Shown: positions 1 to 64,000 of the stretch, in pieces
Layout: each line of letters opens with the position of its first letter
Position numbering within the stretch: position 1 is the first letter of the stretch
Assembly (NCBI RefSeq): GCF_001245615.1
Contig: NZ_CWKH01000002.1
Location: 1,240,001-1,304,000 of the forward strand
Source: Mycolicibacterium neworleansense
GTDB taxonomy: Bacteria > Actinomycetota > Actinomycetes > Mycobacteriales > Mycobacteriaceae
Length of the DNA: 64,000 nt
Reading direction: 5' to 3'
The notes under the pieces: generated by a model
Database searches by the model: none
What the model saw: only the letters and a program-made list of their open reading frames with translations
Told to the model about the DNA's origin: nothing
Position numbers and translations under genes: made by a program

Positions 1-763
1 CCACCACAGCGGCCGCGACCAGCACGCCGATGTCCAGCGCCCAGTTGGTTCCGGTGCCGAGCAGCAGCCCGCGCAACGCGTTGACCTCGTAGCTGAGCGG
101 GTTGACGGTGGACAGCCAGCGCAGCCAGGTCGGCATGATGTCGACGGGATAGAGCGCATTGGACGCGAAGAACAACGGCATGGTGATCGCCTGGCCGATG
201 CCCATCAACCGGTCCCGCTTGCGCACCAGCCCGGCCAGCGTCATCGAAAGACAGGCGAAGAACGCCGCGCCCAGCGCCACGACGGCCATCGCGGCCAGGA
301 TGCGCAACGGATTGGTCGTCATCGCGATCCCCATCAGGTATGCCAGGGCCACCACCCCGAGCACCTGAACCACCGAGCGCACCCCGGCCGCGAACGCCTT
401 GCCCGCCACCAGCGCCGAGGCCGGCGCCGGGGTCACCATGAGCTTGGCCAGGATGCCCGCATCGCGGTCCCAGATGATCTGGATGCCGTAGAAGATCGAG
501 ATGAACAGGGCCGATTGGGCGATGATGCCCGGCGCCAGAAACGCCAGGTAGGGCACATCTCCGGTGTCGACGAGGTGCAGCCGGCTGAACGTCTGGCCGA
601 AGATCAACAACCACAGCGCCGGCTGCACCATGCGGGTGAACAACTCGGTGCGGTCATGGCGCAGCTTCTGCAGTTCGACGAGGGCGAAGGCCGACATGCG
701 CCGGGCCATCGCGCGCACCCGGCGCATCCCGCGCGGCGCCAGGACCAGAGCATCAACCGACAC
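1..763 (-). CDS. ABC-2 type exporter permease (DrrB-like), 3' end outside window
   Basis: Membrane subunit of an ABC-2 exporter, presumably pumping a lipid or drug-like substrate out with the ATPase encoded just upstream. The reading frame runs open from a GTG at 763 to the window edge, about 254 residues, so the C-terminus is missing. The visible part has a cytoplasmic N-terminus of about 35 residues, then hydrophobic segments, and the ABC-2 pattern late in the chain (a hydrophobic helix, then W-L-R-W and N-P-L-S-Y). The GTG overlaps the 3' end of the ATPase gene by 11 bp, which implies translational coupling. An ATG at 753 is in another frame and gives a nonsense product. Family call is good; substrate unknown. 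Confidence 0.85.
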   Translation of the reverse strand, partial: MSVDALVLAPRGMRRVRAMARRMSAFALVELQKLRHDRTELFTRMVQPALWLLIFGQTFSRLHLVDTGDVPYLAFLAPGIIAQSALFISIFYGIQIIWDRDAGILAKLMVTPAPASALVAGKAFAAGVRSVVQVLGVVALAYLMGIAMTTNPLRILAAMAVVALGAAFFACLSMTLAGLVRKRDRLMGIGQAITMPLFFASNALYPVDIMPTWLRWLSTVNPLSYEVNALRGLLLGTGTNWALDIGVLVAAAVV

Positions 764-1586
764 GGCGCGCCGTCCTGCGGGTCGCACGCACCTCACGCAC
801 GCCGCCGGGCCGCTGCCCGGCATCGGCCAGGTCGGACCCGGCGTAGTGGCGGAAGACGTCCTCCAGCGAGGCGTCCTGGGCGTCGGTGGCCTTCAGCACT
901 CGCTCTTTCAATTCCGACGGTGTCCCGACCGCCTGCAACCGCCCGTGGTGCATCAGGGCGACCCGGTCGCACAGCGCGTCGGCCTCGCCCATGTAGTGCG
1001 TGGTGAGCAGCACCGTCATGCCGAACTCGGCCTGCATCCGGCCGACCTGCGCCCAGACGCTGTCGCGGGCGATGGGATCCAGCCCGACCGTGGGCTCGTC
1101 GAGGATCAACAGCAGCGGGCGGTTGACCAGTGCCTGGGCCAGCTCGAGGCGGCGCACCATGCCCCCGGAGTAGGTGCCGGCCACGGCGCCGGCGACATCG
1201 AGCAGCTGCATCGACTCCAGCGCCTGGTCCACCCGCTCTCGGCGTTCGGCCCGCGGCACGTCGTACAGGCGCGCGAACAATTCGACGTTCTGCCGGCCCG
1301 TCAATGAGGCTTCGATCGAGAGTTGTTGCGGGACATAGCCGATGTTGTGCCGGATGTCCATGGTGCGGCCGGTGGCGTCAAGGCCGAAGATCCGTACCTC
1401 CCCCTGCTGTACCGGTGTGAGAGTGGTCAACACCCGCACCGCGGTGGTCTTGCCCGCTCCGTTCGGGCCGAGCAGGCCCATGGTCTCACCGCGATGGACC
1501 TGCAGGGTCAGATCGTCCACCGCGGTGAACGAGCCGTAGCGGTGGGTCAGGTGCCGGCAGTCGACGGCCGGGGTCTGCTGGATCAT
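753..1586 (-). CDS. ABC transporter ATP-binding protein (DrrA-like)
   Basis: ATPase subunit of the exporter whose permease follows. The 277-residue protein has a Walker A motif GPNGAGKTT at residues 40-48, the ABC signature YSGGM at 139-143 and a Walker B/Glu stretch LLLILDEP at 158-165. The C-terminal extension after the switch histidine is typical of the daunorubicin-resistance (DrrA) subfamily, which pairs with ABC-2 permeases. The start codon overlaps the stop of the upstream MarR gene by 4 bp (ATGA), so the order is regulator, ATPase, permease in one minus-strand operon. Regulation is probably through the palindrome in front of the MarR gene. The substrate cannot be read from the sequence. 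Confidence 0.93.
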   Translation of the reverse strand: MIQQTPAVDCRHLTHRYGSFTAVDDLTLQVHRGETMGLLGPNGAGKTTAVRVLTTLTPVQQGEVRIFGLDATGRTMDIRHNIGYVPQQLSIEASLTGRQNVELFARLYDVPRAERRERVDQALESMQLLDVAGAVAGTYSGGMVRRLELAQALVNRPLLLILDEPTVGLDPIARDSVWAQVGRMQAEFGMTVLLTTHYMGEADALCDRVALMHHGRLQAVGTPSELKERVLKATDAQDASLEDVFRHYAGSDLADAGQRPGGVREVRATRRTARRVG

Positions 1587-2044
1587 TCGTCCCCCTGTTC
1601 GGCTTCGTGCAGCAGCCGGGTCAGTTCGGTCATCACGTCCAATCCGTTTGCCAGGTCCGTGATCTGGCTGTCGTCGAGCTGTGCCAGCGCTGCCCCCAGC
1701 GCTGCCCGCCGAGCGGCCCGGGACTCGTCGGCGATCGCCTGCGCGGGCGGGGTGAGCCGCAGCCGGACCACCCGCCGATCGGCGTCGTCGACGGTTCTGC
1801 TCAGCAGTCCGTCGGCGACCAGTCGTGACACGAGCGTGGATGCGGTGTTGGGCACCAGACTGAGTTCGGCAGCCGATTCCCGCACCGAGATGTCGGGCCT
1901 GCGGCCGACCAGGCGCAGCAGTTCACCCTGTGACTGCGTCAATCCGGTGGCATCGAATCCGCCGCCGGTGGACCGGCGCAGTTGCCTGCGGAAGCGGCCG
2001 ACGACGCTGAACAACTCGCTGATGAGATCGCGGTGGTCCGGCAT
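1583..2044 (-). CDS. MarR-family transcriptional regulator
   Basis: Winged-helix regulator, first gene of the exporter operon. The frame is open further upstream to 2233, but the ATG at 2044 gives a normal MarR length of 153 residues beginning M-P-D-H-R-D, and a perfect inverted repeat lies directly upstream, so the longer start is rejected. The central part has the MarR recognition region (residues about 50-80) and the wing with the D-x-R-x-x-x-(V/L) signature, here DDADRRVVRLRLT. The 4-bp overlap with the ATPase start shows co-translation. Most such regulators repress their own exporter operon and release on binding a small phenolic or lipophilic ligand; the ligand here is unknown. Confidence 0.9.
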   Translation of the reverse strand: MPDHRDLISELFSVVGRFRRQLRRSTGGGFDATGLTQSQGELLRLVGRRPDISVRESAAELSLVPNTASTLVSRLVADGLLSRTVDDADRRVVRLRLTPPAQAIADESRAARRAALGAALAQLDDSQITDLANGLDVMTELTRLLHEAEQGDE

Positions 2045-2332
2045 GCACGCCACGATACCTCTGTAACAGAGGTATCTGCCCACGGACGGCGTCCGGTGAA
2101 CATTGAATGAATCGATCGGGGTGTCGCGGCGATGCCGCTGAGAGGCCGCAGCCGTGGCCGCAGGGTAGTTGCCGCCGCTCTTCGGCTCGTACCCCCCAGC
2201 CCGCCCGGCCGGTGACATCGAACAAGCGCTCAATGTCTACTTAGGCGACCACGGCTGCTACATGCTCAAGGTACCAGACTTCCTGGTTAGGGCACGGACA
2301 TCCGGCCGATGAGCAACTTCTCGAATTGACGT
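2045..2332. other. Intergenic region between marR-type gene and glgX
   Basis: These 288 bp hold the operator of the MarR-type gene at their left end. The rest shows no credible coding frame, no tRNA and no clear terminator. Frames that are open here are extensions or shadows of the neighbouring genes. The 3' end of the debranching enzyme gene lies at the right border, so both flanking genes point left. Confidence 0.6.
2054..2076. promoter_or_regulatory. Perfect palindrome, likely MarR operator
   Basis: Two 11-bp arms, GATACCTCTGT and ACAGAGGTATC, match perfectly around a single A. The site begins 10 bp upstream of the ATG of the MarR-type gene, so it overlaps the expected promoter or 5' leader. 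Position and symmetry fit autoregulation by a dimeric MarR protein. Confidence 0.75.
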
Positions 2333-4456
2333 TCAATCTGATTCGGACTGCAGCACCAGGACGGCTCGCGCGTCCACGCTGACCGTGCCGCCGGCCGCTA
2401 CCGCGTCGCGCGTGGAGTTTGCCGACGTGTTGATCGCCGGTGCCCATCGGGCCGCGAATTGTGCCGGAGGTACAACGAACTCGATCGGCTCGTCGTGCGC
2501 GTTGAAACACAGCAGGAACGAGTCGTCCACCACGCGCTGGCCCCGGACATCGGGATCGGCGATGCCTTGCCCGTTCAGGTACACCGCCACCGACTTGGCA
2601 TATCCGGTCTCCCAGTCCTCGGCCGTCATGTCGGAGCCGTCGGGCGCGAACCAGGCGATGTCCGGTGTTCCCTCCGAACCCGCCTCGCGCACCGGCCGGC
2701 CGTCGAAGAACCTGCGGCGCCGGAACACCGGATGCGCGGCACGCAGCGCCGAAACCGAGCGGGTGAACTCGAGCAGGTCGACATCGGCTGTGGCCCAATC
2801 GATCCAGGAGATGTCGTTGTCCTGGCAGTAGACGTTGTTGTTCCCCTGCTGGGTCCGGCCCAGCTCGTCACCGTGCGACAGCATCGGAACACCTTGGGAC
2901 AGCAGCAGCGTGGCCAGGAAGTTGCGCTGCTGGCGGGAGCGCAGCGTATTGACCGCCGGATCGTCCGACGGACCTTCGGCGCCACAGTTCCACGACTTGT
3001 TGTTGCTCTCGCCGTCGCGGTTGTCCTCGCCGTTGGCCTCATTGTGTTTTTCGTTGTAGGACACCAGGTCACGGAGGGTGAAACCGTCATGGGCGGTAAC
3101 GAAGTTGATCGAGGCGAACGGGCGGCGGCCGGTCTGCTCATACAGATCGGCCGAACCGGTCAACCGGTAGGCGAACTCGTCGAGGGTGGCCGGCTCACCA
3201 CGCCAGTAGTCGCGCACGGTGTCGCGGAACTTGCCGTTCCACTCGGTCCACAGCGGTGGAAAGTTGCCCACCTGGTAGCCGCCCGGCCCGACGTCCCATG
3301 GTTCGGCGATCAACTTGACCTGGCTGACGATCGGATCCTGTTGCACGAGTTCGAAAAACGCGCTCAGTCGATCCACGTCGTAGAACTCGCGGGCCAGGGT
3401 GGCGGCCAGGTCGAAGCGGAACCCGTCGACATGCATCTCGGTGACCCAGTAGCGCAACGAGTCCATGATCAGCTGCAGCGAGTGGGGATGGCCGACGTTG
3501 AGACTGTTTCCGGTACCGGTGTAGTCCATGTAGTACTGCTTGTCGTCGTCGACCAGCCGGTAGTAGGCGGCATTGTCGATCCCGCGCATCGACAGCGTCG
3601 GCCCCATGTGGTTGCCCTCGGCCGTGTGGTTGTAGACGACGTCGAGGATCACCTCGATGTCGTTGGCATGCAGGTCACGCACCATGGCCTTGAATTCCTG
3701 GACATGGCCCCCGGGGGTGCCGGCCGAACTGTAGCGGGGATCGGGTGCCAGGAACCCGATCGTGTTGTAACCCCAGTAGTTCGACAAGCCCTTCTCGACC
3801 AGGGTCGAGTCGTTCACGAAGTGATGCACCGGCATCAGCTCGATGGCGTTGACCCCCAAGGCTTTCAGATGCTCGATGATCACCGGGTGTGCCACGGCGG
3901 TGTAGGTTCCGCGTAGTTGCTCGGGGATGTCGGGATGGGTCTGGGTGAGGCCCTTGACGTGGGCCTCGTAGATGACGGTGTCGGCGTACTCGTGACTGGG
4001 CGGGTGATCGACACCCCAGTCGAAATACGGGTTGATCACCACGGCCTTCGGCATGCTGGCCGCCGAATCGTCGTCGTTGCGGCTGCCCGGATCGTCGAAG
4101 TTGTAGGAGAACAGCGGCTGGCCCCAATCGAAGGAACCCTCGATCGCCTTGGCGTACGGGTCCAGCACCAGCTTGTTGGGGTTGCACCGGTGGCCGGACG
4201 CCGGGTCGTACGGGCCGTGCACCCGGTAGCCGTAGCGCTGGCCCGGCTCGATCCCGGGAACGAAACCGTGCCAGACGAATCCATCCACCTCGGGCAGTGT
4301 CACCCGCGTCTCGTGCAGCACGCCGGACTCGTCGGGATCGAACAGGCACAACTCGACCCGCTCGGCGACCTCGCTGAACAACGCGAAGTTGGTTCCCGAA
4401 CCGTCGTAGGTCGCACCGAGCGGATAGGCCTTGCCTCGCCACGTCTCCAAAGTCAC
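2333..4456 (-). CDS. glgX: Glycogen debranching enzyme GlgX/TreX (GH13 isoamylase)
   Basis: Hydrolyses alpha-1,6 branch points of glycogen or limit dextrin in the cytoplasm. The 707-residue length fits GlgX/TreX proteins. The N-terminus (about residues 10-100) is an isoamylase N-domain (CBM48). The GH13 barrel shows the four conserved regions in order: DVVYNHT, DGFRFDLA carrying the nucleophile Asp, IAEPWD carrying the acid/base Glu, and VTAHDG with the transition-state Asp. The C-terminal beta domain ends in VLVLQSE. In M. tuberculosis treX is clustered with treY/treZ; no trehalose genes are visible next to this copy. The divergent crotonase gene begins 66 bp away. High confidence in family, with slight uncertainty between GlgX and TreX naming. 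Confidence 0.95.
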   Translation of the reverse strand: MTLETWRGKAYPLGATYDGSGTNFALFSEVAERVELCLFDPDESGVLHETRVTLPEVDGFVWHGFVPGIEPGQRYGYRVHGPYDPASGHRCNPNKLVLDPYAKAIEGSFDWGQPLFSYNFDDPGSRNDDDSAASMPKAVVINPYFDWGVDHPPSHEYADTVIYEAHVKGLTQTHPDIPEQLRGTYTAVAHPVIIEHLKALGVNAIELMPVHHFVNDSTLVEKGLSNYWGYNTIGFLAPDPRYSSAGTPGGHVQEFKAMVRDLHANDIEVILDVVYNHTAEGNHMGPTLSMRGIDNAAYYRLVDDDKQYYMDYTGTGNSLNVGHPHSLQLIMDSLRYWVTEMHVDGFRFDLAATLAREFYDVDRLSAFFELVQQDPIVSQVKLIAEPWDVGPGGYQVGNFPPLWTEWNGKFRDTVRDYWRGEPATLDEFAYRLTGSADLYEQTGRRPFASINFVTAHDGFTLRDLVSYNEKHNEANGEDNRDGESNNKSWNCGAEGPSDDPAVNTLRSRQQRNFLATLLLSQGVPMLSHGDELGRTQQGNNNVYCQDNDISWIDWATADVDLLEFTRSVSALRAAHPVFRRRRFFDGRPVREAGSEGTPDIAWFAPDGSDMTAEDWETGYAKSVAVYLNGQGIADPDVRGQRVVDDSFLLCFNAHDEPIEFVVPPAQFAARWAPAINTSANSTRDAVAAGGTVSVDARAVLVLQSESD

Positions 4457-4521
4457 AAATTCGACCTTACGGCGCTCGGGGGACTGCGGCCGGGCGAACG
4501 ACCGGCGGTACGTTACGTGCT

Positions 4522-5337
4522 GTGACCACTCGCCCTGATCTGCCGGAGTACCGGACCCTGCGGGTCACCGTCGACAAGTCCGTCGCGATCATCGCGCTGG
4601 ACCGTCCACAGCAACGCAACGCCTTCGGCGGCGGGATGCGCGAGGAACTGGCCGATGCCTACCGGCGCTGCGACGCCGCCGACGCGATCCGGGTGATCGT
4701 GCTGACCGGAGCCCCGCCCGCGTTCTGCGCGGGGGCCGACCTCGGCGCGGGGGATCAGACGTTCACCGAGCCCGGCGAGGAGTTCAGCGCCGCCGGGCTG
4801 GCCGTGCCGGCGTGGACGCTGGCCAAGCCGGTGATCGCCGCGGTCAACGGGCATGCCATCGGGATCGGCCTGACCCTCGCATTGCAATGCGACATCCGGT
4901 TTTTCGCCGCGGACGCGCGCTACGGCGTGGTGCAGGCCCGGCGCGGCATGGTAGGCGACGCCTACTCACACTGGGTTCTGCCGCGGCTGGTGGGTTTGGC
5001 CAATGCCGCGGAGATCCTGTTGTCCGGCGCCACATTCGACGGGCATCGTGCCGTCGCGCTCGGCCTGGGCAGCCGGGTGCTTCCGGCTGATCAGGTGTTG
5101 CCCGCCGCACTGGAACTCGCCCACGACATCGCGGTCAACACCGCGCCGATGTCGGTTGCCGCCAGCAAGCGGTTGCTGTGGGATTCCTACGACCTCGACC
5201 GGACCGGCGTCGGCGCCCGGGAAACCGAGATCCATCTGCGCCTGATGGCGCACGACGACGCGCGTGAAGGCGTACGTGCCTACGTCGAGCGCCGCGACCC
5301 CCGCTGGACCGGCCGGCCGGTCGACCCGACTAGCTGA
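4522..5337 (+). CDS. Enoyl-CoA hydratase/isomerase (crotonase) family protein
   Basis: Crotonase-fold acyl-CoA enzyme of 271 residues, starting at GTG 4522. It has the N-terminal beta strands (VAIIALDRPQQRNAF), the oxyanion-hole motif around AFCAGADLGAGD and the GHAIGIGLTLALQCDIRF helix/strand. The second catalytic loop reads RRGMVGDAYSHWVLPRLVG. It lacks the usual E-x-x-x-x-P glutamate of true hydratases, so the actual reaction (hydratase, isomerase or hydrolase) is open. Mycobacteria carry many such EchA paralogues. Its 3' end overlaps the convergent pncA by 8 bp. Confidence 0.9.
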   Translation: MTTRPDLPEYRTLRVTVDKSVAIIALDRPQQRNAFGGGMREELADAYRRCDAADAIRVIVLTGAPPAFCAGADLGAGDQTFTEPGEEFSAAGLAVPAWTLAKPVIAAVNGHAIGIGLTLALQCDIRFFAADARYGVVQARRGMVGDAYSHWVLPRLVGLANAAEILLSGATFDGHRAVALGLGSRVLPADQVLPAALELAHDIAVNTAPMSVAASKRLLWDSYDLDRTGVGARETEIHLRLMAHDDAREGVRAYVERRDPRWTGRPVDPTS

Positions 5338-5899
5338 TTTCCGCCCCGGCGGAACGCAATTCGGCCAACGCCGCGGTGGAACTCTCGGCCGCGACGCCGG
5401 CGGTCAGGTCGGTCAGCACCCGGGTGCGCAGCCCGGCCCTGACCGCGTCGGCGGCGGTGGCGGCGACGCAGTAGTCGGTGGCGATGCCCACCACGTCCAC
5501 CGCTTCGACACCCCGGCGGCGCAGCCAGTCTTCCAGCGTCGTCCCGGAGTCGTCGATGCCCTCGAACCCGCTGTAGGCCGCCGAATGATGGCCCTTTTTG
5601 AAGACCGCCTCGACCGCGGCCGGATCGAAATCGGGATGGAACGCCGCACCCGGCGTATCGGCCACGCAGTGCCGCGGCCACGAGGTCCGGTAGTCGGGGG
5701 TGTCGGAGAAATGATCGCCCGGATCGATATGGAAATCCTTGGTGGCCACCACATGGTCGTATCCGTGGCCGGAGGCCAGCAGGGCCGTCACGCCCCGCGC
5801 CACCGCCGCACCGCCCGCGACCGCCAGTGAGCCCCCCTCACAGAAATCGTTCTGCACGTCGACCACGATGAGTGCCCGAGTCGGCCTGGACATCTGCAT
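5330..5899 (-). CDS. pncA: Nicotinamidase / pyrazinamidase PncA
   Basis: Hydrolyses nicotinamide to nicotinate for NAD salvage, and converts pyrazinamide to pyrazinoic acid in mycobacteria. The 189-residue protein keeps the cysteine-hydrolase triad: Asp14 in VVDVQNDF, Lys102 in FKKG and Cys144 in TDYC. The metal ligands Asp55, His57, His63 and His77 are also present, matching Asp49/His51/His57/His71 of M. tuberculosis PncA. A second ATG six bases downstream has better ribosome-binding spacing. The gene lies 10 bp after the membrane-protein gene that ends at 5910, so it looks like the last cistron of that five-gene operon, an unusual context for pncA. Confidence 0.96.
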   Translation of the reverse strand: MQMSRPTRALIVVDVQNDFCEGGSLAVAGGAAVARGVTALLASGHGYDHVVATKDFHIDPGDHFSDTPDYRTSWPRHCVADTPGAAFHPDFDPAAVEAVFKKGHHSAAYSGFEGIDDSGTTLEDWLRRRGVEAVDVVGIATDYCVAATAADAVRAGLRTRVLTDLTAGVAAESSTAALAELRSAGAEIS

Positions 5900-5909
5900 G
5901 GTTCCGACG

Positions 5910-7196
5910 CTACCCGCCGAACAGCAGGTACAGCCCGGTGAAGGTGTAACCGACCATCACCAGCATGGTCGCCAGCTGGCCGGTGAGCTGATGCTGCTTC
6001 GGCAGCAGGCGCAGGGCTCGGTCGTGTGCCGCGATCACCCCGGCGACGTGGCCGGCCAGCACTAATCCGACCTTGAGAGTGGCCAGAAGTGTGGGGTGGG
6101 CCGACAGGACGTAGCTGACCTGGACGTCCTGGAGCCCGAACAGCAGGATCAGCGTCTGCTGGCCGCGCTCCACCAGATACGACAAGTAGTGCGCGAACAC
6201 GTAGCCGATGACGATCGGGATGAGGGAATGCGCCATCAGCCCGGGCAACTCGCGTCGCAGCCGGCGATCGACGCCGCCGGTGGTGCGGGTGGCGGCCCAG
6301 AACGTGAGCGCCACCGTGCCGGCGAAGACCAGTAGGCCCGCGGTACGGATCAGGCTGGCGCCCAAGGGCGAACCCGAGTGCGCGTCGACGAAATTGCGCC
6401 ACTGGGGCATCGCCGAAAAGCTGTCGAATGCCGTGGAGCCCAGCAGCACCGCCAGCACCGCGACGAGCCCCGGCCGCACCGGCACCGACGGCAGGTGGTC
6501 GAACGGGTTCCCGAGCACGAACCGGCCGTCATGGCGGCGCAACGGGGACAGCTTCGACACCGTGGTGCTGTACACCTCGAACGGATCGGCGCTCTCCAGC
6601 CACCGCGGCCCGCAGCACACCGCCCCGGCGAGCGTCACCACGAGGTAGACCAGCAGCCAGTTTCCAATGGCCGCAACCGATCCCGGGTCCGGGCTGGCCA
6701 GCTCGAGCCATACGAACGCGAACAATCCCGCGACGGCCGGCCAGTAGCCGAGACGTTCGGGGTAGCGCCGAAGCGGCGGTACGGGTAGGAACCGGTGCAG
6801 CGCGCGGACGGGGGAGATCAGCCGCCACACCGGGCCGAACAGCACGGAGGCCGCGACCAGCCCCACCCACAGCAGCACATAGAAGACACCCGGCAGCGGA
6901 TTGGCATCCGCGGGCCGGGTGATCGCGGTGTAGGCCACCCACCCGGTGAACGCGAGCGAGAGCAGGCCCACGCCCCAGCGCGTCACGGCGGAGTCGATGG
7001 TCGCCGTCGCCCAGGGCGGCAGCGGCAGGCCCGGCTTGTCCGGATCGAACCGGGGCCGCCGCCAGGCCAGCGCCACCACCGCGAAGGTGAACGTCAGCGT
7101 CCACGCCGCGCCGATCAGCGCATAGGTGTAGGGGATGGGAAGATCGGTCGAACCGCCCAGACCATGGGCCAGTACCGCGGTCGACCCGGACGTCAC
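5910..7196 (-). CDS. Multi-pass membrane protein, fourth gene of coupled operon
   Basis: Uncharacterised integral membrane protein of 428 residues with about ten hydrophobic segments spread evenly from residue 25 to the C-terminus. Charged or polar residues in the helices include His and Trp near the N-terminus (SWxx- and W-rich loops) and a C-terminal HLSYLVERG-type region with histidines. I recall that database homologues in actinobacteria are sometimes labelled fenitrothion hydrolase. I see no hydrolase motif, so that label should not be trusted. The start overlaps the stop of the lipoprotein gene by 4 bp. Context (cupredoxin-like lipoprotein, a large protein with a periplasmic beta domain) suggests a metal or redox function at the membrane, by inference only. 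Confidence 0.85.
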   Translation of the reverse strand: MTSGSTAVLAHGLGGSTDLPIPYTYALIGAAWTLTFTFAVVALAWRRPRFDPDKPGLPLPPWATATIDSAVTRWGVGLLSLAFTGWVAYTAITRPADANPLPGVFYVLLWVGLVAASVLFGPVWRLISPVRALHRFLPVPPLRRYPERLGYWPAVAGLFAFVWLELASPDPGSVAAIGNWLLVYLVVTLAGAVCCGPRWLESADPFEVYSTTVSKLSPLRRHDGRFVLGNPFDHLPSVPVRPGLVAVLAVLLGSTAFDSFSAMPQWRNFVDAHSGSPLGASLIRTAGLLVFAGTVALTFWAATRTTGGVDRRLRRELPGLMAHSLIPIVIGYVFAHYLSYLVERGQQTLILLFGLQDVQVSYVLSAHPTLLATLKVGLVLAGHVAGVIAAHDRALRLLPKQHQLTGQLATMLVMVGYTFTGLYLLFGG

Positions 7197-7633
7197 TGCT
7201 GCACTTGCACGCTGGCGATCGTGCGGTTCAGCTGGTGCAGCTCGATGTCGACGGTGCCGGGCACGTCGACGGTGAACTGGAACTGCTGGCCGTTACGCGG
7301 CTCGATCTTGAAGCTGTGCTCGGGGTTGGAGTGCACGTGCAACTCGTCGGCGGCGTCGCTGTTGACGCGCACCACGATCGGCTCGCCGACCTTGCCCTGC
7401 AGCCGCTGATTGGTCGGGGTGACCTCGCCGCCCTTGATGGTGACGTCGATCCGCAGCCGGGTCGGTGCCTGCTGCTGGTTGGTCATGTCCGAGGGGTTGA
7501 CCGTGGTCGCCGAGGGCGTGGCCGAACCGGCTGCGCCGTCGGTCTTCTGAGATTCGCCGGAACGGCCGCAACCGGCCGTCACCAGGGCGAGGGCGGACGC
7601 CAGGACGATGACACTGCTTCTGAGGTTGATCAC
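7193..7633 (-). CDS. Lipoprotein with cupredoxin-like beta domain
   Basis: Exported lipoprotein of 146 residues. The N-terminus has a signal with lipobox LVTAGC (modified Cys about residue 22) followed by a Ser/Thr/Gly-rich linker to about residue 55. The rest is an all-beta domain: RIDVTIKGGEV, VGEPIVVRVNSD, ELHVHSNPEHSF, GQQFQFTVDVPGTVDIELH. The strand order and the two histidines in the HVHSNPEH stretch resemble cupredoxin-type domains, although a complete type-1 copper site (His-Cys-His-Met) is not visible. It overlaps its neighbours by 4 bp on both sides, so it is made in step with the two membrane proteins and probably works beside them on the outer face of the membrane. Confidence 0.87.
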   Translation of the reverse strand: MINLRSSVIVLASALALVTAGCGRSGESQKTDGAAGSATPSATTVNPSDMTNQQQAPTRLRIDVTIKGGEVTPTNQRLQGKVGEPIVVRVNSDAADELHVHSNPEHSFKIEPRNGQQFQFTVDVPGTVDIELHQLNRTIASVQVQQ

Positions 7634-7812
7634 GGTGAACCATCTTCGCCTGAGAGGTCCGCACCTTCATCTCGAACGTCGTCCTGGGGCTCGCCGCCGT
7701 CGTCCCCACGGCGGCGGTCCCGCATGGCGACATAGACGACGACACCCACCACGACGACCGCCGGGGCGAAGGCCGGCAACGCCAGCAGCAACGTGTGGTC
7801 GGCGAGGATCAT
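7630..7812 (-). CDS. Small single-pass membrane protein
   Basis: Sixty residues: an N-terminal transmembrane segment (about residues 5-28) followed by an RDRRR stop-transfer sequence and a 30-residue acidic cytoplasmic tail rich in Asp, Glu and Gly. The gene overlaps both neighbours by exactly 4 bp. That arrangement and the sensible topology argue that this short frame is a real gene. Small proteins of this shape are often assembly or regulatory subunits of larger membrane complexes; here that role is inference. Confidence 0.8.
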   Translation of the reverse strand: MILADHTLLLALPAFAPAVVVVGVVVYVAMRDRRRGDDGGEPQDDVRDEGADLSGEDGSP

Positions 7813-9641
7813 GTGAGCTCGGCGGGTTCACGGCCCGCGGCCAGCTCTCTGGCATTGATCCGCCCCGCGCCCCAGGTCAGTCCGGCGATCAGGATCAACG
7901 TGCACACCAGGACCACCAGCGACGCCACGTTGTACAGCCAGGTCGGGTGATCGAGGTTGCGCTCGCGCTGCAGGATCGTGATCTCCTGCACGAACTCACG
8001 GGTGCTCGAGGAGAGCGCCGGCGTCTCGGCGGCCCCGATACCCGGATCGGCCGGCAGGAAGATCGGCACACCGGCCATCGTGGTGCCGTCCTGCACACGC
8101 AGCAGGGTCTTCCAACTACCGGACACCGGGATGGGCTGCGTCGAGCGGTAGTGGCCGGGGCCCACCTTCTCCAACCGGTCGATGATCAGGCCGCGATGGT
8201 TGGCCAGACCGCCTTGCCACGCCAGGATCGACACCCACTCCGGGTCGTCGCCGATCAGGCCGGCCGGGGTGATCTGGACATCGGCCGAGGCCATGCGGTG
8301 CCCGTTGTCGGCCGGTAGATCCGTCAAAGTGATGGTGGCACTGGCATTTTGCGGAACCTCGGTGCGCAGCCCGTTGGCCACGGCGCCGCCGATCACCAGC
8401 ACGGTCGCCACCACGATGGAGATCCCCACCGCGGGCCGGGGCAGTGGCTGACCGGTGAGCACCAGCGCCAGCAGCGCGCCGCACAGGCCCATCGCGACGG
8501 CCACCGGGATTGCCATGGCCAGCGCCTCGCCCCACATGCTCATCGGCCACGGGTAGCGATACACCGCGCCGATCCACAACGATTCGAGCCACAGCCCGAC
8601 GGTCGCCACGCCCAGACCGGCCACCGCACCAAAGAGGATGGGCCGCTTGACAAGCGGGGTAAGGGCGAGCAGCTCGACCACCAGTGCCGGACCGAGATAG
8701 AGCGCGAACCAGCTCGTCGGGGCACCGAACACCGGGCCGACGACGAAGGCCACAGCCCCGCGCAGAGCTATCGCGAACCCGGCGGCGATCAACGCCGCTC
8801 CCGGGCCCAGCACCAATCGAGCCGCGACCGCCGCCAGGGCGGCCGCACCCGCGATCATCATCGGCTGCAGCACCAGGCGGAACTGCTCGACACCGAAGTC
8901 GTATTCGATCTGGAACACCGACAGCCCGATGAACAGGCCGCCGAACGACAGGAAGTACAGGAATTTGTTGAACTTGCTGTCCTCGGCCATGCCTTCGGGG
9001 CCCATCGCGACCCTGCCCTCATGCTCCAGTAACAGCACGGCGATCAGCGACAGCCCCGCGCCACCGATGAGCATCAAATGGGTTGGGCCCCAGAGGGTCA
9101 CATCCTGACCGAAGATGCGGTGCCAGATGTCGTCGAGGGGAAAGCCGATCAGGGCGTACAGCCCGCACAGCGCCATCAGCACACCGCCCACCGGGGCGTA
9201 CCAGGTGCGGGTGATGCGGATGGCAGCCGGGCCGGGCTTGTCGTAGGGCAGCACGATCGCCATCGAGCCGGCGATGAAAAGCAGGAACAGCCCGATCAGG
9301 ATGAAGTAGTGCGCCGGGTTGGCCAGCGGTCCGGCGTCGCGCCCCTTGCCGATGTGCAGGCTGACGTCCCAGATGAAACCGAAGAGCGCGCAGATGATGG
9401 TCGCGGTGAACAGGAATACCTGCAACGCCACCCATGGTGGCCGATGGAATTTGCGGCCCAGCCATTCGGCGAAGTTGTTCAGCCAGGTGATGCGCCGGTT
9501 GCGGTGCAGATAACCGATCCACAGGAGTGCGACCGTGACCACCAGGGCGACGACCGACATGCCGATCACCTGATCGAGTGCGGCACCACCGCCTTCGGTT
9601 CCGGCAGCCGCGGTGAGTGTGACATCGGATGAGCCCATCAT
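7809..9641 (-). CDS. Large multi-pass membrane protein with periplasmic beta domain, first gene of coupled operon
   Basis: Uncharacterised protein of 610 residues. About twelve hydrophobic segments occupy residues 25-420. They are followed by an extracytoplasmic region of about 140 residues (TITLTDLPADNGHR... GHYRSTQPIPVSGSWKTLL) whose spacing recalls YtkA/FixH-like beta domains, and then one last transmembrane helix. His and acidic residues sit at membrane borders (DVSLHIGKGRD, GPTHLMLIGG, EYDFGVEQF). A GGAGGT lies one base before the first ATG and four before the second, so initiation at 9638 is likely. It leads an operon with three further membrane or lipoprotein genes and pncA. I do not recognise a characterised function. 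Confidence 0.85.
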   Translation of the reverse strand: MMGSSDVTLTAAAGTEGGGAALDQVIGMSVVALVVTVALLWIGYLHRNRRITWLNNFAEWLGRKFHRPPWVALQVFLFTATIICALFGFIWDVSLHIGKGRDAGPLANPAHYFILIGLFLLFIAGSMAIVLPYDKPGPAAIRITRTWYAPVGGVLMALCGLYALIGFPLDDIWHRIFGQDVTLWGPTHLMLIGGAGLSLIAVLLLEHEGRVAMGPEGMAEDSKFNKFLYFLSFGGLFIGLSVFQIEYDFGVEQFRLVLQPMMIAGAAALAAVAARLVLGPGAALIAAGFAIALRGAVAFVVGPVFGAPTSWFALYLGPALVVELLALTPLVKRPILFGAVAGLGVATVGLWLESLWIGAVYRYPWPMSMWGEALAMAIPVAVAMGLCGALLALVLTGQPLPRPAVGISIVVATVLVIGGAVANGLRTEVPQNASATITLTDLPADNGHRMASADVQITPAGLIGDDPEWVSILAWQGGLANHRGLIIDRLEKVGPGHYRSTQPIPVSGSWKTLLRVQDGTTMAGVPIFLPADPGIGAAETPALSSSTREFVQEITILQRERNLDHPTWLYNVASLVVLVCTLILIAGLTWGAGRINARELAAGREPAELT

Positions 9642-9714
9642 GACCTCCGGTCAACTGACTGTGGTGTCGCTGTCTGATGTTGCCAGAAGCAGACGCCTCC
9701 AAACAGACCTTCCG

Positions 9715-10509
9715 TCAGCTCCACGGCGTCACGGGACGATCCATGCGCTCCCCGTCGACGAATACGTCGACCCGCTCGTCGAAGAAGCAGATGTGGTCAC
9801 GCACCCGCACCGCGTCGATCAAGGGCTCGTGGTACGACCAGGCCAGGTCGGCGGGCCCACCGGCCAGCGAATAGTAGGTGGCCCGGCCCTTGTACGCGCA
9901 GTACGTGACGGTGTTGCTGACGACGAACTCGGCAGTCACGTCTTCGCGGGGAAGGTAGTGGCGGGTGGGCAGCCCGGTCTCGAATAACAGCATGGGACTG
10001 CAGGATTCGGCCAGCACCCGGCCGTCGAGTTCGATGCGGATACGCCGCCGGCTGCGCAGGATGTCGATCCGGTGGAACGGATCATGCGGATGCGCGACGA
10101 TCGGCTCGTCCTCCTCGCGCCATTCGAAGGTCGCGAAGTCCAGGATCAGATAGTCGGCCAGCTCCGCATCGTCGGGCTGAAACGCCGCGGCGGCACCGGT
10201 CTCATCACCGGCGATGACGTCGAACGCGGTGCCCGGACAGGTGTGCGCGGTGAACGGCACCGACGGGTCGAGAAATCCGGGGATCTCGTCGTCGCCCACA
10301 TCCCCGCCCGCCGGAACGAGTTGTGCCGTCAGCGCCGAGCGCGGCACCGCGTATGTCGGAACCACCCGGCGCGGCTCCCAGATCAGAACCGCCGCACCGG
10401 TATCGGCCACCGGCTCACCGCCCAGGCAGACCCGAATTCGTTTGGCAGTGGGCTGATATCGCAGGGCGCCCAGGTTGCTGCCCAGCAGATCAGCCATTTT
10501 CACCGCCAT
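9715..10509 (-). CDS. Protein with two DUF427 domains
   Basis: 264 residues containing two copies of the DUF427 fold, about 20-130 and 140-255. The second copy shows the family hallmarks RHYLPREDV, NTVTYCAYKGRATYYS and a terminal FFDERVDVFVDGE stretch. The function of DUF427 is not established; domains of this type are small beta-barrel-like proteins. A single-domain DUF427 gene occurs separately in this window at 24840, so two paralogues of different architecture coexist here. It stands alone, with the membrane operon 73 bp downstream on the same strand. Confidence 0.88.
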   Translation of the reverse strand: MAVKMADLLGSNLGALRYQPTAKRIRVCLGGEPVADTGAAVLIWEPRRVVPTYAVPRSALTAQLVPAGGDVGDDEIPGFLDPSVPFTAHTCPGTAFDVIAGDETGAAAAFQPDDAELADYLILDFATFEWREEDEPIVAHPHDPFHRIDILRSRRRIRIELDGRVLAESCSPMLLFETGLPTRHYLPREDVTAEFVVSNTVTYCAYKGRATYYSLAGGPADLAWSYHEPLIDAVRVRDHICFFDERVDVFVDGERMDRPVTPWS

Positions 10510-10544
10510 CAGGTCATTATCGACTCCGACGCGGTGGCTGTCTG

Positions 10545-10835
10545 CTACTTGACGTCGACGTAGACCGTGCGCGTGGTGACGGCACTGAGCGTGTCGGTGC
10601 GGCTGAAGTTCGGCCCGGGCCGTACCGCGACGACCGAAGCCTGCTCCAGAGGTGATGAGCCGAGGCGGTTGACGATCACCGTATAGCCCTGGGACTGAAG
10701 CTGTCTGATGGTCTGCTCGGCGTTGCTGGGCCCGTTGGGTGCGGCCGAGGCCACCCCCGCCGAACCGACGATGGCCGCCACCGCAACGCCCAGCGCCGCG
10801 GAGACGATCCGAGAGTTTCCGATGGTGTTTCGCAC
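10545..10835 (-). CDS. Small secreted protein (Sec signal), mycobacterial
   Basis: 96 residues with a Sec signal peptide (RNTIGNSR n-region, Ala/Val-rich core, cleavage near A-S-A-A at about residue 32) and a mature part of about 64 residues. That part contains a QTIRQLQSQGYTVIVNRLG stretch typical of small exported mycobacterial proteins of unknown function. Its upstream region carries copy 1 of a 22-bp element that recurs in front of another small secreted protein at 22139. That suggests common control of the two genes. Confidence 0.85.
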   Translation of the reverse strand: MRNTIGNSRIVSAALGVAVAAIVGSAGVASAAPNGPSNAEQTIRQLQSQGYTVIVNRLGSSPLEQASVVAVRPGPNFSRTDTLSAVTTRTVYVDVK

Positions 10836-10885
10836 TGGAGTGTCCTTACTTCCGATAGTCGCTTACGCTGCCATGTACCGGTAAG

Positions 10886-10930
10886 AACCGGCAGCTCAGA
10901 AGCTTTAGTTCCGATGGCAGAAATTGATCG
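10886..10930 (-). promoter_or_regulatory. Copy 1 of repeated 22-bp element with GGAAC-N18-GGTT promoter geometry
   Basis: Positions 10909-10930 are identical over 22 bp to 22196-22217 (plus-strand sequence begins TTCCGATGGCAGAAATTGAT). Read on the minus strand, the element ends in GGAAC (10912-10908), followed after exactly 18 bp by GGTT (10889-10886), about 50 bp before the start of the secreted-protein gene. GGAA plus GTT resembles ECF sigma-factor promoters, with the conserved 22 bp covering the -35 box and a presumed activator site. Confidence 0.65.
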
Positions 10931-10949
10931 ATGCAATGACCGGATCTGT

Positions 10950-11507
10950 GTGAAGCCAGCGAAACTGGCGGCCCTACGGCTACGGCAGCGCGACGGGATC
11001 ACCTGTGGTCCGACGGTCGCCGTGGTGGCCGGCGCGATCCTGGATCACACGTATCGCGCGGAGTTGCTGACCGCCGACGGCGAGACCTGGTTCGCCGCGG
11101 AACAAGGCCGAATTCACGCTGCCGTCAACCGGATTTGGCCGCGCCAACTCGGAACCACACCCGCCGGGATGGCCCGCGCGCTGACCGAACACAGCGCCAA
11201 ACGCGGGGTGACGTACCGGTGGCGACGTTTCCGCGGCGCCCGTGATTCGCTGACGGAGGTGCGCGGCGCCGTCGCCGCGGGCTGGCCGGTGGCGATGTTG
11301 ATCGGCGAGCGCGGTATCCCGCGGCACTGGGTGCTGCTGATCGGCGCAGACCAAGATGTCGTGGAGTGCTACGAACCGTCGTCGGGCAAGGTGCTGCCCG
11401 TCGAGATCGAGGCAGTGCGCGGCGCGCGGCTGACCGGCCTGGGTTTCCCACGGCCCTTCGCCTTTGTCCTACCGTCGAACCATGGCCCGAAAGTATGCGA
11501 CCGCTGA
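10950..11507 (+). CDS. Papain-like C39-family peptidase-fold protein
   Basis: About 185 residues. It has an N-terminal Cys in DGITCGPT, a His in PRHWVLLIG and an Asp/Glu partner soon after (ECYEPSSGK), the order of a C39/papain-like Cys-His-Asp active site. No signal peptide is visible, so it probably acts in the cytoplasm or leaves by another route. A longer frame from ATG 10914 exists, but that ATG lies inside the repeated regulatory element of the divergent gene. The GTG at 10950 is therefore preferred. It overlaps the next gene by 26 bp. Substrate unknown. Confidence 0.75.
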   Translation: MKPAKLAALRLRQRDGITCGPTVAVVAGAILDHTYRAELLTADGETWFAAEQGRIHAAVNRIWPRQLGTTPAGMARALTEHSAKRGVTYRWRRFRGARDSLTEVRGAVAAGWPVAMLIGERGIPRHWVLLIGADQDVVECYEPSSGKVLPVEIEAVRGARLTGLGFPRPFAFVLPSNHGPKVCDR

Positions 11508-11937
11508 CACCGTAGGGATCGACGAACTTCTGGACTTCGTGCGCCCCCGGCACCACATGGTGCTGACCACGTTCCGTGCCGACGGCTCGCTGCAGGCCTC
11601 GCCGGTGACCGGTGGGGTGGACCAGCACGGCCGCATCGTGATCGCGAGCTATCCGCAGCGCGCCAAGGCGGCCAACCTGCGCCGCACTCCCCGGGCCAGC
11701 GTGACGGTGTTGTCCGAGGAATTCGACGGGCCCTACGTACAGGTCGACGGGGACGCCGAGGTGATCGGCCTGCCCGACGCGGTGGAACCGCTCGTCGATT
11801 ACTTCCGCGCGGTCGCCGGTGAACACCCGGACTGGGATGAATACCGGCAGGCGATGGTGGACCAGGGCAAGTGCCTGATCCGGATCACGCCGACCCGATG
11901 GGGTCCGGTAGCCACCGGGGGCTTTCCTCCGGCGTAG
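11482..11937 (+). CDS. F420/FMN split-barrel oxidoreductase (PPOX class, Rv1155-like)
   Basis: 151-residue pyridoxamine-phosphate-oxidase-fold protein. Features are HMVLTTFRADGSLQASPV near residue 30, VTVLSEEFDGPYVQVDGDAEVI in the middle and a C-terminal IRITPTRWGPVATGG strand. This is the layout of the actinobacterial F420-binding TIGR03618/TIGR03666-like families. The ATG at 11482 is chosen over a TTG at 11464. Members reduce F420 or heme-breakdown intermediates, or act on unknown substrates; the cofactor cannot be settled from sequence alone. It overlaps the preceding gene and is probably co-transcribed with it. Confidence 0.85.
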   Translation: MARKYATADTVGIDELLDFVRPRHHMVLTTFRADGSLQASPVTGGVDQHGRIVIASYPQRAKAANLRRTPRASVTVLSEEFDGPYVQVDGDAEVIGLPDAVEPLVDYFRAVAGEHPDWDEYRQAMVDQGKCLIRITPTRWGPVATGGFPPA

Positions 11938-11980
11938 ACGCCGGCCGACGCGTTGCGTTGACTAGCAGGTCAAACTATAG

Positions 11981-11998
11981 TCTGGACACATGTCCAGA
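11981..11998. promoter_or_regulatory. Palindrome upstream of glycosyltransferase operon (operator A)
   Basis: Arms TCTGGACA and TGTCCAGA are perfect around CA, 70 bp before the glycosyltransferase ATG and next to a TATAGT -10-like hexamer at 11976. Its core GGACACATGTC matches the palindrome at the TetR gene start (15831-15848) at 10 of 11 positions, which suggests one regulator for both sites. Confidence 0.65.
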
Positions 11999-12067
11999 GG
12001 GTTCGGAGTCGACGCGTGAGCGTGTATTCCCAGCTCAGCATGCTTCCGGCCGTCGGGTGATCTGATT

Positions 12068-13312
12068 ATGCGTATCGCGTTGCTGTCCTATCGGAGCAAG
12101 ACTCATTGCGGTGGCCAGGGCGTCTACGTGCGCTATCTGAGCCGCGGGCTCGCCGAACTCGGCCATGACGTCGAGGTGTTCTCCGGCCAGCCCTACCCCG
12201 AGGGCCTTGACCCCCGGGTGAAGCTGACCAAGGTCCCGAGCCTGGACCTTTACCGTGAGCCGGACCCGTTCCGCGTGCCCAGGCCCAGCGAGATCCGCGA
12301 CCGCATCGATGCGCTCGAGCTGGCCACCATGTGGAGCGCAGGGTTCCCCGAGCCCAGGACGTTCACCATGCGTGTGGCCCGGATCCTGGCCGACCGCCGC
12401 GACGAGTTCGACGTGGTTCACGACAACCAGAGCCTGGGCTCGGCGCTGCTGAAGATCGCCGAGAGCGGCCTGCCGGTCGTGGCCACCGTGCACCACCCGA
12501 TCACCCGCGACCGGGTCGTCGAGATCGCCGCCGCCAAGTGGTGGCGCAAGCCGCTGGTCCGGCGCTGGTACGGGTTCGCCGAGATGCAGAAGAAGGTGGC
12601 CCGCAAGATCCCCGAGCTGCTCACCGTGTCGTCGTCCTCGGCCGCCGACATCGCCGAGGACTTCGGCGTGACGCCGGGGCAGCTGCACATCGTGCCGCTG
12701 GGCGTGGACACCGAACTGTTCAAGCCGAGCGATCACCGGGTGAGCGGACGCATCATCGCGATCGCCAGTGCCGATGTCCCGCTCAAAGGCGTCAGCAATC
12801 TGCTGCATGCGGTGGCGCGGTTGCGGGTCGCACGCGACCTCGACGTGCAGCTGGTGTCGAAGCTCGAACCGAACGGTCCGACCGAGAAACTCATTGCCGA
12901 GCTCGGCATTTCCGACATCGTGCACAGCTCCAGCGGGTTGAGCGATGAGGAGCTCGCCGCGCTGCTGGCCTCCGCCGAGGTGGCCTGCATCCCGTCCCTG
13001 TACGAAGGCTTCTCGCTGCCCGCCGTGGAGGCCATGGCCAGTGGCACCCCGATCGTGGCCAGCCGTGCGGGCGCCCTGCCCGAGGTGGTCGGAGACGACG
13101 GTTCCTGCGCCCGGTTGGTGCGCCCGGCCGACGTCGACGAGCTGACCGCGGTACTGGGCGAACTGCTCGACTCGCCGTCGGAACGACGCAAGCTCGGCGC
13201 CGCCGGACGCCAGCGCGCCCTCGATGTCTTCAGTTGGGAATCGGTTGCCGCGCAAACGGTATCGGTGTACGAGATGGCCCGCGAGCGGGCCGGGAAGGTG
13301 ACGTCATGCTGA
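12068..13312 (+). CDS. GT4-family glycosyltransferase
   Basis: Retaining GT-B glycosyltransferase of 414 residues, likely using a nucleotide-sugar donor at the cytoplasmic face of the membrane. It has the N-terminal glycine-rich acceptor region (KTHCGGQGVYVRYLSRGL, residues 14-31) and the C-terminal donor site EGFSLPAVEAMASGTPIVA with the E-x7-E pattern. It opens a three-gene operon: its stop overlaps the methyltransferase ATG by 7 bp. Partners (two SAM methyltransferases and an alpha/alpha-barrel protein) suggest assembly or trimming of a methylated glycan or glycolipid. Acceptor and linkage are unknown. Confidence 0.9.
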   Translation: MRIALLSYRSKTHCGGQGVYVRYLSRGLAELGHDVEVFSGQPYPEGLDPRVKLTKVPSLDLYREPDPFRVPRPSEIRDRIDALELATMWSAGFPEPRTFTMRVARILADRRDEFDVVHDNQSLGSALLKIAESGLPVVATVHHPITRDRVVEIAAAKWWRKPLVRRWYGFAEMQKKVARKIPELLTVSSSSAADIAEDFGVTPGQLHIVPLGVDTELFKPSDHRVSGRIIAIASADVPLKGVSNLLHAVARLRVARDLDVQLVSKLEPNGPTEKLIAELGISDIVHSSSGLSDEELAALLASAEVACIPSLYEGFSLPAVEAMASGTPIVASRAGALPEVVGDDGSCARLVRPADVDELTAVLGELLDSPSERRKLGAAGRQRALDVFSWESVAAQTVSVYEMARERAGKVTSC

Positions 13313-14028
13313 CCGTCGATTTCGACCGCCTCGGTGTCGGCCCGGGCACCACGGTGATCGACGTCGGCTGTGGCGCGGGCCGGCACACCTTCGAGGCCTA
13401 CCGGCGCGGGGCGGATGTGATCGGCTTCGACCAGAGCGTGTCCGACCTCAACGATGTCGACACCATGCTGCAGGCCATGCGGGAAGAGGGCGAGGTTCCG
13501 CTGTCGGCCAAGGGCGAGGCCGTCAAGGGCGATGCGCTCGACCTGCCGTATGCCGACGGCAGCTTCGACTGCGTGATTGCCTCGGAGATCCTGGAGCACG
13601 TCCCGCAGGACGAGCGGGCCATCGCCGAACTGGTGCGCGTCCTCAAACCCGGTGGCTCGCTGGCCATCACCGTCCCGCGCTGGCTCCCCGAGAAGGTGTG
13701 CTGGCTGCTGTCGGACTCCTACCACGCCAACGAGGGCGGACACATCCGCATCTACAAGGCCGACGAACTGCGCGACAAGGTGCTTGCGCACGGTCTCACT
13801 CTCACCCACACGCACCACGAGCACGCGCTGCACTCGCCGTACTGGTGGCTCAAATGTCTTGTCGGCACCGAGAAGAACGACCACTTCGCAGTCAAGGCAT
13901 ATCACCAGTTGCTGGTGTGGGACATGATGGGCCGGCCCTGGCTGACCCGCACGGCCGAGTCGCTGCTGAACCCGGTGATCGGCAAGAGCGTCGCCCTCTA
14001 CTTTCACAAGCCAGAATCCAACGGGTAG
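13306..14028 (+). CDS. Class I SAM-dependent methyltransferase
   Basis: 240 residues, starting at the ATG 13306 that lies inside the end of the glycosyltransferase gene. Motif I is VIDVGCGAGRHTFEA (about residues 15-29), motif II GFDQS, motif post-II GDALDLPYADGSFDCVIASEILEHV, then the IAELVRVLKPGGSLAITVP strand typical of Methyltransf_11 proteins. The C-terminal part is aromatic-rich (YWWLKC), which may form the acceptor pocket. Context suggests O-methylation of a sugar or lipid product of the neighbouring glycosyltransferase. Confidence 0.9.
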   Translation: MLTVDFDRLGVGPGTTVIDVGCGAGRHTFEAYRRGADVIGFDQSVSDLNDVDTMLQAMREEGEVPLSAKGEAVKGDALDLPYADGSFDCVIASEILEHVPQDERAIAELVRVLKPGGSLAITVPRWLPEKVCWLLSDSYHANEGGHIRIYKADELRDKVLAHGLTLTHTHHEHALHSPYWWLKCLVGTEKNDHFAVKAYHQLLVWDMMGRPWLTRTAESLLNPVIGKSVALYFHKPESNG

Positions 14029-14037
14029 GCCGCAGCT

Positions 14038-16385
<2,348 letters not shown>

Positions 16386-16409
<24 letters not shown>

Positions 16410-17003
16410 ATTCGCGGTCATGATCGCCGTCGACGCGGCCACCGCGGGTCCGTAGATCTCGTGGATGTCACGGCCGTCCTCGACGATCAACGCGGTCAGT
16501 TCTCGGAGTCCGCCGAGCAAGATGATCGCCATCGGCTCGGAGAGCCGGGGCAGGGCCGCGCGTTGAAAGCCCGCGCTGCCACTGAGTTCGATCAACAGGT
16601 CGGTCAGATCCCGCAGGGCTGCACGCTGCAGCGGGCGGGCCCGGCTGCCCAGCGCGGGCAGTTCACGGATCCAGCTCAACGTGATGGCCGGGGCGGACGC
16701 GATGTGATCGACGTAGGCGCCCACGGCTTGTCCGATCTGGTCGCGCCAGGGCGCCTCCGGGTCGACGGCGGCCTGGATGCCGTCGACGAGGGCGGCATTG
16801 TTGGCGCGCAGCAGTTCGAGGAAACCGTCCTCTTTGGTGCCGAACTGGTCGTAGAAGGTCCGCTTGGACGTACGGGCGTGCCGGACGATGTCGGCAACCG
16901 TTGTCTCGCGATAGCCCTTGTCGGCGATGGCCGCGGCGAGGCCGTCGAGCAGGCGTAGCCGGTAGGTGTCGGTGGGGGAATCGGCAGCGCTCAGCGTAGT
17001 CAT
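16386..17003 (-). CDS. TetR-family regulator divergent from P450 (Rv0135c-like)
   Basis: 205 residues from ATG 17003, preferred over GTG 17012 because a GGGACGG lies in front. The HTH is at residues about 15-60 (AIADKGYRETTVADIVRHARTSKRTFYDQF). It is divergent from the cytochrome P450 gene with a GGTACC-rich control region between them, and msrA follows the P450. This reproduces the M. tuberculosis order Rv0135c-Rv0136-Rv0137c. It likely represses itself and the P450; the inducer is unknown. Confidence 0.88.
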
Positions 17004-17024
17004 CCGTCCCACCCCCTTGCGCTA

Positions 17025-17078
17025 CCTGGTACCTCAGAGTACCGTACCTCACAACCGTTGGTACCGTGCGGTACCAGG
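17025..17078. promoter_or_regulatory. Cluster of GGTACC palindromes between tetR and P450
   Basis: The gap holds CCTGGTACC (17025-17033), GTACCGTACC (17039-17048) and GGTACC-GTGC-GGTACC (17060-17075), with GGTACCAGG at 17070-17078 as the exact complement of the first element. Such nested inverted repeats in a divergent TetR/target gap suit cooperative binding of two TetR dimers. Confidence 0.6.
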
Positions 17079-17095
17079 ACCTGGCTGGAGATGGT

Positions 17096-18454
17096 ATGAC
17101 CGAGCTGGCAGCAGCTGAGAAGGCCACCGACACCGTTGAAGACGTCGCACCGGGCCGTACCCCGCCACCGGCGCGGGTTCCGAAGCCGTTGCAGGCCCTC
17201 GGCTTCGCCCTGGCCAGGCGCTGGGTGGTCAAACAGATCTCCCGCCGCCAGGGGGACGTCTTCAGCCTCAGACTTCCGATCTTCGGCCCCACCGTGATCG
17301 TCGCCGATGCGCAGCTGGCCAAGCAGCTCTTCGCTGCCAACACCGACGACGTGGGCAACATCCAGCCCAACCTGAGCCGCATCCTCGGGTCCGGCTCGGT
17401 GTTCGCCCTCGACGGCACCGACCACCGACGCCGTCGCAAACTGCTCACCCCGCCGTTCCACGGCAAGAGCATCAGGAACTACGAGCGGATCTTCGAAGAG
17501 GAGACCCTGCGGGAAATGGCGAACTGGCCGCAGGGCCAAGAGTTCGAGACCCTCGAGCCGATGATGCGGATCACGCTCAACGTGATTCTGCGCGCGGTGT
17601 TCGGCGCCGACGGTGAACAACTCGACGAGCTGCGCCGCATCATCCCGCCCTGGGTCACCCTGGGCTCCCGGCTCGTGGTGGTGCCCACCCCGAGCCGAAC
17701 CTACGGCCGGTTCAGTCCGTGGGGCCGGTTGGCCCGGTACCGCGAGCAGTACGACGCCGTGATCAACCGCCTCATCGACAAGGTCGAAGCCGACCCTGAA
17801 CTCGATCAGCGCGACGACATCCTGGCGCTGCTGTTGCGCAGCACCTACGAGGACGGATCGGCCATGTCCCGCAAGGACATCGGCGATGAGCTGCTCACCC
17901 TGCTGGCCGCCGGGCACGAGACGACGGCGTCGACCCTGGGGTGGGCATTCGAGCGGATCAGCCGTCATCCGCGGGTGCTGGCCGAACTGGAGGCCGAGGC
18001 CGCCACGGACGCCAACGAATACCGTCAGGCCACGATCCTGGAGGTGCAGCGAAACCGCACCGTGATCGACTTCGCCGGCCGCCACGTGTATGCACCGTCA
18101 ATCCGGTTGGGGGAGTGGGAGATTCCGCGCGGGCACTCGGTCATCGTGGCGATCTCGCAGATCCAGGAGGCGCAGAAGGAATTCGCCGATCCGGGTCGGT
18201 TCGATCCGCAGCGTTTTGTCGGCAGCAGGCCCGGTCTGGGCTGGTTGCCGTACGGCGGTGGCACCCGGCGCTGTGTCGGAGCGGTGTTCGCCAACGTGGA
18301 GATGGACGTGGTGCTGCGAACCGTGTTGCGGCACTTCGTGATCCAGACCACCACCGCGCCGGGGGAGAAGGTGCACTCCCGCGGCGTGGCCTACACCCCC
18401 GCGGCGGGCGGGCGCATCGTCGTACACCGCCGCGCCACGCCGCTGGGGGCCTGA
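17096..18454 (+). CDS. Cytochrome P450 (CYP138-like, Rv0136)
   Basis: Heme monooxygenase of 452 residues. ATG 17096 is chosen over GTG 17066 because GGAG stands 5-6 bases before it and the earlier GTG is inside the operator repeats. The I-helix motif AGHETT, the K-helix region with E-V-Q-R and the heme loop GGGTRRCVGAVFAN, with the axial Cys, are intact. The substrate is unknown; partner ferredoxin genes are not adjacent. The family assignment to CYP138 rests on synteny with Rv0135c and msrA. Regulation is probably by the divergent TetR protein. Confidence 0.9.
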   Translation: MTELAAAEKATDTVEDVAPGRTPPPARVPKPLQALGFALARRWVVKQISRRQGDVFSLRLPIFGPTVIVADAQLAKQLFAANTDDVGNIQPNLSRILGSGSVFALDGTDHRRRRKLLTPPFHGKSIRNYERIFEEETLREMANWPQGQEFETLEPMMRITLNVILRAVFGADGEQLDELRRIIPPWVTLGSRLVVVPTPSRTYGRFSPWGRLARYREQYDAVINRLIDKVEADPELDQRDDILALLLRSTYEDGSAMSRKDIGDELLTLLAAGHETTASTLGWAFERISRHPRVLAELEAEAATDANEYRQATILEVQRNRTVIDFAGRHVYAPSIRLGEWEIPRGHSVIVAISQIQEAQKEFADPGRFDPQRFVGSRPGLGWLPYGGGTRRCVGAVFANVEMDVVLRTVLRHFVIQTTTAPGEKVHSRGVAYTPAAGGRIVVHRRATPLGA

Positions 18455-18458
18455 GCCG

Positions 18459-18983
18459 CTACTGGTTGGCGGTCTGCCGCTTGGGCAGCTTCCAGCCCGG
18501 CCGCGGGAAATGGCAGGTGTAGCCGTTCGGGTAATGCACCAGATAGTCCTGGTGCTCAGGCTCGGCCTCCCAGAAATCGGTCGCCGGCGTCACCTCCGTC
18601 ACGACCTTGCCCGGCCACAGCCCCGACGCGTCCACATCGGCGATGGTGTCCAGGGCGACGCGCTTCTGCTCGTCATCGAGATAGAAGATCGCCGACCGGT
18701 AGCTGGTGCCGACGTCGTTGCCTTGCCGGTCCTTGGTGGACGGATCGTGGATCTGGAAGAAGAACTCCAGCAGCGCGCGGAAGTCGGTCTGTGCCGGGTC
18801 GTAGACGATCTCGACGGCCTCCGCGTGGCCCGGATGGTTCCGGTATGTCGGATGATCGTTGCGACCGCCGGTGTAACCGACCCGGGTCGAGATCACGCCG
18901 GGTTGCTTACGGATGAGGTCCTGCATGCCCCAGAAGCAGCCGCCCGCCAGGATCGCTGTCGAATAGTTACCCATGTGCCCCAT
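18459..18983 (-). CDS. msrA: Peptide methionine sulfoxide reductase MsrA
   Basis: Repairs oxidised methionine (S-sulfoxide) in the cytoplasm using thioredoxin-type reductants. The 174-residue protein has the catalytic GGCFWG near residue 14, the core GYTGG and HAEAVEI, and a C-terminal CHFPRPGW region carrying the resolving Cys. Start at ATG 18983 has GGAG at four bases; an ATG at 18974 is the alternative. It converges on the P450 with a 4-bp gap, as Rv0137c does with Rv0136. Confidence 0.96.
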
Positions 18984-19009
18984 TGTGCTCCGTGATTACC
19001 GTGGTGGTC

Positions 19010-19414
19010 ATGCGTGTAGTTGCAACTGCGGCGCTTGCCGGTTTACTCCTGCTCACCGGTTGCCCTACCGCGGCCGCCGAACCGAGTCCGGTCGCGGTGC
19101 CTGAGGCACCGGCAGATCCCGGCCGGACGCTGTTCACCGACAATCCGGCGATCGTCGACCCGCACCTGACCGAGATCGAATCCTTCAGCCGCGTCGGTGC
19201 GGGACTGCGGGTCAACTTCACCGCGGGTACCCCGGATTGCTTCGGCGTCCACCCGATCACCGAGGAAACCGCTGACGCGGTCACGATCGAGCTTCGCGGG
19301 GGAACGCCACCGGAGTCCGTCGGCCGCATGTGTATCGCGCTGGCGGTGCCCGGCGAGGTCGAGGTGCCCCTGCGGTCGCCGCTGGGGTCGCGGCGGGTGC
19401 TGGCCGTGCAGTGA
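19010..19414 (+). CDS. Putative lipoprotein, unknown function
   Basis: About 134 residues from ATG 19010; GTG codons at 19001 and 19004 are in frame and possible. The N-terminus is a signal peptide with the lipobox LLTGC, so it should be an exported lipoprotein. The mature domain has two cysteines (DCFGVHP and GRMCIAL) that could form a disulfide, and reads as a beta-rich domain. It is inserted between the msrA and Rv0138-like genes, a position empty in the M. tuberculosis order I remember. Function not recognised. Confidence 0.78.
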   Translation: MRVVATAALAGLLLLTGCPTAAAEPSPVAVPEAPADPGRTLFTDNPAIVDPHLTEIESFSRVGAGLRVNFTAGTPDCFGVHPITEETADAVTIELRGGTPPESVGRMCIALAVPGEVEVPLRSPLGSRRVLAVQ

Positions 19415-19434
19415 CGGGTCTCGACAAAGACCGG

Positions 19435-19448
19435 TAGAACGTGTTCTA
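19435..19448. promoter_or_regulatory. KstR-type operator
   Basis: TAGAACGTGTTCTA fits the mycobacterial KstR consensus TnnAACnnGTTnnA at every fixed position and is palindromic beyond it (six-base arms TAGAAC/GTTCTA). It ends 8 bp before the GTG of the NTF2-like gene, an ideal repressor position, and would control that gene and the overlapping dehydrogenase gene. Confidence 0.7.
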
Positions 19449-19456
19449 GTTTTGGG

Positions 19457-19963
19457 GTGACGAGCAGGTCTTTCAGCCGCGATGAACTCGCCGCTGCCTT
19501 CGAAACATTCGAGCAGACCGTCGACCGGGCCGCGCAGACCAAGAACTGGGATGTGTGGGCCGACCACTACACCGTCGACGTCGACTACATCGAGCACGCC
19601 GTGGGCACCATGAAAGGTCGCGAGCAGGTACGGCCCTGGATCTGGAAGACCATGACCACCTTCCCCGGCAGCTACATGACGTCGTTTCCGTCGCTGTGGT
19701 CGGTGATCGACGAGCCGACCGGCCGCATCATCTGCGAACTGGACAACCCGATGCGAGACCCCGGTGACGGCACGATCATCAGCGCCACCAACATCTCGAT
19801 CCTGACCTACGCCGGCGACGGTCTGTGGTCACGTCAGGAAGACGTCTACAACCCACTGCGGTTCGCGTCCGCGGCCCGCAAGTGGTGCCGCAAGGCCGCC
19901 GAACTCGGCACGCTGACCGAGGAGGCCGAGGCATGGCTGCAAAAGTTCGGGGGCGGCAAGTGA
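19457..19963 (+). CDS. SnoaL/NTF2-like protein (Rv0138 homologue)
   Basis: 168 residues with an NTF2-like alpha+beta fold: an N-terminal helix (ELAAAFETFEQTVDRAA), WDVWADHYTVDVDYIEH, a conserved GREQVRPWI helix and beta strands to residue 125, then a helical tail. Proteins of this class bind or isomerise small polycyclic molecules such as steroids. A GTG start follows a KstR-type operator by 8 bp, and the stop overlaps the start of the short-chain dehydrogenase-like gene by 4 bp. Both features suggest steroid or sterol metabolism, an inference not provable here. Confidence 0.87.
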   Translation: MTSRSFSRDELAAAFETFEQTVDRAAQTKNWDVWADHYTVDVDYIEHAVGTMKGREQVRPWIWKTMTTFPGSYMTSFPSLWSVIDEPTGRIICELDNPMRDPGDGTIISATNISILTYAGDGLWSRQEDVYNPLRFASAARKWCRKAAELGTLTEEAEAWLQKFGGGK

Positions 19964-20976
19964 GCGCCAAACTGGTCATCGGCGCCAACGGATTCCTGGG
20001 CTCCCATGTGTTGCGGCAGCTGGTGGCCGCCGACGACGGGTCCGAGATCCGGGCCATGGTGCGGACGAATGCCAACACCATCGGGATCGATGACCTCGAC
20101 GTCAAGCGGGTCCACGGCGACGTCTTCGACACCGCGGCCCTGCGCGAGGCGATGACCGGCTGCGACGTCGTCTACCACTGCGTCGTCGACCCCCGCGGCT
20201 GGCTACGCGACCCGGCCCCGCTGTTCCGCACCAACGTCGAAGGCACCCGCAACGTGCTCGAGGTGGCCGCCGGTGTCGCGGGACTGCGCAAGTTCGTCTA
20301 CACCAGCAGCTACGTCACCGTCGGCCGGCACCGCGGCAAGCGGTCCACCGAAGCCGACGTCGTCGACGTGTCCAAAGTGACGCCGTACGTGCGCTCCCGG
20401 GTGCAGGCCGAAGACCTGGTGCTGCAGTACGCGCGGGAGCGCGGCCTGCCGGCCGTCGCGATGTGCGTGTCCACCACCTACGGCAGCGGGGACTGGGGCC
20501 GGACCCCGCACGGCGCGATCATCGCCGGCGCGGCATTCGGCAAGCTGCCGTTCGTGATGAGCGGGATCGACCTGGAAGCAGTCGGCATCGACGACGCCGC
20601 CAAGGCCATGCTCCTGGCCGCCGAGCGGGGCACCCCCGGCGAGCGCTACCTGATCTCGGACAAGATGATCAGCAATGCCGAGGTGGCCCGGCTGGCCGCC
20701 GAGGCCGCCGGTGTCGCACCGCCGCAGCGGTCGATTCCGCTTCCGGTGTCCTACCTGCTGGCCGCGGCGGGCACCCTCAAGGGCAAGCTGCGCGGCACCG
20801 ACGAGCGGCTGTCACTGGAATCCCTGCGGCTCATGCGGGCCGAGGCCGAACTCGACCACTCCAAGGCCGTACGTGAACTCGGTTGGCAGCCAAGGCCTGT
20901 CGAGGAATCGATCGCCGAGGCCGCGAAGTTCTGGGTCGGCCTGCGTGCGGCCAAACGCGCACAGAAGGGCAGCTGA
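19960..20976 (+). CDS. NAD(P)-dependent epimerase/dehydratase-like oxidoreductase (Rv0139 homologue)
   Basis: Extended short-chain dehydrogenase of 338 residues. The Rossmann motif GANGFLGSHVLRQL sits at residues 8-21. The active-site region VYTSSYVTVG lacks an obvious Y-x-x-x-K in the usual place, so catalysis may be atypical. The GTG at 19960 overlaps the previous stop (GTGA), giving a two-gene operon with the NTF2-like protein. 3-beta-hydroxysteroid-dehydrogenase-like proteins share this layout, consistent with the KstR-type operator in front of the operon. Confidence 0.87.
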   Translation: MSAKLVIGANGFLGSHVLRQLVAADDGSEIRAMVRTNANTIGIDDLDVKRVHGDVFDTAALREAMTGCDVVYHCVVDPRGWLRDPAPLFRTNVEGTRNVLEVAAGVAGLRKFVYTSSYVTVGRHRGKRSTEADVVDVSKVTPYVRSRVQAEDLVLQYARERGLPAVAMCVSTTYGSGDWGRTPHGAIIAGAAFGKLPFVMSGIDLEAVGIDDAAKAMLLAAERGTPGERYLISDKMISNAEVARLAAEAAGVAPPQRSIPLPVSYLLAAAGTLKGKLRGTDERLSLESLRLMRAEAELDHSKAVRELGWQPRPVEESIAEAAKFWVGLRAAKRAQKGS

Positions 20977-21039
20977 ACACCACGCCGTGAAGTGTTAAGC
21001 CACTGGGCGGCAAGCGGATTGCGGCCTAACCTGGCGGAT

Positions 21040-21858
21040 ATGACCGACAAGCTGAAAGTCGACCTGTCCGGGGCTCCGCAGACCATGTTGGCGACGTTCT
21101 ATGCCAAAGCGCTCGACGCCGGGCTGCCCAACCCGATCCTCGGCGATCAGATGGCCAAAGAGATAGCCGAACGCATCGACTACGACTGGAGCCGTACCTC
21201 GATCACCGAGGCCACCTCACCGTCGGTGACCACCCGCAGCGCGCACTTCGACCGGTGGACCCGCCAGTTCCTGGAAGTGCACCCCGAGGCCGTGGTGCTG
21301 CATCTGGGGTGTGGACTGGACGGCCGGTTCTTCCGGCTGAGGCCCGGGCCCGGTGTCGAGTGGTACGACATCGACTACCCCGACGTGGCGCACCTGCGCG
21401 AGCAGCTCTACCCCGCCGCCGAGCACTATCACGTGGTGGCCGCGTCGGTGACCGACCCGGCGTGGCTGCGGGACATCCCCGCCGACCGCCCCACCCTGAT
21501 GATCGGTGAGGGGCTGACGATGTACCTCACCGAACATGACGGCGTGGCACTGCTGCGTCGCATCGTCGACGGATTCCCTTCCGGAGAACTGCAATTCGAC
21601 GCGTTCAACAAACTCGGGATCAAGGGGCAGTGGGTCAACACCGTGGTGCGCCGATCCGGGGCCAAACTGCATTGGGCCATCAACAAACCAGAAGACATCC
21701 TGCGCGCCGTCCCCGGCACCCGGCTGCTTGCCTGGGCATCGCCCTTCGACGACAAGGTGTTCAACACGCTGCCCTGGCACTACCGCATGATGCTGGCCGT
21801 CATGAAGCCGGTCCCGGTGCTGCGGTACATGGCGCAGTATCACCGCTACGCCTTCTGA
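21040..21858 (+). CDS. Leucine-carboxyl-methyltransferase/TcmP-type SAM methyltransferase
   Basis: 272 residues from ATG 21040. It carries the SAM-binding VVLHLGCGLDGRFFRL and the WYDIDYPDVAHLREQLY motif typical of the PPM/LCM-type O-methyltransferases (TcmP-like), plus TLMIGEGLTMYLTE. It stands alone 63 bp after the dehydrogenase gene and ends 16 bp before a strong hairpin terminator. Substrate unknown. Confidence 0.88.
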   Translation: MTDKLKVDLSGAPQTMLATFYAKALDAGLPNPILGDQMAKEIAERIDYDWSRTSITEATSPSVTTRSAHFDRWTRQFLEVHPEAVVLHLGCGLDGRFFRLRPGPGVEWYDIDYPDVAHLREQLYPAAEHYHVVAASVTDPAWLRDIPADRPTLMIGEGLTMYLTEHDGVALLRRIVDGFPSGELQFDAFNKLGIKGQWVNTVVRRSGAKLHWAINKPEDILRAVPGTRLLAWASPFDDKVFNTLPWHYRMMLAVMKPVPVLRYMAQYHRYAF

Positions 21859-21874
21859 GTTCGCGAACAGCGAA

Positions 21875-21903
21875 GAGGGGCAGCCCATTCCGGGCTGCCC
21901 CTC
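21875..21903. terminator. Strong hairpin terminator between convergent genes
   Basis: Arms GAGGGGCAGCCC and GGGCTGCCCCTC form a perfect 12-bp stem with a 5-nt loop, between the stop codons of the methyltransferase (plus) and the secreted protein (minus). It can act in both directions; neither side has a clear U-tract. Confidence 0.8.
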
Positions 21904-21917
21904 ATCGCCTGTCGGCG

Positions 21918-22139
21918 TCAGCGGTTTCCGCTGTGACGAACGGTGGTGTCCACCTTGGGGACCATCGGCTTGGGGTGCAGCTGGTCGAGCCAGTCCAGGC
22001 GGTCGACACCTGTGGAGAAGGTGACGGAGCTGGGTGCTGCGACGTGAGCGGGCTCGGCGGCCAGGGCCGGGGCGGCCAGGCCGAGAACGGCTGCGCTCAG
22101 TCCGCTTGCGGCGACGATGGCGAATCCGAACTTCTTCAT
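21918..22139 (-). CDS. Small secreted protein
   Basis: 73 residues from ATG 22139 with a clear Sec signal (KK n-region, AIVAASGLSAAVLGLA core, cleavage near ALAAEP) and a mature peptide of about 43 residues, LDWLDQLHPKPMVPKVD, with no cysteine. Longer upstream frames are not needed. Its promoter region contains copy 2 of the 22-bp element found ahead of the secreted-protein gene at 10835. Function unknown. Confidence 0.82.
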   Translation of the reverse strand: MKKFGFAIVAASGLSAAVLGLAAPALAAEPAHVAAPSSVTFSTGVDRLDWLDQLHPKPMVPKVDTTVRHSGNR

Positions 22140-22172
22140 TTTCTGCTTCTTCCTTCCGGTTATGACTGTGTA

Positions 22173-22217
22173 AACCGAGAGGTCAGAGCAACAATTTCCG
22201 ATGGCAGAAATTGATCG
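22173..22217 (-). promoter_or_regulatory. Copy 2 of repeated 22-bp element with GGAAA-N18-GGTT geometry
   Basis: Positions 22196-22217 equal 10909-10930 exactly. On the minus strand GGAAA (22199-22195) is followed after 18 bp by GGTT (22176-22173), the same spacing as copy 1, about 34 bp before the start of the secreted-protein gene. Confidence 0.65.
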
Positions 22218-22240
22218 CCTCATGGCAGTAACAAGTATGT

Positions 22241-22714
22241 TCAGGCGCTTTCGGGGGATGCCCGCAAGCCCAGAACAGGTTGGCGAGGCCCGCCCCGGTT
22301 GAACTCGGAACACCACGGTGAGTGACCGTGACGGTCGTACCAGACCACCTGCAGCGCGCGGATATCGCGACCGCACAACTCCACTGCGAAACCGAGATGC
22401 GCAGTGGGCTCGCTGACTTCGATGAACTCGGCGAACCAGTCATCGGGCAACGTGATCGTGTCGCCAGGAGAAGGTTTGGACTCGTCCACCATGTATTCCG
22501 CCACCGTGTTGAGCAGCTTGCTCGTCATCAGCGGTGGCAGTCCGGTGATCAGCAATTCGGGCAGCCCGGCCTCGCTGAGTCCGATCGTGTAGCCGAACGG
22601 TCTGCGGGCGTGCTCGACGTAGTGCACCGCCCAGCCTCGCTTGAAAGTCTTCTCCCGCAAGAGATCGAGATAGTCCTGCCTGGTTGCCTCGGGGTGGTCG
22701 CAGATCCAGCACAT
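22241..22714 (-). CDS. DUF4262 family protein
   Basis: 157 residues starting at ATG 22714, chosen because AAAGGGGAC precedes it; an in-frame ATG at 22729 would include that ribosome site in the coding region. It begins M-C-W-I-C-D-H, a Cys-x-x-Cys-like start usual for DUF4262 proteins, and has the family segments YTIGLSEAGLPELLITG and WYDRHGHSPW. The function of DUF4262 is unknown. The divergent DUF222 remnant starts 91 bp away. Confidence 0.88.
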   Translation of the reverse strand: MCWICDHPEATRQDYLDLLREKTFKRGWAVHYVEHARRPFGYTIGLSEAGLPELLITGLPPLMTSKLLNTVAEYMVDESKPSPGDTITLPDDWFAEFIEVSEPTAHLGFAVELCGRDIRALQVVWYDRHGHSPWCSEFNRGGPRQPVLGLRASPESA

Positions 22715-22805
22715 CGGGTCCCCTTTCATTGGTGCTTGGCCGCCACATTCCTCTCGGGGTACGACATGCTTCGGCAAGGCCCAGGGTTTGTCGGTGGGCG
22801 GTGGC

Positions 22806-23317
22806 ATGCTCGAACGTATGTTCGATGTGGTGTCTGATGTGGTCCTGATCGACCAGGTCGGTGCTGCTTCGCGGGCCGAGTCGGTGGCGATCGCGGCCCG
22901 GTTCGCCGCGATCGGGGCGTTGGACACCCTGCGTGAACAGGAACTGATCGACAGCATTTTGTGGCGCACCGACCCCTACGAGGAGGTGTGCGCCGAGGTG
23001 TCGGCGGCGATGCGGATCAGCCGGGGCCGGGCCCGCACCCAGGTGCATCACGCCCGGGTGTTGCGCGACAAGCTGCCCCAGGTGGCGGCCCGCTTCGCCG
23101 TCGGCGATATCGATTATCGGGTGGTTCGGATGATCATCACCCGCACCGAGACCGCGGCGCGAAGATGCCCAAACGCTCACGCACCCGCGAACAAGACCGC
23201 CAAGACCGCATCGCCGAAGAACGACGCCTGCGCGCCGAACTCAACAACGACCTCGCATACGAACGCCACTACCAAGCCTGGCTCGCCGAAGAATACGGAC
23301 CACCACCACCATTCTGA
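22806..23317 (+). pseudogene. DUF222/HNH endonuclease (13E12 family) remnant
   Basis: The N-terminal DUF222 part reads from ATG 22806 (or 22818) to about 23158, ending VRMIITRTETA. The remaining frame then becomes nonsense, while the +2 frame carries a recognisable family C-terminus, TREQDRQDRIAEERRLRAELN ... ending PPPPF with a stop at 23317. The whole middle, including the HNH nuclease, about 250-300 residues in intact members, is missing. This is an internal deletion plus frame change of one 13E12-type gene, not two genes. Such elements are multicopy in mycobacteria, so deletion between repeats is a plausible origin. Confidence 0.75.
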
Positions 23318-23330
23318 CCCGCTGGTCGTA

Positions 23331-23786
23331 TCAACCCTCGGCGCGTTCCTTTAGCCGTTGCAGGGTGAGTTGGATGTGTTCGGCGTTGGCGCTGTCGCGG
23401 TCGGGGACCCCGGTGGCCAGCCCGGCGATCTTCTTGAACCAGCCCGCGCGGCGGTCCCAGGTGGACTCGGTGACCGTGCAGCCACCGTCGGTGGCCGCGA
23501 TGTCATAGCGCCAGTGCGCGACCGGGAACACCAGGGACTTCACGTCGAAGGCGAACGTCTTGCCCGGCTCGGCATCGGTGACGGTGCAGACGGTGCTCCA
23601 GGCCTTGGAGCCATTGCGGTTGTGGCCCTTGAAAACCGAACCGGGGGCGGCGGATGTGCCCTTCTGCCACTCCATTGCATGCGCCTCCTCGGCGAGCGAG
23701 GCCAATGTGGGGAGATCGGTGATCAGTGCGTACACCGCGGCGGCGTCGGCGGCGATGGACACGGTGGCTTTCACAGGCTCGGTCAT
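23331..23786 (-). CDS. SRPBCC (polyketide cyclase/Bet v1-like) family protein
   Basis: 151 residues. It begins VKATVSIAADAAAVYALITDLPTLASLAEE and ends in a long amphipathic helix (RDSANAEHIQLTLQRLKERA), the START/SRPBCC helix-grip plan with an internal ligand cavity. Mycobacteria have many such genes; the ligand is unknown. It lies 20 bp after the downstream end of an aldo/keto reductase gene on the same strand and may be co-transcribed with it. Confidence 0.85.
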   Translation of the reverse strand: MTEPVKATVSIAADAAAVYALITDLPTLASLAEEAHAMEWQKGTSAAPGSVFKGHNRNGSKAWSTVCTVTDAEPGKTFAFDVKSLVFPVAHWRYDIAATDGGCTVTESTWDRRAGWFKKIAGLATGVPDRDSANAEHIQLTLQRLKERAEG

Positions 23787-23806
23787 GGGCCGATCGTAGC
23801 GGCGGG

Positions 23807-24787
<981 letters not shown>

Positions 24788-24839
24788 CGCCCCAGTCTGC
24801 CCGGGAATCCATGGCGATGCCTGAGACGTTGTGATCCAT

Positions 24840-25199
24840 ATGACAGAGCGCCAGGTGCTGCAGCCCAGCGCCGCCCACCCCATCACCATCACCCCGACCG
24901 GGCGTCGGGTCACCGTCACGGTCGGCGGCGCGATCATCGCGCAGACCGATGCCGCGCTGACGTTGCAGGAGTCGACGTACCCCGCGGTGCAGTACATCCC
25001 CCGAGCCGACGTGGTATTCGAGACGCTGACCCGCAGCGACGCCACCACCTATTGTCCGTTCAAGGGTGAGGCGAACTACTACCACGTCGGCGGGATCGAG
25101 GACGCGGTCTGGACCTATGAGCAGCCGTATCCGGCTGTCGCTGAGATCGCCGGCCACCTGGCGTTCTACCCGGACAAGGCTGAGATCGTCCTGGCCTAA
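24840..25199 (+). CDS. Single-domain DUF427 protein (Rv0140 homologue)
   Basis: About 119 residues from ATG 24840 (GTG 24831 is in frame). One DUF427 domain: [41 protein letters not shown]. The function of the family is unknown. It precedes the HhH-GPD glycosylase gene by 9 bp, as Rv0140 precedes Rv0142 apart from Rv0141c. A larger two-domain relative lies at 9715-10509. Confidence 0.88.
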
Positions 25200-25208
25200 T
25201 CTGGTGCG

Positions 25209-26108
25209 GTGCCCTCCACCAGCGTCGTCTTCAAGGGTCCGGCCAGCCCGGGCCTGACGCTGGCCCCATGGCGGCGCGGCGGCGCTGACCCGTCGAACCG
25301 GATCGGTGCTGACGGCGCGATCTGGCGTGTCAGTGCCATGACGACGGGTCCGGTCACCGCAAGGATCACCAAATCGGCCCCCGACACCGTGGACTGCGAG
25401 GCGTGGGGCGCCGGCAGTTCGGAGTTCCTGGACGGATTCGCGGCGCTGGTCGGCGCCGACGACGACGCCAACGGCTTCGACCCGGTCGAACCCACGATCG
25501 CCGAGGCCCACCGGCGGGTGCCCCATCTGCGTCTCGGCCGAAGCGGCCGGGTGCTGGAAGCTCTTGTCCCCGCGATCATCGAGCAGCGGGTCTCGGGCAT
25601 GGATGCCTGGCGAGCCTGGCGGCGGCTGGTGACCAAGTACGGCGCCCCGGCGCCCGGACCGGCGCCGGCAGGGATGCGGGTGCCGCCCACCGCGGAGGTA
25701 TGGCGGCGTATCCCGTCGTGGGAATTCCACCGGGCCAACGTGGACCCGGGCCGGGCCCGCACGATCGTCGGGTGCGCGCAGCGCGGCGATGCCCTCGAGC
25801 GACTCACCGCCAAACGGGCGGTTGCGGGTCTGCGGTCCCTGCCCGGGGTCGGCGAGTGGACGGCGGCCGAGACCGTGCAGCGCGCGTTCGGCGACGCCGA
25901 CGCCCTGTCGGTGGGGGACTATCACCTGGCGACGATGGTGGGCCGCACCCTGCTCGGCCGGCCGATCGACGACGCGGCGATGGTGGAACTGCTCGAACCA
26001 TTGCGCCCGCACCGGCAGCGGGCCGTTCGATTACTGGAAGCCAGTGGGCTGGCGCAGAATCCGCGCTTCGGAGCGCGTCAGGCGATCCCGAACCTACGCA
26101 CGCTGTAG
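25209..26108 (+). CDS. HhH-GPD DNA glycosylase (AlkA-like, Rv0142 homologue)
   Basis: 299 residues from GTG 25209. The C-terminal half shows the helix-hairpin-helix LPGVGEWTAAETVQRAF followed by the GPD-type loop VGDYHL, whose Asp is the expected catalytic residue of DNA-3-methyladenine/alkylbase glycosylases. The N-terminal half is less conserved, as in Rv0142. Likely role: excision of damaged bases. No iron-sulphur Cys cluster is seen. Confidence 0.88.
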   Translation: MPSTSVVFKGPASPGLTLAPWRRGGADPSNRIGADGAIWRVSAMTTGPVTARITKSAPDTVDCEAWGAGSSEFLDGFAALVGADDDANGFDPVEPTIAEAHRRVPHLRLGRSGRVLEALVPAIIEQRVSGMDAWRAWRRLVTKYGAPAPGPAPAGMRVPPTAEVWRRIPSWEFHRANVDPGRARTIVGCAQRGDALERLTAKRAVAGLRSLPGVGEWTAAETVQRAFGDADALSVGDYHLATMVGRTLLGRPIDDAAMVELLEPLRPHRQRAVRLLEASGLAQNPRFGARQAIPNLRTL

Positions 26109-26113
26109 CCGGC

Positions 26114-26140
26114 GTGATTGCCCGGCACGGTTGCTGGGTA
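26114..26140 (+). promoter_or_regulatory. Candidate SigF-type promoter of dps
   Basis: GTGATT at 26114-26119 and GGGTA at 26136-26140 are separated by 16 bp, resembling the SigF pattern GGTTT-N15-17-GGGTA with a weak -35. It lies 40 bp before the dps ATG. SigF/SigH control of M. smegmatis dps has been reported, as I remember it. Confidence 0.4.
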
Positions 26141-26179
26141 CCCGGGTTGGGACCGATCGTGAACACGAAAGGAACCGCA

Positions 26180-26731
26180 ATGACCGCGTTCACCATTCCC
26201 GGACTGACCGACAAGCAGGGCAGCGATGTGGCCCAGCTGCTGCAGAAGCAGCTCAGCACGTACAACGACCTACATCTGACCCTCAAGCACATCCACTGGA
26301 ACGTCGTCGGCCCGAACTTCATCGGGGTCCACGAGATGATCGATCCGCAGGTCGAGCTGGTGCGGGGGTATGCCGACGAGGTCGCTGAACGGATTGCCGC
26401 ACTGGGCAAATCGCCGAAGGGCACCCCGGGCGCCATCATCGCCGACCGCAGCTGGGACGACTACTCCGTCGGCCGGGACAACGTGCAGGCCCACCTCGCC
26501 GCGCTCGACCTCGTCTACAACGGGGTCATCGAAGACACTCGTAAGGCGATCGACAAGCTGGAGAAGCTCGACCTGGTGTCCCAGGACGTCCTCATCGATC
26601 ACGCCGCCGAGCTGGAGAAGTTCCAGTGGTTCGTCCGCGCGCATCTGGAGAGCGCCGGGGGCAAGCTGGCCCACGAAGGTGCGCCCACCGAGCGGGGAGC
26701 AGCCGGCAAGGCGCGACGCAAGAGCGCATAG
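26180..26731 (+). CDS. dps: Dps, DNA-binding ferritin-like protein
   Basis: Dodecameric iron-storing protein that protects DNA in starvation and oxidative stress. The 183-residue length equals M. smegmatis Dps1, and the sequence follows it closely (MTAFTIPGLTDKQ start, RKSA end). Ferroxidase residues are visible: His39 in KHIHW, His51 in GVHE, Asp66 and Glu70 in YADEVAE. A basic C-terminal tail (GKARRKSA) suits DNA binding. AAAGGAA precedes the ATG by 5 bases; upstream frame extension to 25403 is a shadow of the glycosylase gene. Confidence 0.97.
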   Translation: MTAFTIPGLTDKQGSDVAQLLQKQLSTYNDLHLTLKHIHWNVVGPNFIGVHEMIDPQVELVRGYADEVAERIAALGKSPKGTPGAIIADRSWDDYSVGRDNVQAHLAALDLVYNGVIEDTRKAIDKLEKLDLVSQDVLIDHAAELEKFQWFVRAHLESAGGKLAHEGAPTERGAAGKARRKSA

Positions 26732-26743
26732 CTCGCCGGGTTG

Positions 26744-26763
26744 ACCTCAACATTTGTTGAGGT
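26744..26763. promoter_or_regulatory. Perfect palindrome, SoxR/MerR-like operator
   Basis: Arms ACCTCAACA and TGTTGAGGT are perfect around TT. A TTGACC -35 (26741-26746) overlaps the left arm. CCTCAA-N6-TTGAGG is the classic SoxR half-site pattern. It ends 14 bp before the ATG of the MBL-fold gene. Confidence 0.65.
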
Positions 26764-26777
26764 GTCAGCCTGGAGGC

Positions 26778-27602
26778 ATGCCAACCTGGATATGCACCGG
26801 ATGCGGTGTGGAACACCCGGATTCAGCGACGGAACCAGCGAGCAGCTGCGTGCTGACCTCAGAGGTCGTGTCGATCGAGGAACGGGGTGACCTGCCGCCG
26901 CACGGCACCTGGACCACACTGGATGCGCTGGCGGCCCAGCCGCACCACACCGAACATGTCGACCACGGCCGCGGTGTGCACAGCCTGCGCAGGGCGCCAA
27001 GGTTCGCGATCGGGCACCGGTCGTTCCTGGTGCAGACCGCGGCCGGAAATCTGTTGTGGGATGCGCCGAGTTACCTGGACGACGAGATCATCGGCCTCGT
27101 GCACGGCCTCGGCGGTGTCGCCGCCGTCGCGGCCAGCCATCCTCACATGTTCGGTGCGCAACTCAGTTGGGGCAGGGCATTCGGTGCGGTGCCGGTGTGG
27201 GTGAATTCCCTTGATGCCGACTGGCTTCCATCCCCGGATCCGTTGATCCGGCTGTGGAATGAGCAGTCCGAACCACTTCCCGGGCTCCGGCTGATACATG
27301 TCGGCGGCCACATGCGCGGGAGCTCGGTGGCGTTGACCGCCGACGGCACCCTGCTGGTCGGCGACACCATCTCCGGAGGCCTGGCCCGCAACTGGGTGTC
27401 GTTCCAGCGGAACTTCCCCAAGCACGTGCCACTGTCGGCCGCGGTGGTCCGGCGGATCGTGGACCGGCTCGACGAATTCGAATACGACCGGCTCTACACC
27501 CTTGGCGGCGATGAGATCGACAGCGCCGCCAAGGGTGTGGTGCACCGGTCAGCGGAGACCCATATCCGCTGGGTCAGTGGTGAATTCGACCACCTGACCT
27601 GA
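26778..27602 (+). CDS. MBL-fold hydrolase-like protein with N-terminal Cys motif
   Basis: 274 residues from ATG 26778. The N-terminus WICTGCGVEH carries a small C-x-x-C rubredoxin-like knuckle. The body is a metallo-beta-lactamase-like domain with SHPHMFG in place of the usual H-x-H-x-D-H, then HVGGH and GDTISGG. The incomplete metal motif suggests altered metal use. The gene has a SoxR/MerR-type palindrome immediately upstream, which would fit a redox-responsive role. The specific substrate is unknown. Confidence 0.82.
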   Translation: MPTWICTGCGVEHPDSATEPASSCVLTSEVVSIEERGDLPPHGTWTTLDALAAQPHHTEHVDHGRGVHSLRRAPRFAIGHRSFLVQTAAGNLLWDAPSYLDDEIIGLVHGLGGVAAVAASHPHMFGAQLSWGRAFGAVPVWVNSLDADWLPSPDPLIRLWNEQSEPLPGLRLIHVGGHMRGSSVALTADGTLLVGDTISGGLARNWVSFQRNFPKHVPLSAAVVRRIVDRLDEFEYDRLYTLGGDEIDSAAKGVVHRSAETHIRWVSGEFDHLT

Positions 27603-27608
27603 TGCGGG

Positions 27609-28370
27609 CTACTGGTCGAGCGCCTCCTCGCGTACCGGGCGCTCGGCGAGTTGCTCGGCGACACCGAACAGCCACGGGTAGGCAAGGCCGGCGACGGCCG
27701 CACCGACCAGCGGGGCGAGCCAGAAGGCCCACAGCTGCGCGGGCGCGCCGTCCCCGTTGAAGAACGCGACGGCCGTCGAGCGGGCCGGGTTCACCGAGGT
27801 GTTGGAGATCGGGATCGAGATCAGGTGGATCAGCGTCAGGGTGAGCCCGATCGACAGACCGGCAAAGCCCTTCGGTGCCCGGTCATCGGTGGAACCAAGG
27901 ATGACCAGCAGGAACACCGCGGTCAGGATCACCTCGGCGAGCAGCACCGCGGCCAGTGAATACCCGCCGGGGGAGTGGTCGCCGTAACCGTTGGCGGCCA
28001 TGTTCCCCGTGGCGGTCCAACCCTCCTTGCCTCCTGCGATCACATAGATCACCAGACCCGCCAACAGGCCACCGATGACCTGTGCGATCCAGTACGGCAC
28101 GAGGGCCGCCCACTCGACGCGGCGGGCCAGCGCGGCGCCCAGTGTGACGGCCGGGTTGAAGTGCCCGCCGGAGATCGTGCCGAAGGCGTACACGCCGGTC
28201 AGCACCGTCAGGCCGAACGCAAGGGCCACCCCGAGGAAGCCGATCCCCACGGAGTAGCCGTCGGAGAGAAACTTCGCAGCGAAAACCGCGCTACCGCAAC
28301 CGCCCAGGACCAGCCAGAACGTCCCGATGAACTCGGCTGCCAATCTATGTGACATTGTCGGTGTACTCAT
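27609..28370 (-). CDS. aqpZ: Aquaporin Z family channel
   Basis: 253-residue water channel with six transmembrane helices and both NPA boxes: [11 protein letters not shown] and TSVNPARS. An Arg follows the second NPA, as expected of the selectivity filter, and the narrow-pore residues favour a water channel over a glycerol facilitator. Start at ATG 28370; the open frame to 28460 is not needed. It converges on the MBL gene with a 6-bp gap. A CGTTGC-A-GCAACG palindrome lies 100 bp upstream at 28470-28482. Confidence 0.94.
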
Positions 28371-28485
28371 GGCGAACTCCCTCACGTAGGTGTGGTTCAC
28401 CGGGAGCGTGTCACGCCAGTGGCTGATGGCAGAGTCGTTGTTGCGAAATCGATTGCACAATGAAATTTACGTTGCAGCAACGCAA

Positions 28486-29295
28486 TCAGCGGTATGCGGT
28501 CAGCCGGGCCACCAGGGCGACGGTGCCGTCGGCCCCGACGGCCTGGGCGTCGGCCACCCCGGAACTTCGCCCGGTACGCAATACCCTTGCCTCATAACGA
28601 GATTCGTCACCACCGCGGAACTGACGCAGATAGTTGACCCGCAGCGAAGCCGTTTTCCACGGGGCGCCGGTGCCGTCGCTCAGTGCGGCGGAGCCCACGA
28701 GTTCGAGGGCGGCCGCGGACACCCCGCCGTGCACGATGCCGATGCTGTTGTTGACGACGGGATCGGGCAGCTGCCGTAGCACCGCCGTGCGGCCCCCGGT
28801 CTCGGCGACCTCGACCGACATGCGGTCTTTCAGGGCGGCAGGCGGTGTGCCCTCGGTCGAGTCGGACGGCCATACGACGACGTGACCCGGTGTGTGGATG
28901 TGGAAGGACCGCACCGTCGCCGTACCTACCGGATGGCCGCCATGGGTCAGCTCGGACAGGCTCAACGATCCCGTGCCCTTCGGGCCGAACGGCCGGGCGG
29001 TCGCCACCACCTGTTCCTCGGGCGCTGCCGTGACGAGCTCCAGCGCGTGCGGGGTGAGCTCGATGGCCAGCTCGCTGGACACCGTCCACTCGTCCTCGCC
29101 GCGGCGGTAATGGTTGGCCAGACCGCCGACGTGGTCGACCAGCATCGCCAGCGGGGCCAGCGTCGGTGCCTGCGTCAACGGATTGATCAGACCGCCCACG
29201 GGTATGGACGCCACGCAGCGGTCCGGGCCCTCCTCGAGGGTTTGGACGCCCATGCGGCCCAGCGGGGTGTTCAGCGGATAGTGCATCGCCGTCAA
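28486..29295 (-). CDS. Double-hotdog thioesterase-like protein
   Basis: 269 residues that appear to contain two 4HBT/PaaI-like hotdog domains, about 10-125 and 145-269. The second has NNSIGIVHGGVSAAALELVGSAAL, the usual substrate-side G-G-x-x helix, with His in place of the catalytic pair. Acyl-CoA thioesterase is the default family call, but the exact reaction is unknown. Divergent from the metal ATPase gene with a 53-bp gap containing the copper-type operator. Confidence 0.83.
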   Translation of the reverse strand: MTAMHYPLNTPLGRMGVQTLEEGPDRCVASIPVGGLINPLTQAPTLAPLAMLVDHVGGLANHYRRGEDEWTVSSELAIELTPHALELVTAAPEEQVVATARPFGPKGTGSLSLSELTHGGHPVGTATVRSFHIHTPGHVVVWPSDSTEGTPPAALKDRMSVEVAETGGRTAVLRQLPDPVVNNSIGIVHGGVSAAALELVGSAALSDGTGAPWKTASLRVNYLRQFRGGDESRYEARVLRTGRSSGVADAQAVGADGTVALVARLTAYR

Positions 29296-29319
29296 CAGTT
29301 ACGCCCATCACGGTGGCCA

Positions 29320-29338
29320 TATACCCCCTAGGGGTATA
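29320..29338. promoter_or_regulatory. RicR/CsoR-type copper operator
   Basis: Contains TACCC-CCTAG-GGGTA (29322-29336), an exact fit to the mycobacterial RicR/CsoR pattern TACCC-N5-GGGTA, extended to TATACCCC/GGGGTATA. It lies 11 bp before the ATG of the metal P-type ATPase, so Cu(I) should relieve repression. Confidence 0.75.
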
Positions 29339-29348
29339 CAGTGGCGAC

Positions 29349-31406
29349 ATGACCACGACCGAACATGCGATGCACGAACACGAAGACATGGGTCACGCGG
29401 GACATGCCGGCCACGGCGACCATGTCGCCCAGTTCCGGAGGTTGTTCTGGGTCATGACGGCGCTGGCCCTGCCGACGGTGGCGCTGTCCCCGATGTTCGC
29501 GATGCTCCTCGGCTACGACGTTCCGGGCTTCCCCGGGGCGCGCTGGATCTCCCCGGTGCTCGGCACTGTGATGTACGTGTGGGGCGGCCGCCCGTTCCTC
29601 ACCGGTGCGATCAGCGAAATACGTTCGCGCGCACCGGGAATGATGCTGCTGATCGGTTTGGCGATCACCGTCGCCTTCATCTCGTCGTGGGGCGCGAGCC
29701 TGGGCGTGCTGCACCACCAACTGGACTTCTGGTGGGAGCTGGCCTTGCTGATCGTGATCATGCTGCTGGGCCACTGGATCGAGATGCGCTCGCTGGCCCA
29801 GACCACCTCCGCGCTCGACTCGCTGGCCGCGCTGCTGCCCGACGAGGCCGAACGCGTCGACGGTGACGGCGACGCCGAGCAAGTGGTGACGGTGCCGCCG
29901 TCGGACCTGCGGGTCGGTGACCTGGTGATCGTCCGCCCCGGAGGCAGTGTGCCTGTCGACGGCCGCATCGTCGACGGCGCCGCCGACATGGACGAATCGA
30001 TGGTCACCGGGGAATCGCGGACGGTGCGCCGAGGTGCGGGTGACGACGTCGTCGCGGGCACCGTCGCCACCGACTCCGGGCTGCGGATCCGGGTGACCGC
30101 GGTCGGCGACGACACCGCACTGGCCGGCATCCAGCGGTTGGTCGGCGAGGCGATGAACTCCTCGTCGCGGGCGCAGCGCCTGGCGGACCGGGCCGCGGGT
30201 TGGCTGTTCTGGTTCGCTCTGGGCGCGGCCGTGCTGACCGCGCTGGCGTGGACGCTGCTGGGCGAACCCGATCAGGCGGTGGTCCGCACCATCACCGTGC
30301 TGGTCATCGCGTGCCCGCACGCCCTCGGTCTGGCCATTCCGCTTGTGGTGTCCATCGCGACCGAGCGGGCCGCGAGGGGCGGGGTGCTGATCAAGGACCG
30401 GCTGGCGCTGGAAACCATGCGCACCGTGGGGGCGGTGCTGTTCGACAAGACCGGCACGCTCACCAAAGGCGAGCCGACGGTGACCGCGGTGGCCCCGACG
30501 AACCGCACCGAGAACGACCTGCTGGCGCTGGCCGCGGCCGCCGAGGCGGATTCGGAGCACCCGCTGGCCCGCGCCATCGTTGCCGCGGCCCAGCGGCGCG
30601 GCCTCGACATCCCGGCGGCGAGCGACTTCAGTTCGTCACCCGCGGTCGGGGTCAGCGCCCAGGTCGGTGGGCAGCGGGTGCAGGTCGGCGGGCCGGCCCT
30701 GCTCGATCAGGCTGGGCGCACCGCCCTGCCGGACACCGCGCAGTGGGATGGCGCCACCGTGCTGCACGTCCTGGTCGACGGCGACGTGGCCGGGGCGCTG
30801 GCGCTGGCCGACGAGATCCGCCCGGAATCCCGGGAGGCCGTCGATGCGCTGCACGCTCTGGGCGTCGAAGTGGTGATGATCACTGGCGACGCGCCGCCGG
30901 TGGCCTCGGCAGTGGCCTCTGAGCTGGGCATTGACCGGGTATTCGCAGGTGTGCGGCCTGAGGACAAGGCCGCCAAGGTCGCCGAGCTGCAGAGTGAGGG
31001 GTTGACCGTCGCGATGGTCGGCGACGGTGTCAACGATGCGCCGGCGCTGGCTGCCGCCGACGTCGGTATCGCGATCGGCGCGGGTACCGATGTCGCCATC
31101 GCCTCGGCAGGTGTGATCCTGGCGAGTTCCGATCCGCGATCGGTGCTCTCGGTGATCGAACTGTCCCGGCAGTCCTACCGGAAGATGAAGCAGAACCTTT
31201 GGTGGGCAGCGGGTTACAACCTGATCTCGGTTCCGCTGGCCGCTGGTGTGGCCGCTCCGCTGGGATTTGTAATGCCGATGTCGGTCGGGGCGATATTGAT
31301 GTCAGCGTCGACGGTTGTCGTGGCACTCAATGCGCAGTCGCTGCGCCGCCTCGACCTGCGACCCGAGGCCGGCGTGCGCAGCGTGATGCGGGCCTCGGGA
31401 CGTTGA
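29349..31406 (+). CDS. P1B-type metal ATPase, CPH (CopB-like) subtype
   Basis: Metal-exporting ATPase of 685 residues from ATG 29349. The N-terminus is His/Met-rich (about residues 5-27, HEHEDMGHAGHAGHGDH), unlike CxxC-type copper pumps. The ion-binding motif in the membrane is CPH instead of CPC, the CopB subgroup. The actuator TGES, phosphorylation DKTGTLTKGE, ATP-binding HP (SEHPLA) and hinge GDGVNDAPAL are complete. The last helices keep the usual N-Y-x-L and M-S-x-S residues. Copper is the likeliest substrate, given the RicR/CsoR-type operator directly upstream. Confidence 0.94.
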   Translation: MTTTEHAMHEHEDMGHAGHAGHGDHVAQFRRLFWVMTALALPTVALSPMFAMLLGYDVPGFPGARWISPVLGTVMYVWGGRPFLTGAISEIRSRAPGMMLLIGLAITVAFISSWGASLGVLHHQLDFWWELALLIVIMLLGHWIEMRSLAQTTSALDSLAALLPDEAERVDGDGDAEQVVTVPPSDLRVGDLVIVRPGGSVPVDGRIVDGAADMDESMVTGESRTVRRGAGDDVVAGTVATDSGLRIRVTAVGDDTALAGIQRLVGEAMNSSSRAQRLADRAAGWLFWFALGAAVLTALAWTLLGEPDQAVVRTITVLVIACPHALGLAIPLVVSIATERAARGGVLIKDRLALETMRTVGAVLFDKTGTLTKGEPTVTAVAPTNRTENDLLALAAAAEADSEHPLARAIVAAAQRRGLDIPAASDFSSSPAVGVSAQVGGQRVQVGGPALLDQAGRTALPDTAQWDGATVLHVLVDGDVAGALALADEIRPESREAVDALHALGVEVVMITGDAPPVASAVASELGIDRVFAGVRPEDKAAKVAELQSEGLTVAMVGDGVNDAPALAAADVGIAIGAGTDVAIASAGVILASSDPRSVLSVIELSRQSYRKMKQNLWWAAGYNLISVPLAAGVAAPLGFVMPMSVGAILMSASTVVVALNAQSLRRLDLRPEAGVRSVMRASGR

Positions 31407-31458
31407 CGATGCAAATCTAAGAATCTGACTAAGCTTTCCCGCAAACTTCATTCACGGG

Positions 31459-31478
31459 TATAACGGCACTATAACGGC
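31459..31478 (+). promoter_or_regulatory. Tandem half-sites, candidate GlnR box
   Basis: TATAACGGC occurs twice with an 11-bp period. The AC dinucleotides are separated by nine bases, the AC-n9-AC core used by actinobacterial GlnR. It lies about 325 bp before gltB, which encodes a nitrogen-assimilation enzyme. Confidence 0.4.
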
Positions 31479-31665
31479 CAGAATAAATATTATGAGCAAA
31501 CGAACTTGCCAGTTCGGGTGCCGGTTGGCTCAGATGGGGGGTGGGTAGCCCACTGTTGGGAAAGTGTGAAAACGCAATGGTTGCAACGTGATTCGCTGTT
31601 CTCGCGGCAGGTCCGCGCGTGCAGCCAAAAGCCGACGGCGGAGTATCGTTAGGCTTAGCTAAGTT

Positions 31666-31697
31666 GGCATCTGCCACGGTAGGTGCCTTATCGTTTT
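31666..31697 (+). terminator. Hairpin with T-rich tail in gltB leader (possible attenuator)
   Basis: GGCATCTGCC pairs with GGTAGGTGCC (two G-U pairs in RNA), followed by TTATCGTTTT. It lies about 105 nt before the gltB ATG, where termination could be conditional. Confidence 0.4.
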
Positions 31698-31801
31698 CTC
31701 CACTTATGGCGTGTGGGACATAGCCGTCGTCCAGTGCTGCACGGAGGCCACCCACGCCGAGCCGGCTTCTTCGTAGAAGCGTGTTGAAGGGCAAGGTGGG
31801 A

Positions 31802-34800
31802 ATGGCGCCCAGCAAGGTCGGGCTGTACAACCCCGCATACGAACATGATGCGTGCGGTGTGGCAATGGTGGCAGACATTCACGGTCGCCGCAGCCGGGAC
31901 ATCGTGGACAAGGCCATCACGGCACTGGTGAACCTGGAGCACCGCGGTGCACAGGGCGCCGAGCCGAACACCGGCGACGGCGCCGGCATCCTGCTGCAGG
32001 TCCCCGACTCGTTCCTGCGTGAAGTGGTCGACTTCCAGCTCCCGGAGCCCGGCAGCTACGCCACCGGTATGGCATTCCTGCCGCAGTCGTCTCGCGACGC
32101 CGCCGCGGCAGCCGAAGCCGTCGAGAAGATCGTCGAGGCCGAGGGCCTGCAGGTGCTCGGCTGGCGCGAGGTGCCCACCGACGACTCCTCCCTGGGCGCG
32201 CTCGCACGTGACGCCATGCCGACCTTCCGCCAGCTGTTCATCGCCGGCGCCACCGGCATGGACCTGGAGCGCAAGGCCTACGTGGTGCGCAAGCGCGCCG
32301 AGCACGAGCTCGGCACCAAGGGCCCGGGCCAGGACGGCCCCGGCCGCGAGACGGTGTACTTCCCGAGCCTGTCCGGTCAGACCTTCGTCTACAAGGGCAT
32401 GCTGACCACCCCGCAGCTCAAGGCGTTCTACCTGGACCTGCAGGACGAGCGCATGACCAGCGCGCTGGGCATCGTGCACTCCCGCTTCTCCACCAACACG
32501 TTCCCGTCCTGGCCGCTGGCCCACCCGTTCCGGCGGATCGCCCACAACGGCGAGATCAACACCGTCACCGGCAACGAGAACTGGATGCGCGCCCGCGAGG
32601 CGCTGATCCGCACCGACCTGTTCGGTGCCGACGGGCTCGACAAGATCGTTCCCGTCTGTACCCCCGGCGCGTCGGACACCGCTCGGTTCGACGAGGTGCT
32701 CGAACTGCTGCACCTCGGCGGCCGCAGCCTGCCGCACGCCGTGCTGATGATGATCCCCGAGGCGTGGGAACGCCACGAGTCGATGGATCCCGCCCGTCGT
32801 GCCTTTTACGAGTTCCACGACTCGCTGATGGAGCCCTGGGACGGCCCCGCCTCGGTGTGCTTCACCGACGGCACCGTCATCGGCGCCGTGCTGGACCGCA
32901 ACGGGCTGCGCCCCTCCCGCATCTGGGTGACCGACGACGGCCTCGTCGTGATGGCGTCGGAAGCCGGCGTGCTGCCGCTCGACCCCGCCACCGTCGTCAA
33001 GAAGCTGCGGCTGCAGCCCGGCCGGATGTTCCTGGTGGACACCGCCCAGGGCCGCATCGTCTCCGACGAGGAGATCAAGTCTCAGCTCGCCAGCGAGCAG
33101 CCCTACCAGGAATGGATCGAGGCGGGCCTGTTCCCCCTCGACGAGCTGCCGCCGGGTGACTACGTCCGGATGCCGCACCACCGCGTGGTGCTGCGCCAGC
33201 AGATCTTCGGCTACACCTACGAGGAGCTGAACCTGCTGGTGGCGCCCATGGCGCGCACCGGCGCCGAGGCGCTGGGTTCGATGGGCACCGACACCCCGGT
33301 CGCCATCCTCTCGGCTCGGCCGCGAATGCTGTTCGACTACTTCCAGCAGCTGTTCGCCCAGGTCACCAACCCGCCGCTGGACGCCATCCGCGAAGAGGTG
33401 GTCACCAGCCTGCAGGGCGTGATCGGGCCCGAGGGCGACCTGCTCAACCCGGGGCCCGAATCGTGCCGGCAGATCGTGCTCCCGCAGCCGATCCTGCGCA
33501 ACGCCGACCTGTCCAAGCTGATCTGCGTCGACCCCGACCACGAGGTCCGGGGCCACAAGCACGGCATGCGCGCCGCGGTGATCCGCTGTCTGTACCCCGT
33601 CAACCGTGGCGGCCAGGGTCTCAAGGAAGCACTGGACAACGTCCGCGCCAAGGTGTCGGAGGCGATCCGCGAGGGCGCCCGCATCATCGTGCTGTCCGAC
33701 CGCGAGTCCAACGAGACCATGGCGCCGATCCCGTCGCTGCTGTCCGTGGCCGCCGTGCACCACCACCTGGTCCGCGAGCGCACCCGCACCAAGGTCGGCC
33801 TGGTGGTCGAGGCCGGTGACGCCCGCGAGGTGCACCACATGGCCATGCTGTGCGGCTTCGGTGCCGCCGCGATCAACCCGTACATGGCCTTCGAGTCCAT
33901 CGAGGACATGGTCGACCGCGGCGTCATCGCCGGGATCACCAGTGACCAGGCCAAGGCCAACTACGTCAAGGCCGCAGGCAAGGGCGTGCTCAAGGTGATG
34001 TCCAAGATGGGCATCTCCACCCTGGCCTCCTACACCGGTGCCCAGCTGTTCCAGGCCATCGGCATCTCCCAGGAAGTGCTTGACCAGTACTTCACCGGGC
34101 TGAGCTGCCCGGTGGGCGGCATCGACCTCGACGACATCGCCGCCGACGTCGCCGCCCGCCACTCGCTGGCCTACCTGGACCGCCCCGACGAGCGCGCCCA
34201 CCGCGAGCTAGAGGTCGGCGGCGAATACCAGTGGCGCCGTGAGGGCGAGTACCACCTGTTCAACCCGGACACGGTGTTCAAGCTCCAGCATTCGACTCGC
34301 ACCGGCCAGTACTCGATCTTCAAGGAGTACACCGCGCTGGTCGACGACCAGAGTGAGCGGATGGCCTCGCTGCGCGGTCTGCTGAAGTTCAAGGACGCCG
34401 ACGACACCGGGCGGAAGGCGATCTCGATCGACGAGGTCGAGCCGGCGTCCGAGATCGTCAAGCGCTTCTCGACCGGCGCGATGAGCTACGGCTCGATCTC
34501 GGCCGAGGCGCACGAGACCTTGGCCATCGCGATGAACCGCCTCGGCGCCCGGTCCAACTCGGGCGAGGGCGGCGAGAGCGTCAACCGCTTCGAACCCGAG
34601 GCCAACGGCGACTGGCGCCGCAGCGCCATCAAGCAGGTGGCCTCCGGCCGGTTCGGCGTGACCAGCCACTACCTGACCAACTGCTCTGACATCCAGATCA
34701 AGATGGCCCAGGGTGCGAAACCTGGTGAGGGCGGCCAGCTTCCGGGGCACAAGGTGTACCCGTGGGTGGCCGAGGTGCGGCACTCGACCCCGGGTGTCGG

Positions 34801-36400
34801 CCTGATCTCGCCGCCGCCGCACCACGACATCTACTCCATCGAGGATCTGGCACAGCTGATCCACGACCTGAAGAACGCCAACCCGGCGGCCCGCGTGCAC
34901 GTGAAGCTGGTGTCGGAGAACGGTGTGGGAACGGTCGCCGCGGGCGTCTCCAAGGCGCACGCCGACGTGGTGCTGATCTCCGGCCACGACGGCGGTACCG
35001 GTGCCACCCCGCTCACCTCGATGAAGCATGCCGGCGCCCCGTGGGAGCTGGGCCTGGCCGAGACGCAGCAGACCCTGCTGCTCAACGGCCTGCGTGACCG
35101 GATCGTGGTCCAGGTCGACGGTCAGCTCAAGACCGGCCGCGACGTGGTGATCGCCGCACTGCTCGGCGCCGAGGAATTCGGTTTCGCCACGGCGCCGCTG
35201 GTGGTCTCGGGCTGCATCATGATGCGTGTCTGCCACCTCGACACCTGCCCGGTGGGTGTGGCCACCCAGAACCCGGTGCTGCGTGAGCGGTTCAACGGCA
35301 AGCCCGAGTTCGTCGAGAACTTCTTCATGTTCATCGCCGAAGAAGTCCGGGAACTCATGGCGCAGTTGGGCTTCCGCACGATCAACGAGATGGTCGGCCA
35401 GGTCGGCGCACTGGACACCACCCAGGCCGCCAAGCACTGGAAGGCCCACAAGCTGGACCTGACGCCGGTGCTCTACGAGCCCGAGTCGGCGTTCATGAAC
35501 CAGGACCTGTACTGCAGCTCGCGTCAGGACCACGGCCTGGACAAGGCGCTGGATCAGCAGCTGATCACCCAGAGCCGCGACGCCCTCGACAAGGGCACCC
35601 CGGTGCGATTCGCCGCCAAGATCACCAACGTCAACCGCACGGTGGGCACCATGCTCGGCCACGAGGTCACCAAGGCCTATGGCGGACAGGGCCTTCCAGA
35701 CGGCACGATCGACATCACCTTCGACGGGTCGGCCGGTAACAGCTTCGGTGCGTTCGTGCCCAAGGGCATCACGCTGCGGGTCTACGGCGACGCCAACGAC
35801 TACGTCGGCAAGGGCCTGTCCGGTGGCCGGATCGTGGTCCGTCCGGCCGACGAGGCGCCGGCCGGCTTCGCCGCCGAGGACAACATCATCGCCGGCAACG
35901 TGGTGCTGTTCGGCGCCACCAGCGGCGAGGCGTTCCTGCGCGGCCAGGTCGGCGAGCGGTTCGCGGTGCGTAACTCCGGCGCCCACGCGGTCGTCGAGGG
36001 TGTCGGCGACCACGGCTGCGAGTACATGACCGGCGGCAAGGTCGTCATCCTCGGACCCACCGGCCGCAACTTCGCGGCAGGCATGTCCGGCGGTGTCGCC
36101 TACGTCTACGACCCGGCCGGCGCGCTGGGCGAGAACCTGAACACCGAGATGGTGGAGCTGGAAGCTTTGGGGCCGGCCGATGCAGAAGACACGGTGTGGT
36201 TGCACGACTTCATTGCTGCCCACGTCGACGCGACCGATTCGGCTGTGGGACAACGGGTCCTATCTGATTGGGATGACGAGTTGAAGCACTTTGTGAAGGT
36301 CATGCCGCGCGACTACAAGCGCGTGCTGGCCGCCATCGCCGAAGCTGAGCGTGCCGGCGAGAACGTCAACGAGGCGATCATGGCGGCCGCCAATGGCTGA
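31802..36400 (+). CDS. gltB: Glutamate synthase (NADPH) large subunit
   Basis: Makes glutamate from 2-oxoglutarate and glutamine with the small subunit GltD. The 1532-residue protein begins with a short propeptide before the nucleophile Cys of the class II amidotransferase (EHDACGVAM). The central and FMN domains follow. The 3Fe-4S cysteines lie in [15 protein letters not shown] (Cys-x5-Cys-x4-Cys). The C-terminal GXGXG beta-helix domain is repeat-rich ([25 protein letters not shown]). The gene overlaps gltD by 8 bp. Corresponds to Rv3859c. Confidence 0.98.
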
Positions 36401-37859
36401 TCCGCGCGGTTTCCTCAAGCACACGTCCAAGGAGCTCCCGGTCCGCAGGCCGGTTCCGCTGCGCCTCAAGGACTGGAAAGAGGTCTACGAGGACTTCTCC
36501 CACGAGAAGCTGCAGAACCAGGCATCGCGATGCATGGACTGCGGTATTCCGTTCTGCCACAACGGCTGCCCGCTGGGGAACCTGATCCCCGAGTGGAACG
36601 ACCTGGTCTACAAGGACCGGTGGCGCGACGCGATCGAGCGGCTGCACGCCACCAACAACTTCCCGGAGTTCACCGGGCGGCTGTGCCCCGCTCCCTGTGA
36701 GGCCTCCTGCGTCCTGGGTATCAACCAGGATCCGGTGACCATCAAGCAGGTCGAGGTCGAGATCATCGACAACGCCTTCGACCAGGGCTGGGTCGTTCCG
36801 AAGATGCCCGACGTGCAGACCGGCAAGAAGGTCGCCGTCGTCGGGTCCGGGCCGGCCGGACTGGCCGCCGCCCAGCAGCTCACCCGGGCCGGCCACACCG
36901 TGACCGTGTTCGAGCGCGCCGACCGCATCGGCGGCCTGCTGCGCTACGGCATCCCCGAGTTCAAGATGGAAAAGCGCCACATCGACCGGCGTCTGGAACA
37001 GATGGCGGCCGAGGGAACGCAGTTCCGTCCCGGCGTCAACGTCGGCGTCGACATCACCGTCGCGCAGCTGCGGCTGAACTACGACGCGGTTGTGCTGGCC
37101 GGAGGTGCCACCGCTTGGCGTGACCTGCCGATCCCGGGCCGCGAGCTCGACGGCATCCACCAGGCCATGGAGTTCCTGCCCTGGGCCAACCGCGTCCAGC
37201 TCGGCGACGACGTCCTCGACGAGAACGGCCAGCCGCCGATCACCGCCAAGGACAAGCACGTCATCATCATCGGCGGTGGCGACACCGGCGCGGACTGCCT
37301 GGGCACCTCGCACCGTCAGGGCGCGGCCAGCATCCACCAGTTCGAGATCATGCCGCGCCCGCCGGAGACCCGCGCCGATTCGACCCCGTGGCCGACCTAC
37401 CCGCTGATGTTCCGGGTGTCCTCGGCCCACGAAGAGGGCGGCGAGCGCGTGTTCTCGGTCAACACCGAGGAATTCATCGGCGAGAACGGCCGCGTGACCG
37501 GCTTGCGCGCGCACGAGGTCAAGATGAACGCCGGCAAGTTCGAGAAGGTCGAAGGGACCGACTTCGAGCTCAAGGCCGACCTGGTGCTGCTCGCCATGGG
37601 CTTCGTCGGCCCCGAGAAGGAAGGTCTGCTGACCAAGCTCGGTGTCGAGCTGACCGACCGCGGCAACGTCTCCCGTGACGACAACTTCCAGACCACGGTG
37701 CCTGGCGTCTTCGTCGCCGGCGACATGGGTCGTGGGCAGTCGCTGATCGTGTGGGCGATCGCCGAGGGCCGGGCCGCCGCCGCGGGCGTGGACCGCTACC
37801 TGATGGGCAAGACCGCCCTGCCGGTGGTGATCAAGCCGACGGCTGCGCCGCAGCGCTAG
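36393..37859 (+). CDS. gltD: Glutamate synthase small subunit
   Basis: 488 residues. The N-terminal 4Fe-4S cysteines are [22 protein letters not shown] and [12 protein letters not shown]. The FAD site is [21 protein letters not shown] and the NADPH site [15 protein letters not shown]. GltD takes electrons from NADPH and passes them to GltB. It starts inside gltB and shares a CTAG stop with the convergent LuxR gene. Corresponds to Rv3858c. Confidence 0.98.
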
Positions 37860-38530
37860 TCACGCACGAGCCGGGTGACCAATTCGGTTCGTGAATGCAC
37901 GCCTGATTTTCGATAGACGTGCTGCAAATGGCTCTTCACCGTCGGAATGCTGATGAACAGGGCGCGCGAGATGTCGCTGTTGCTCGCGCCCTGGGCGAGT
38001 AGGTCGACCACGTCGCGTTCCCGAGCGGATAGTTTCCAATGTTCGGGAACGGCAGAGGAATTCGGTGCGCTCGGCAATTGGCCGAGCATGCGGTACGACT
38101 GCTCGACAAACCCGTGGGACTTCTGCAGGAACTGAATTTCGTCCCTTGTGAAGTCGCCGTCCTTGGCGCTTTTCAACAGGGAGACGCCGGCCACGATGCG
38201 ACCGGCGTGGCGCAGGTACAGCTCTGCCTCGTACCGGTAACCCATCGGACGGAAAAAGCCCGCGTAATAGTCGGTCCGATCCAACCGCTGCCCGAGGTCG
38301 TTCGACGTCGCCAGGTCGGCGCCCGACCCGGCGAACCTGCGGGGATGAAACGGGTCCAACTCGTGGAAGTAGCCGGTGTACGGGCCGTTCTCCTCGGGAC
38401 GGATCCGGTCGAACACGTGCTCGCCGGCATTCATGCCGCGGTCCACCGAGTAGAAGACCATGCCCGAGACGCGGACGAACCGGGACAGGAACGCCATCGT
38501 GTTGCGCTTGAACTCCGTGTTGCGGTCCAT
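37856..38530 (-). CDS. LuxR-type regulator, divergent from hydrolase operon
   Basis: 224 residues from ATG 38530, with AAAGGA six bases before. The C-terminal LuxR HTH is clear (LSARERDVVDLLAQGASNSDISRALFISIPTVKSHLQHVYRK, last 65 residues). The N-terminal 150 residues have an alpha/beta composition rich in Tyr and Phe and match no sensor family I recognise; no REC Asp or autoinducer motif is visible. It is divergent from the amidohydrolase operon (52-bp gap), so it is the likely activator of those genes. Its stop shares CTAG with the gltD stop. Confidence 0.88.
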   Translation of the reverse strand: MDRNTEFKRNTMAFLSRFVRVSGMVFYSVDRGMNAGEHVFDRIRPEENGPYTGYFHELDPFHPRRFAGSGADLATSNDLGQRLDRTDYYAGFFRPMGYRYEAELYLRHAGRIVAGVSLLKSAKDGDFTRDEIQFLQKSHGFVEQSYRMLGQLPSAPNSSAVPEHWKLSARERDVVDLLAQGASNSDISRALFISIPTVKSHLQHVYRKSGVHSRTELVTRLVRD

Positions 38531-38582
38531 GTCATCCTTTCGGACGATTCTCCCCAGGTCAGGCCGCTCATAGAGTGCCCAC

Positions 38583-40292
38583 GTGAGCAGAACAATCATC
38601 CGGTCTTCGAAGATCCTGACCTTCGACGATACGAGACCGGCCGCCGAAGCCATCCTGACCGAGGACGGCGTGATCCTCGAGGTCGGCAGCTTCGCCGACC
38701 TGGCCGAGTCGGCGGGTCCGGATATTCAGGTCATGGATGCCGGCAGCGCGGTGGTCATGCCGGGGCTGATCGACACCCACCCCCATGTCATGCACTTCGG
38801 CGCATTGCGCGGCGGCCTGGTCGAATTGAGCGATGCCCTCGATCACTCCGACATCGTCCAGCGGATCCGCGACCGCGCAGCCGAGACCCCTCCGGGCGAG
38901 TGGATCATCTGCACGCCTGTCGGCGAGGCCCACTACTTCATCCGGAGATCGTGGCGCGACCTCGCCGAACGCCGCCTGCCGGATCGTCATGTGCTCGACC
39001 GTGCGACCGCCGAGCACCCGGTGCTGATCCAGGCTTGGGCGCCACGGACCCCCAATGTCGTGGCGTTCAACAGTGCGGGCCTGCGCGCCGTCGGGCTGTC
39101 GGACTTCATCCCCGATCAGGTGTGCGACGTGGAGATCGACAAAGACGAGTCCGGGCGGCTGACCGGCATCCTGCGGGGGCCGGTCAACAACTACTACACA
39201 TACGACCCGTTCTGGGGCCAGATCCTGCTCAAGCTGCCACCGCTGAATCCCGACCACGCCGTGCCCGGTGTACTCGACGAGATGGCGAGGTTCTCCGCTC
39301 GGGGCGTGACCACCCTGTACGAGGGCCATGCCATGGAGCCGGTCCACCTGCAGATGTATCAGCACCTCCGCAGCGCCGGGCTGCTCACCATGCGCGTTCA
39401 AGCGACGTTCGACGTGGAGTCGGTGATCTTCTATCCCTTCGAACCGCTGTCGTTGTCCGAGTTCGACGAACGGTTGAAATCGCTTGCGCCCCAGGCATCC
39501 GATACCACCGACGAGCTGTTCCGAATCGCCGGTATGACAATCAGCCCCGGCGGGCCGTGTTTCGCAGGCCATTTCGCGATGCACGAAACGTACGCGGATC
39601 CGTTCGGCAGGCCCACGAAGGGAAATCGGTTCGTCTCGCTGAAGAAGGAAGAGTCGTTCGTCCGGTTCTGCGCGAAGAACGGGATCAGGGCGAACATCTG
39701 CATCGGGTCCTACCGGGAGCACGATGACTTCCTCGAGATCGCCGAACGTGTCGTCACCGAGCACGACTTCCGCGACCAGGCCTGGATTCTGCAGCACGCC
39801 ATCACCATCAGCCCCGATCATGTGCGCCGGTACAAGGCCCTCGGTTTTCAGATCACCACCTCCGTCGGATTCGCCTGGGGCAAGGGCGCGATGTACGACG
39901 AGCGCATCGGCCGCCACGTCTGGCGAGACATGGTGCCGCTGCGGCGCCTGCTGGACGCGGGTCTCGACGTCTCCGGCGGATCGGATTGGGGCCCCAAGAG
40001 CCCGTGGGAGCAGATTGCTCTGGCACAGACGCACGAGATCGCCGGAACCGACCTCCGCAACGACGGGCCTGATCAGGTCATCACGCGCATGGAGTCGCTT
40101 GCCATGTGGACCACGAGCGCCGCGAAGATCTTGGGCTGGAACGAGATCGGCTCCATCCGGCCGGGCAACCAGGCAGATCTGATCTTCGTCGACCGGGACC
40201 CGGCGACGTGTGGTGTCGAGGAGCTGAAACAGACGCGCGTCCACCGGACCGTGCTCGCGGGCAAGGTCGTCCACGACGACGGTGTGCTCTGA
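38583..40292 (+). CDS. Amidohydrolase family protein (YtcJ-like)
   Basis: Metal-dependent hydrolase of 569 residues starting at GTG 38583. The N-terminal beta-sandwich is followed by PGLIDTHPHVMHF (metal H-x-H), later histidine strands (AWILQHAI), SGGSDWGPKSPWEQI with the metal Asp, and a C-terminal IRPGNQADLIFVDRDP. This is the amidohydrolase_3 layout of YtcJ/N-acyl or cyclic amide hydrolases. It overlaps the amidase start by one base (TGATG). Substrate unknown; a ring or N-acyl amide would suit the operon. Confidence 0.9.
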   Translation: MSRTIIRSSKILTFDDTRPAAEAILTEDGVILEVGSFADLAESAGPDIQVMDAGSAVVMPGLIDTHPHVMHFGALRGGLVELSDALDHSDIVQRIRDRAAETPPGEWIICTPVGEAHYFIRRSWRDLAERRLPDRHVLDRATAEHPVLIQAWAPRTPNVVAFNSAGLRAVGLSDFIPDQVCDVEIDKDESGRLTGILRGPVNNYYTYDPFWGQILLKLPPLNPDHAVPGVLDEMARFSARGVTTLYEGHAMEPVHLQMYQHLRSAGLLTMRVQATFDVESVIFYPFEPLSLSEFDERLKSLAPQASDTTDELFRIAGMTISPGGPCFAGHFAMHETYADPFGRPTKGNRFVSLKKEESFVRFCAKNGIRANICIGSYREHDDFLEIAERVVTEHDFRDQAWILQHAITISPDHVRRYKALGFQITTSVGFAWGKGAMYDERIGRHVWRDMVPLRRLLDAGLDVSGGSDWGPKSPWEQIALAQTHEIAGTDLRNDGPDQVITRMESLAMWTTSAAKILGWNEIGSIRPGNQADLIFVDRDPATCGVEELKQTRVHRTVLAGKVVHDDGVL

Positions 40293-41728
40293 TGAAACCA
40301 GACGAATACGCGCGCCACGACGCGACCGGCCTCGCTGAACTGATCCGCGACGAGCAGGTCTCGATCGGCGAAGTCCATGATGCGGCCCGCAGCGCGATCG
40401 AGGCGGTCAACCCGGTGCTCAACGCCGTGGTGGCCGGGCCGTGGGAGGCCGCGCTCGACTGCGACGGCCAGGGGATGTTCGGCGGGGTTCCGTTCGCGCT
40501 CAAGGATTTCGCGATCCACGCCGCCGGAGTGCCGACGCGCTTCGGCACCCGGCTGGCCGGGCCTGGCGTGGCGTTTCCGCACGACACGGAACTGATGACG
40601 CGATTCCGCGCGGCCGGGCTGGGCACTCTGGCGCTGACCACCACGCCGGAGTTCGCGTTCAACGGGAACACCGAGCCCGTCGCACACGGGTCTACCCGCA
40701 ACCCGTGGGATCCAACGCGCAGTGCCGGCGGTTCCAGTGGTGGCTCGGCAGTGCTTGTGGCGGCCCGCGCCCTTCCGATGGCACACGCCACCGATGGCGG
40801 CGGATCGATCCGAATTCCGGCTTCCGCCAACGGATTGGTCGGGTTGAAGCCGAGCCGTGGCCGGGTACCTGCCGGGCCGGACACGAGCGAGCCGCTGTCG
40901 GGGTTGGGTGCCGAATTCGGATTGACGCGGTCGGTGCGCGACTGTGCGGCGCTACTGGATGCGGTCTGTGGGCCGGCTCCCGGGGACAAGTACATCATCC
41001 GCGACCCGCAGCGACCCTACGTCGAGGAGCTCGGCCGGGACCCCGGGCGATTGCGCATCGCGATTCACACCGAGTCCTGGTCCGGCGGGCCGGTCGACGA
41101 GGAGGTATCCGAAGCGGTGGCGGCGGCCGGGAACGTGCTGGAAGGGCTGGGCCACCACGTCCGCCCGGATTCACCGGTCTTCGACTGGGATCGGTTCGTC
41201 GACGCCAACCTCCCGGTGTGGAGCGTGTCTTTGGCCGAAGGCATCGACGCGCTTGCCGCTGCGCTGGGAACCCCACCCGGCCCCGACAACCTCGAGGCGA
41301 CGACCCTGGCCTGTGCGGAGTACGGCCGACGCGTCCCGGCCACCGAGCTGGGTGCAGCCCTTGCCGTCCTCAACCAGGTTTCGCGGGCGGTCGGAACGTT
41401 TTTCACCGACTACGATCTGCTGCTGACCCCCACGCTGAGCCAGCCGCCTCAACCGCTGGGGGAGCTCGACGCCGACGACGCGTCGCTCTCACCTCGTCAA
41501 TGGATGCAGAAGCTGCTCGGCGTCTGTTCTTTCACCCCGCTGTTCAATGCCACCGGTGGACCGGCGATCAGCCTGCCGCTGGGGTGGACCCGGTCCGGGC
41601 TGCCGATCGGCGTCCAACTTGCCGCGCCCATGTGTGACGAGGGCACCCTGATCGCCGTTGCGGCCCAACTGGAAACGGCGATGCCATGGACCCATCGAGT
41701 ACCGAAAGTGAACGCCTGTGGACACTGA
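40292..41728 (+). CDS. Amidase signature family enzyme
   Basis: 478 residues from ATG 40292, which overlaps the preceding TGA by one base. The Ser-cisSer-Lys triad is complete: Lys71 in FALKDF, Ser148/149 in GGSSGG and nucleophile Ser172 in DGGGSIRIPAS. It hydrolyses an amide to acid and ammonia. Its last 11 bp overlap the nitrilase gene. No signal peptide. Substrate unknown; the gene order suggests it acts after ring opening by the amidohydrolase. Confidence 0.93.
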   Translation: MKPDEYARHDATGLAELIRDEQVSIGEVHDAARSAIEAVNPVLNAVVAGPWEAALDCDGQGMFGGVPFALKDFAIHAAGVPTRFGTRLAGPGVAFPHDTELMTRFRAAGLGTLALTTTPEFAFNGNTEPVAHGSTRNPWDPTRSAGGSSGGSAVLVAARALPMAHATDGGGSIRIPASANGLVGLKPSRGRVPAGPDTSEPLSGLGAEFGLTRSVRDCAALLDAVCGPAPGDKYIIRDPQRPYVEELGRDPGRLRIAIHTESWSGGPVDEEVSEAVAAAGNVLEGLGHHVRPDSPVFDWDRFVDANLPVWSVSLAEGIDALAAALGTPPGPDNLEATTLACAEYGRRVPATELGAALAVLNQVSRAVGTFFTDYDLLLTPTLSQPPQPLGELDADDASLSPRQWMQKLLGVCSFTPLFNATGGPAISLPLGWTRSGLPIGVQLAAPMCDEGTLIAVAAQLETAMPWTHRVPKVNACGH

Positions 41729-42851
41729 CAACGCCGGGACACCCATAGCCCCGTATCTGGCCGTGGGACTTTCGACCGTGGTCCGCAATATCGAACGGCG
41801 GTCGCAGATCCAGGCGAACCTCGACGTCATCGAGGACACCGTCCACGCCGCGGTATCCACGGTTTCGATCAACATGCCGGTCAAGCTGGTAGCCCTCGCC
41901 GAGGGCGCGTTGACGGGGTTCGGAGATGAGGCATTCGACATTCCTCACGTGCAGGCCGCGCGGGAGATGTTCATCGACATCCCGGGCCCCGAGACCGAGC
42001 GCCTGGGGTCCCTGGCCAGACAGCACGGGATCTACCTCATCGCGCAATGCAAGGCGCGGTGGCCCGAGGTGATGCCGGACCGCTACTTCAACTCGATGAT
42101 CGTGATCTCCCCGGCCGGTGAAGTCGTCCATCGCGCGACCAAGAATCACGTCTGGTGCCGCGAACGGTCCTGCACGCCGCACGACGTGTACGACCGATGG
42201 GTCGAACTGTTCGGCGACGGGCTCGATGCGTTTTATCCCGTGCTGCGCACCCCGGACATCGGTGTCATCGGCACGATCTGCTGCAGCGACGGCGAGTATC
42301 CGGAAGCGGTGCGGGCGTTGGCATTCCAAGGTGCCGAGGTGGTGTACCGGCCCAGCGAGGCCGTCCCCATGACGCAGGCCGGCCCCGACGCGGGCGGGAC
42401 CTGGCTGCTGCAGAACCGCGCCCATGCGCATTTCAACAGCCTCTACATGCTCTGCCCGAACACCGGTCCGGTCTATCCGACGCAGGCCGCCGCGCAGCCC
42501 TTCGACATCGCCGGCGGCAATTCGCACATCGTGGACTACAACGGTGCGGTGCTCGGCCACACCGTCTCCGGATACAACTCCGTGGTGGCCGGCGTGATCG
42601 ACATCGAGGCGCTACGCCAGTTCCGGGTGATGAATCTGAACTCCAACTGGCTCAAAGACCTTCGCACCGAGATCTTTCGCGGAATGTACGACGAGCCGAT
42701 CCACCCGATGAATCTGTGGCTCGACCGCGAGCCGGTGCCGCACGCCGAGGCCGACGAGATCTACCGGGCGAACATCGCACGCCTGGTCGCCCGCGGGGCG
42801 TACGCCGAGCCGGCGCACCGTTTCCCCGGTGCCGGCATTCGGATTCCCTGA
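41718..42851 (+). CDS. Nitrilase/carbon-nitrogen hydrolase family enzyme
   Basis: 377 residues from GTG 41718. The Glu-Lys-Cys triad is Glu62 (VALAEGAL), Lys142 (RATKNHVW) and Cys188 (GTICCSDGEYPE). A long N-terminal segment and a C-terminal extension of about 60 residues (LRTEIFRGMYDEP) go beyond the basic domain. The branch could be amidase, ureidase or nitrilase. It ends the operon; the GT87 gene follows 42 bp later and is probably separate. Confidence 0.92.
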   Translation: MDTDNAGTPIAPYLAVGLSTVVRNIERRSQIQANLDVIEDTVHAAVSTVSINMPVKLVALAEGALTGFGDEAFDIPHVQAAREMFIDIPGPETERLGSLARQHGIYLIAQCKARWPEVMPDRYFNSMIVISPAGEVVHRATKNHVWCRERSCTPHDVYDRWVELFGDGLDAFYPVLRTPDIGVIGTICCSDGEYPEAVRALAFQGAEVVYRPSEAVPMTQAGPDAGGTWLLQNRAHAHFNSLYMLCPNTGPVYPTQAAAQPFDIAGGNSHIVDYNGAVLGHTVSGYNSVVAGVIDIEALRQFRVMNLNSNWLKDLRTEIFRGMYDEPIHPMNLWLDREPVPHAEADEIYRANIARLVARGAYAEPAHRFPGAGIRIP

Positions 42852-42893
42852 ACCTCTGGAAAAGTTGCCACGGTGCATACCGGGGGTGCAGGG

Positions 42894-44192
42894 ATGAGGC
42901 TGCGACGCCGCGTCGTCGCGGCCACGGTGATCGTGGCGGCGCTGGCACTGCTGGCGCACAACCAGCTGGTGCCGTTCGGCGCGCATTTTTTCGGCTTGAC
43001 CGGGAACAACTTCGACCTGGACACCTATCGGGCGGCGGTACACGCGTCCTGGGACGGTAGGAGCCTGTACGCCGAACCGGCGCTGCGCGGGGCCTGGTTC
43101 GTCTACCCACCGTTCGCGACCTTCGTCCTCGCGCCGCTGGCCTGGCTCGGCTTCGATGTCGCCAAGTACCTTCTGCTGGCCTTGTCGATCGGCCTGCTGG
43201 CGCTCATCGCGTGGCGCATCATGCGGTTGGCCGGAGTGCGTACGGGCCTGGGGCTCGTCGTGATGAGCGCCGCGCTCGCGGTGACCGTCATCGACGTCGA
43301 ACCGGTGCAGGCGACCCTGTGGTGGGGCCAGATCAACGTCCTGTTGATGGCGGTGGTGCTGCTGGATCTGTTGCGGCCCACCCATGCCCGGTGGCGGGGG
43401 ATCGGCCTGGGGATCGCCGCGGGTATCAAGCTCACCCCGCTCGTGTTCTTGCCGTATCTGTTGCTCACCCGGCAATGGCGGGCTTCGGCCATCGCGGCAG
43501 TGACTTTCGTTGCAACCGCGGTGTCCACCTGGCTGTTCCTGCCGCGAGACAGTGCGTGGTTCTGGAGTCACCTCGGCGACACCGCCCACATCAGCTCCAT
43601 CGATCACCTGGCCAACCAGTCGATCAACGGATTCCTCGCCCGGTTCTTCGCGCCCGACCCGCGGCCGGAGTGGTTGTGGATCGGGCTGAGCCTGCTGGTG
43701 GCCGCCGCCGGTTTCGTCGTCGCGGTATGGGCGCACCGACGAGGGGAACGGGCGCTGGCGGTGGTGCTGGTCGGGCTGACGGGTTGCGCGGTATCGCCGT
43801 TCAGCTGGGCGGCGCACTGGGTGTGGTTCGCCCCGGCGGTCTTCTGGCTGATCGCGAAAGCGTGCACGACGCAAGGCGTGTGGGCCCGAGGCTGGATGTA
43901 CCGGGCAGCCGGCCTGTACGCAATGGTGTTCATGTGGACGCTGCATCGTCCGGGGCGCGACCACAGCGCCATGTACTTCAGTGGCGTGTACTGGAACTTC
44001 CTGGACCTGCGGCGCTCTTGGGTCGGCCAACTGGCGAGCGGCTGGTATCCGCTGACATTCCTGTGCTTCATGGCCGTGGCGGCGGGCTGGTTGCGGCTGA
44101 GCACGATCGCGATGACGCCGGACGACCTCGGCGACTATCCGCCAGAGTTTCTCGATGAGGAGCTGGCGCAGTTTGAGAGATCTCTTAATTAA
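42894..44192 (+). CDS. GT87-family membrane glycosyltransferase (mannosyltransferase-like)
   Basis: 432 residues from ATG 42894 (in-frame GTG 42873 is an alternative). About eleven transmembrane helices and a DLDTYRAAV acidic pair in the first extracytoplasmic loop, as in GT-C/DUF2029 polyprenol-phosphomannose-dependent enzymes of LM/LAM synthesis. A short charged C-terminal tail follows. Its place in lipoglycan assembly is inference. Confidence 0.9.
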   Translation: MRLRRRVVAATVIVAALALLAHNQLVPFGAHFFGLTGNNFDLDTYRAAVHASWDGRSLYAEPALRGAWFVYPPFATFVLAPLAWLGFDVAKYLLLALSIGLLALIAWRIMRLAGVRTGLGLVVMSAALAVTVIDVEPVQATLWWGQINVLLMAVVLLDLLRPTHARWRGIGLGIAAGIKLTPLVFLPYLLLTRQWRASAIAAVTFVATAVSTWLFLPRDSAWFWSHLGDTAHISSIDHLANQSINGFLARFFAPDPRPEWLWIGLSLLVAAAGFVVAVWAHRRGERALAVVLVGLTGCAVSPFSWAAHWVWFAPAVFWLIAKACTTQGVWARGWMYRAAGLYAMVFMWTLHRPGRDHSAMYFSGVYWNFLDLRRSWVGQLASGWYPLTFLCFMAVAAGWLRLSTIAMTPDDLGDYPPEFLDEELAQFERSLN

Positions 44193-44196
44193 CTGT

Positions 44197-44212
44197 TGTG
44201 TGGTGCATCACA
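44197..44212. promoter_or_regulatory. Candidate CRP box
   Basis: TGTGT-GGTGCA-TCACA fits the mycobacterial CRP consensus TGTGA-N6-TCACA at 9 of 10 fixed bases. It lies about 220 bp before the small-protein gene at 44434. Confidence 0.45.
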
Positions 44213-44433
44213 GCGGGGGTACGCGCTACCCGGGCGGTAAAAGTGATCCACATCTCTTTTCGGACCCATTTCACCGCCACATTTGTCCCAGGAGTCCCAC
44301 TAGAAACATCGGATTATTTTTCGGCGTGGCTCACACTGTTTGCCGAATGTCGGGTATCTAATGACGTGGTGAGAGTGCTGCGGTAACGTGGAACTACGGG
44401 TACAGCTACCAGTAAGTCGCAGGAGTGATCACC

Positions 44434-44574
44434 GTGTACATCAATCCGATCAGTCGGTCACGGATGACTCGTATTGCCTGGTCATTGTTCCGTCATCCGA
44501 TGAAGAGCCGTGAGTTCCCGGCCAAGAACGAACGCTTGGTCACGGCTGACGAGCTACTTCGTTTCGGGGTCTGA
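44434..44574 (+). CDS. Small protein of 46 residues
   Basis: Begins MYINPISRSRMTRIAWSLF and ends in EELLRFGV-like residues (TADELLRFGV). It is basic in the first half, acidic at the end, without signal or clear transmembrane helix. An AGGAG stands 8 bases before GTG 44434; GTG 44425 is in frame and would add three residues. A hairpin follows at 44597. The good ribosome site, the sensible composition and the isolated terminator argue that it is real. Function unknown. Confidence 0.7.
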   Translation: MYINPISRSRMTRIAWSLFRHPMKSREFPAKNERLVTADELLRFGV

Positions 44575-44596
44575 CGAGTATCCGTCGAATGCGCAA

Positions 44597-44634
44597 CGCC
44601 CTCGAACCAGCGTGACTGCGCTGATCCGAGGGCG
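44597..44634. terminator. Hairpin terminator between small-protein gene and LLM oxidoreductase
   Basis: CGCCCTCG pairs with CGAGGGCG, and inside it CAGCG pairs with CGCTG, giving a two-part stem between converging stop codons. No strong U-tract. Confidence 0.6.
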
Positions 44635-44646
44635 TAGCTGTATGTG

Positions 44647-45498
44647 TCAGTGGGTCAGCTGACCCGACTCCCTGATCGCCTCCGCCAGCGGCTCCAGCAC
44701 GGCGGGGTCGTAGGGCGGCGGCAGGTAGATGATCGCCAGGTCCAGCCCCTCGGCGCCCAGCGCGGCGGCCTCGTCGACCACCTTCGTGAAGTCGTGATCC
44801 GCACCGAGCCGCACGTGCGCCGACAAGGTGATCTCTTTGGGGTCGCGGCCGATGTCGGCGCAGTGCGCGGCCAGCACGTCGCGCTTGCGGGCGAATTCCT
44901 CGGGCGGGCCGCCCACGAAGTTCCAGTGGTCGGCGTATTGCGCGGTGATGCGCAGGGTCCGCTTCTCGCCGCTTCCGCCGATACAGAACGGCGGATGTGG
45001 CTGCTGCGGGCCTTTCGGCTCGTTGCGAGCGTCTTTGAGTTGGTAGAACTTTCCGTCGAACGTCGTCGTCTCCTGCGTCAGCAGCCCCTTGAGAACCTGG
45101 CAGGCTTCCTCGAATCGGTCGAAGCGCTCTTTGATCGAACCCAGTTCGATGCCGTAGGCGCCGGACTCCTCCTCGTTCCAGCCGGCTCCGATGCCCAGTT
45201 CCAGGCGTCCGTTGGAGACGATGTCGAGTGCGGAGGCCATGTTCGCCAGCACGGCGGGATGGCGGTAGTGGATGCCGGTGACGAGCACGCCGACGCGCAA
45301 CCGCTCAGTGGCCTGCGCCAGCGCGGTCAGCGTCGTCCAGCCCTCGAGGCAGGGGCCCGAGGAGTCGGAGAAGATCGGATAGAAGTGGTCGAACGTCCAG
45401 CCGGATTCGAAGACGTCGATCGTGTCGGCAGCTTTCCAGATGGCAAGCATGTCGGCCCAGGTCGTGTTCTGCGGGGAAGTCTTGAAGGCGAATCGCAC
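44647..45498 (-). CDS. LLM-class F420-dependent oxidoreductase
   Basis: 283 residues from GTG 45498; the frame upstream to 45720 belongs to a shadow. The luciferase-like barrel begins VRFAFKTSPQNTTWADM, with GILVTG-type strand (VGVLVTGIHYRHPAVLANMASALDIVSNGRLELGIGAGWNEEE) typical of F420-binding actinobacterial LLM enzymes. Hydride transfer to an unknown substrate is the expected reaction. Divergent from the isomerase-like gene by 61 bp. Confidence 0.9.
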   Translation of the reverse strand: MRFAFKTSPQNTTWADMLAIWKAADTIDVFESGWTFDHFYPIFSDSSGPCLEGWTTLTALAQATERLRVGVLVTGIHYRHPAVLANMASALDIVSNGRLELGIGAGWNEEESGAYGIELGSIKERFDRFEEACQVLKGLLTQETTTFDGKFYQLKDARNEPKGPQQPHPPFCIGGSGEKRTLRITAQYADHWNFVGGPPEEFARKRDVLAAHCADIGRDPKEITLSAHVRLGADHDFTKVVDEAAALGAEGLDLAIIYLPPPYDPAVLEPLAEAIRESGQLTH

Positions 45499-45559
45499 AA
45501 CACTCCAAACTAGCCACGTAAGCCGATTAATTCCTGCGCGGCGACAGGTCTTCACTTTC

Positions 45560-46129
45560 ATGGTCGAGTTGATGAAAGCCTGTGAGCGCACTGCGAAACT
45601 GCTGGATAACGTGCGGGATGAGGATTTCGGCGGGCGTACACCGTGCGAGAAATTGTCGGTCGCCGAATTGGTGGCGCACATCGGCGGGCTGGCGCCAGCC
45701 TTCGCCGCGGCGGCCCGCAAGGAATTCGGCCCACTGACCGATACGCCCCCCGATGACAGCGCCTACCGGCTCGATGACGATTGGCGCACCCGATACCCCG
45801 ATGAGCTTGCCCGCCTCGCCGCGGCCTGGCAGGCACCGGACGCGTGGGACGGGATGACCCGCATCGCCGGTTTCGACCTGCCGGGAGAAGTGGCCGGGAC
45901 GATCGCGCTGACCGAGGTGGTGATTCACGGCTGGGACCTCGCCCGCGCCACCGGCCAGCCCTATGACGTCGACGATGACGACGTGCAAGCCGTGCTGTCC
46001 CATGTCACCGCGGTCGCCGCCGAGGGTCCGGCCGAGGGATTGTTCGGTCCCGCGGTGCCGGTGGCCGGTGACGCATCCCCGTTCGAACGCGCGTTGGCGC
46101 TCAGCGGCCGGGACCCACGCGGCTCCTGA
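45560..46129 (+). CDS. Maleylpyruvate isomerase N-terminal domain (TIGR03086) protein
   Basis: 189 residues from ATG 45560. It has the DinB-like helical bundle of MDMPI_N proteins (VELMKACERTAKLLDNVRDEDF, SVAELVAHIGGLA, VVIHGWDLARATGQP). The H-G-W-D-L-A motif contains the usual metal-binding His. Family members are thought to use mycothiol. No adjacent pathway gene identifies the substrate. Confidence 0.9.
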   Translation: MVELMKACERTAKLLDNVRDEDFGGRTPCEKLSVAELVAHIGGLAPAFAAAARKEFGPLTDTPPDDSAYRLDDDWRTRYPDELARLAAAWQAPDAWDGMTRIAGFDLPGEVAGTIALTEVVIHGWDLARATGQPYDVDDDDVQAVLSHVTAVAAEGPAEGLFGPAVPVAGDASPFERALALSGRDPRGS

Positions 46130-46240
46130 ACCCCGGAAGCTGCTGATTCCGTATCTTTAGTGCCATTTTGTCGCTGCAATCGGTAGTCTCGGGCAGGGAA
46201 ATGTACGGAATCCCCCGATTCGACCCGTCTGGGAGTGAAC

Positions 46241-47587
46241 ATGAGTGAATACGCAGTCACCGATCCGGCGACCGCCGAGGTGGTCGCCACCTACCCGACC
46301 TCGACCGACGCCGAGATCCAGGCTGCGATCGCAGCTGCGGCCAAGACGGGGCGCAGCTGGGCCCGCACCACCACGGTGGCCGAGCGGGCCGCGCTCATCG
46401 GTAAGGTCGCCGCCCTCCACGAACAGCGCCGCGAACAGCTCGCCGATGTCATCGTCCGCGAGATGGGCAAGCCGCGCGACCAGGCCCTGGGCGAGGTCGA
46501 CTTCAGCGCCGCCATCTACCAGTACTACGCGGACAACGCCGAGAAGTTCCTCGCCGACGAGGAGATCACCCTGCTCGAGGGTGAAGGCAACGCGGTGGTC
46601 AAGCGAGGCCCGGTCGGGGTGCTGCTCGGCATCATGCCGTGGAACTACCCCTACTACCAGGTCGCCCGGTTCGCCGGACCAAACCTGATCGTGGGCAACA
46701 CAATTCTGCTCAAGCACGCTCCGCAGTGCCCGGAATCCGCCGAGCTGCTGCAGCTGATCTTCCTCGAAGCCGGACTGCCGCAGGGTGCCTACGTCGACAT
46801 CCGCGCCACCAATGACCAGGTCGCCGAGATCATCGCCGACCCGCGCGTGGCCGCGGTATCACTGACCGGGTCCGAGCGCGCGGGCGCCGCGGTGGCCGAG
46901 ATCGCCGGGCGCAACCTCAAGAAGTGCGTGCTGGAACTCGGTGGCTCCGACCCGTTCATCGTGCTGTCGACCGATGACCTCGACGCGACTGTGCAGGCCG
47001 CCGTCGACGGCCGGATGGAGAACACCGGGCAGGCCTGTAATGCCGCCAAGCGGTTCATCGTCGCCGAGAACCTCTACGACGACTTCCTGGCCAAGTTCAC
47101 CGAGAAGCTGCTGGCCGCCGCCGACGGAATCGCCCCGCTGTCTTCGGAATTGGCGGCCGAGCGGCTCGAACAGCAGGTCAAGGCCGCCGTCGACCAGGGC
47201 GCCAAGCTGACGTCCGCGGGTGAGCGTCGCGGTGCCTTCTACCCGCCGGCGGTTCTGACCGGCGTCACCGAGGACAACGACGCCTACCGGCAGGAGCTGT
47301 TCGGCCCCGTTGCCGTGGTGTACAAGGCCGGCTCGGAGGACGAGGCCGTCGAGATCGCCAACGACACCCCGTTCGGGCTGGGTTCCTACGTCTTCACCAC
47401 CGACGCCGATCAGGCCGCACGCGTGGCCGATCGCATCGATGCCGGCATGGTGTTCGTCAACGCGGTCGGAGCCGAAGGCGCCGAATTGCCGTTCGGCGGC
47501 ATCAAGCGGTCCGGATTCGGGCGGGAGCTCGGCAGGTTCGGTATGGACGAGTTCGTGAACAAGAAGCTGATCCGCACCGTCAACTGA
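46241..47587 (+). CDS. gabD: Succinate-semialdehyde dehydrogenase-type aldehyde dehydrogenase
   Basis: 448 residues from ATG 46241 (GGGAG six bases upstream; GTG 46235 alternative). The catalytic Cys lies in GQACNAAKRF and the general-base Glu in LELGGSD. The N-terminal start and length match the GabD1-type NADP enzymes of mycobacteria, which oxidise succinate semialdehyde to succinate in the alternative TCA route. The exact aldehyde is inferred. A 9-bp inverted repeat lies upstream. Confidence 0.9.
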   Translation: MSEYAVTDPATAEVVATYPTSTDAEIQAAIAAAAKTGRSWARTTTVAERAALIGKVAALHEQRREQLADVIVREMGKPRDQALGEVDFSAAIYQYYADNAEKFLADEEITLLEGEGNAVVKRGPVGVLLGIMPWNYPYYQVARFAGPNLIVGNTILLKHAPQCPESAELLQLIFLEAGLPQGAYVDIRATNDQVAEIIADPRVAAVSLTGSERAGAAVAEIAGRNLKKCVLELGGSDPFIVLSTDDLDATVQAAVDGRMENTGQACNAAKRFIVAENLYDDFLAKFTEKLLAAADGIAPLSSELAAERLEQQVKAAVDQGAKLTSAGERRGAFYPPAVLTGVTEDNDAYRQELFGPVAVVYKAGSEDEAVEIANDTPFGLGSYVFTTDADQAARVADRIDAGMVFVNAVGAEGAELPFGGIKRSGFGRELGRFGMDEFVNKKLIRTVN

Positions 47588-49214
47588 CGTGCGTGCGCGC
47601 ATGCTCGATCGCGTCGTCCAGTGAATCGAGCAGGTGGTTCTCGTGTCGCAATGACTCGAACACGCCGACGTTGGAGAGCAACTCGGCGTGTTCGGGTCGA
47701 ACACCCTTGATGATCACCGTGATGCCGCGGGACTCCAGCTCGGTCGCGATCTCGGCGAGGGTGTGCGCGCCGGTGGCGTCGAGCATGCCCAGTTGCGACA
47801 TCCGGATGATGACGACGGATGTGTGCGGATGCTCGGCATCCACAATCGCACTCGAAATGCGTTCGGCCGCACCGAAGAACATCGCGCCGTCCAGACGCAG
47901 CAGCATGATCTGATCGTCGCCGGGTTGCGGTGGCCCGGGAAGTTCCTCGCGAGTGACGCTGCTGCGCCGTGCCACCGAACGCAACGCGAAGAACGCGGCG
48001 ACGACAACGCCGATCTCGACTGCCTCGATCAGGTCGAAGCACACGGTGACCGCAGCCGTCAGTGCGAACGTCAACGCGTCGGATCGGGTGGAGCGCAGGA
48101 TCTTCCACATCGTGGCCGCCGAGATCATCCGGAACGACGTCACCATCAGCACACCGGCCAGCGCGGCCAGGGGAATGGCCGACACCGGGCCGGTGGCCAG
48201 GTACACCACACCGAGCAGCACCAGCGAGTGCACGATCGCCGCGACGCGCGTCCTGGCGCCGGACCGGACGTTGACCGCGGTGCGGGCGATCGCACCGGTC
48301 GCGGGCATACCGCCGAACATGCCGGAGGCGACCGAGGCCAGGCCCTGACCCACCAGCTCGCGGTCGGGGTCGTACGGTCCGGTCGGTGACATGGTCGCCG
48401 CGACGCGCGCCGACAACAGCGATTCGATGGCGGCCAGCGCGGCGATGGCCAGTGCGGCCCCGAGCAGGGTGCGCAAAGCGCCGACGTCGGCCTGCGGCAG
48501 CACCGGGGTGGGCAGGTGCGAGGGCAGCTCGCCGATGGCGGCGACGGGGATGTGCAGCAGGACGACCAAGACCGTCACGACGATCACCGCGGTCAGCGAC
48601 TCGGGAATGGCCCGATGCAGCCGGGGGAGTGCGATCATCAGGATCGCGACAACGGCAACTACCCCAAGGGTTTTCACCGCGGCCGCCCAGTCGGCGTGGG
48701 CGATGACGGCGAACGCCGCAGGCAGCGTGCGCGCACCGGCCGGAGCCTGTTGCGCGAAGGCAGCGGGCACCTGCTGCAGGAAGATGATCGCCGCGATGCC
48801 CAGGGTGAACCCCTCGATCACCGGCCATGGAATGAACGTCACCGCCCGGCCGAGACCCGTGGCGCCGGCGGCCAGCACCAGCACACCCGCCGCCACCGTC
48901 ACCAGCGCGATACTGCCGAGCCCGTGCTGGGCGACGATCGGCGCGAGGACCACCGCCATCGCCCCGGTCGGGCCGGACACCTGCACGTGTGATCCGCCGA
49001 ATACTGCCGCAACCAGGCCGGCCACCACCGCCGTGACCAGTCCCGCGGCGGCCCCGACGCCGGAGGAGATCCCGAACGCCAACGCCAACGGCAGTGCCAC
49101 CACGCCGACCGTGACCCCCGCGAGGACATCACGGCGCCACGAGCGCGGCAATTCGGAGTAGTCGTCGCGATGGGGCAGCAGCCGGCCGAAAGTGCCGGCG
49201 GCGGTTCTGATCAC
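47580..49214 (-). CDS. SulP-family anion transporter with STAS domain
   Basis: 544 residues. The N-terminal transmembrane domain (about 10-12 helices) starts with GVTVGVVALPLALAFGISSG and QVSGPTGAMAVVLAP, the SulP signature region. The C-terminal STAS domain begins about residue 430 (IMLLRLDGAMFFGAAERI) and includes RMSQLGMLDATGAHTL. Bicarbonate or sulfate is the likely substrate. Convergent with gabD, overlapping by 8 bp. Confidence 0.93.
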   Translation of the reverse strand: MIRTAAGTFGRLLPHRDDYSELPRSWRRDVLAGVTVGVVALPLALAFGISSGVGAAAGLVTAVVAGLVAAVFGGSHVQVSGPTGAMAVVLAPIVAQHGLGSIALVTVAAGVLVLAAGATGLGRAVTFIPWPVIEGFTLGIAAIIFLQQVPAAFAQQAPAGARTLPAAFAVIAHADWAAAVKTLGVVAVVAILMIALPRLHRAIPESLTAVIVVTVLVVLLHIPVAAIGELPSHLPTPVLPQADVGALRTLLGAALAIAALAAIESLLSARVAATMSPTGPYDPDRELVGQGLASVASGMFGGMPATGAIARTAVNVRSGARTRVAAIVHSLVLLGVVYLATGPVSAIPLAALAGVLMVTSFRMISAATMWKILRSTRSDALTFALTAAVTVCFDLIEAVEIGVVVAAFFALRSVARRSSVTREELPGPPQPGDDQIMLLRLDGAMFFGAAERISSAIVDAEHPHTSVVIIRMSQLGMLDATGAHTLAEIATELESRGITVIIKGVRPEHAELLSNVGVFESLRHENHLLDSLDDAIEHARTHVS

Positions 49215-49295
49215 GGATGTTGCCTGACGGATTTATGGATTGAACGATTTCGCAAGTCACTGTACGCCATCGCAAATGCTGGGCACACTGAAGGT

Positions 49296-49673
49296 ATGAG
49301 CGGCGTCCTGTACTTCGACGGCAACTGCGGTATGTGCACCCGCAGCGTCAACGCGCTGATGCGACGGCAACGGACCGGAGACCTGCACATCGAGCCGTTT
49401 CAGCGGCCCGGCACCGCCGCGTTGCTCGGTGTGACCGGCGATCAACTCACCGAAGCGGCGTGGTGGCGGGACTCGTCGGGTGAGGTGTACCGCGGTGCCG
49501 AGGCGATCAACGCTGCTGTGTCCGCCGGGATGGGCAGCCGGATTCCATTGGGGGTGTACCGGATGCCGGGCGTGAAACAGCTGCAGAACGCCGCCTACCG
49601 CTGGGTGGCGAGCCATCGGTACCGGTTCCCGGGCACCACGCCGTACTGTGCGGCGCGGCCGGGAGACTGCTGA
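49296..49673 (+). CDS. DUF393 (DCC family) thiol-disulfide oxidoreductase-like protein
   Basis: 125 residues from ATG 49296 with GAAGG in front. It begins VLYFDGNCGMCTRSVNALMR; the DGNCGMC motif gives the D-x-x-C-x-x-C active site of DCC proteins. It ends two bases before the PHP gene start region, so these genes are likely one operon. Confidence 0.9.
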   Translation: MSGVLYFDGNCGMCTRSVNALMRRQRTGDLHIEPFQRPGTAALLGVTGDQLTEAAWWRDSSGEVYRGAEAINAAVSAGMGSRIPLGVYRMPGVKQLQNAAYRWVASHRYRFPGTTPYCAARPGDC

Positions 49674-49676
49674 GCA

Positions 49677-50687
49677 GTGCCGATGGATCCGGTGACCGCA
49701 CTGCGCCAGATCGCGTACTACAAGGATCGGGCCCGGGAAGAACCGCGACGGGTGATGGCCTACCGCAATGCCGCCGACGTCGTTGAAGCGCTGACCGATG
49801 CCCAGCGGGAACGGCTGGGCGCGACGAACAGCTGGCAGTCATTGCCGGGCGTCGGACCCAAGACCGCAAAGGTGATCGCCCAGGCCTGGGCCGGTCGCGA
49901 ACCCGATACCCTTGTCGAACTACGTTCGGCCGCCAAGGATCTCGGTGGCGGCGACCTGCGTGCCGCCTTGCGCGGTGACCTGCATGTGCACTCCAACTGG
50001 TCGGACGGATCGGCCCCGATCGAAGAGATGATGCTGGCCGCGCGCGATCTGGGCCACGAGTACTGTGCGCTGACCGACCATTCGCCGCGGCTCAAGATCG
50101 CCAACGGGCTGTCGCCCGAGCGCCTGCGTGAACAGCTCGACGTGATCGAAGAAGTGCGCGAACTCGTCGCACCGATGCGCATCCTCACCGGCATTGAGGT
50201 CGACATCCTCGAAGACGGATCCCTGGACCAGGAACCCGAACTGCTGGAACGTCTCGACGTGGTGGTGGCCAGCGTTCACTCGAAACTGGCCATGGACTCG
50301 GCATCCATGACCCGGCGCATGGTCGCAGCGGTGTCGAACCCACACACCGATGTTCTCGGCCATTGCACCGGACGCCTGGTGACCGGCGGGCGCGGCATGC
50401 GACCGGAGTCGAAATTCGATGCCGAGAAGGTGTTCACCGCCTGCCTGGATCACGGCACCGCCGTCGAGATCAACTCCCGGCCCGAGCGGCGAGACCCGCC
50501 CACCCGGCTGCTGAACCTCGCCCTGGAGATCGGCTGCGTTTTCAGTATCGACACAGATGCTCACGCACCCGGCCAGCTGGACTTCCTCGGCTACGGAGCG
50601 CAGCGGGCCCTGGACGCCGAGGTGCCGGTCGAACGGATCGTCAACACCTGGCCGGCCGAGCAGCTACTCGACTGGACCTCCCGCTGA
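49677..50687 (+). CDS. PHP-domain phosphoesterase with HhH region (Rv3856c homologue)
   Basis: 336 residues from GTG 49677 (ATG 49683 possible). The first 85 residues contain a PolX-like helix-hairpin-helix (LPGVGPKTAKVIAQAW). The PHP domain begins GDLHVHSNWSDG with metal H-x-H, then ALTDHSPR, and DAHAPG near residue 305 completes the metal set. It is a polymerase- and histidinol-phosphatase-type metal phosphoesterase; substrate unknown. In M. tuberculosis the same gene lies between gltD and ethR. Confidence 0.9.
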   Translation: MPMDPVTALRQIAYYKDRAREEPRRVMAYRNAADVVEALTDAQRERLGATNSWQSLPGVGPKTAKVIAQAWAGREPDTLVELRSAAKDLGGGDLRAALRGDLHVHSNWSDGSAPIEEMMLAARDLGHEYCALTDHSPRLKIANGLSPERLREQLDVIEEVRELVAPMRILTGIEVDILEDGSLDQEPELLERLDVVVASVHSKLAMDSASMTRRMVAAVSNPHTDVLGHCTGRLVTGGRGMRPESKFDAEKVFTACLDHGTAVEINSRPERRDPPTRLLNLALEIGCVFSIDTDAHAPGQLDFLGYGAQRALDAEVPVERIVNTWPAEQLLDWTSR

Positions 50688-50709
50688 CAGCACGGTCTAA
50701 GCTCACGCG

Positions 50710-51141
50710 ATGCACGCGGATCTCGGCATCGATACCGTCATCACCCTGCTGGCCGCCGGCCTGATCTTCCTGCTGGCGCTGGTGCTCGGAGTGTGGAAAT
50801 ACCGGCAGATGGCCACCAGTGAGAACCACCTGGCCCACCCGTACGTCGACATCGCCCACCGGGCCGCCCTGCTGTACTCCTTCGCCACGCTGCTGGTCGC
50901 GGTGTTCGTCGAACTCAGCGCCTGGCCCACCTGGGTGAACCTCACCGCCGCGATGGTGCTCGTGCTGTTCTTCGTCGTCGCCATCGGCAGCTACATCGAG
51001 CACGGCGCCAAGCGCGACACCACCAACCAGTTCGAGCGGCCCACCGGTGCCCTGCACGCCGGGATGGTCGCCCTCATCGTCGGTGAGATCGGCGGATTCG
51101 CCGTGCTGCTAGCCGGATTCGTTGCCGCGCAGTTCTTCTAG
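50710..51141 (+). CDS. Small integral membrane protein, four helices
   Basis: 143 residues with four hydrophobic segments (about 10-30, 50-70, 78-98 and 118-140), two histidines in short loops (ENHLAHPYVDIAH) and a DTTNQFERPTGALHAG loop. No known family is recognised. It is 22 bp after the PHP gene, so probably the last gene of that operon. Its TAG stop shares CTAG with the stop of dinB. Confidence 0.82.
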   Translation: MHADLGIDTVITLLAAGLIFLLALVLGVWKYRQMATSENHLAHPYVDIAHRAALLYSFATLLVAVFVELSAWPTWVNLTAAMVLVLFFVVAIGSYIEHGAKRDTTNQFERPTGALHAGMVALIVGEIGGFAVLLAGFVAAQFF

Positions 51142-52361
51142 TAGGGCAGGGTCGGCATCTCCAAGCCGGGATCGCGCCCGACCAGCACGCCGCGGGTCAA
51201 CATCGCGTTGCCGAACCGCTGCCGCACCTCGTCGATGGCGCCGTCGATGGCCACCGGATCGGGCTCGGATTCGAACGGCAATTCCAGCTGCTGGCTGCCC
51301 TCGTGGTCGATGTTGGACACCGCGAACCCGATGAGGGTCAGCCCGCGTTCGGCGATCACCGGAGCGGCGGCCGTCACCAGCGCCCGGGCGGCGGCCAGGA
51401 TCGCGTCGGTCGAAGCGGTGGCGCGGGGGAGGGTGTGTGACCGCGTCGCCCGGCCGAAATCATCGAAGCGCAAGCGCAATACGACGGTGCGCCCGGTCCG
51501 CCCGGCGCCACGCATGCGGCGCGTGATGCGGTCGACGAGGTTGATCACCACGACATCGACCTCCGCAGCCGACATCGTGTTGCCGCGCCGCCCGAGCGCG
51601 CGTTGGGCTCCGATCGAACTGCGCCGCACCCCCGTGGTCACCCGGCGCCGATCGATGTTGCGCGACAACGCATACAGCTGACGTGCCATCGCGCCGCCAA
51701 CCATGGGGCGCAGGGCCGACTCGGGGAGTTCGGCCACATCCGCAACAGTCTCGATCCCATGGGCATGGAGCTTCTCGGCCGTCTTGGCGCCCACTCCCCA
51801 CAGCCGGCGCACCGGCAGCGGATGCAGGAACGCCAACTCACGATCGGGCGGGACCAGCAGCAGACCGTCCGGTTTGGCGACCTGGCTGGCGACCTTGGCC
51901 AGGAACTTCGTGCGCGCGATGCCGACGGTGATGGGCAGGCCCACCTGCTCGCTCACCTGCTCGCGCAGGCGTCGGGCGATCTCCACCGGGGTGCCCGAAA
52001 CCCGGCCCAGCCCCGACACGTCGAGAAACGCCTCATCCACCGACAGCGGCTCCACCACAGGTGTCGTGTCATGGAAAACCTCGAACACGTGCCGGCTGGC
52101 CTCCGAATAGGCCGACATGCGCGGCGGCACCACCAGTGCCTGTGGGCACAGCGCGCGGGCCTGACCGCCGCTCATCGCTGTGCGTACCCCGAATGCCTTG
52201 GCCTCGTAACTGGCCGCCAGCACCACACCACCGCCGACGATCACCGGGCGGCCGCGCAGGGCAGGATCGTCACGCTGCTCGACCGATGCGTAGAACGAGT
52301 CGAGATCAGCATGCAGGATGGCCGCCTGCACAGCAGCGGTTTGTGCGCCCGACACGAACAT
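51138..52361 (-). CDS. dinB: Y-family DNA polymerase DinB
   Basis: Translesion polymerase of 407 residues. The active-site carboxylates are in ILHADLDSFYASVEQ and PLSVDEAFLDV. The C-terminus contains QQLELPF, a beta-clamp-binding motif, shared by mycobacterial DinB1 and, as I remember, absent in DinB2. The ATG 52361 lies inside an SOS-type box, and the sequence TATGCG just upstream would act as a -10 giving transcription near the ATG, so translation may be leaderless. GTG 52331 is an alternative start, but has no ribosome site. The position next to ethR suggests the paralogue called DinB3 in M. smegmatis, which I cannot confirm. Confidence 0.92.
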   Translation of the reverse strand: MFVSGAQTAAVQAAILHADLDSFYASVEQRDDPALRGRPVIVGGGVVLAASYEAKAFGVRTAMSGGQARALCPQALVVPPRMSAYSEASRHVFEVFHDTTPVVEPLSVDEAFLDVSGLGRVSGTPVEIARRLREQVSEQVGLPITVGIARTKFLAKVASQVAKPDGLLLVPPDRELAFLHPLPVRRLWGVGAKTAEKLHAHGIETVADVAELPESALRPMVGGAMARQLYALSRNIDRRRVTTGVRRSSIGAQRALGRRGNTMSAAEVDVVVINLVDRITRRMRGAGRTGRTVVLRLRFDDFGRATRSHTLPRATASTDAILAAARALVTAAAPVIAERGLTLIGFAVSNIDHEGSQQLELPFESEPDPVAIDGAIDEVRQRFGNAMLTRGVLVGRDPGLEMPTLPY

Positions 52362-52368
52362 ATGTTCG
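52355..52368. promoter_or_regulatory. LexA (SOS) box at dinB start
   Basis: CGAACATATGTTCG matches the mycobacterial SOS box core CGAAC-N4-GTTCG perfectly and overlaps the dinB ATG and the predicted transcription start, an ideal repression site. The outer bases are A and C instead of T and A, so the fit is 10 of 12. Confidence 0.7.
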
Positions 52369-52385
52369 CATAGCGGTCAGACGGG

Positions 52386-53027
52386 CTACAGGGCCTCGCC
52401 GTAGATGCTGGTCAGCCAGATGTGGGCGAGGGTGTCGACCACCTTGCCGTACTCGACGGCGGGTTGTTCGGCACTCAGGGCGGCCATCATGGTGCGCTCG
52501 TTCATCAGGTTGAGCGAGGTCGCCAGGTCCATGGCGGGAATCGTCTCCGGGGCTGCGCCGCGTTGGCGTTCGGCGGTGATCAGCGCGGCAGTCAGGGCGA
52601 TCCACTTCTGCATGAGCCCGGACCAGAGTGCGCGGAACTCCGGACTGCTGTTGAGGGCCTCGGTGCCGGCACGCGCCGTCGCCGGATCCGACCCGAACGA
52701 GCTGAAGAAGATCTCGATGCCGCGGCGGATTGCCCGCCTGGGTTCGGCCGGCATGTCCTCCAGTGCGCTGTCGAAACCGGTGTCCGCCTGCTTGATCAGC
52801 GGATCGAGCAACGACAGCACCACCGCTTCCTTCGAGGGGAAGTAGAAGTAGAACGTCGGCCGGGAGATCCCGGCGCCTTTGGCCAGGTCATCGACCGATA
52901 TGTCGGCGAATTTCTTCGTCTCCAGCAGCTGCCTGGCGGTCGCGAGGATCGCCGCTTCGCGGTCGTCGCCCGAGGGGCGAGCGGCGCGGCGACCGCGCGG
53001 GGCGCGGGTCGTGCTGGAGGTGGCCAC
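52386..53027 (-). CDS. ethR: TetR-family repressor EthR
   Basis: Repressor of the ethionamide-activating monooxygenase. 213 residues from GTG 53027 (MATSSTTRAPRGRR), close to M. tuberculosis EthR: RGRRAARPSGDDRE, then ISVDDLAKGAGISRPTFYFYFPSKEAV and the LNLMNERT region near the ligand channel, ending IWLTSIYGEAL. It is divergent from ethA with an 79-bp gap containing repeated half-sites. Corresponds to Rv3855. Confidence 0.95.
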   Translation of the reverse strand: MATSSTTRAPRGRRAARPSGDDREAAILATARQLLETKKFADISVDDLAKGAGISRPTFYFYFPSKEAVVLSLLDPLIKQADTGFDSALEDMPAEPRRAIRRGIEIFFSSFGSDPATARAGTEALNSSPEFRALWSGLMQKWIALTAALITAERQRGAAPETIPAMDLATSLNLMNERTMMAALSAEQPAVEYGKVVDTLAHIWLTSIYGEAL

Positions 53028-53048
53028 AGTGAGTGAGCCTAACACCGA

Positions 53049-53093
53049 GTTGAATTTTTCAACACACTGTTGACCCATTCAACACCATGTTGA
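53049..53093. promoter_or_regulatory. EthR operator with overlapping GTTGA/TCAAC repeats
   Basis: Contains GTTGAA-TTT-TTCAAC (53049-53063), TGTTGA-N5-TCAACA (53068-53084) and CAACA-N3-TGTTG (53080-53092). This tandem inverted set in the divergent gap suits cooperative binding of several EthR dimers, known for the M. tuberculosis operator of about 55 bp. Confidence 0.75.
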
Positions 53094-53106
53094 TACCGTC
53101 GGTCCC

Positions 53107-54576
53107 ATGACCGAACATTTCGATGTTGTGATCGTCGGTGCCGGCATTTCCGGCATCAGCACGGCCTGGCACCTGCAGGACCGCTGCCCGACCAAGAGCT
53201 ACGTCATCCTCGAGCGCCGGGAGAACATCGGCGGCACCTGGGACCTGTTCAAGTACCCGGGCATCCGCTCCGACTCGGACATGTTCACCCTCGGATTCCG
53301 GTTCAAGCCGTGGGAGTCGGCCCGCTCCATCGCCGACGGCAAGTCGATCTGGAACTACATCAACGAGGCCGCCGACGAGAACGGCATCCGCAACCACATC
53401 CGCACCGGCCACCGCGTGCTGTCGGTCGACTGGTCGGACGCCGACAACCGCTGGACCGTCGACGTCGAGACGGGTGGGGAAACCAAGCAGATCACCGCGT
53501 CATTCCTCTCGGTGTGCAGCGGCTACTACAACTACGACCAGGGCTACTCGCCGGAGTTCCCGGGCGCGGCGGACTTCAAGGGCCAGATCATCCACCCGCA
53601 GCACTGGCCGGAGGATCTCGACTACACCGGCAAGAAGGTCGTGGTGATCGGTTCCGGCGCAACGGCCGTCACGCTGATCCCGTCGCTGGTCAGCAGCGGC
53701 GTCGGACACGTCACGATGCTGCAGCGTTCACCCACCTACATCGGATCCCTGCCGCTGGTCGACCCGGTGGCCGTGAAGACCAACAAGTACCTGCCCAAGA
53801 ACCTGGCGCACTTCGTCAACCGGTGGAAGCAGATCGGGTACAGCACCGGTCAGTACCAGGTCGCGCGCCGCTTCCCGTCGGTCTTCAAGCAGTTCCTGCG
53901 CAAGATGGGGACCCGCCGTCTGCCCGAGGGCTTCGACTACGACAAGCACTTCAGCCCCAGCTACGCCCCGTGGGACGAGCGAGTCTGCCTGGCGCCCAAC
54001 GGTGATCTGTTCAAGGCCATCCGCTCGGGCAAGGCCGACGTCGTCACCGACACCATCGAGACCTTCACCGAGACCGGTATCAAGCTCACCTCCGGTGAGG
54101 AGCTGTCGGCCGACATCATCGTCACCGCCACCGGGCTGAACATGCAGTTGTTCGGTGGTGCGACCGCCAACCGCAACGGTGAGCCCATCGACCTGACCAA
54201 GTGCATGACCTACAAGGGCCTCATGCTCTCGGGTGTGCCCAACATGGCCATCACCTTCGGCTACACCAACGCCTCGTGGACCCTCAAGGCCGACCTGGTG
54301 TCCGAGTTCATCTGCCGCCTGCTGAACTACATGGACGCCAACGGTTTCGACCGCGTCGAGGCGCAGCATCCCGGCGACGCCGTCGACGAGCTGCCGTTCA
54401 TGGACTTCACCCCCGGCTACTTCCGGCGGGCCATGGACAGCCTGCCCAAGTCGGGTTCGGAAGCGCCGTGGAAGCTCAAGCAGAACTACTTCTTCGACAT
54501 GCGGACGATCCGCTACGGCAAGGTCGACGAAGAGGCCCTGATGTTCACCAAACACCGTGCCGCAGTAACGGTTTAA
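53107..54576 (+). CDS. ethA: Flavin-containing Baeyer-Villiger monooxygenase EthA
   Basis: 489-residue FAD/NADPH monooxygenase that bioactivates ethionamide and other thioamides in mycobacteria. The FAD loop is VIVGAGISGIS, the BVMO fingerprint FKGQIIHPQHWP matches F-x-G-x3-H-x3-W-P, and the NADPH loop is VVVIGSGATAVTLIP. Most blocks align with M. tuberculosis EthA from the first residues (MTEHFDVVIVGAG) to the C-terminus. Expression is controlled by the divergent EthR. A strong terminator follows. Confidence 0.96.
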   Translation: MTEHFDVVIVGAGISGISTAWHLQDRCPTKSYVILERRENIGGTWDLFKYPGIRSDSDMFTLGFRFKPWESARSIADGKSIWNYINEAADENGIRNHIRTGHRVLSVDWSDADNRWTVDVETGGETKQITASFLSVCSGYYNYDQGYSPEFPGAADFKGQIIHPQHWPEDLDYTGKKVVVIGSGATAVTLIPSLVSSGVGHVTMLQRSPTYIGSLPLVDPVAVKTNKYLPKNLAHFVNRWKQIGYSTGQYQVARRFPSVFKQFLRKMGTRRLPEGFDYDKHFSPSYAPWDERVCLAPNGDLFKAIRSGKADVVTDTIETFTETGIKLTSGEELSADIIVTATGLNMQLFGGATANRNGEPIDLTKCMTYKGLMLSGVPNMAITFGYTNASWTLKADLVSEFICRLLNYMDANGFDRVEAQHPGDAVDELPFMDFTPGYFRRAMDSLPKSGSEAPWKLKQNYFFDMRTIRYGKVDEEALMFTKHRAAVTV

Positions 54577-54590
54577 GCCCGGTCAGAACG

Positions 54591-54622
54591 AAAAAGCCCC
54601 CACCTCGCGGTGGGGGCTTTTT
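54591..54622. terminator. Bidirectional intrinsic terminator after ethA
   Basis: AAAAAGCCCCCACC and GGTGGGGGCTTTTT form a perfect 14-bp stem with TCGC loop, with an A-run on one side and a T-run on the other, between the converging ethA and rraA genes. Confidence 0.93.
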
Positions 54623-54632
54623 CGCGTCGGCC

Positions 54633-55112
54633 TCACGGGGCGACGACGACGATGCCGTCCTCGTCGGCATAGGCGATCTCGCCCGGGACGAAGGTCACCC
54701 CGCCGAAGCTGACCTCGACGTCACGCTCACCCTCGCCAGTCTTGGTGCCCTTGCGCGGGTTGGTGCCCAGTGCCTTGATCCCGACGTCGATGGTGCGCAG
54801 CGCAGCCGCGTCGCGCACCGCGCCGTGCACGATCACCCCGGACCAGCCGTTGTCGGCCGCCAGGCCGGCGATGATGTCGCCGACCAGGGCGGTGTGCAGC
54901 GACCCGTTGCCGTCGACCACCAGCACCCCGCCGTTGCCCGGCGTGGACAGGATGGACTTGAGCAGCGCATTGTCCTGAAAGCAGCGCACCGTCGTGATCG
55001 GCCCGGCGAACATGACCTTGCCGCCGTAGTTCTGCAACTGCAGATCGCAGCTACGGACGTCGGGGTAGATCTCGTCGACCAGGTCAGCGGTGGCGCGCGG
55101 TTGGATACTCAC
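54633..55112 (-). CDS. rraA: RraA-like protein (Rv3853 homologue)
   Basis: 159-residue member of the RraA family, formerly called MenG. The conserved [28 protein letters not shown] region carries the G-x-x-x-R and D of the family. In E. coli RraA regulates RNase E; other members are aldolases, and the mycobacterial role is not settled. It keeps the M. tuberculosis order between hns and ethA. Confidence 0.93.
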
Positions 55113-55132
55113 CCGGCGATTATCGCAGCCCG

Positions 55133-55897
55133 TCAGTCGGCGACGCTTTGCACGATGATGTCGTGCACGAACTGGGCCAGGCCCGGCTCGACATCGTCGT
55201 AGTAGCGGGTGAAGCGCTCATCGGCCAGGTACATCTGGGCCAGGCACACGTGCATGTCATCGCTGCAGTCGTAGAACCGTTCGATCCCGGCTCGATGGCG
55301 GGCCGCGAGCCGGCCGGCAGGCACCGACCCCGGCTCCACACCCGACCGCTTGGCCGCGGCCAGATCGGCCAGCAGCCGATCACCTTCGGACTTGATCTCG
55401 AGCCAGGCCTGTTTGGTCAGCCTGGCCGCGCGTTCCTGCGACTGCCGCCACTCGTCGGTGTCACCCCAGCGTTCCCGGACCTCGTCGGCATGCTCGTCAT
55501 ACACGGCACTGCCGAAGATCTCGGCCTGCTCCTCGGCGGTGAGCTGAATACCCCTGTTGTGGGCGCTCATCAATTCCTCCACTGCCTTGATGGTCTGCTG
55601 CAGCTGCTCAGCCTGGTCGCACAGCAGGCTGTGCTGGCGTTGCAGATGGGCGAGCACGTCGGCATCCTCGTCGTCGAGCAGGGACCGGATCTCGTCCAGG
55701 GCCAGCCCGACCGAGCGGTACACCAGCACCAGGTGCAGGCGCTCGACATCGGCGTCGGTATAGCCGCGGTAACCCGCCGCGGTACGGACGCTGGGCACCA
55801 CCAGGCCGATGTGGTCGTAGTGATGCAACGTGCGCACCGAGACACCCGTCAGTGCGGCGACCGCACCAACGGACTCCTGCGATGAATTCGCGTGCAT
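55133..55897 (-). CDS. MerR-family regulator with TipAS domain
   Basis: 254 residues, the length of TipA-L. The N-terminal MerR HTH is clear ([38 protein letters not shown]), then a coiled-coil dimer helix, then a C-terminal TipAS-like antibiotic-binding domain ([40 protein letters not shown]). Proteins of this type activate efflux on binding thiopeptides or related drugs. The typical TipAS cysteine is present in the CSDDMHVC stretch. The promoter has an extended 19-bp spacer; see the operator entry. Confidence 0.93.
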
Positions 55898-55903
55898 CAG
55901 GCC

Positions 55904-55934
55904 ACTATCGACCCTGACGTCGCGTCAGGGTCAA
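55904..55934 (-). promoter_or_regulatory. MerR-type promoter and operator
   Basis: On the minus strand TTGACC (55934-55929) and GATAGT (55909-55904) are separated by 19 bp, the long spacer of MerR-controlled promoters. The spacer contains a perfect palindrome (55910-55932) with arms GACCCTGACG and CGTCAGGGTC around three bases. It faces the MerR gene start at 55897, so this is autoregulation. Confidence 0.8.
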
Positions 55935-55941
55935 GCCCGGA

Positions 55942-56460
55942 TCAGCTGTTTTCGGAATGACGGCGGCTGAGCAACACCAACAGCACCGCCAGAACGCCCA
56001 CGGCCACCGCCGCGGCCAGCGGCAACTTGGACGACGAGGTGTCGCTGACCGGAACGGGCACCGGGCCCGATACCGGGTTGGCAGCCGAGGTGACGGTCGA
56101 CTTTGCTTGTGCAGCAGTCTCTTTGGCGGCCTTGGCGACATCGGGCAACGGAGTGACGGTGGCCGGTGCGGGTTCGGCCGGGGGCGCAGCGGCCGGGGGC
56201 GGCGGGGCGGGCTGGGCCTTCTTGGCCGGAGCCTTCTTCGCCGGAGCTTTCTTGGCGGCCTTGGCCGGAGCCTTCTTCGCGGCGGCCTTCTTGGCGGCGG
56301 CCTTCTTCGCCGGAGCTTTCTTGGCCGGTGTTGGACCGGGCTTGGGCACCGGGGCCGGAGCGGGCGGAGCAGGATCCGCGCCGGCCGCCGACGCATCGGC
56401 CGCAGCCGACTCCGCTGCGGGCTCGGGCTTCTCGGCGGGTTGATCCTGCTGCTCTGGCAT
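55942..56460 (-). CDS. hns: Hns, membrane-anchored Lys/Ala-rich protein (Rv3852 homologue)
   Basis: 172 residues from ATG 56460. A Pro/Ala/Glu-rich N-terminus is followed by PAKKA-type repeats between residues 50 and 90, more Pro/Ala sequence, and a C-terminal transmembrane helix (KLPLAAAVAVGVLAVLLVLLS) with a short RRHSENS tail. Rv3852 has the same layout and is called H-NS by its lysine-rich repeats, although it is membrane-bound and has little in common with enterobacterial H-NS. Homology and order (between rraA and Rv3850) support the call. Confidence 0.9.
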   Translation of the reverse strand: MPEQQDQPAEKPEPAAESAAADASAAGADPAPPAPAPVPKPGPTPAKKAPAKKAAAKKAAAKKAPAKAAKKAPAKKAPAKKAQPAPPPPAAAPPAEPAPATVTPLPDVAKAAKETAAQAKSTVTSAANPVSGPVPVPVSDTSSSKLPLAAAVAVGVLAVLLVLLSRRHSENS

Positions 56461-56549
56461 CTGGCTGCTCCTTCGCAGTGTCCGGTTTTCCGCGCCAGCG
56501 CGGTGGGTGGGGGCCGGCAGTGTTTCCATCATGCCAGGCGCCGCAGCGG

Positions 56550-57383
56550 TCAACCCGTGACGGCCAGAACCGCGGCGAGGGTGACCGCAACTGCCATGAT
56601 GCCCAATTCCACCAGGGAGCGGGTCTGCGACAACGCGGCGCTGCTGCGGTGCGCCCGCGCCGCGGGCAGCCATTGCGACCGGTTTCGCCAGGCCAGCACC
56701 AGCAGCGCCACGGTCACCGCGATCTTGGCCATCAGCACCCGGCCGTAGCCGGTGGCCCACAATTCGGCGGGCGAGCTCAACTTGATCACCGCCCCGGCCA
56801 CCCCGGCGAGCAGCAGCACGCCCACACACGACAGCGACAACTGCGAGAACCGGGGCAGCACCCTGGCCCACTGGCCGCGGTGCGACACCGTCAGCACCAG
56901 CGCCGCCAGGACACCGCACCACACCGCGGCGGCCAGGGCGTGCACCGCGACAGCCATCCCGCCGACCGGGCTCTCCGAGAGGTGCCCGGACAGGGTCCGG
57001 GCCGCAACGCCGACGGCCGCTAATCCGATGGTCGCGGCGGTGGCCGTGGCGGATCGAGGGGCCAGGACCGCCACCACGCCGACGATCAGCGCCGCCGCGA
57101 TGCCGACCAGACCTGAACGGCCCGCAGCGGTGTACAGACCGAAATCGGCCAGGGTGTGCACCCCGATCTGCCAGAACCCGACGCCCGCGGTCTGCGCGGC
57201 CTCCACGGTCAGCCGAACGACCTCGGCGAGCAGCCAGATCGCCGCCGCCAGGGCGAGTGGCCCGGCCGCCTTCCGGCTCAACTCGGCGCGGTAGCGGTCG
57301 GATTCCAGCAGGGGCACCGCGGCCAGGCCGAGGGTGACGATGGCGGCGCAGTCGGCAAGCGCCCGGATCAGTGCTCCGGTCAC
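56550..57383 (-). CDS. copD: CopD-family copper membrane protein
   Basis: 277 residues from GTG 57383, which overlaps the copC stop by 4 bp. Eight hydrophobic segments. His/Trp in VHALAAAVWCGVL, an ALVLTVSHRGQWARVLPRFSQLS loop, and GRVLMAKIAVTVALLVLAWRNR match the CopD/PcoD family. It is thought to move copper across the membrane with CopC. The frame is open for 720 bp farther upstream, which is only a shadow of copC and ycnI. Confidence 0.88.
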   Translation of the reverse strand: MTGALIRALADCAAIVTLGLAAVPLLESDRYRAELSRKAAGPLALAAAIWLLAEVVRLTVEAAQTAGVGFWQIGVHTLADFGLYTAAGRSGLVGIAAALIVGVVAVLAPRSATATAATIGLAAVGVAARTLSGHLSESPVGGMAVAVHALAAAVWCGVLAALVLTVSHRGQWARVLPRFSQLSLSCVGVLLLAGVAGAVIKLSSPAELWATGYGRVLMAKIAVTVALLVLAWRNRSQWLPAARAHRSSAALSQTRSLVELGIMAVAVTLAAVLAVTG

Positions 57384-57853
57384 CGTCGGCGCCGGACCGC
57401 CCACCAGGCTCCGCCGCCGATGAGCACGACGGCAACCAGCACGAACGGCCACACCACGATTCCGCCGTCGGACGGTGCCTGCGCCGATGCGGCCGACCCC
57501 GGCGTGCCCGTGCCCGCGACGGTCAGCTCGAACGACCACGAACCCGAAACCACGTGCCCGTCGGCCGAGGTCACCCGGTAATTCACGGTGTAGGTACCGG
57601 CCGGGCCCAGCGGGCGGACCCCGACGCTGAGCACCGCACCGGCGACCTTCGGCTCTCCCTCGGACCACAGGTTGTTGTCCGGCCCGACGACCGTCATGTT
57701 GGCGAATGCCGGCTGCAGTGCCTCGTTGAAGGTGGCGCTCACCCGGGGCGGCGAGGCGCTCAGCGCCGCGTGCTCGGCCGGCTCGGCGGCAACCCGGGCC
57801 GCGTGCGCCGATGCGGCCGGGGCCCCGACCAGTGCCGAGGCGGCCAGGATCAG
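57380..57853 (-). CDS. copC: CopC-like copper-binding protein with unusual start
   Basis: 157 residues if translation begins at CTG 57853. The mature part shows the CopC pattern: H immediately after the AASA-H cleavage site, HAALSASPPRVSATFNEALQ, and a beta sandwich to about residue 115. A C-terminal transmembrane helix (VVWPFVLVAVVLIGGGAWW) and an R-R-R-R tail follow. There is no in-frame ATG, GTG or TTG between the preceding stop and GTG 57742. Starting at 57742 would delete the signal peptide and the copper-binding His. CTG 57853 overlaps the ycnI stop as CTGA. The start therefore remains uncertain. Confidence 0.75.
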   Translation of the reverse strand: MILAASALVGAPAASAHAARVAAEPAEHAALSASPPRVSATFNEALQPAFANMTVVGPDNNLWSEGEPKVAGAVLSVGVRPLGPAGTYTVNYRVTSADGHVVSGSWSFELTVAGTGTPGSAASAQAPSDGGIVVWPFVLVAVVLIGGGAWWAVRRRR

Positions 57854-58368
57854 CCCTGTGCGCGGGCGGCGGCCAGCGCCAGTTGCGGTGCGGGGTGCTC
57901 GGGCTCGCTGCCGTCGGGCAGCGGGGCTTCATCCCACCGGACCACGGAGCCGTCGGAGTAGGTCTGGGTGACGGGGAAGCTCGCCGTCTCCGCATCGGGC
58001 AGCTTGACCGACAACCGGAACAACGCGAACTGCTCGGATGAGATACCGACCCCGGGCGCCGCGGTCCAGGTGACCGTCCGGACCGTGCCGGCGGAGGCAT
58101 CACGGTCGAGCTTGGCCGTCCAACCCGGCATCACCTCTGTGCGGGCCGAGGCCACGTCGGGCAGATCGACGGTCAATTGTGTTGTCAGCGCGCCGGAATC
58201 GGACTCGCCGGGGACCCGGAAAGTCAGTACCGAAGTGGTTCCGGGCGTCGGATTGTCGGCGTCGACGTGGACGTGCGCCCATGCCGGTGCCGCGGTGAGC
58301 AGGCCGATGACCGCCACCGCCGCGGTCGTGAGCAGGGCGCGCGACGGCGCCCCGGTGAGGGGTTGCAT
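57850..58368 (-). CDS. YcnI-like DUF1775 protein
   Basis: 172 residues from ATG 58368 with a Sec signal (cleavage near AWAHVHVD) so that the mature protein starts with His, Val, His. This is the N-terminal His copper-binding arrangement of YcnI-type proteins. The beta domain continues to PVTQTYSDGSVVRWDE. Encoded just before copC and copD, so it is probably a periplasmic copper chaperone. It is followed by the 4-bp CTGA overlap with copC. Confidence 0.9.
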   Translation of the reverse strand: MQPLTGAPSRALLTTAAVAVIGLLTAAPAWAHVHVDADNPTPGTTSVLTFRVPGESDSGALTTQLTVDLPDVASARTEVMPGWTAKLDRDASAGTVRTVTWTAAPGVGISSEQFALFRLSVKLPDAETASFPVTQTYSDGSVVRWDEAPLPDGSEPEHPAPQLALAAARAQG

Positions 58369-58405
58369 TTCTGGGTGTCTTTCTGGAGTCGATCGGATCG
58401 GACGG

Positions 58406-58930
58406 TCAGGCGATGACGCCGGCCGGCGGACCCCGATGAGACACCGAAGCGGCCAGGAACAGGGCCGAGTGCAACGGCTGATCGGCGCCGCGGGCCATGA
58501 CGCACACCGCCGGTGCCGGGACGGTCCGGACTTCCTGCACCGCCACGCGCGCCACGCGCGATACCGCTGCGCACAACCTGGCACCGCAGGCGATCAGACC
58601 GGCGCCGAGCGATACCGCGGCCAGATGCGCCACGAGCATCACCACGCCGGGCCGGGCCTCGTGGGAGTGACCCGCCGTCGCCAACAGCGCGTGAGACAGC
58701 AGCTGCCCGGTCCCGAGCAGGCCCCACAGCACCGCGGCGCGGTTCGCGCCCGCCACGGTCGCGGCGACGGTGCCCAGGGTCACCGCCAGCACCGTGAGCT
58801 GGGCGGCCACCGCCCCGGCCGGCAGGGCTCCGCCGGCGACGCCGTGGGCTGCGATGGCCAGTGCGGCCGTGAGGGAACCGACGGCCGTACCGCGCAGCAG
58901 GGCTGCGGAATCGATACGGGCGCCGGTCAT
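58406..58930 (-). CDS. Four- to five-pass membrane protein in copper cluster
   Basis: 174 residues with five hydrophobic segments and a central GHSHEARPGVV loop that carries His and Glu, and Cys in two segments (ACGARLCAAVSR, AVCVMARG). It lies 37 bp before ycnI and 10 bp after the Rv3850-like gene on the same strand, so it likely belongs to the copper operon. No described family is recognised. Confidence 0.82.
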   Translation of the reverse strand: MTGARIDSAALLRGTAVGSLTAALAIAAHGVAGGALPAGAVAAQLTVLAVTLGTVAATVAGANRAAVLWGLLGTGQLLSHALLATAGHSHEARPGVVMLVAHLAAVSLGAGLIACGARLCAAVSRVARVAVQEVRTVPAPAVCVMARGADQPLHSALFLAASVSHRGPPAGVIA

Positions 58931-58940
58931 CGAATCGGGG

Positions 58941-59597
58941 TCAGACCAGTCCCAGCCGCGCCATCAGGTCGGCATCGATGCCGTCGAGCTGGGCGGCGAT
59001 CGCCGCGTGTGCGCCGCGGCGACGTGCGGTCGGCATGTTCTCGGCGGCGGTCACCGCGGCGGCCAGATCGGTCAGGCGGTCATTGACCGCCGCGACGAAC
59101 TGCTTGGTCTCGGCGTCCTTCGGCTTCTTCTCGGCGACTTGCCGCAGAGTCTGCTCGGCCCCGGAAATGCGCGCCGACAGCTCCGCGCCGTGTCCGGAGA
59201 ACTGTCCGAGCTGGGCCAGCGGCACGCCGAGACGATCGGCGCGACGTTCATCCAGGGCGCCGCGGGCGGCCGTGGCGGCACGGTAGATCAACGGCACGAG
59301 GACCGGCGCCAGCAAACGCGTGACCGTCAGCAGCCGACGAATCCGGGCGGGGGCCAGCAGACGTCCCTCCCGCGCCGCCTTCAGCTCGGCCTCGGCCACC
59401 TTGAGGGCATTGCGGTCGCTGTCTCGCTGTGCCTTGACCTGAGCTTTGAGGGCCCGCTGGGCAGCTTTTTGGTCGGACTTGATGCGACGAGCCTCATTCT
59501 TTGCGGTGAGCCGGGCTTCCAGCTTGGCCTTGGCCTTGATGGCGCGGGCTTCGGCGCGGCGGGTGGCGCGGCTTTTTCGTCGCGTGAACAGGCCCAT
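58941..59597 (-). CDS. DUF6474-type basic coiled-coil protein (Rv3850 homologue)
   Basis: 218 residues from ATG 59597, equal to the Rv3850 length, with the start M-G-L-F-T-R-R. The N-terminal half is lysine/arginine/alanine-rich and strongly helical (RRAEARAIKAKAKLEARLTAKN, about residues 10-90); the C-terminal half is a helical domain with no known motif. No signal or transmembrane helix is seen. Unknown function; the basic coiled coil suggests binding to nucleic acid or membrane. Confidence 0.9.
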   Translation of the reverse strand: MGLFTRRKSRATRRAEARAIKAKAKLEARLTAKNEARRIKSDQKAAQRALKAQVKAQRDSDRNALKVAEAELKAAREGRLLAPARIRRLLTVTRLLAPVLVPLIYRAATAARGALDERRADRLGVPLAQLGQFSGHGAELSARISGAEQTLRQVAEKKPKDAETKQFVAAVNDRLTDLAAAVTAAENMPTARRRGAHAAIAAQLDGIDADLMARLGLV

Positions 59598-59725
59598 TCC
59601 GGTTGCCTCCCGGTCAATTCGTCGTGTGTTCATGGTCACCGCAGAACTGCTGCAGACCCACAGTATCGTCCGGTGGATTTGCTCCGCCGCGCGTCCCCGC
59701 GATCACGGCGGGCAATCGTCTCAGC

Positions 59726-59732
59726 TAGCAAA
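59726..59732. promoter_or_regulatory. EspR-type heptamer ahead of Ser/Thr-rich gene
   Basis: TAGCAAA is the complement of TTTGCTA and fits TTTGC[TC][GA], a pattern I recall for EspR. It lies in the divergent gap 77 bp before GTG 59809. A single heptamer is weak evidence. Confidence 0.35.
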
Positions 59733-59808
59733 TTTGGGCTGCCCGTTTGTGCAAGAATCGAATTCATCAACGGAGCTTGCGGGCGGTGCGCGAAAGGGTG
59801 GTGACAAC

Positions 59809-60993
59809 GTGCGTTCGCGGTTGCGCGTCGCCGCCTCGACCGGTCTGGTGCTTACGGGCCTGATCATCGCCGGTCTCGGGGGAGCTTTGGCGTTTGCCGA
59901 TCCGGATCGGGGCCGGCCCGACAGCGGTCAGGGCTCGTCGAACAATGGCGGAAACGGCCACGACGGGCACGAGGGCAAGGATCACGGAGAAGGTCACGAT
60001 CAGGATGGCGACTCCCAGGGCGACGACGACGACGAGGACGGCCCGTCGGGCACGCGCACGTCCCACAAACCCACCAAGACGAGCGGCAAGCCGACGAAGA
60101 CAAGCGGCAAACCGACCAAGACAGACGAACCAACCGGCACCGCGCATCCGTCCGGCACACACACGCCCCCGCAAACCGAAACCGGAACCGAAACCAAGAC
60201 CGAGACCGAGACGCCACCGAGCACACAGCCGTCCGAATCGGAGACACCGACGACATCGGCCAGCGAGACCGTGACGACCACTCATTCGACGACGGCGGTC
60301 ACCACGACGGCCGTCACGACGACCGAGACCACCTCGCCGACGACCTCGCGCACCACCGAGACGACCAAGTCGACTTCCGAGACCACATCGGAAACCACCG
60401 AGACGACTTCGGAGACCACCGAGACCACATCGGAAACCACCGAGACCACCACGACCCTCATCGGTGGCGCCGCGGGCGGGGGAGGCGGCGGCGGTGGCGG
60501 TGTGCCCGCGCCGTTCAACTATCCGCGCCCGCCCGACATGCAGTTGCCGTCACCTCAGGCGCAGGCACCTGACGTGGCCGTGCCGCCGCCGCCCGGCCTG
60601 GCCGCAGCGGCCGGGTTGCCGCCGATCGTGGCGCCGGTCGTCGTCCTTCCTGTCATCGTGCCGCCGCTGGCAGTGCCGTTGCAGGCTCCCGGCTCCGACC
60701 AGGGGCCGCAGTCCGGTCCGCGGTCGGGACCCGACGTGCAACCGTCCACGAAGATGCGGACCGAGACGCGGCCGCCGGCCGCCGTCGGATTGGAGGCCGG
60801 GCTCGCGCCGGTGTCCTTCCGGGCGGGCTATGCGGACTACCTGCGGACCGCGAACACGATGGAACTCGCGGCAGTGGCACTGCCCGGCGTGGGCGGAATG
60901 ATGGCACTGACCGGGCTGGGCGGGCTCGTAGGTTACCGGCAGGCCAAAGCGGGCCGTACCGTCCGAGTCGATGCCAGCCGGTTCATGAGGTAG
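59809..60993 (+). CDS. Ser/Thr/Pro-rich exported protein with C-terminal helix
   Basis: 394 residues from GTG 59809, with GAAAGGGTGG in front. The N-terminus is a signal or anchor (VLTGLIIAGLGGALAFA). Next comes a His/Gly/Asp-rich block (about 35-75), a KPTKTSG repeat block, then about 100 residues of Thr/Ser/Glu repeats (TTSETTETTSETTETT), a nine-Gly run, a Pro-rich region and a C-terminal hydrophobic helix (VALPGVGGMMALTGLGGLVGY). It looks like a cell-envelope stalk protein, possibly O-mannosylated. No catalytic domain is visible. Confidence 0.85.
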   Translation: MRSRLRVAASTGLVLTGLIIAGLGGALAFADPDRGRPDSGQGSSNNGGNGHDGHEGKDHGEGHDQDGDSQGDDDDEDGPSGTRTSHKPTKTSGKPTKTSGKPTKTDEPTGTAHPSGTHTPPQTETGTETKTETETPPSTQPSESETPTTSASETVTTTHSTTAVTTTAVTTTETTSPTTSRTTETTKSTSETTSETTETTSETTETTSETTETTTTLIGGAAGGGGGGGGGVPAPFNYPRPPDMQLPSPQAQAPDVAVPPPPGLAAAAGLPPIVAPVVVLPVIVPPLAVPLQAPGSDQGPQSGPRSGPDVQPSTKMRTETRPPAAVGLEAGLAPVSFRAGYADYLRTANTMELAAVALPGVGGMMALTGLGGLVGYRQAKAGRTVRVDASRFMR

Positions 60994-61063
60994 GAACGAC
61001 CTGGGAGAATCCAGGTAAGAGGACTTGTCCAGGCGTACTACGAAAGGGTGGAAAGGGGGGAAC

Positions 61064-61555
61064 ATGTCCGCCAGTCGAAGCGTCACGCGCGCTGTCAACG
61101 AGGTTCTCGACCTCGCCCCTCGACAGGGCGAAGTCACATTGACCCGGCTGGTCGACGCGGTGAGCGCCGACCGCGGTAGGCCGATCGAGCTGACCATGGC
61201 CGAACTACCCCCCGGCGTGTGCGGGCAATGGCGTCAATACGCCGACCGTGACGTGTTCCTGATCCAGCAGGGCCTGCCGGCCTGGGATCGCACCCTGGCG
61301 CATGAACTCGGCCACCTGGTCCTCGGCCACGAAGGCATCTCGATTGTCGACGCGGCCGCAGCCACCGCCGAGGTCGCGACGTCGGATCTGATTTCCTACA
61401 TGCTCAACCAGCGGACCGGCTGCATGGGACCCAACGGCGAGGACATCGAGCAGGAGGCCGAGGACTTCGCCGCGCTACTGCTCTACCGCCTGGGCCGGCT
61501 GCCCTCCGATCGCTCATCGATCGTGCAGGTCCGCCTCGGAGAGGCATTTGGTTGA
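61064..61555 (+). CDS. ImmA/IrrE-type zinc metallopeptidase
   Basis: 163 residues from ATG 61064 behind a strong GGAAAGGGGGGAAC site. The HExxH motif is in LAHELGHLVLGHEG (about residue 85), preceded by the usual strand DVFLIQQGL, with an acidic segment downstream (EDIEQEAEDFAALLL). ImmA/IrrE proteins commonly cleave or inactivate a partner XRE-type repressor. The downstream membrane gene begins at TTG 61552 with a 4-bp overlap, and the EspR gene lies beyond it. Confidence 0.9.
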   Translation: MSASRSVTRAVNEVLDLAPRQGEVTLTRLVDAVSADRGRPIELTMAELPPGVCGQWRQYADRDVFLIQQGLPAWDRTLAHELGHLVLGHEGISIVDAAAATAEVATSDLISYMLNQRTGCMGPNGEDIEQEAEDFAALLLYRLGRLPSDRSSIVQVRLGEAFG

Positions 61556-62685
61556 TCGTCTGGGTGATCGCCGGCCTTCTCGGCCTGGCTACCGGCCTGC
61601 GCATCGGCTGGGCACTGGTCAACAAGCAGTCCTTGGTGAGCTCCGCGATGATCCTGTCGTTGGGCAGCCTCGGCGTCGTGGCCGCGCTCAACTGGCAGCC
61701 GCTGGCCCTGCTGATCGACACGGTGGTGCACTGGCCCAACATCGCGGTCGGACTGAGCCAGGTCGCGCTGATCGCCTGCGCGGCCGGCAGTTGCGTGATG
61801 ATCACGACCGCGTCGTCGGGTCATTCGGCCACCCTCACCCGTCGCATCGCATTGATCCAGTACGGCGTCGCGGGCATCGTGGCCGTCGTCAGCCTGGTGA
61901 TCTTCTTCCGGGCCGGTAGGCAACCGGAGATGTCTCCGTCGGAGTATCTGAAGCGGGACCTCGGATCGAGCGGCACCTCGTGGCTGCTGCCGCTGCTCTA
62001 CGTGTTCCTGGCGCTGACCCTGGTGGCCTGGGCCGGGCTGCGCTACTCGAACCGCAGCCGGCGCGGCCGCGCGCTGTTCCTGTTCACCGTCGGCATGGTG
62101 CTGATCGTCGCCGCCAGCGGCTTCGTCCTGCTGCGGGCCGCGGGGCGGACCGAGCCGGTCGGTGTCGGCGCCGCGGCGACCATGCTCGGCTGTGCGATGG
62201 TCATCGTCGCCGCCGGATCCCTGCTGCCGAGCGTCGAAGACTGGTTCGGTGCCCGGCAGGAATTGCGCACCATCAAGCCGCTGCTGGGCGAGCTGGCCCG
62301 GCGGCAGCCCGACGTCGGGATCGGGGTGCGTCCGCGCGGACCGCTGGTGTTCCGCGTCGCCGAACGGATGTCACTGATCTCCGACGCGCTGTACCTGGAG
62401 GCGACCGCCGCCGACGCGCGTCAGCACGAGAACGCCGGACCGCGCGGGTCGAGCGGATCAAGTGGCACAACACATTTGGGGGATGCCGAGCGACCCCAGG
62501 TGTCCCCGCGCGATCAGGCGCGGGCCATCGCCCAGTGGATCTACGACACCCGCGAGGCGAACGAAGGTTCGGCGTTCCCGGGGCTGGCCTGGCTCAGCCA
62601 GCCCGAATCGTATTCGGACCGGGAATGGATTCTGGCGATCGCCGAGCAGTACCGGGAACTGGACCGCACAGCAGCGCGCAGTTGA
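61552..62685 (+). CDS. MAB_1171c-type multi-pass membrane protein (DUF6545-like)
   Basis: 377 residues starting at TTG 61552 inside the ImmA stop (TTGA). Seven to eight transmembrane segments span residues 1-230. The C-terminal cytoplasmic domain carries RPRGPLVFRVAERMSLISDALYLEA and QARAIAQWIYDTREAN, the pattern of the family annotated as MAB_1171c putative transporters (DUF6545). I recall this gene type next to ImmA and an XRE-type regulator in actinobacteria. Signal, ligand and transport activity are unknown. Confidence 0.87.
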   Translation: MIVWVIAGLLGLATGLRIGWALVNKQSLVSSAMILSLGSLGVVAALNWQPLALLIDTVVHWPNIAVGLSQVALIACAAGSCVMITTASSGHSATLTRRIALIQYGVAGIVAVVSLVIFFRAGRQPEMSPSEYLKRDLGSSGTSWLLPLLYVFLALTLVAWAGLRYSNRSRRGRALFLFTVGMVLIVAASGFVLLRAAGRTEPVGVGAAATMLGCAMVIVAAGSLLPSVEDWFGARQELRTIKPLLGELARRQPDVGIGVRPRGPLVFRVAERMSLISDALYLEATAADARQHENAGPRGSSGSSGTTHLGDAERPQVSPRDQARAIAQWIYDTREANEGSAFPGLAWLSQPESYSDREWILAIAEQYRELDRTAARS

Positions 62686-62714
62686 AACCCACGTGCGCGG
62701 GTTTCAACTGCGCG
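62675..62714. terminator. 16-bp perfect hairpin overlapping stop codon
   Basis: CGCGCAGTTGAAACCC and GGGTTTCAACTGCGCG form a perfect stem with an 8-nt loop; the stop codon of the membrane-protein gene lies inside the left arm. No U-tract follows. It separates this gene from convergent espR. Confidence 0.75.
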
Positions 62715-62740
62715 GCAAGGTGTCAGACGAATCCGACGAG

Positions 62741-63139
62741 TCAGTCGTCGAGGTTTTCCCGGCGACGCAGCTCATCGACCTTCTGGACCAGGTCCTGCTG
62801 GGCTTCGGAGGACAGCCCCACGGTGCGGGCGGCGATCCGGCGGATCCCTTCGTCACGCATGCTGGCCAGCCAGGTCAGCTCCTTGTCGAGCTTCTCGTAG
62901 TACTCGTCGTCGGTGAAGTAAGCCGGCTTGATCCGGAAGAAGTTGGCAAGTGCGGCCATGGTTGCCGCCGACGGGTTGGTCCGGTTGCCCGAACGGAGCT
63001 GCGACAGGTACGGGGCCGACATGGTGACGCCCTCAGACTTCAGTGCGGCGATCACCTCGGCAGACGTGTGGGGTCCGCGCCCAGGCGGATAAACCGTATC
63101 GAACAGGCGGTTTAGGCGGGCGGCGAACGTCTTGCTCAT
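62741..63139 (-). CDS. espR: EspR, nucleoid-associated regulator of ESX-1 and cell-wall genes
   Basis: 132 residues, the M. tuberculosis length, from ATG 63139. The N-terminal HTH (TSAEVIAALKSEGVTMSAPYLSQLRSGNRTNPSAATMAALANFFRI) and the DDEYYEKLDKELTWL dimerisation region follow the EspR sequence closely. EspR binds DNA as a dimer of dimers and controls the espACD locus and many envelope genes in M. tuberculosis. The upstream frame to 63379 is not coding. The gene lies opposite the ImmA/membrane pair. Confidence 0.97.
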   Translation of the reverse strand: MSKTFAARLNRLFDTVYPPGRGPHTSAEVIAALKSEGVTMSAPYLSQLRSGNRTNPSAATMAALANFFRIKPAYFTDDEYYEKLDKELTWLASMRDEGIRRIAARTVGLSSEAQQDLVQKVDELRRRENLDD

Positions 63140-64000
63140 CGATTTGACCTCCACATGCTTCACGAGCGGTACGAATAGGCGGCGTATTTGCTGACTATGG
63201 TAGCGAGTGTTGTGACCACAACCAAGTGCAAACGCCACAAAAGTTAAACTGGCTTTGCGTTTTGACCCCCTCTGCCACGGAAACCGGGGTCTTCGCCGTG
63301 AGGGTGCGGCGGGATTGCGCCGTCTGGCAATGCAAAAGGTGACGGTCGCGTTGTATTGAGCGCGGTGAGCTGCGCTCACAGGTGCGCTCGATCATGATCA
63401 ACTTCTGAGCCGGCAACTGGCGCGCCGCTGTGACTAGGGGAAACGGATATTTGCTGTAGCACGGGCCCCAGGCCGCGTCGGATAGCGCGCAACGCCGTTG
63501 TCGAACGACGTGGAACACGTTACAGGTGGGGCGATGGAATGCGCATCAGCCCCCTTGCGTGCGATAGCCAGATGGTCACAGAAGGATTCTGGCGCCGATT
63601 CCCGGCGTGGTTGCGGGGCCGAAACCGGAGGAGGTTTGCCTCTCCGCTGGACAAACATCGGTACAAATGCGGTTGCGGCGCGAGGTCGCGGCTACCTGAG
63701 GGATGGTGCGGGTCACCCAGGCCGGCGCCCCTGCCGGTGACGCTGACGCGGACCCCTGCGGACATGGCGACCTTTCGACACACCGCCGACACGTGCCGCT
63801 GACGCGGCGCACTTACATACGGTCGAAGGTCTCACCCAACGCATCGCGGTTTGTCGGCCGGGCCTGACGCCAGCGTGTCGACGCGACGATTGCGGGCTGC
63901 TGCCCTTCGCTGATCTAGAGGGACCCTAGCCGTTGTCGGCTTGCAGCGCTACGTTTCCTACCGTTTTCGGGTAGCTGGATTCTCCAGTTTGGAGAAGGAG
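63140..64000. other. 861-bp apparently non-coding region upstream of espR
   Basis: No frame here has convincing codon use, and small frames (up to about 107 codons) show mixed third-position bases unlike neighbouring genes. It includes two TTTGCTG heptamers (63187, 63450), a GTTGTG-AC-CACAAC palindrome (63209-63222) and an inverted repeat at the right end. It may hold the espR promoter, regulatory sites and the control region of a plus-strand gene starting beyond 64000. Confidence 0.55.
63980..63996 (+). promoter_or_regulatory. Inverted repeat and ribosome-binding site of a gene beyond the window
   Basis: TTCTCCA-GTT-TGGAGAA (7-bp arms) merges into GGAGAAGGAG at the window end. A purine-rich run like this normally precedes a start codon by 5-9 bases, so a plus-strand gene probably begins just past 64000. 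Confidence 0.5.

Follow-up and report, generated by a model that had tools for sequence, protein, structure and literature searches.

A genus-wide promoter-like block ahead of small secreted-protein genes in mycobacteria, probably marking a regulon

The window, that is, the whole stretch of 64,000 nucleotides from Mycolicibacterium neworleansense that was analysed, carries on its minus strand two small ORFs with a Sec-type signal peptide (recognised by eye), each preceded by a copy of the 22-bp sequence TTCCGATGGCAGAAATTGATCG. As an earlier note on this DNA had claimed, the repeat is exact, with zero mismatches between 10909-10930 and 22196-22217. No third site within 3 mismatches was found in the 64-kb window, and 100 dinucleotide shuffles of the window gave 0 matches. 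It was also correctly described that both copies end, on the minus strand, in GGAA, followed by GGTT and then by the signal-peptide ORF. The distance of 18 bp given there between GGAA and GGTT has to be corrected to 19 bp in both copies, as counted between TTCC at 10909-10912 and AACC at 10886-10889 in copy 1, and between TTCC at 22196-22199 and AACC at 22173-22176 in copy 2. In the notation of the sigma-factor literature, both window copies read GGAAN-N19-GTT. The features are as follows.

10909..10930, minus strand: copy 1 of the 22-bp repeat, CGATCAATTTCTGCCATCGGAA (exact match)
10915..10920, minus strand: proximal CTGCCA box of copy 1 (from the sequence; box kept in the 30-site alignment A1)
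10908..10912, minus strand: -35-like GGAAC of copy 1 (from the sequence; position from alignment A1)
10886..10889, minus strand: -10-like GGTT of copy 1, GGAAC-N19-GTT (from the sequence; GTT at N19/N20 in 28/30 sites chosen by the 22-mer)
10936..10941, minus strand: distal-box position of copy 1, degenerate, GGTCAT for CTGCCA (from the sequence)
10545..10835, minus strand: 96-aa signal-peptide protein, GTG start, class A (ORF; family alignment A3)
10914..11507, plus strand: divergent ORF with its called start inside the copy 1 element (ORF)
22196..22217, minus strand: copy 2 of the 22-bp repeat (exact match)
22202..22207, minus strand: proximal CTGCCA box of copy 2 (from the sequence; alignment A1)
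22223..22228, minus strand: distal CTGCCA box of copy 2, lying upstream of the proximal box at a distance of exactly 21 bp (from the sequence; likewise in 26/30 sites with at most 1 mismatch)
22195..22199, minus strand: -35-like GGAAA of copy 2 (from the sequence)
22173..22176, minus strand: -10-like GGTT of copy 2, GGAAA-N19-GTT (from the sequence)
22155..22166, minus strand: predicted transcription start region of copy 2 (from CAGA 8 nt after GTT in 94/151 sites)
21918..22139, minus strand: 73-aa signal-peptide protein, ATG start, class B (from the sequence and the ORF; family alignment A4)

Neither window protein belongs to a Pfam or NCBIfam family, and the searches with Pfam on members of A3 and with NCBIfam on members of A4 gave nothing beyond weak scattered matches. 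For the 96-aa class A protein, AlphaFold2 predicted a helix and four strands after the signal peptide (mean pLDDT 68.8), and no structure in the PDB matched this prediction at E<=0.001; a PASTA domain (5e10) was considered for the model and rejected as insignificant (E 1.7). The divergent ORF shows a weak Peptidase_C39-like match (DUF3335) with an E value of 0.011, below the Pfam cut-off. With the called start codon of this C39-like ORF lying within the copy 1 element, these bases may have to serve two competing functions. Copy 1, which combines a perfect proximal box with a degenerate distal one, may be a differently tuned member. A plasmid search with the copy 2 region gave no match. Elsewhere in the window, at 56200-56340, a 15-bp periodic repeat array comprises 7 overlapping copies of 42 nt; read on the minus strand, it probably codes for a protein tail rich in lysine and alanine.

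In the host genome (6,287,317 bases in 9 contigs), a search allowing 3 mismatches found one extra copy of the repeat, at C2:523126, which differs at 2 positions. When the 22-mer was searched with up to 3 mismatches in 100 genomes, comprising the host and its relatives, 17 genomes, none of them outside the genus, had a match, and the reversed 22-mer used as control was found in 0/100. Two of the 31 loci fetched first stand apart, namely L015, where the 22-mer matches coding sequence by chance, and L021, which is cut off by the end of its contig; the 30 sites left after removal of L015 form alignment A1, and a sequence-only model, R1, was built from them. In the 6.29 Mb of the host, R1 recovered five sites with E<0.001, namely both window copies, C2:523099, C1:112359 and the weak C2:913213 (23 bits, E 3.5e-4). 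A sixth match, with an E value of 0.2, has no small signal-peptide gene behind it. The same five host sites were returned by R2, a further model based on 104 matches.

In wider samples, searched with stricter filters at the cost of weak sites, the element was found at E<=0.01 in 141/297 genomes of the genus, with up to 13 sites per genome, and in 20/298 genomes across the order, 19 of them within the genus. The site in the twentieth genome (G452, E 0.0025) has no small signal-peptide gene behind it. Within the order, the element is thus found almost nowhere outside one genus, Mycobacterium in the broad sense. The pair of sites seen in the window (10909 and 22196) recurs at a spacing of 11.27-11.32 kb in four further genomes (G021, G049, G271, G529), and pairs 10.7-14.9 kb apart occur in G020, G232, G247 and G284. 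Since the pair of about 11 kb recurs in other genomes and its neighbours cluster in part, it is probably old and syntenic.

The genes behind the sites were surveyed at 181 distinct sites, mostly the best-scoring ones, of which 155 were classed as strong (at least 40 bits) and 26 as weaker. A script looked, within 260 bp of each site, for the start of a 40-160-aa protein with a Sec-type signal. Such a protein lies directly downstream of 154/155 strong sites, 151 by script and 3 by eye, the latter (L009, L098, L131) being of the same kind and failing the charge rule of the script; the remaining strong site, L045, reads into N. Among the weaker sites, 22/26 precede a small signal-peptide protein, 15 by script and 7 by eye (L078, L084, L090, L190, L196, L198, L199). 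Two others, L201 in G247 and L206 in G284 (25.6 and 32.3 bits), precede similar proteins of about 50 aa whose single hydrophobic stretch lies close to the C-terminus and which may be another type of member, and nothing recognisable lies behind L113 and L114. Two controls were run: looking the divergent way from each site gave 5/181, and positions drawn at random from these loci, the genes included, gave 492/3620. By eye, all 29 of the first loci, after removal of L015 and L021, have a small signal-peptide protein downstream, and the same holds for 5/5 host sites with E<0.001.

A search that started from the protein led back to the same block. With P0169 as query (M. smegmatis according to its record), 12 loci on 11 contigs were obtained, and at 11/12 the element is present, its end lying 38-98 nt upstream of the match and its lowest score being 15.7 bits; this test is only partly independent, given that P0169 was found through promoter-led proteins and that L117 and L121 had possibly been sampled already. 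The search of the genome and its relatives that the earlier note had proposed thus finds the element ahead of small secreted-protein genes, and many copies at random locations, which would have told against its idea, were not seen. The idea of a regulon gains from this, with one promoter-like block ahead of secreted-protein genes at five sites in the host and at 154/155 strong sites in the genus.

From the alignment, the 22-bp repeat is the core of a conserved promoter-like block of about 70 bp. Read on the minus strand, the block consists of CTGCCA, a second CTGCCA 21 bp further on, GGAAT, a spacer of 18-19 bp and GTT, and the consensus of the 30 sites of A1 is TTnCTGCCAnCCGnCGATCAATTTCTGCCAnCGGAATTAA...CTGA...GGTTTA. 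The geometry was assessed cleanly on the 30 sites picked by the 22-mer alone, using features that had played no part in site collection. In 26/30 of them a distal CTGCCA, allowing 1 mismatch, stands at precisely 21 bp upstream, and in 28/30 GTT follows GGAA at N19/N20, against a background of 16/397 GGAA in the window. Among the strong sites, the proximal CTGCCA is exact in 150/155 and the box spacing is 21 bp in 148/155. The -35 is GGAAT in 119, GGAAA in 20 and GGAAC in 4 (GGAAN in 143 altogether), GGGAT in 6, and GG[AG]A is absent in 6/155, a count that is partly circular because GGAA belongs to the 22-mer with which the first sites were collected. In 147/149 strong sites having GG[AG]A, GTT stands at N19/N20. 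The distal box is missing in copy 1, L004 and L012, and therefore two boxes are not strictly required; the match of copy 1 to the model starts only at model position 12.

Beyond GTT, CAGA is found 8 nt downstream in 94/151 sites, a position that we read as the putative transcription start region; copy 2 has CATA at this place. TANNNT is present in 1/149 strong sites and is hence not conserved. A loose ANNNT, anywhere between 6 bp upstream and 14 bp downstream of GTT, occurs in 71/151 sites, its best fixed place accounting for 25%, and PMC6448022 reports ANNNT at -13 to -6 in 79% of M. smegmatis promoters. The consensus further shows CTGAC before and GTCAG after the -10, a symmetric inverted repeat (minus strand around 22162-22190 and relatives), which is conserved, does not covary and may be an operator. 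It should be kept in mind that the sites were gathered by promoter similarity, so that their mutual likeness stems in part from selection, and that related sequences are not independent events.

The 151 proteins recognised by script fall into class A (67), class B (45), class C (25), class D (8) and class E (5), with one masked, classes D and E having been set apart by eye. Classes A and C can be aligned over their mature parts. Two profiles were compared, A3 comprising classes A and C, and A4 mostly class B. Their 27 signal-peptide columns align and nothing else does (hhalign probability 98.5%, E 2e-15); several kinds of mature part stand behind one signal-peptide family. The statement that the proteins do not resemble each other holds for the window pair, which BLASTP leaves unaligned (E 0.35), and needs qualifying for the signal peptides, whose family profiles align over those 27 columns. 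The argument drawn from it, that the repeat is not a product of gene duplication, keeps the support of the unrelated mature parts of both families and is weakened by their signal peptides being one family. At E<=0.001, 1370 and 2552 database proteins matched two of the protein families, and the 240 matches listed for both families are mostly nameless or "hypothetical".

At the DNA level, identity between classes is 63% in the signal-peptide region against 28% when shuffled, a value not raised by site collection, and 59% against 26% in the promoter block, a value that is so raised. Background level is seen over the upstream 40 bp (27% against 27%) as well as in two stretches of the leader (31% against 29%, 29% against 29%), and identity reaches 39% against 33% in the last 20 bp before the start codon and 39% against 30% in the mature part. 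Since the signal peptides of unrelated mature families are one family, an old common promoter-plus-leader module is likely. Close pairs of sites, 648 bp apart in G208 and 658 bp apart in G295, together with the single signal-peptide family, indicate that duplication of these genes did happen. At four loci (L068, L079, L082, L091) the neighbouring frames cluster with those of copy 2 (L002), yet the protein is of class C and not B, a pattern resembling replacement of the mature part at an unchanged locus.

As to the sigma factor, the consensus of C. glutamicum sigma-H is GGAAt-N18-19-GTT, and in M. tuberculosis sigma-E needs a C after GGAA while sigma-H takes any base (both from PMC10012870). 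The promoters here fit the sigma-H type, and to this extent the claim of the earlier note that one sigma factor is involved is supported at the level of pattern, in that the spacing equals that of the published sigma-H type and no TANNNT is conserved. On the same source, sigma-E was rejected as sole reader, the required C being present in 4/155 sites; copy 1 (GGAAC) is among those four and could also be readable by sigma-E. The host sigH has GGAAC-N19-GTT upstream, no exact CTGCCA from 160 to 40 bp before its ORF start, and one GTGCCA 24 bp before GGAAC, off the box position. Sigma-F, with GGTTT as the -35, was likewise rejected, GGGTA standing at the right distance only in L003 and L007 (by eye).

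Genes of the sigma-H type are present in 288/297 genomes, and the element in 141, so that sigma-H alone is insufficient to explain the distribution and a further factor, perhaps one that reads the boxes, would be needed for a separate gene set. At E<=1e-40, 139/141 element genomes have a sigma-H-type gene; the exceptions are G302, which has three sites and sigma-H only as fragments, at least 3 of 4 at contig ends, and G318, which is 64% complete. In G049, a sigma-H-like frame with one internal TGA was observed (G049:C4:40088-40648).

The CTGCCA boxes keep a fixed distance from the -35, with the distal one in place in 26/30 sites chosen without it and in 148/155 strong sites, and two such boxes suggest a DNA-binding partner. 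Because they lie 21 bp apart and adjoin the -35, an activator as partner of the sigma factor, as the earlier note had supposed, is plausible. By eye, no linked regulator was recognised in the 25 largest neighbour clusters from 83 loci, in a survey of about 1.5 kb on each side with antisense frames mixed in.

The DNA architecture is conserved, its geometry is fixed and its position ahead of these genes is near-exclusive; promoter activity, the sigma type, an activator and a start point are what this pattern leads us to infer. We consider it reasonably probable that a promoter for a one-genus regulon of small Sec-exported proteins has the repeat as its upstream core and is served by an ECF sigma factor of the sigma-H type and a box-binding protein. 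RNA polymerase with the sigma-H-type factor would read GGAAN as -35 and GTT, 18-19 bp on, as -10, with transcription expected to start about 8-11 nt past GTT. This polymerase would be recruited or licensed by a second DNA-binding protein, bound to one or both CTGCCA boxes, of which the proximal one adjoins the -35. The output would be transcripts of tiny exported proteins with a common signal peptide and differing mature parts. Against this reading stand the strong sites with GGGAT (6) and those that lack GG[AG]A (6 more).

A promoter held in common mainly by descent is an unlikely alternative, according to which an ancestral secreted-protein gene was duplicated many times and its mature part replaced or diverged, the reader being housekeeping or otherwise well known, with no special pair of sigma factor and activator. 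Such a history accords with the single signal-peptide family behind unrelated mature classes (hhalign 98.5%; DNA 0.63 against 0.28), with the close site pairs (648 and 658 bp) and with the alignment of classes A and C along the mature part. It sits poorly with the absence of a conserved TANNNT and with the pattern of identity between classes, where leader (0.29-0.31 against 0.29) and upstream DNA (0.27 against 0.27) are at background while the promoter stands out (0.59 against 0.26, raised by collection). The flanks at background also argue against a plain dispersed repeat or mobile fragment that came to lie ahead of genes by chance, which we find scarcely credible: the identity of the two window copies over 22 bp would suit it, but all five host sites (E<0.001, 6.29 Mb) lie ahead of small signal-peptide proteins, and the position of 154/155 strong sites contradicts it.

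It is also unlikely that the reader is a different ECF sigma factor (a lineage-specific paralogue of sigma-H, for instance), with the boxes serving as operator for a repressor or for the partner of the paralogue. The host does have two more genes resembling sigma-H, whose scores of 251.2 and 177 bits fall short of the family cut-off, and orthologues of one of these two paralogues (L208, G000:C2:481653-482285) occur at E<=1e-80 in 21/297 genomes, 21/21 of which carry the element. This co-occurrence may reflect kinship only, the 21 genomes possibly being simply close relatives, and 120 other element genomes have no L208 match at that threshold. Moreover, G293, G135 and G163 have 7, 4 and 4 sites, respectively, and each a single strong sigma-H-type gene (about 353 bits, the next at 55-57), so that sigma-H paralogues are not required. 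That the block is a cis-regulatory RNA of the 5' leader and not promoter DNA is very improbable; the CTGAC/GTCAG inverted repeat around the -10 of the consensus would be in keeping with it, but no covariation was found (3.37/5 paired positions against 3.34, sd 0.035, with arms shuffled among sites), and no Rfam family reached its gathering threshold in 10400-22700.

The genus-wide promoter-like block is real, and a regulon of small secreted proteins is probable. More tentatively, and with some doubt on our side, the block could belong to a transferable mycobacterial "secretion cassette", in which a stress-type ECF promoter and a dedicated two-box activator are fused to one signal peptide, varied mini-proteins being swapped in, multiplied to as many as 13 sites per genome and co-induced by one regulator. 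A common control signal would give these mostly nameless small proteins a testable expression condition and would let the regulon be listed in any genome; if the reading is true, the element is also a handle for finding an activator that works with an ECF sigma factor. No description of the motif or the proteins was found among the papers listed from the open-licence PMC literature, and a description elsewhere is possible.

Among known systems, the C. glutamicum sigma-H promoters are alike in the -35 (GGAAT in 119/155), the spacing, the GTT of the -10 and the lack of a conserved TANNNT. Compared with promoters of the sigma-H/sigma-R type, the block adds one or two CTGCCA boxes, 21 bp apart, beside the -35, as well as a CTGAC within the spacer and a CAGA close to where transcription would start, and the genes behind it code for small secreted proteins. 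Activators of the AraC/XylS type bind direct repeats 21 bp apart that overlap the -35, and the likeness here lies in two direct repeats, two helical turns apart, with the proximal one beside the -35; the present promoter looks ECF-like and not sigma-70-like, and CTGCCA is, to our knowledge, not the site of any activator of this type. An activator working with an ECF sigma factor is an uncommon arrangement. Multigene families of small exported proteins with a common leader and a variable mature part exist as a general kind, and they are matched here by one signal-peptide family with several mature types (A/C and B, and D and E by eye); the difference is that, in these mycobacteria, the promoter is common too.
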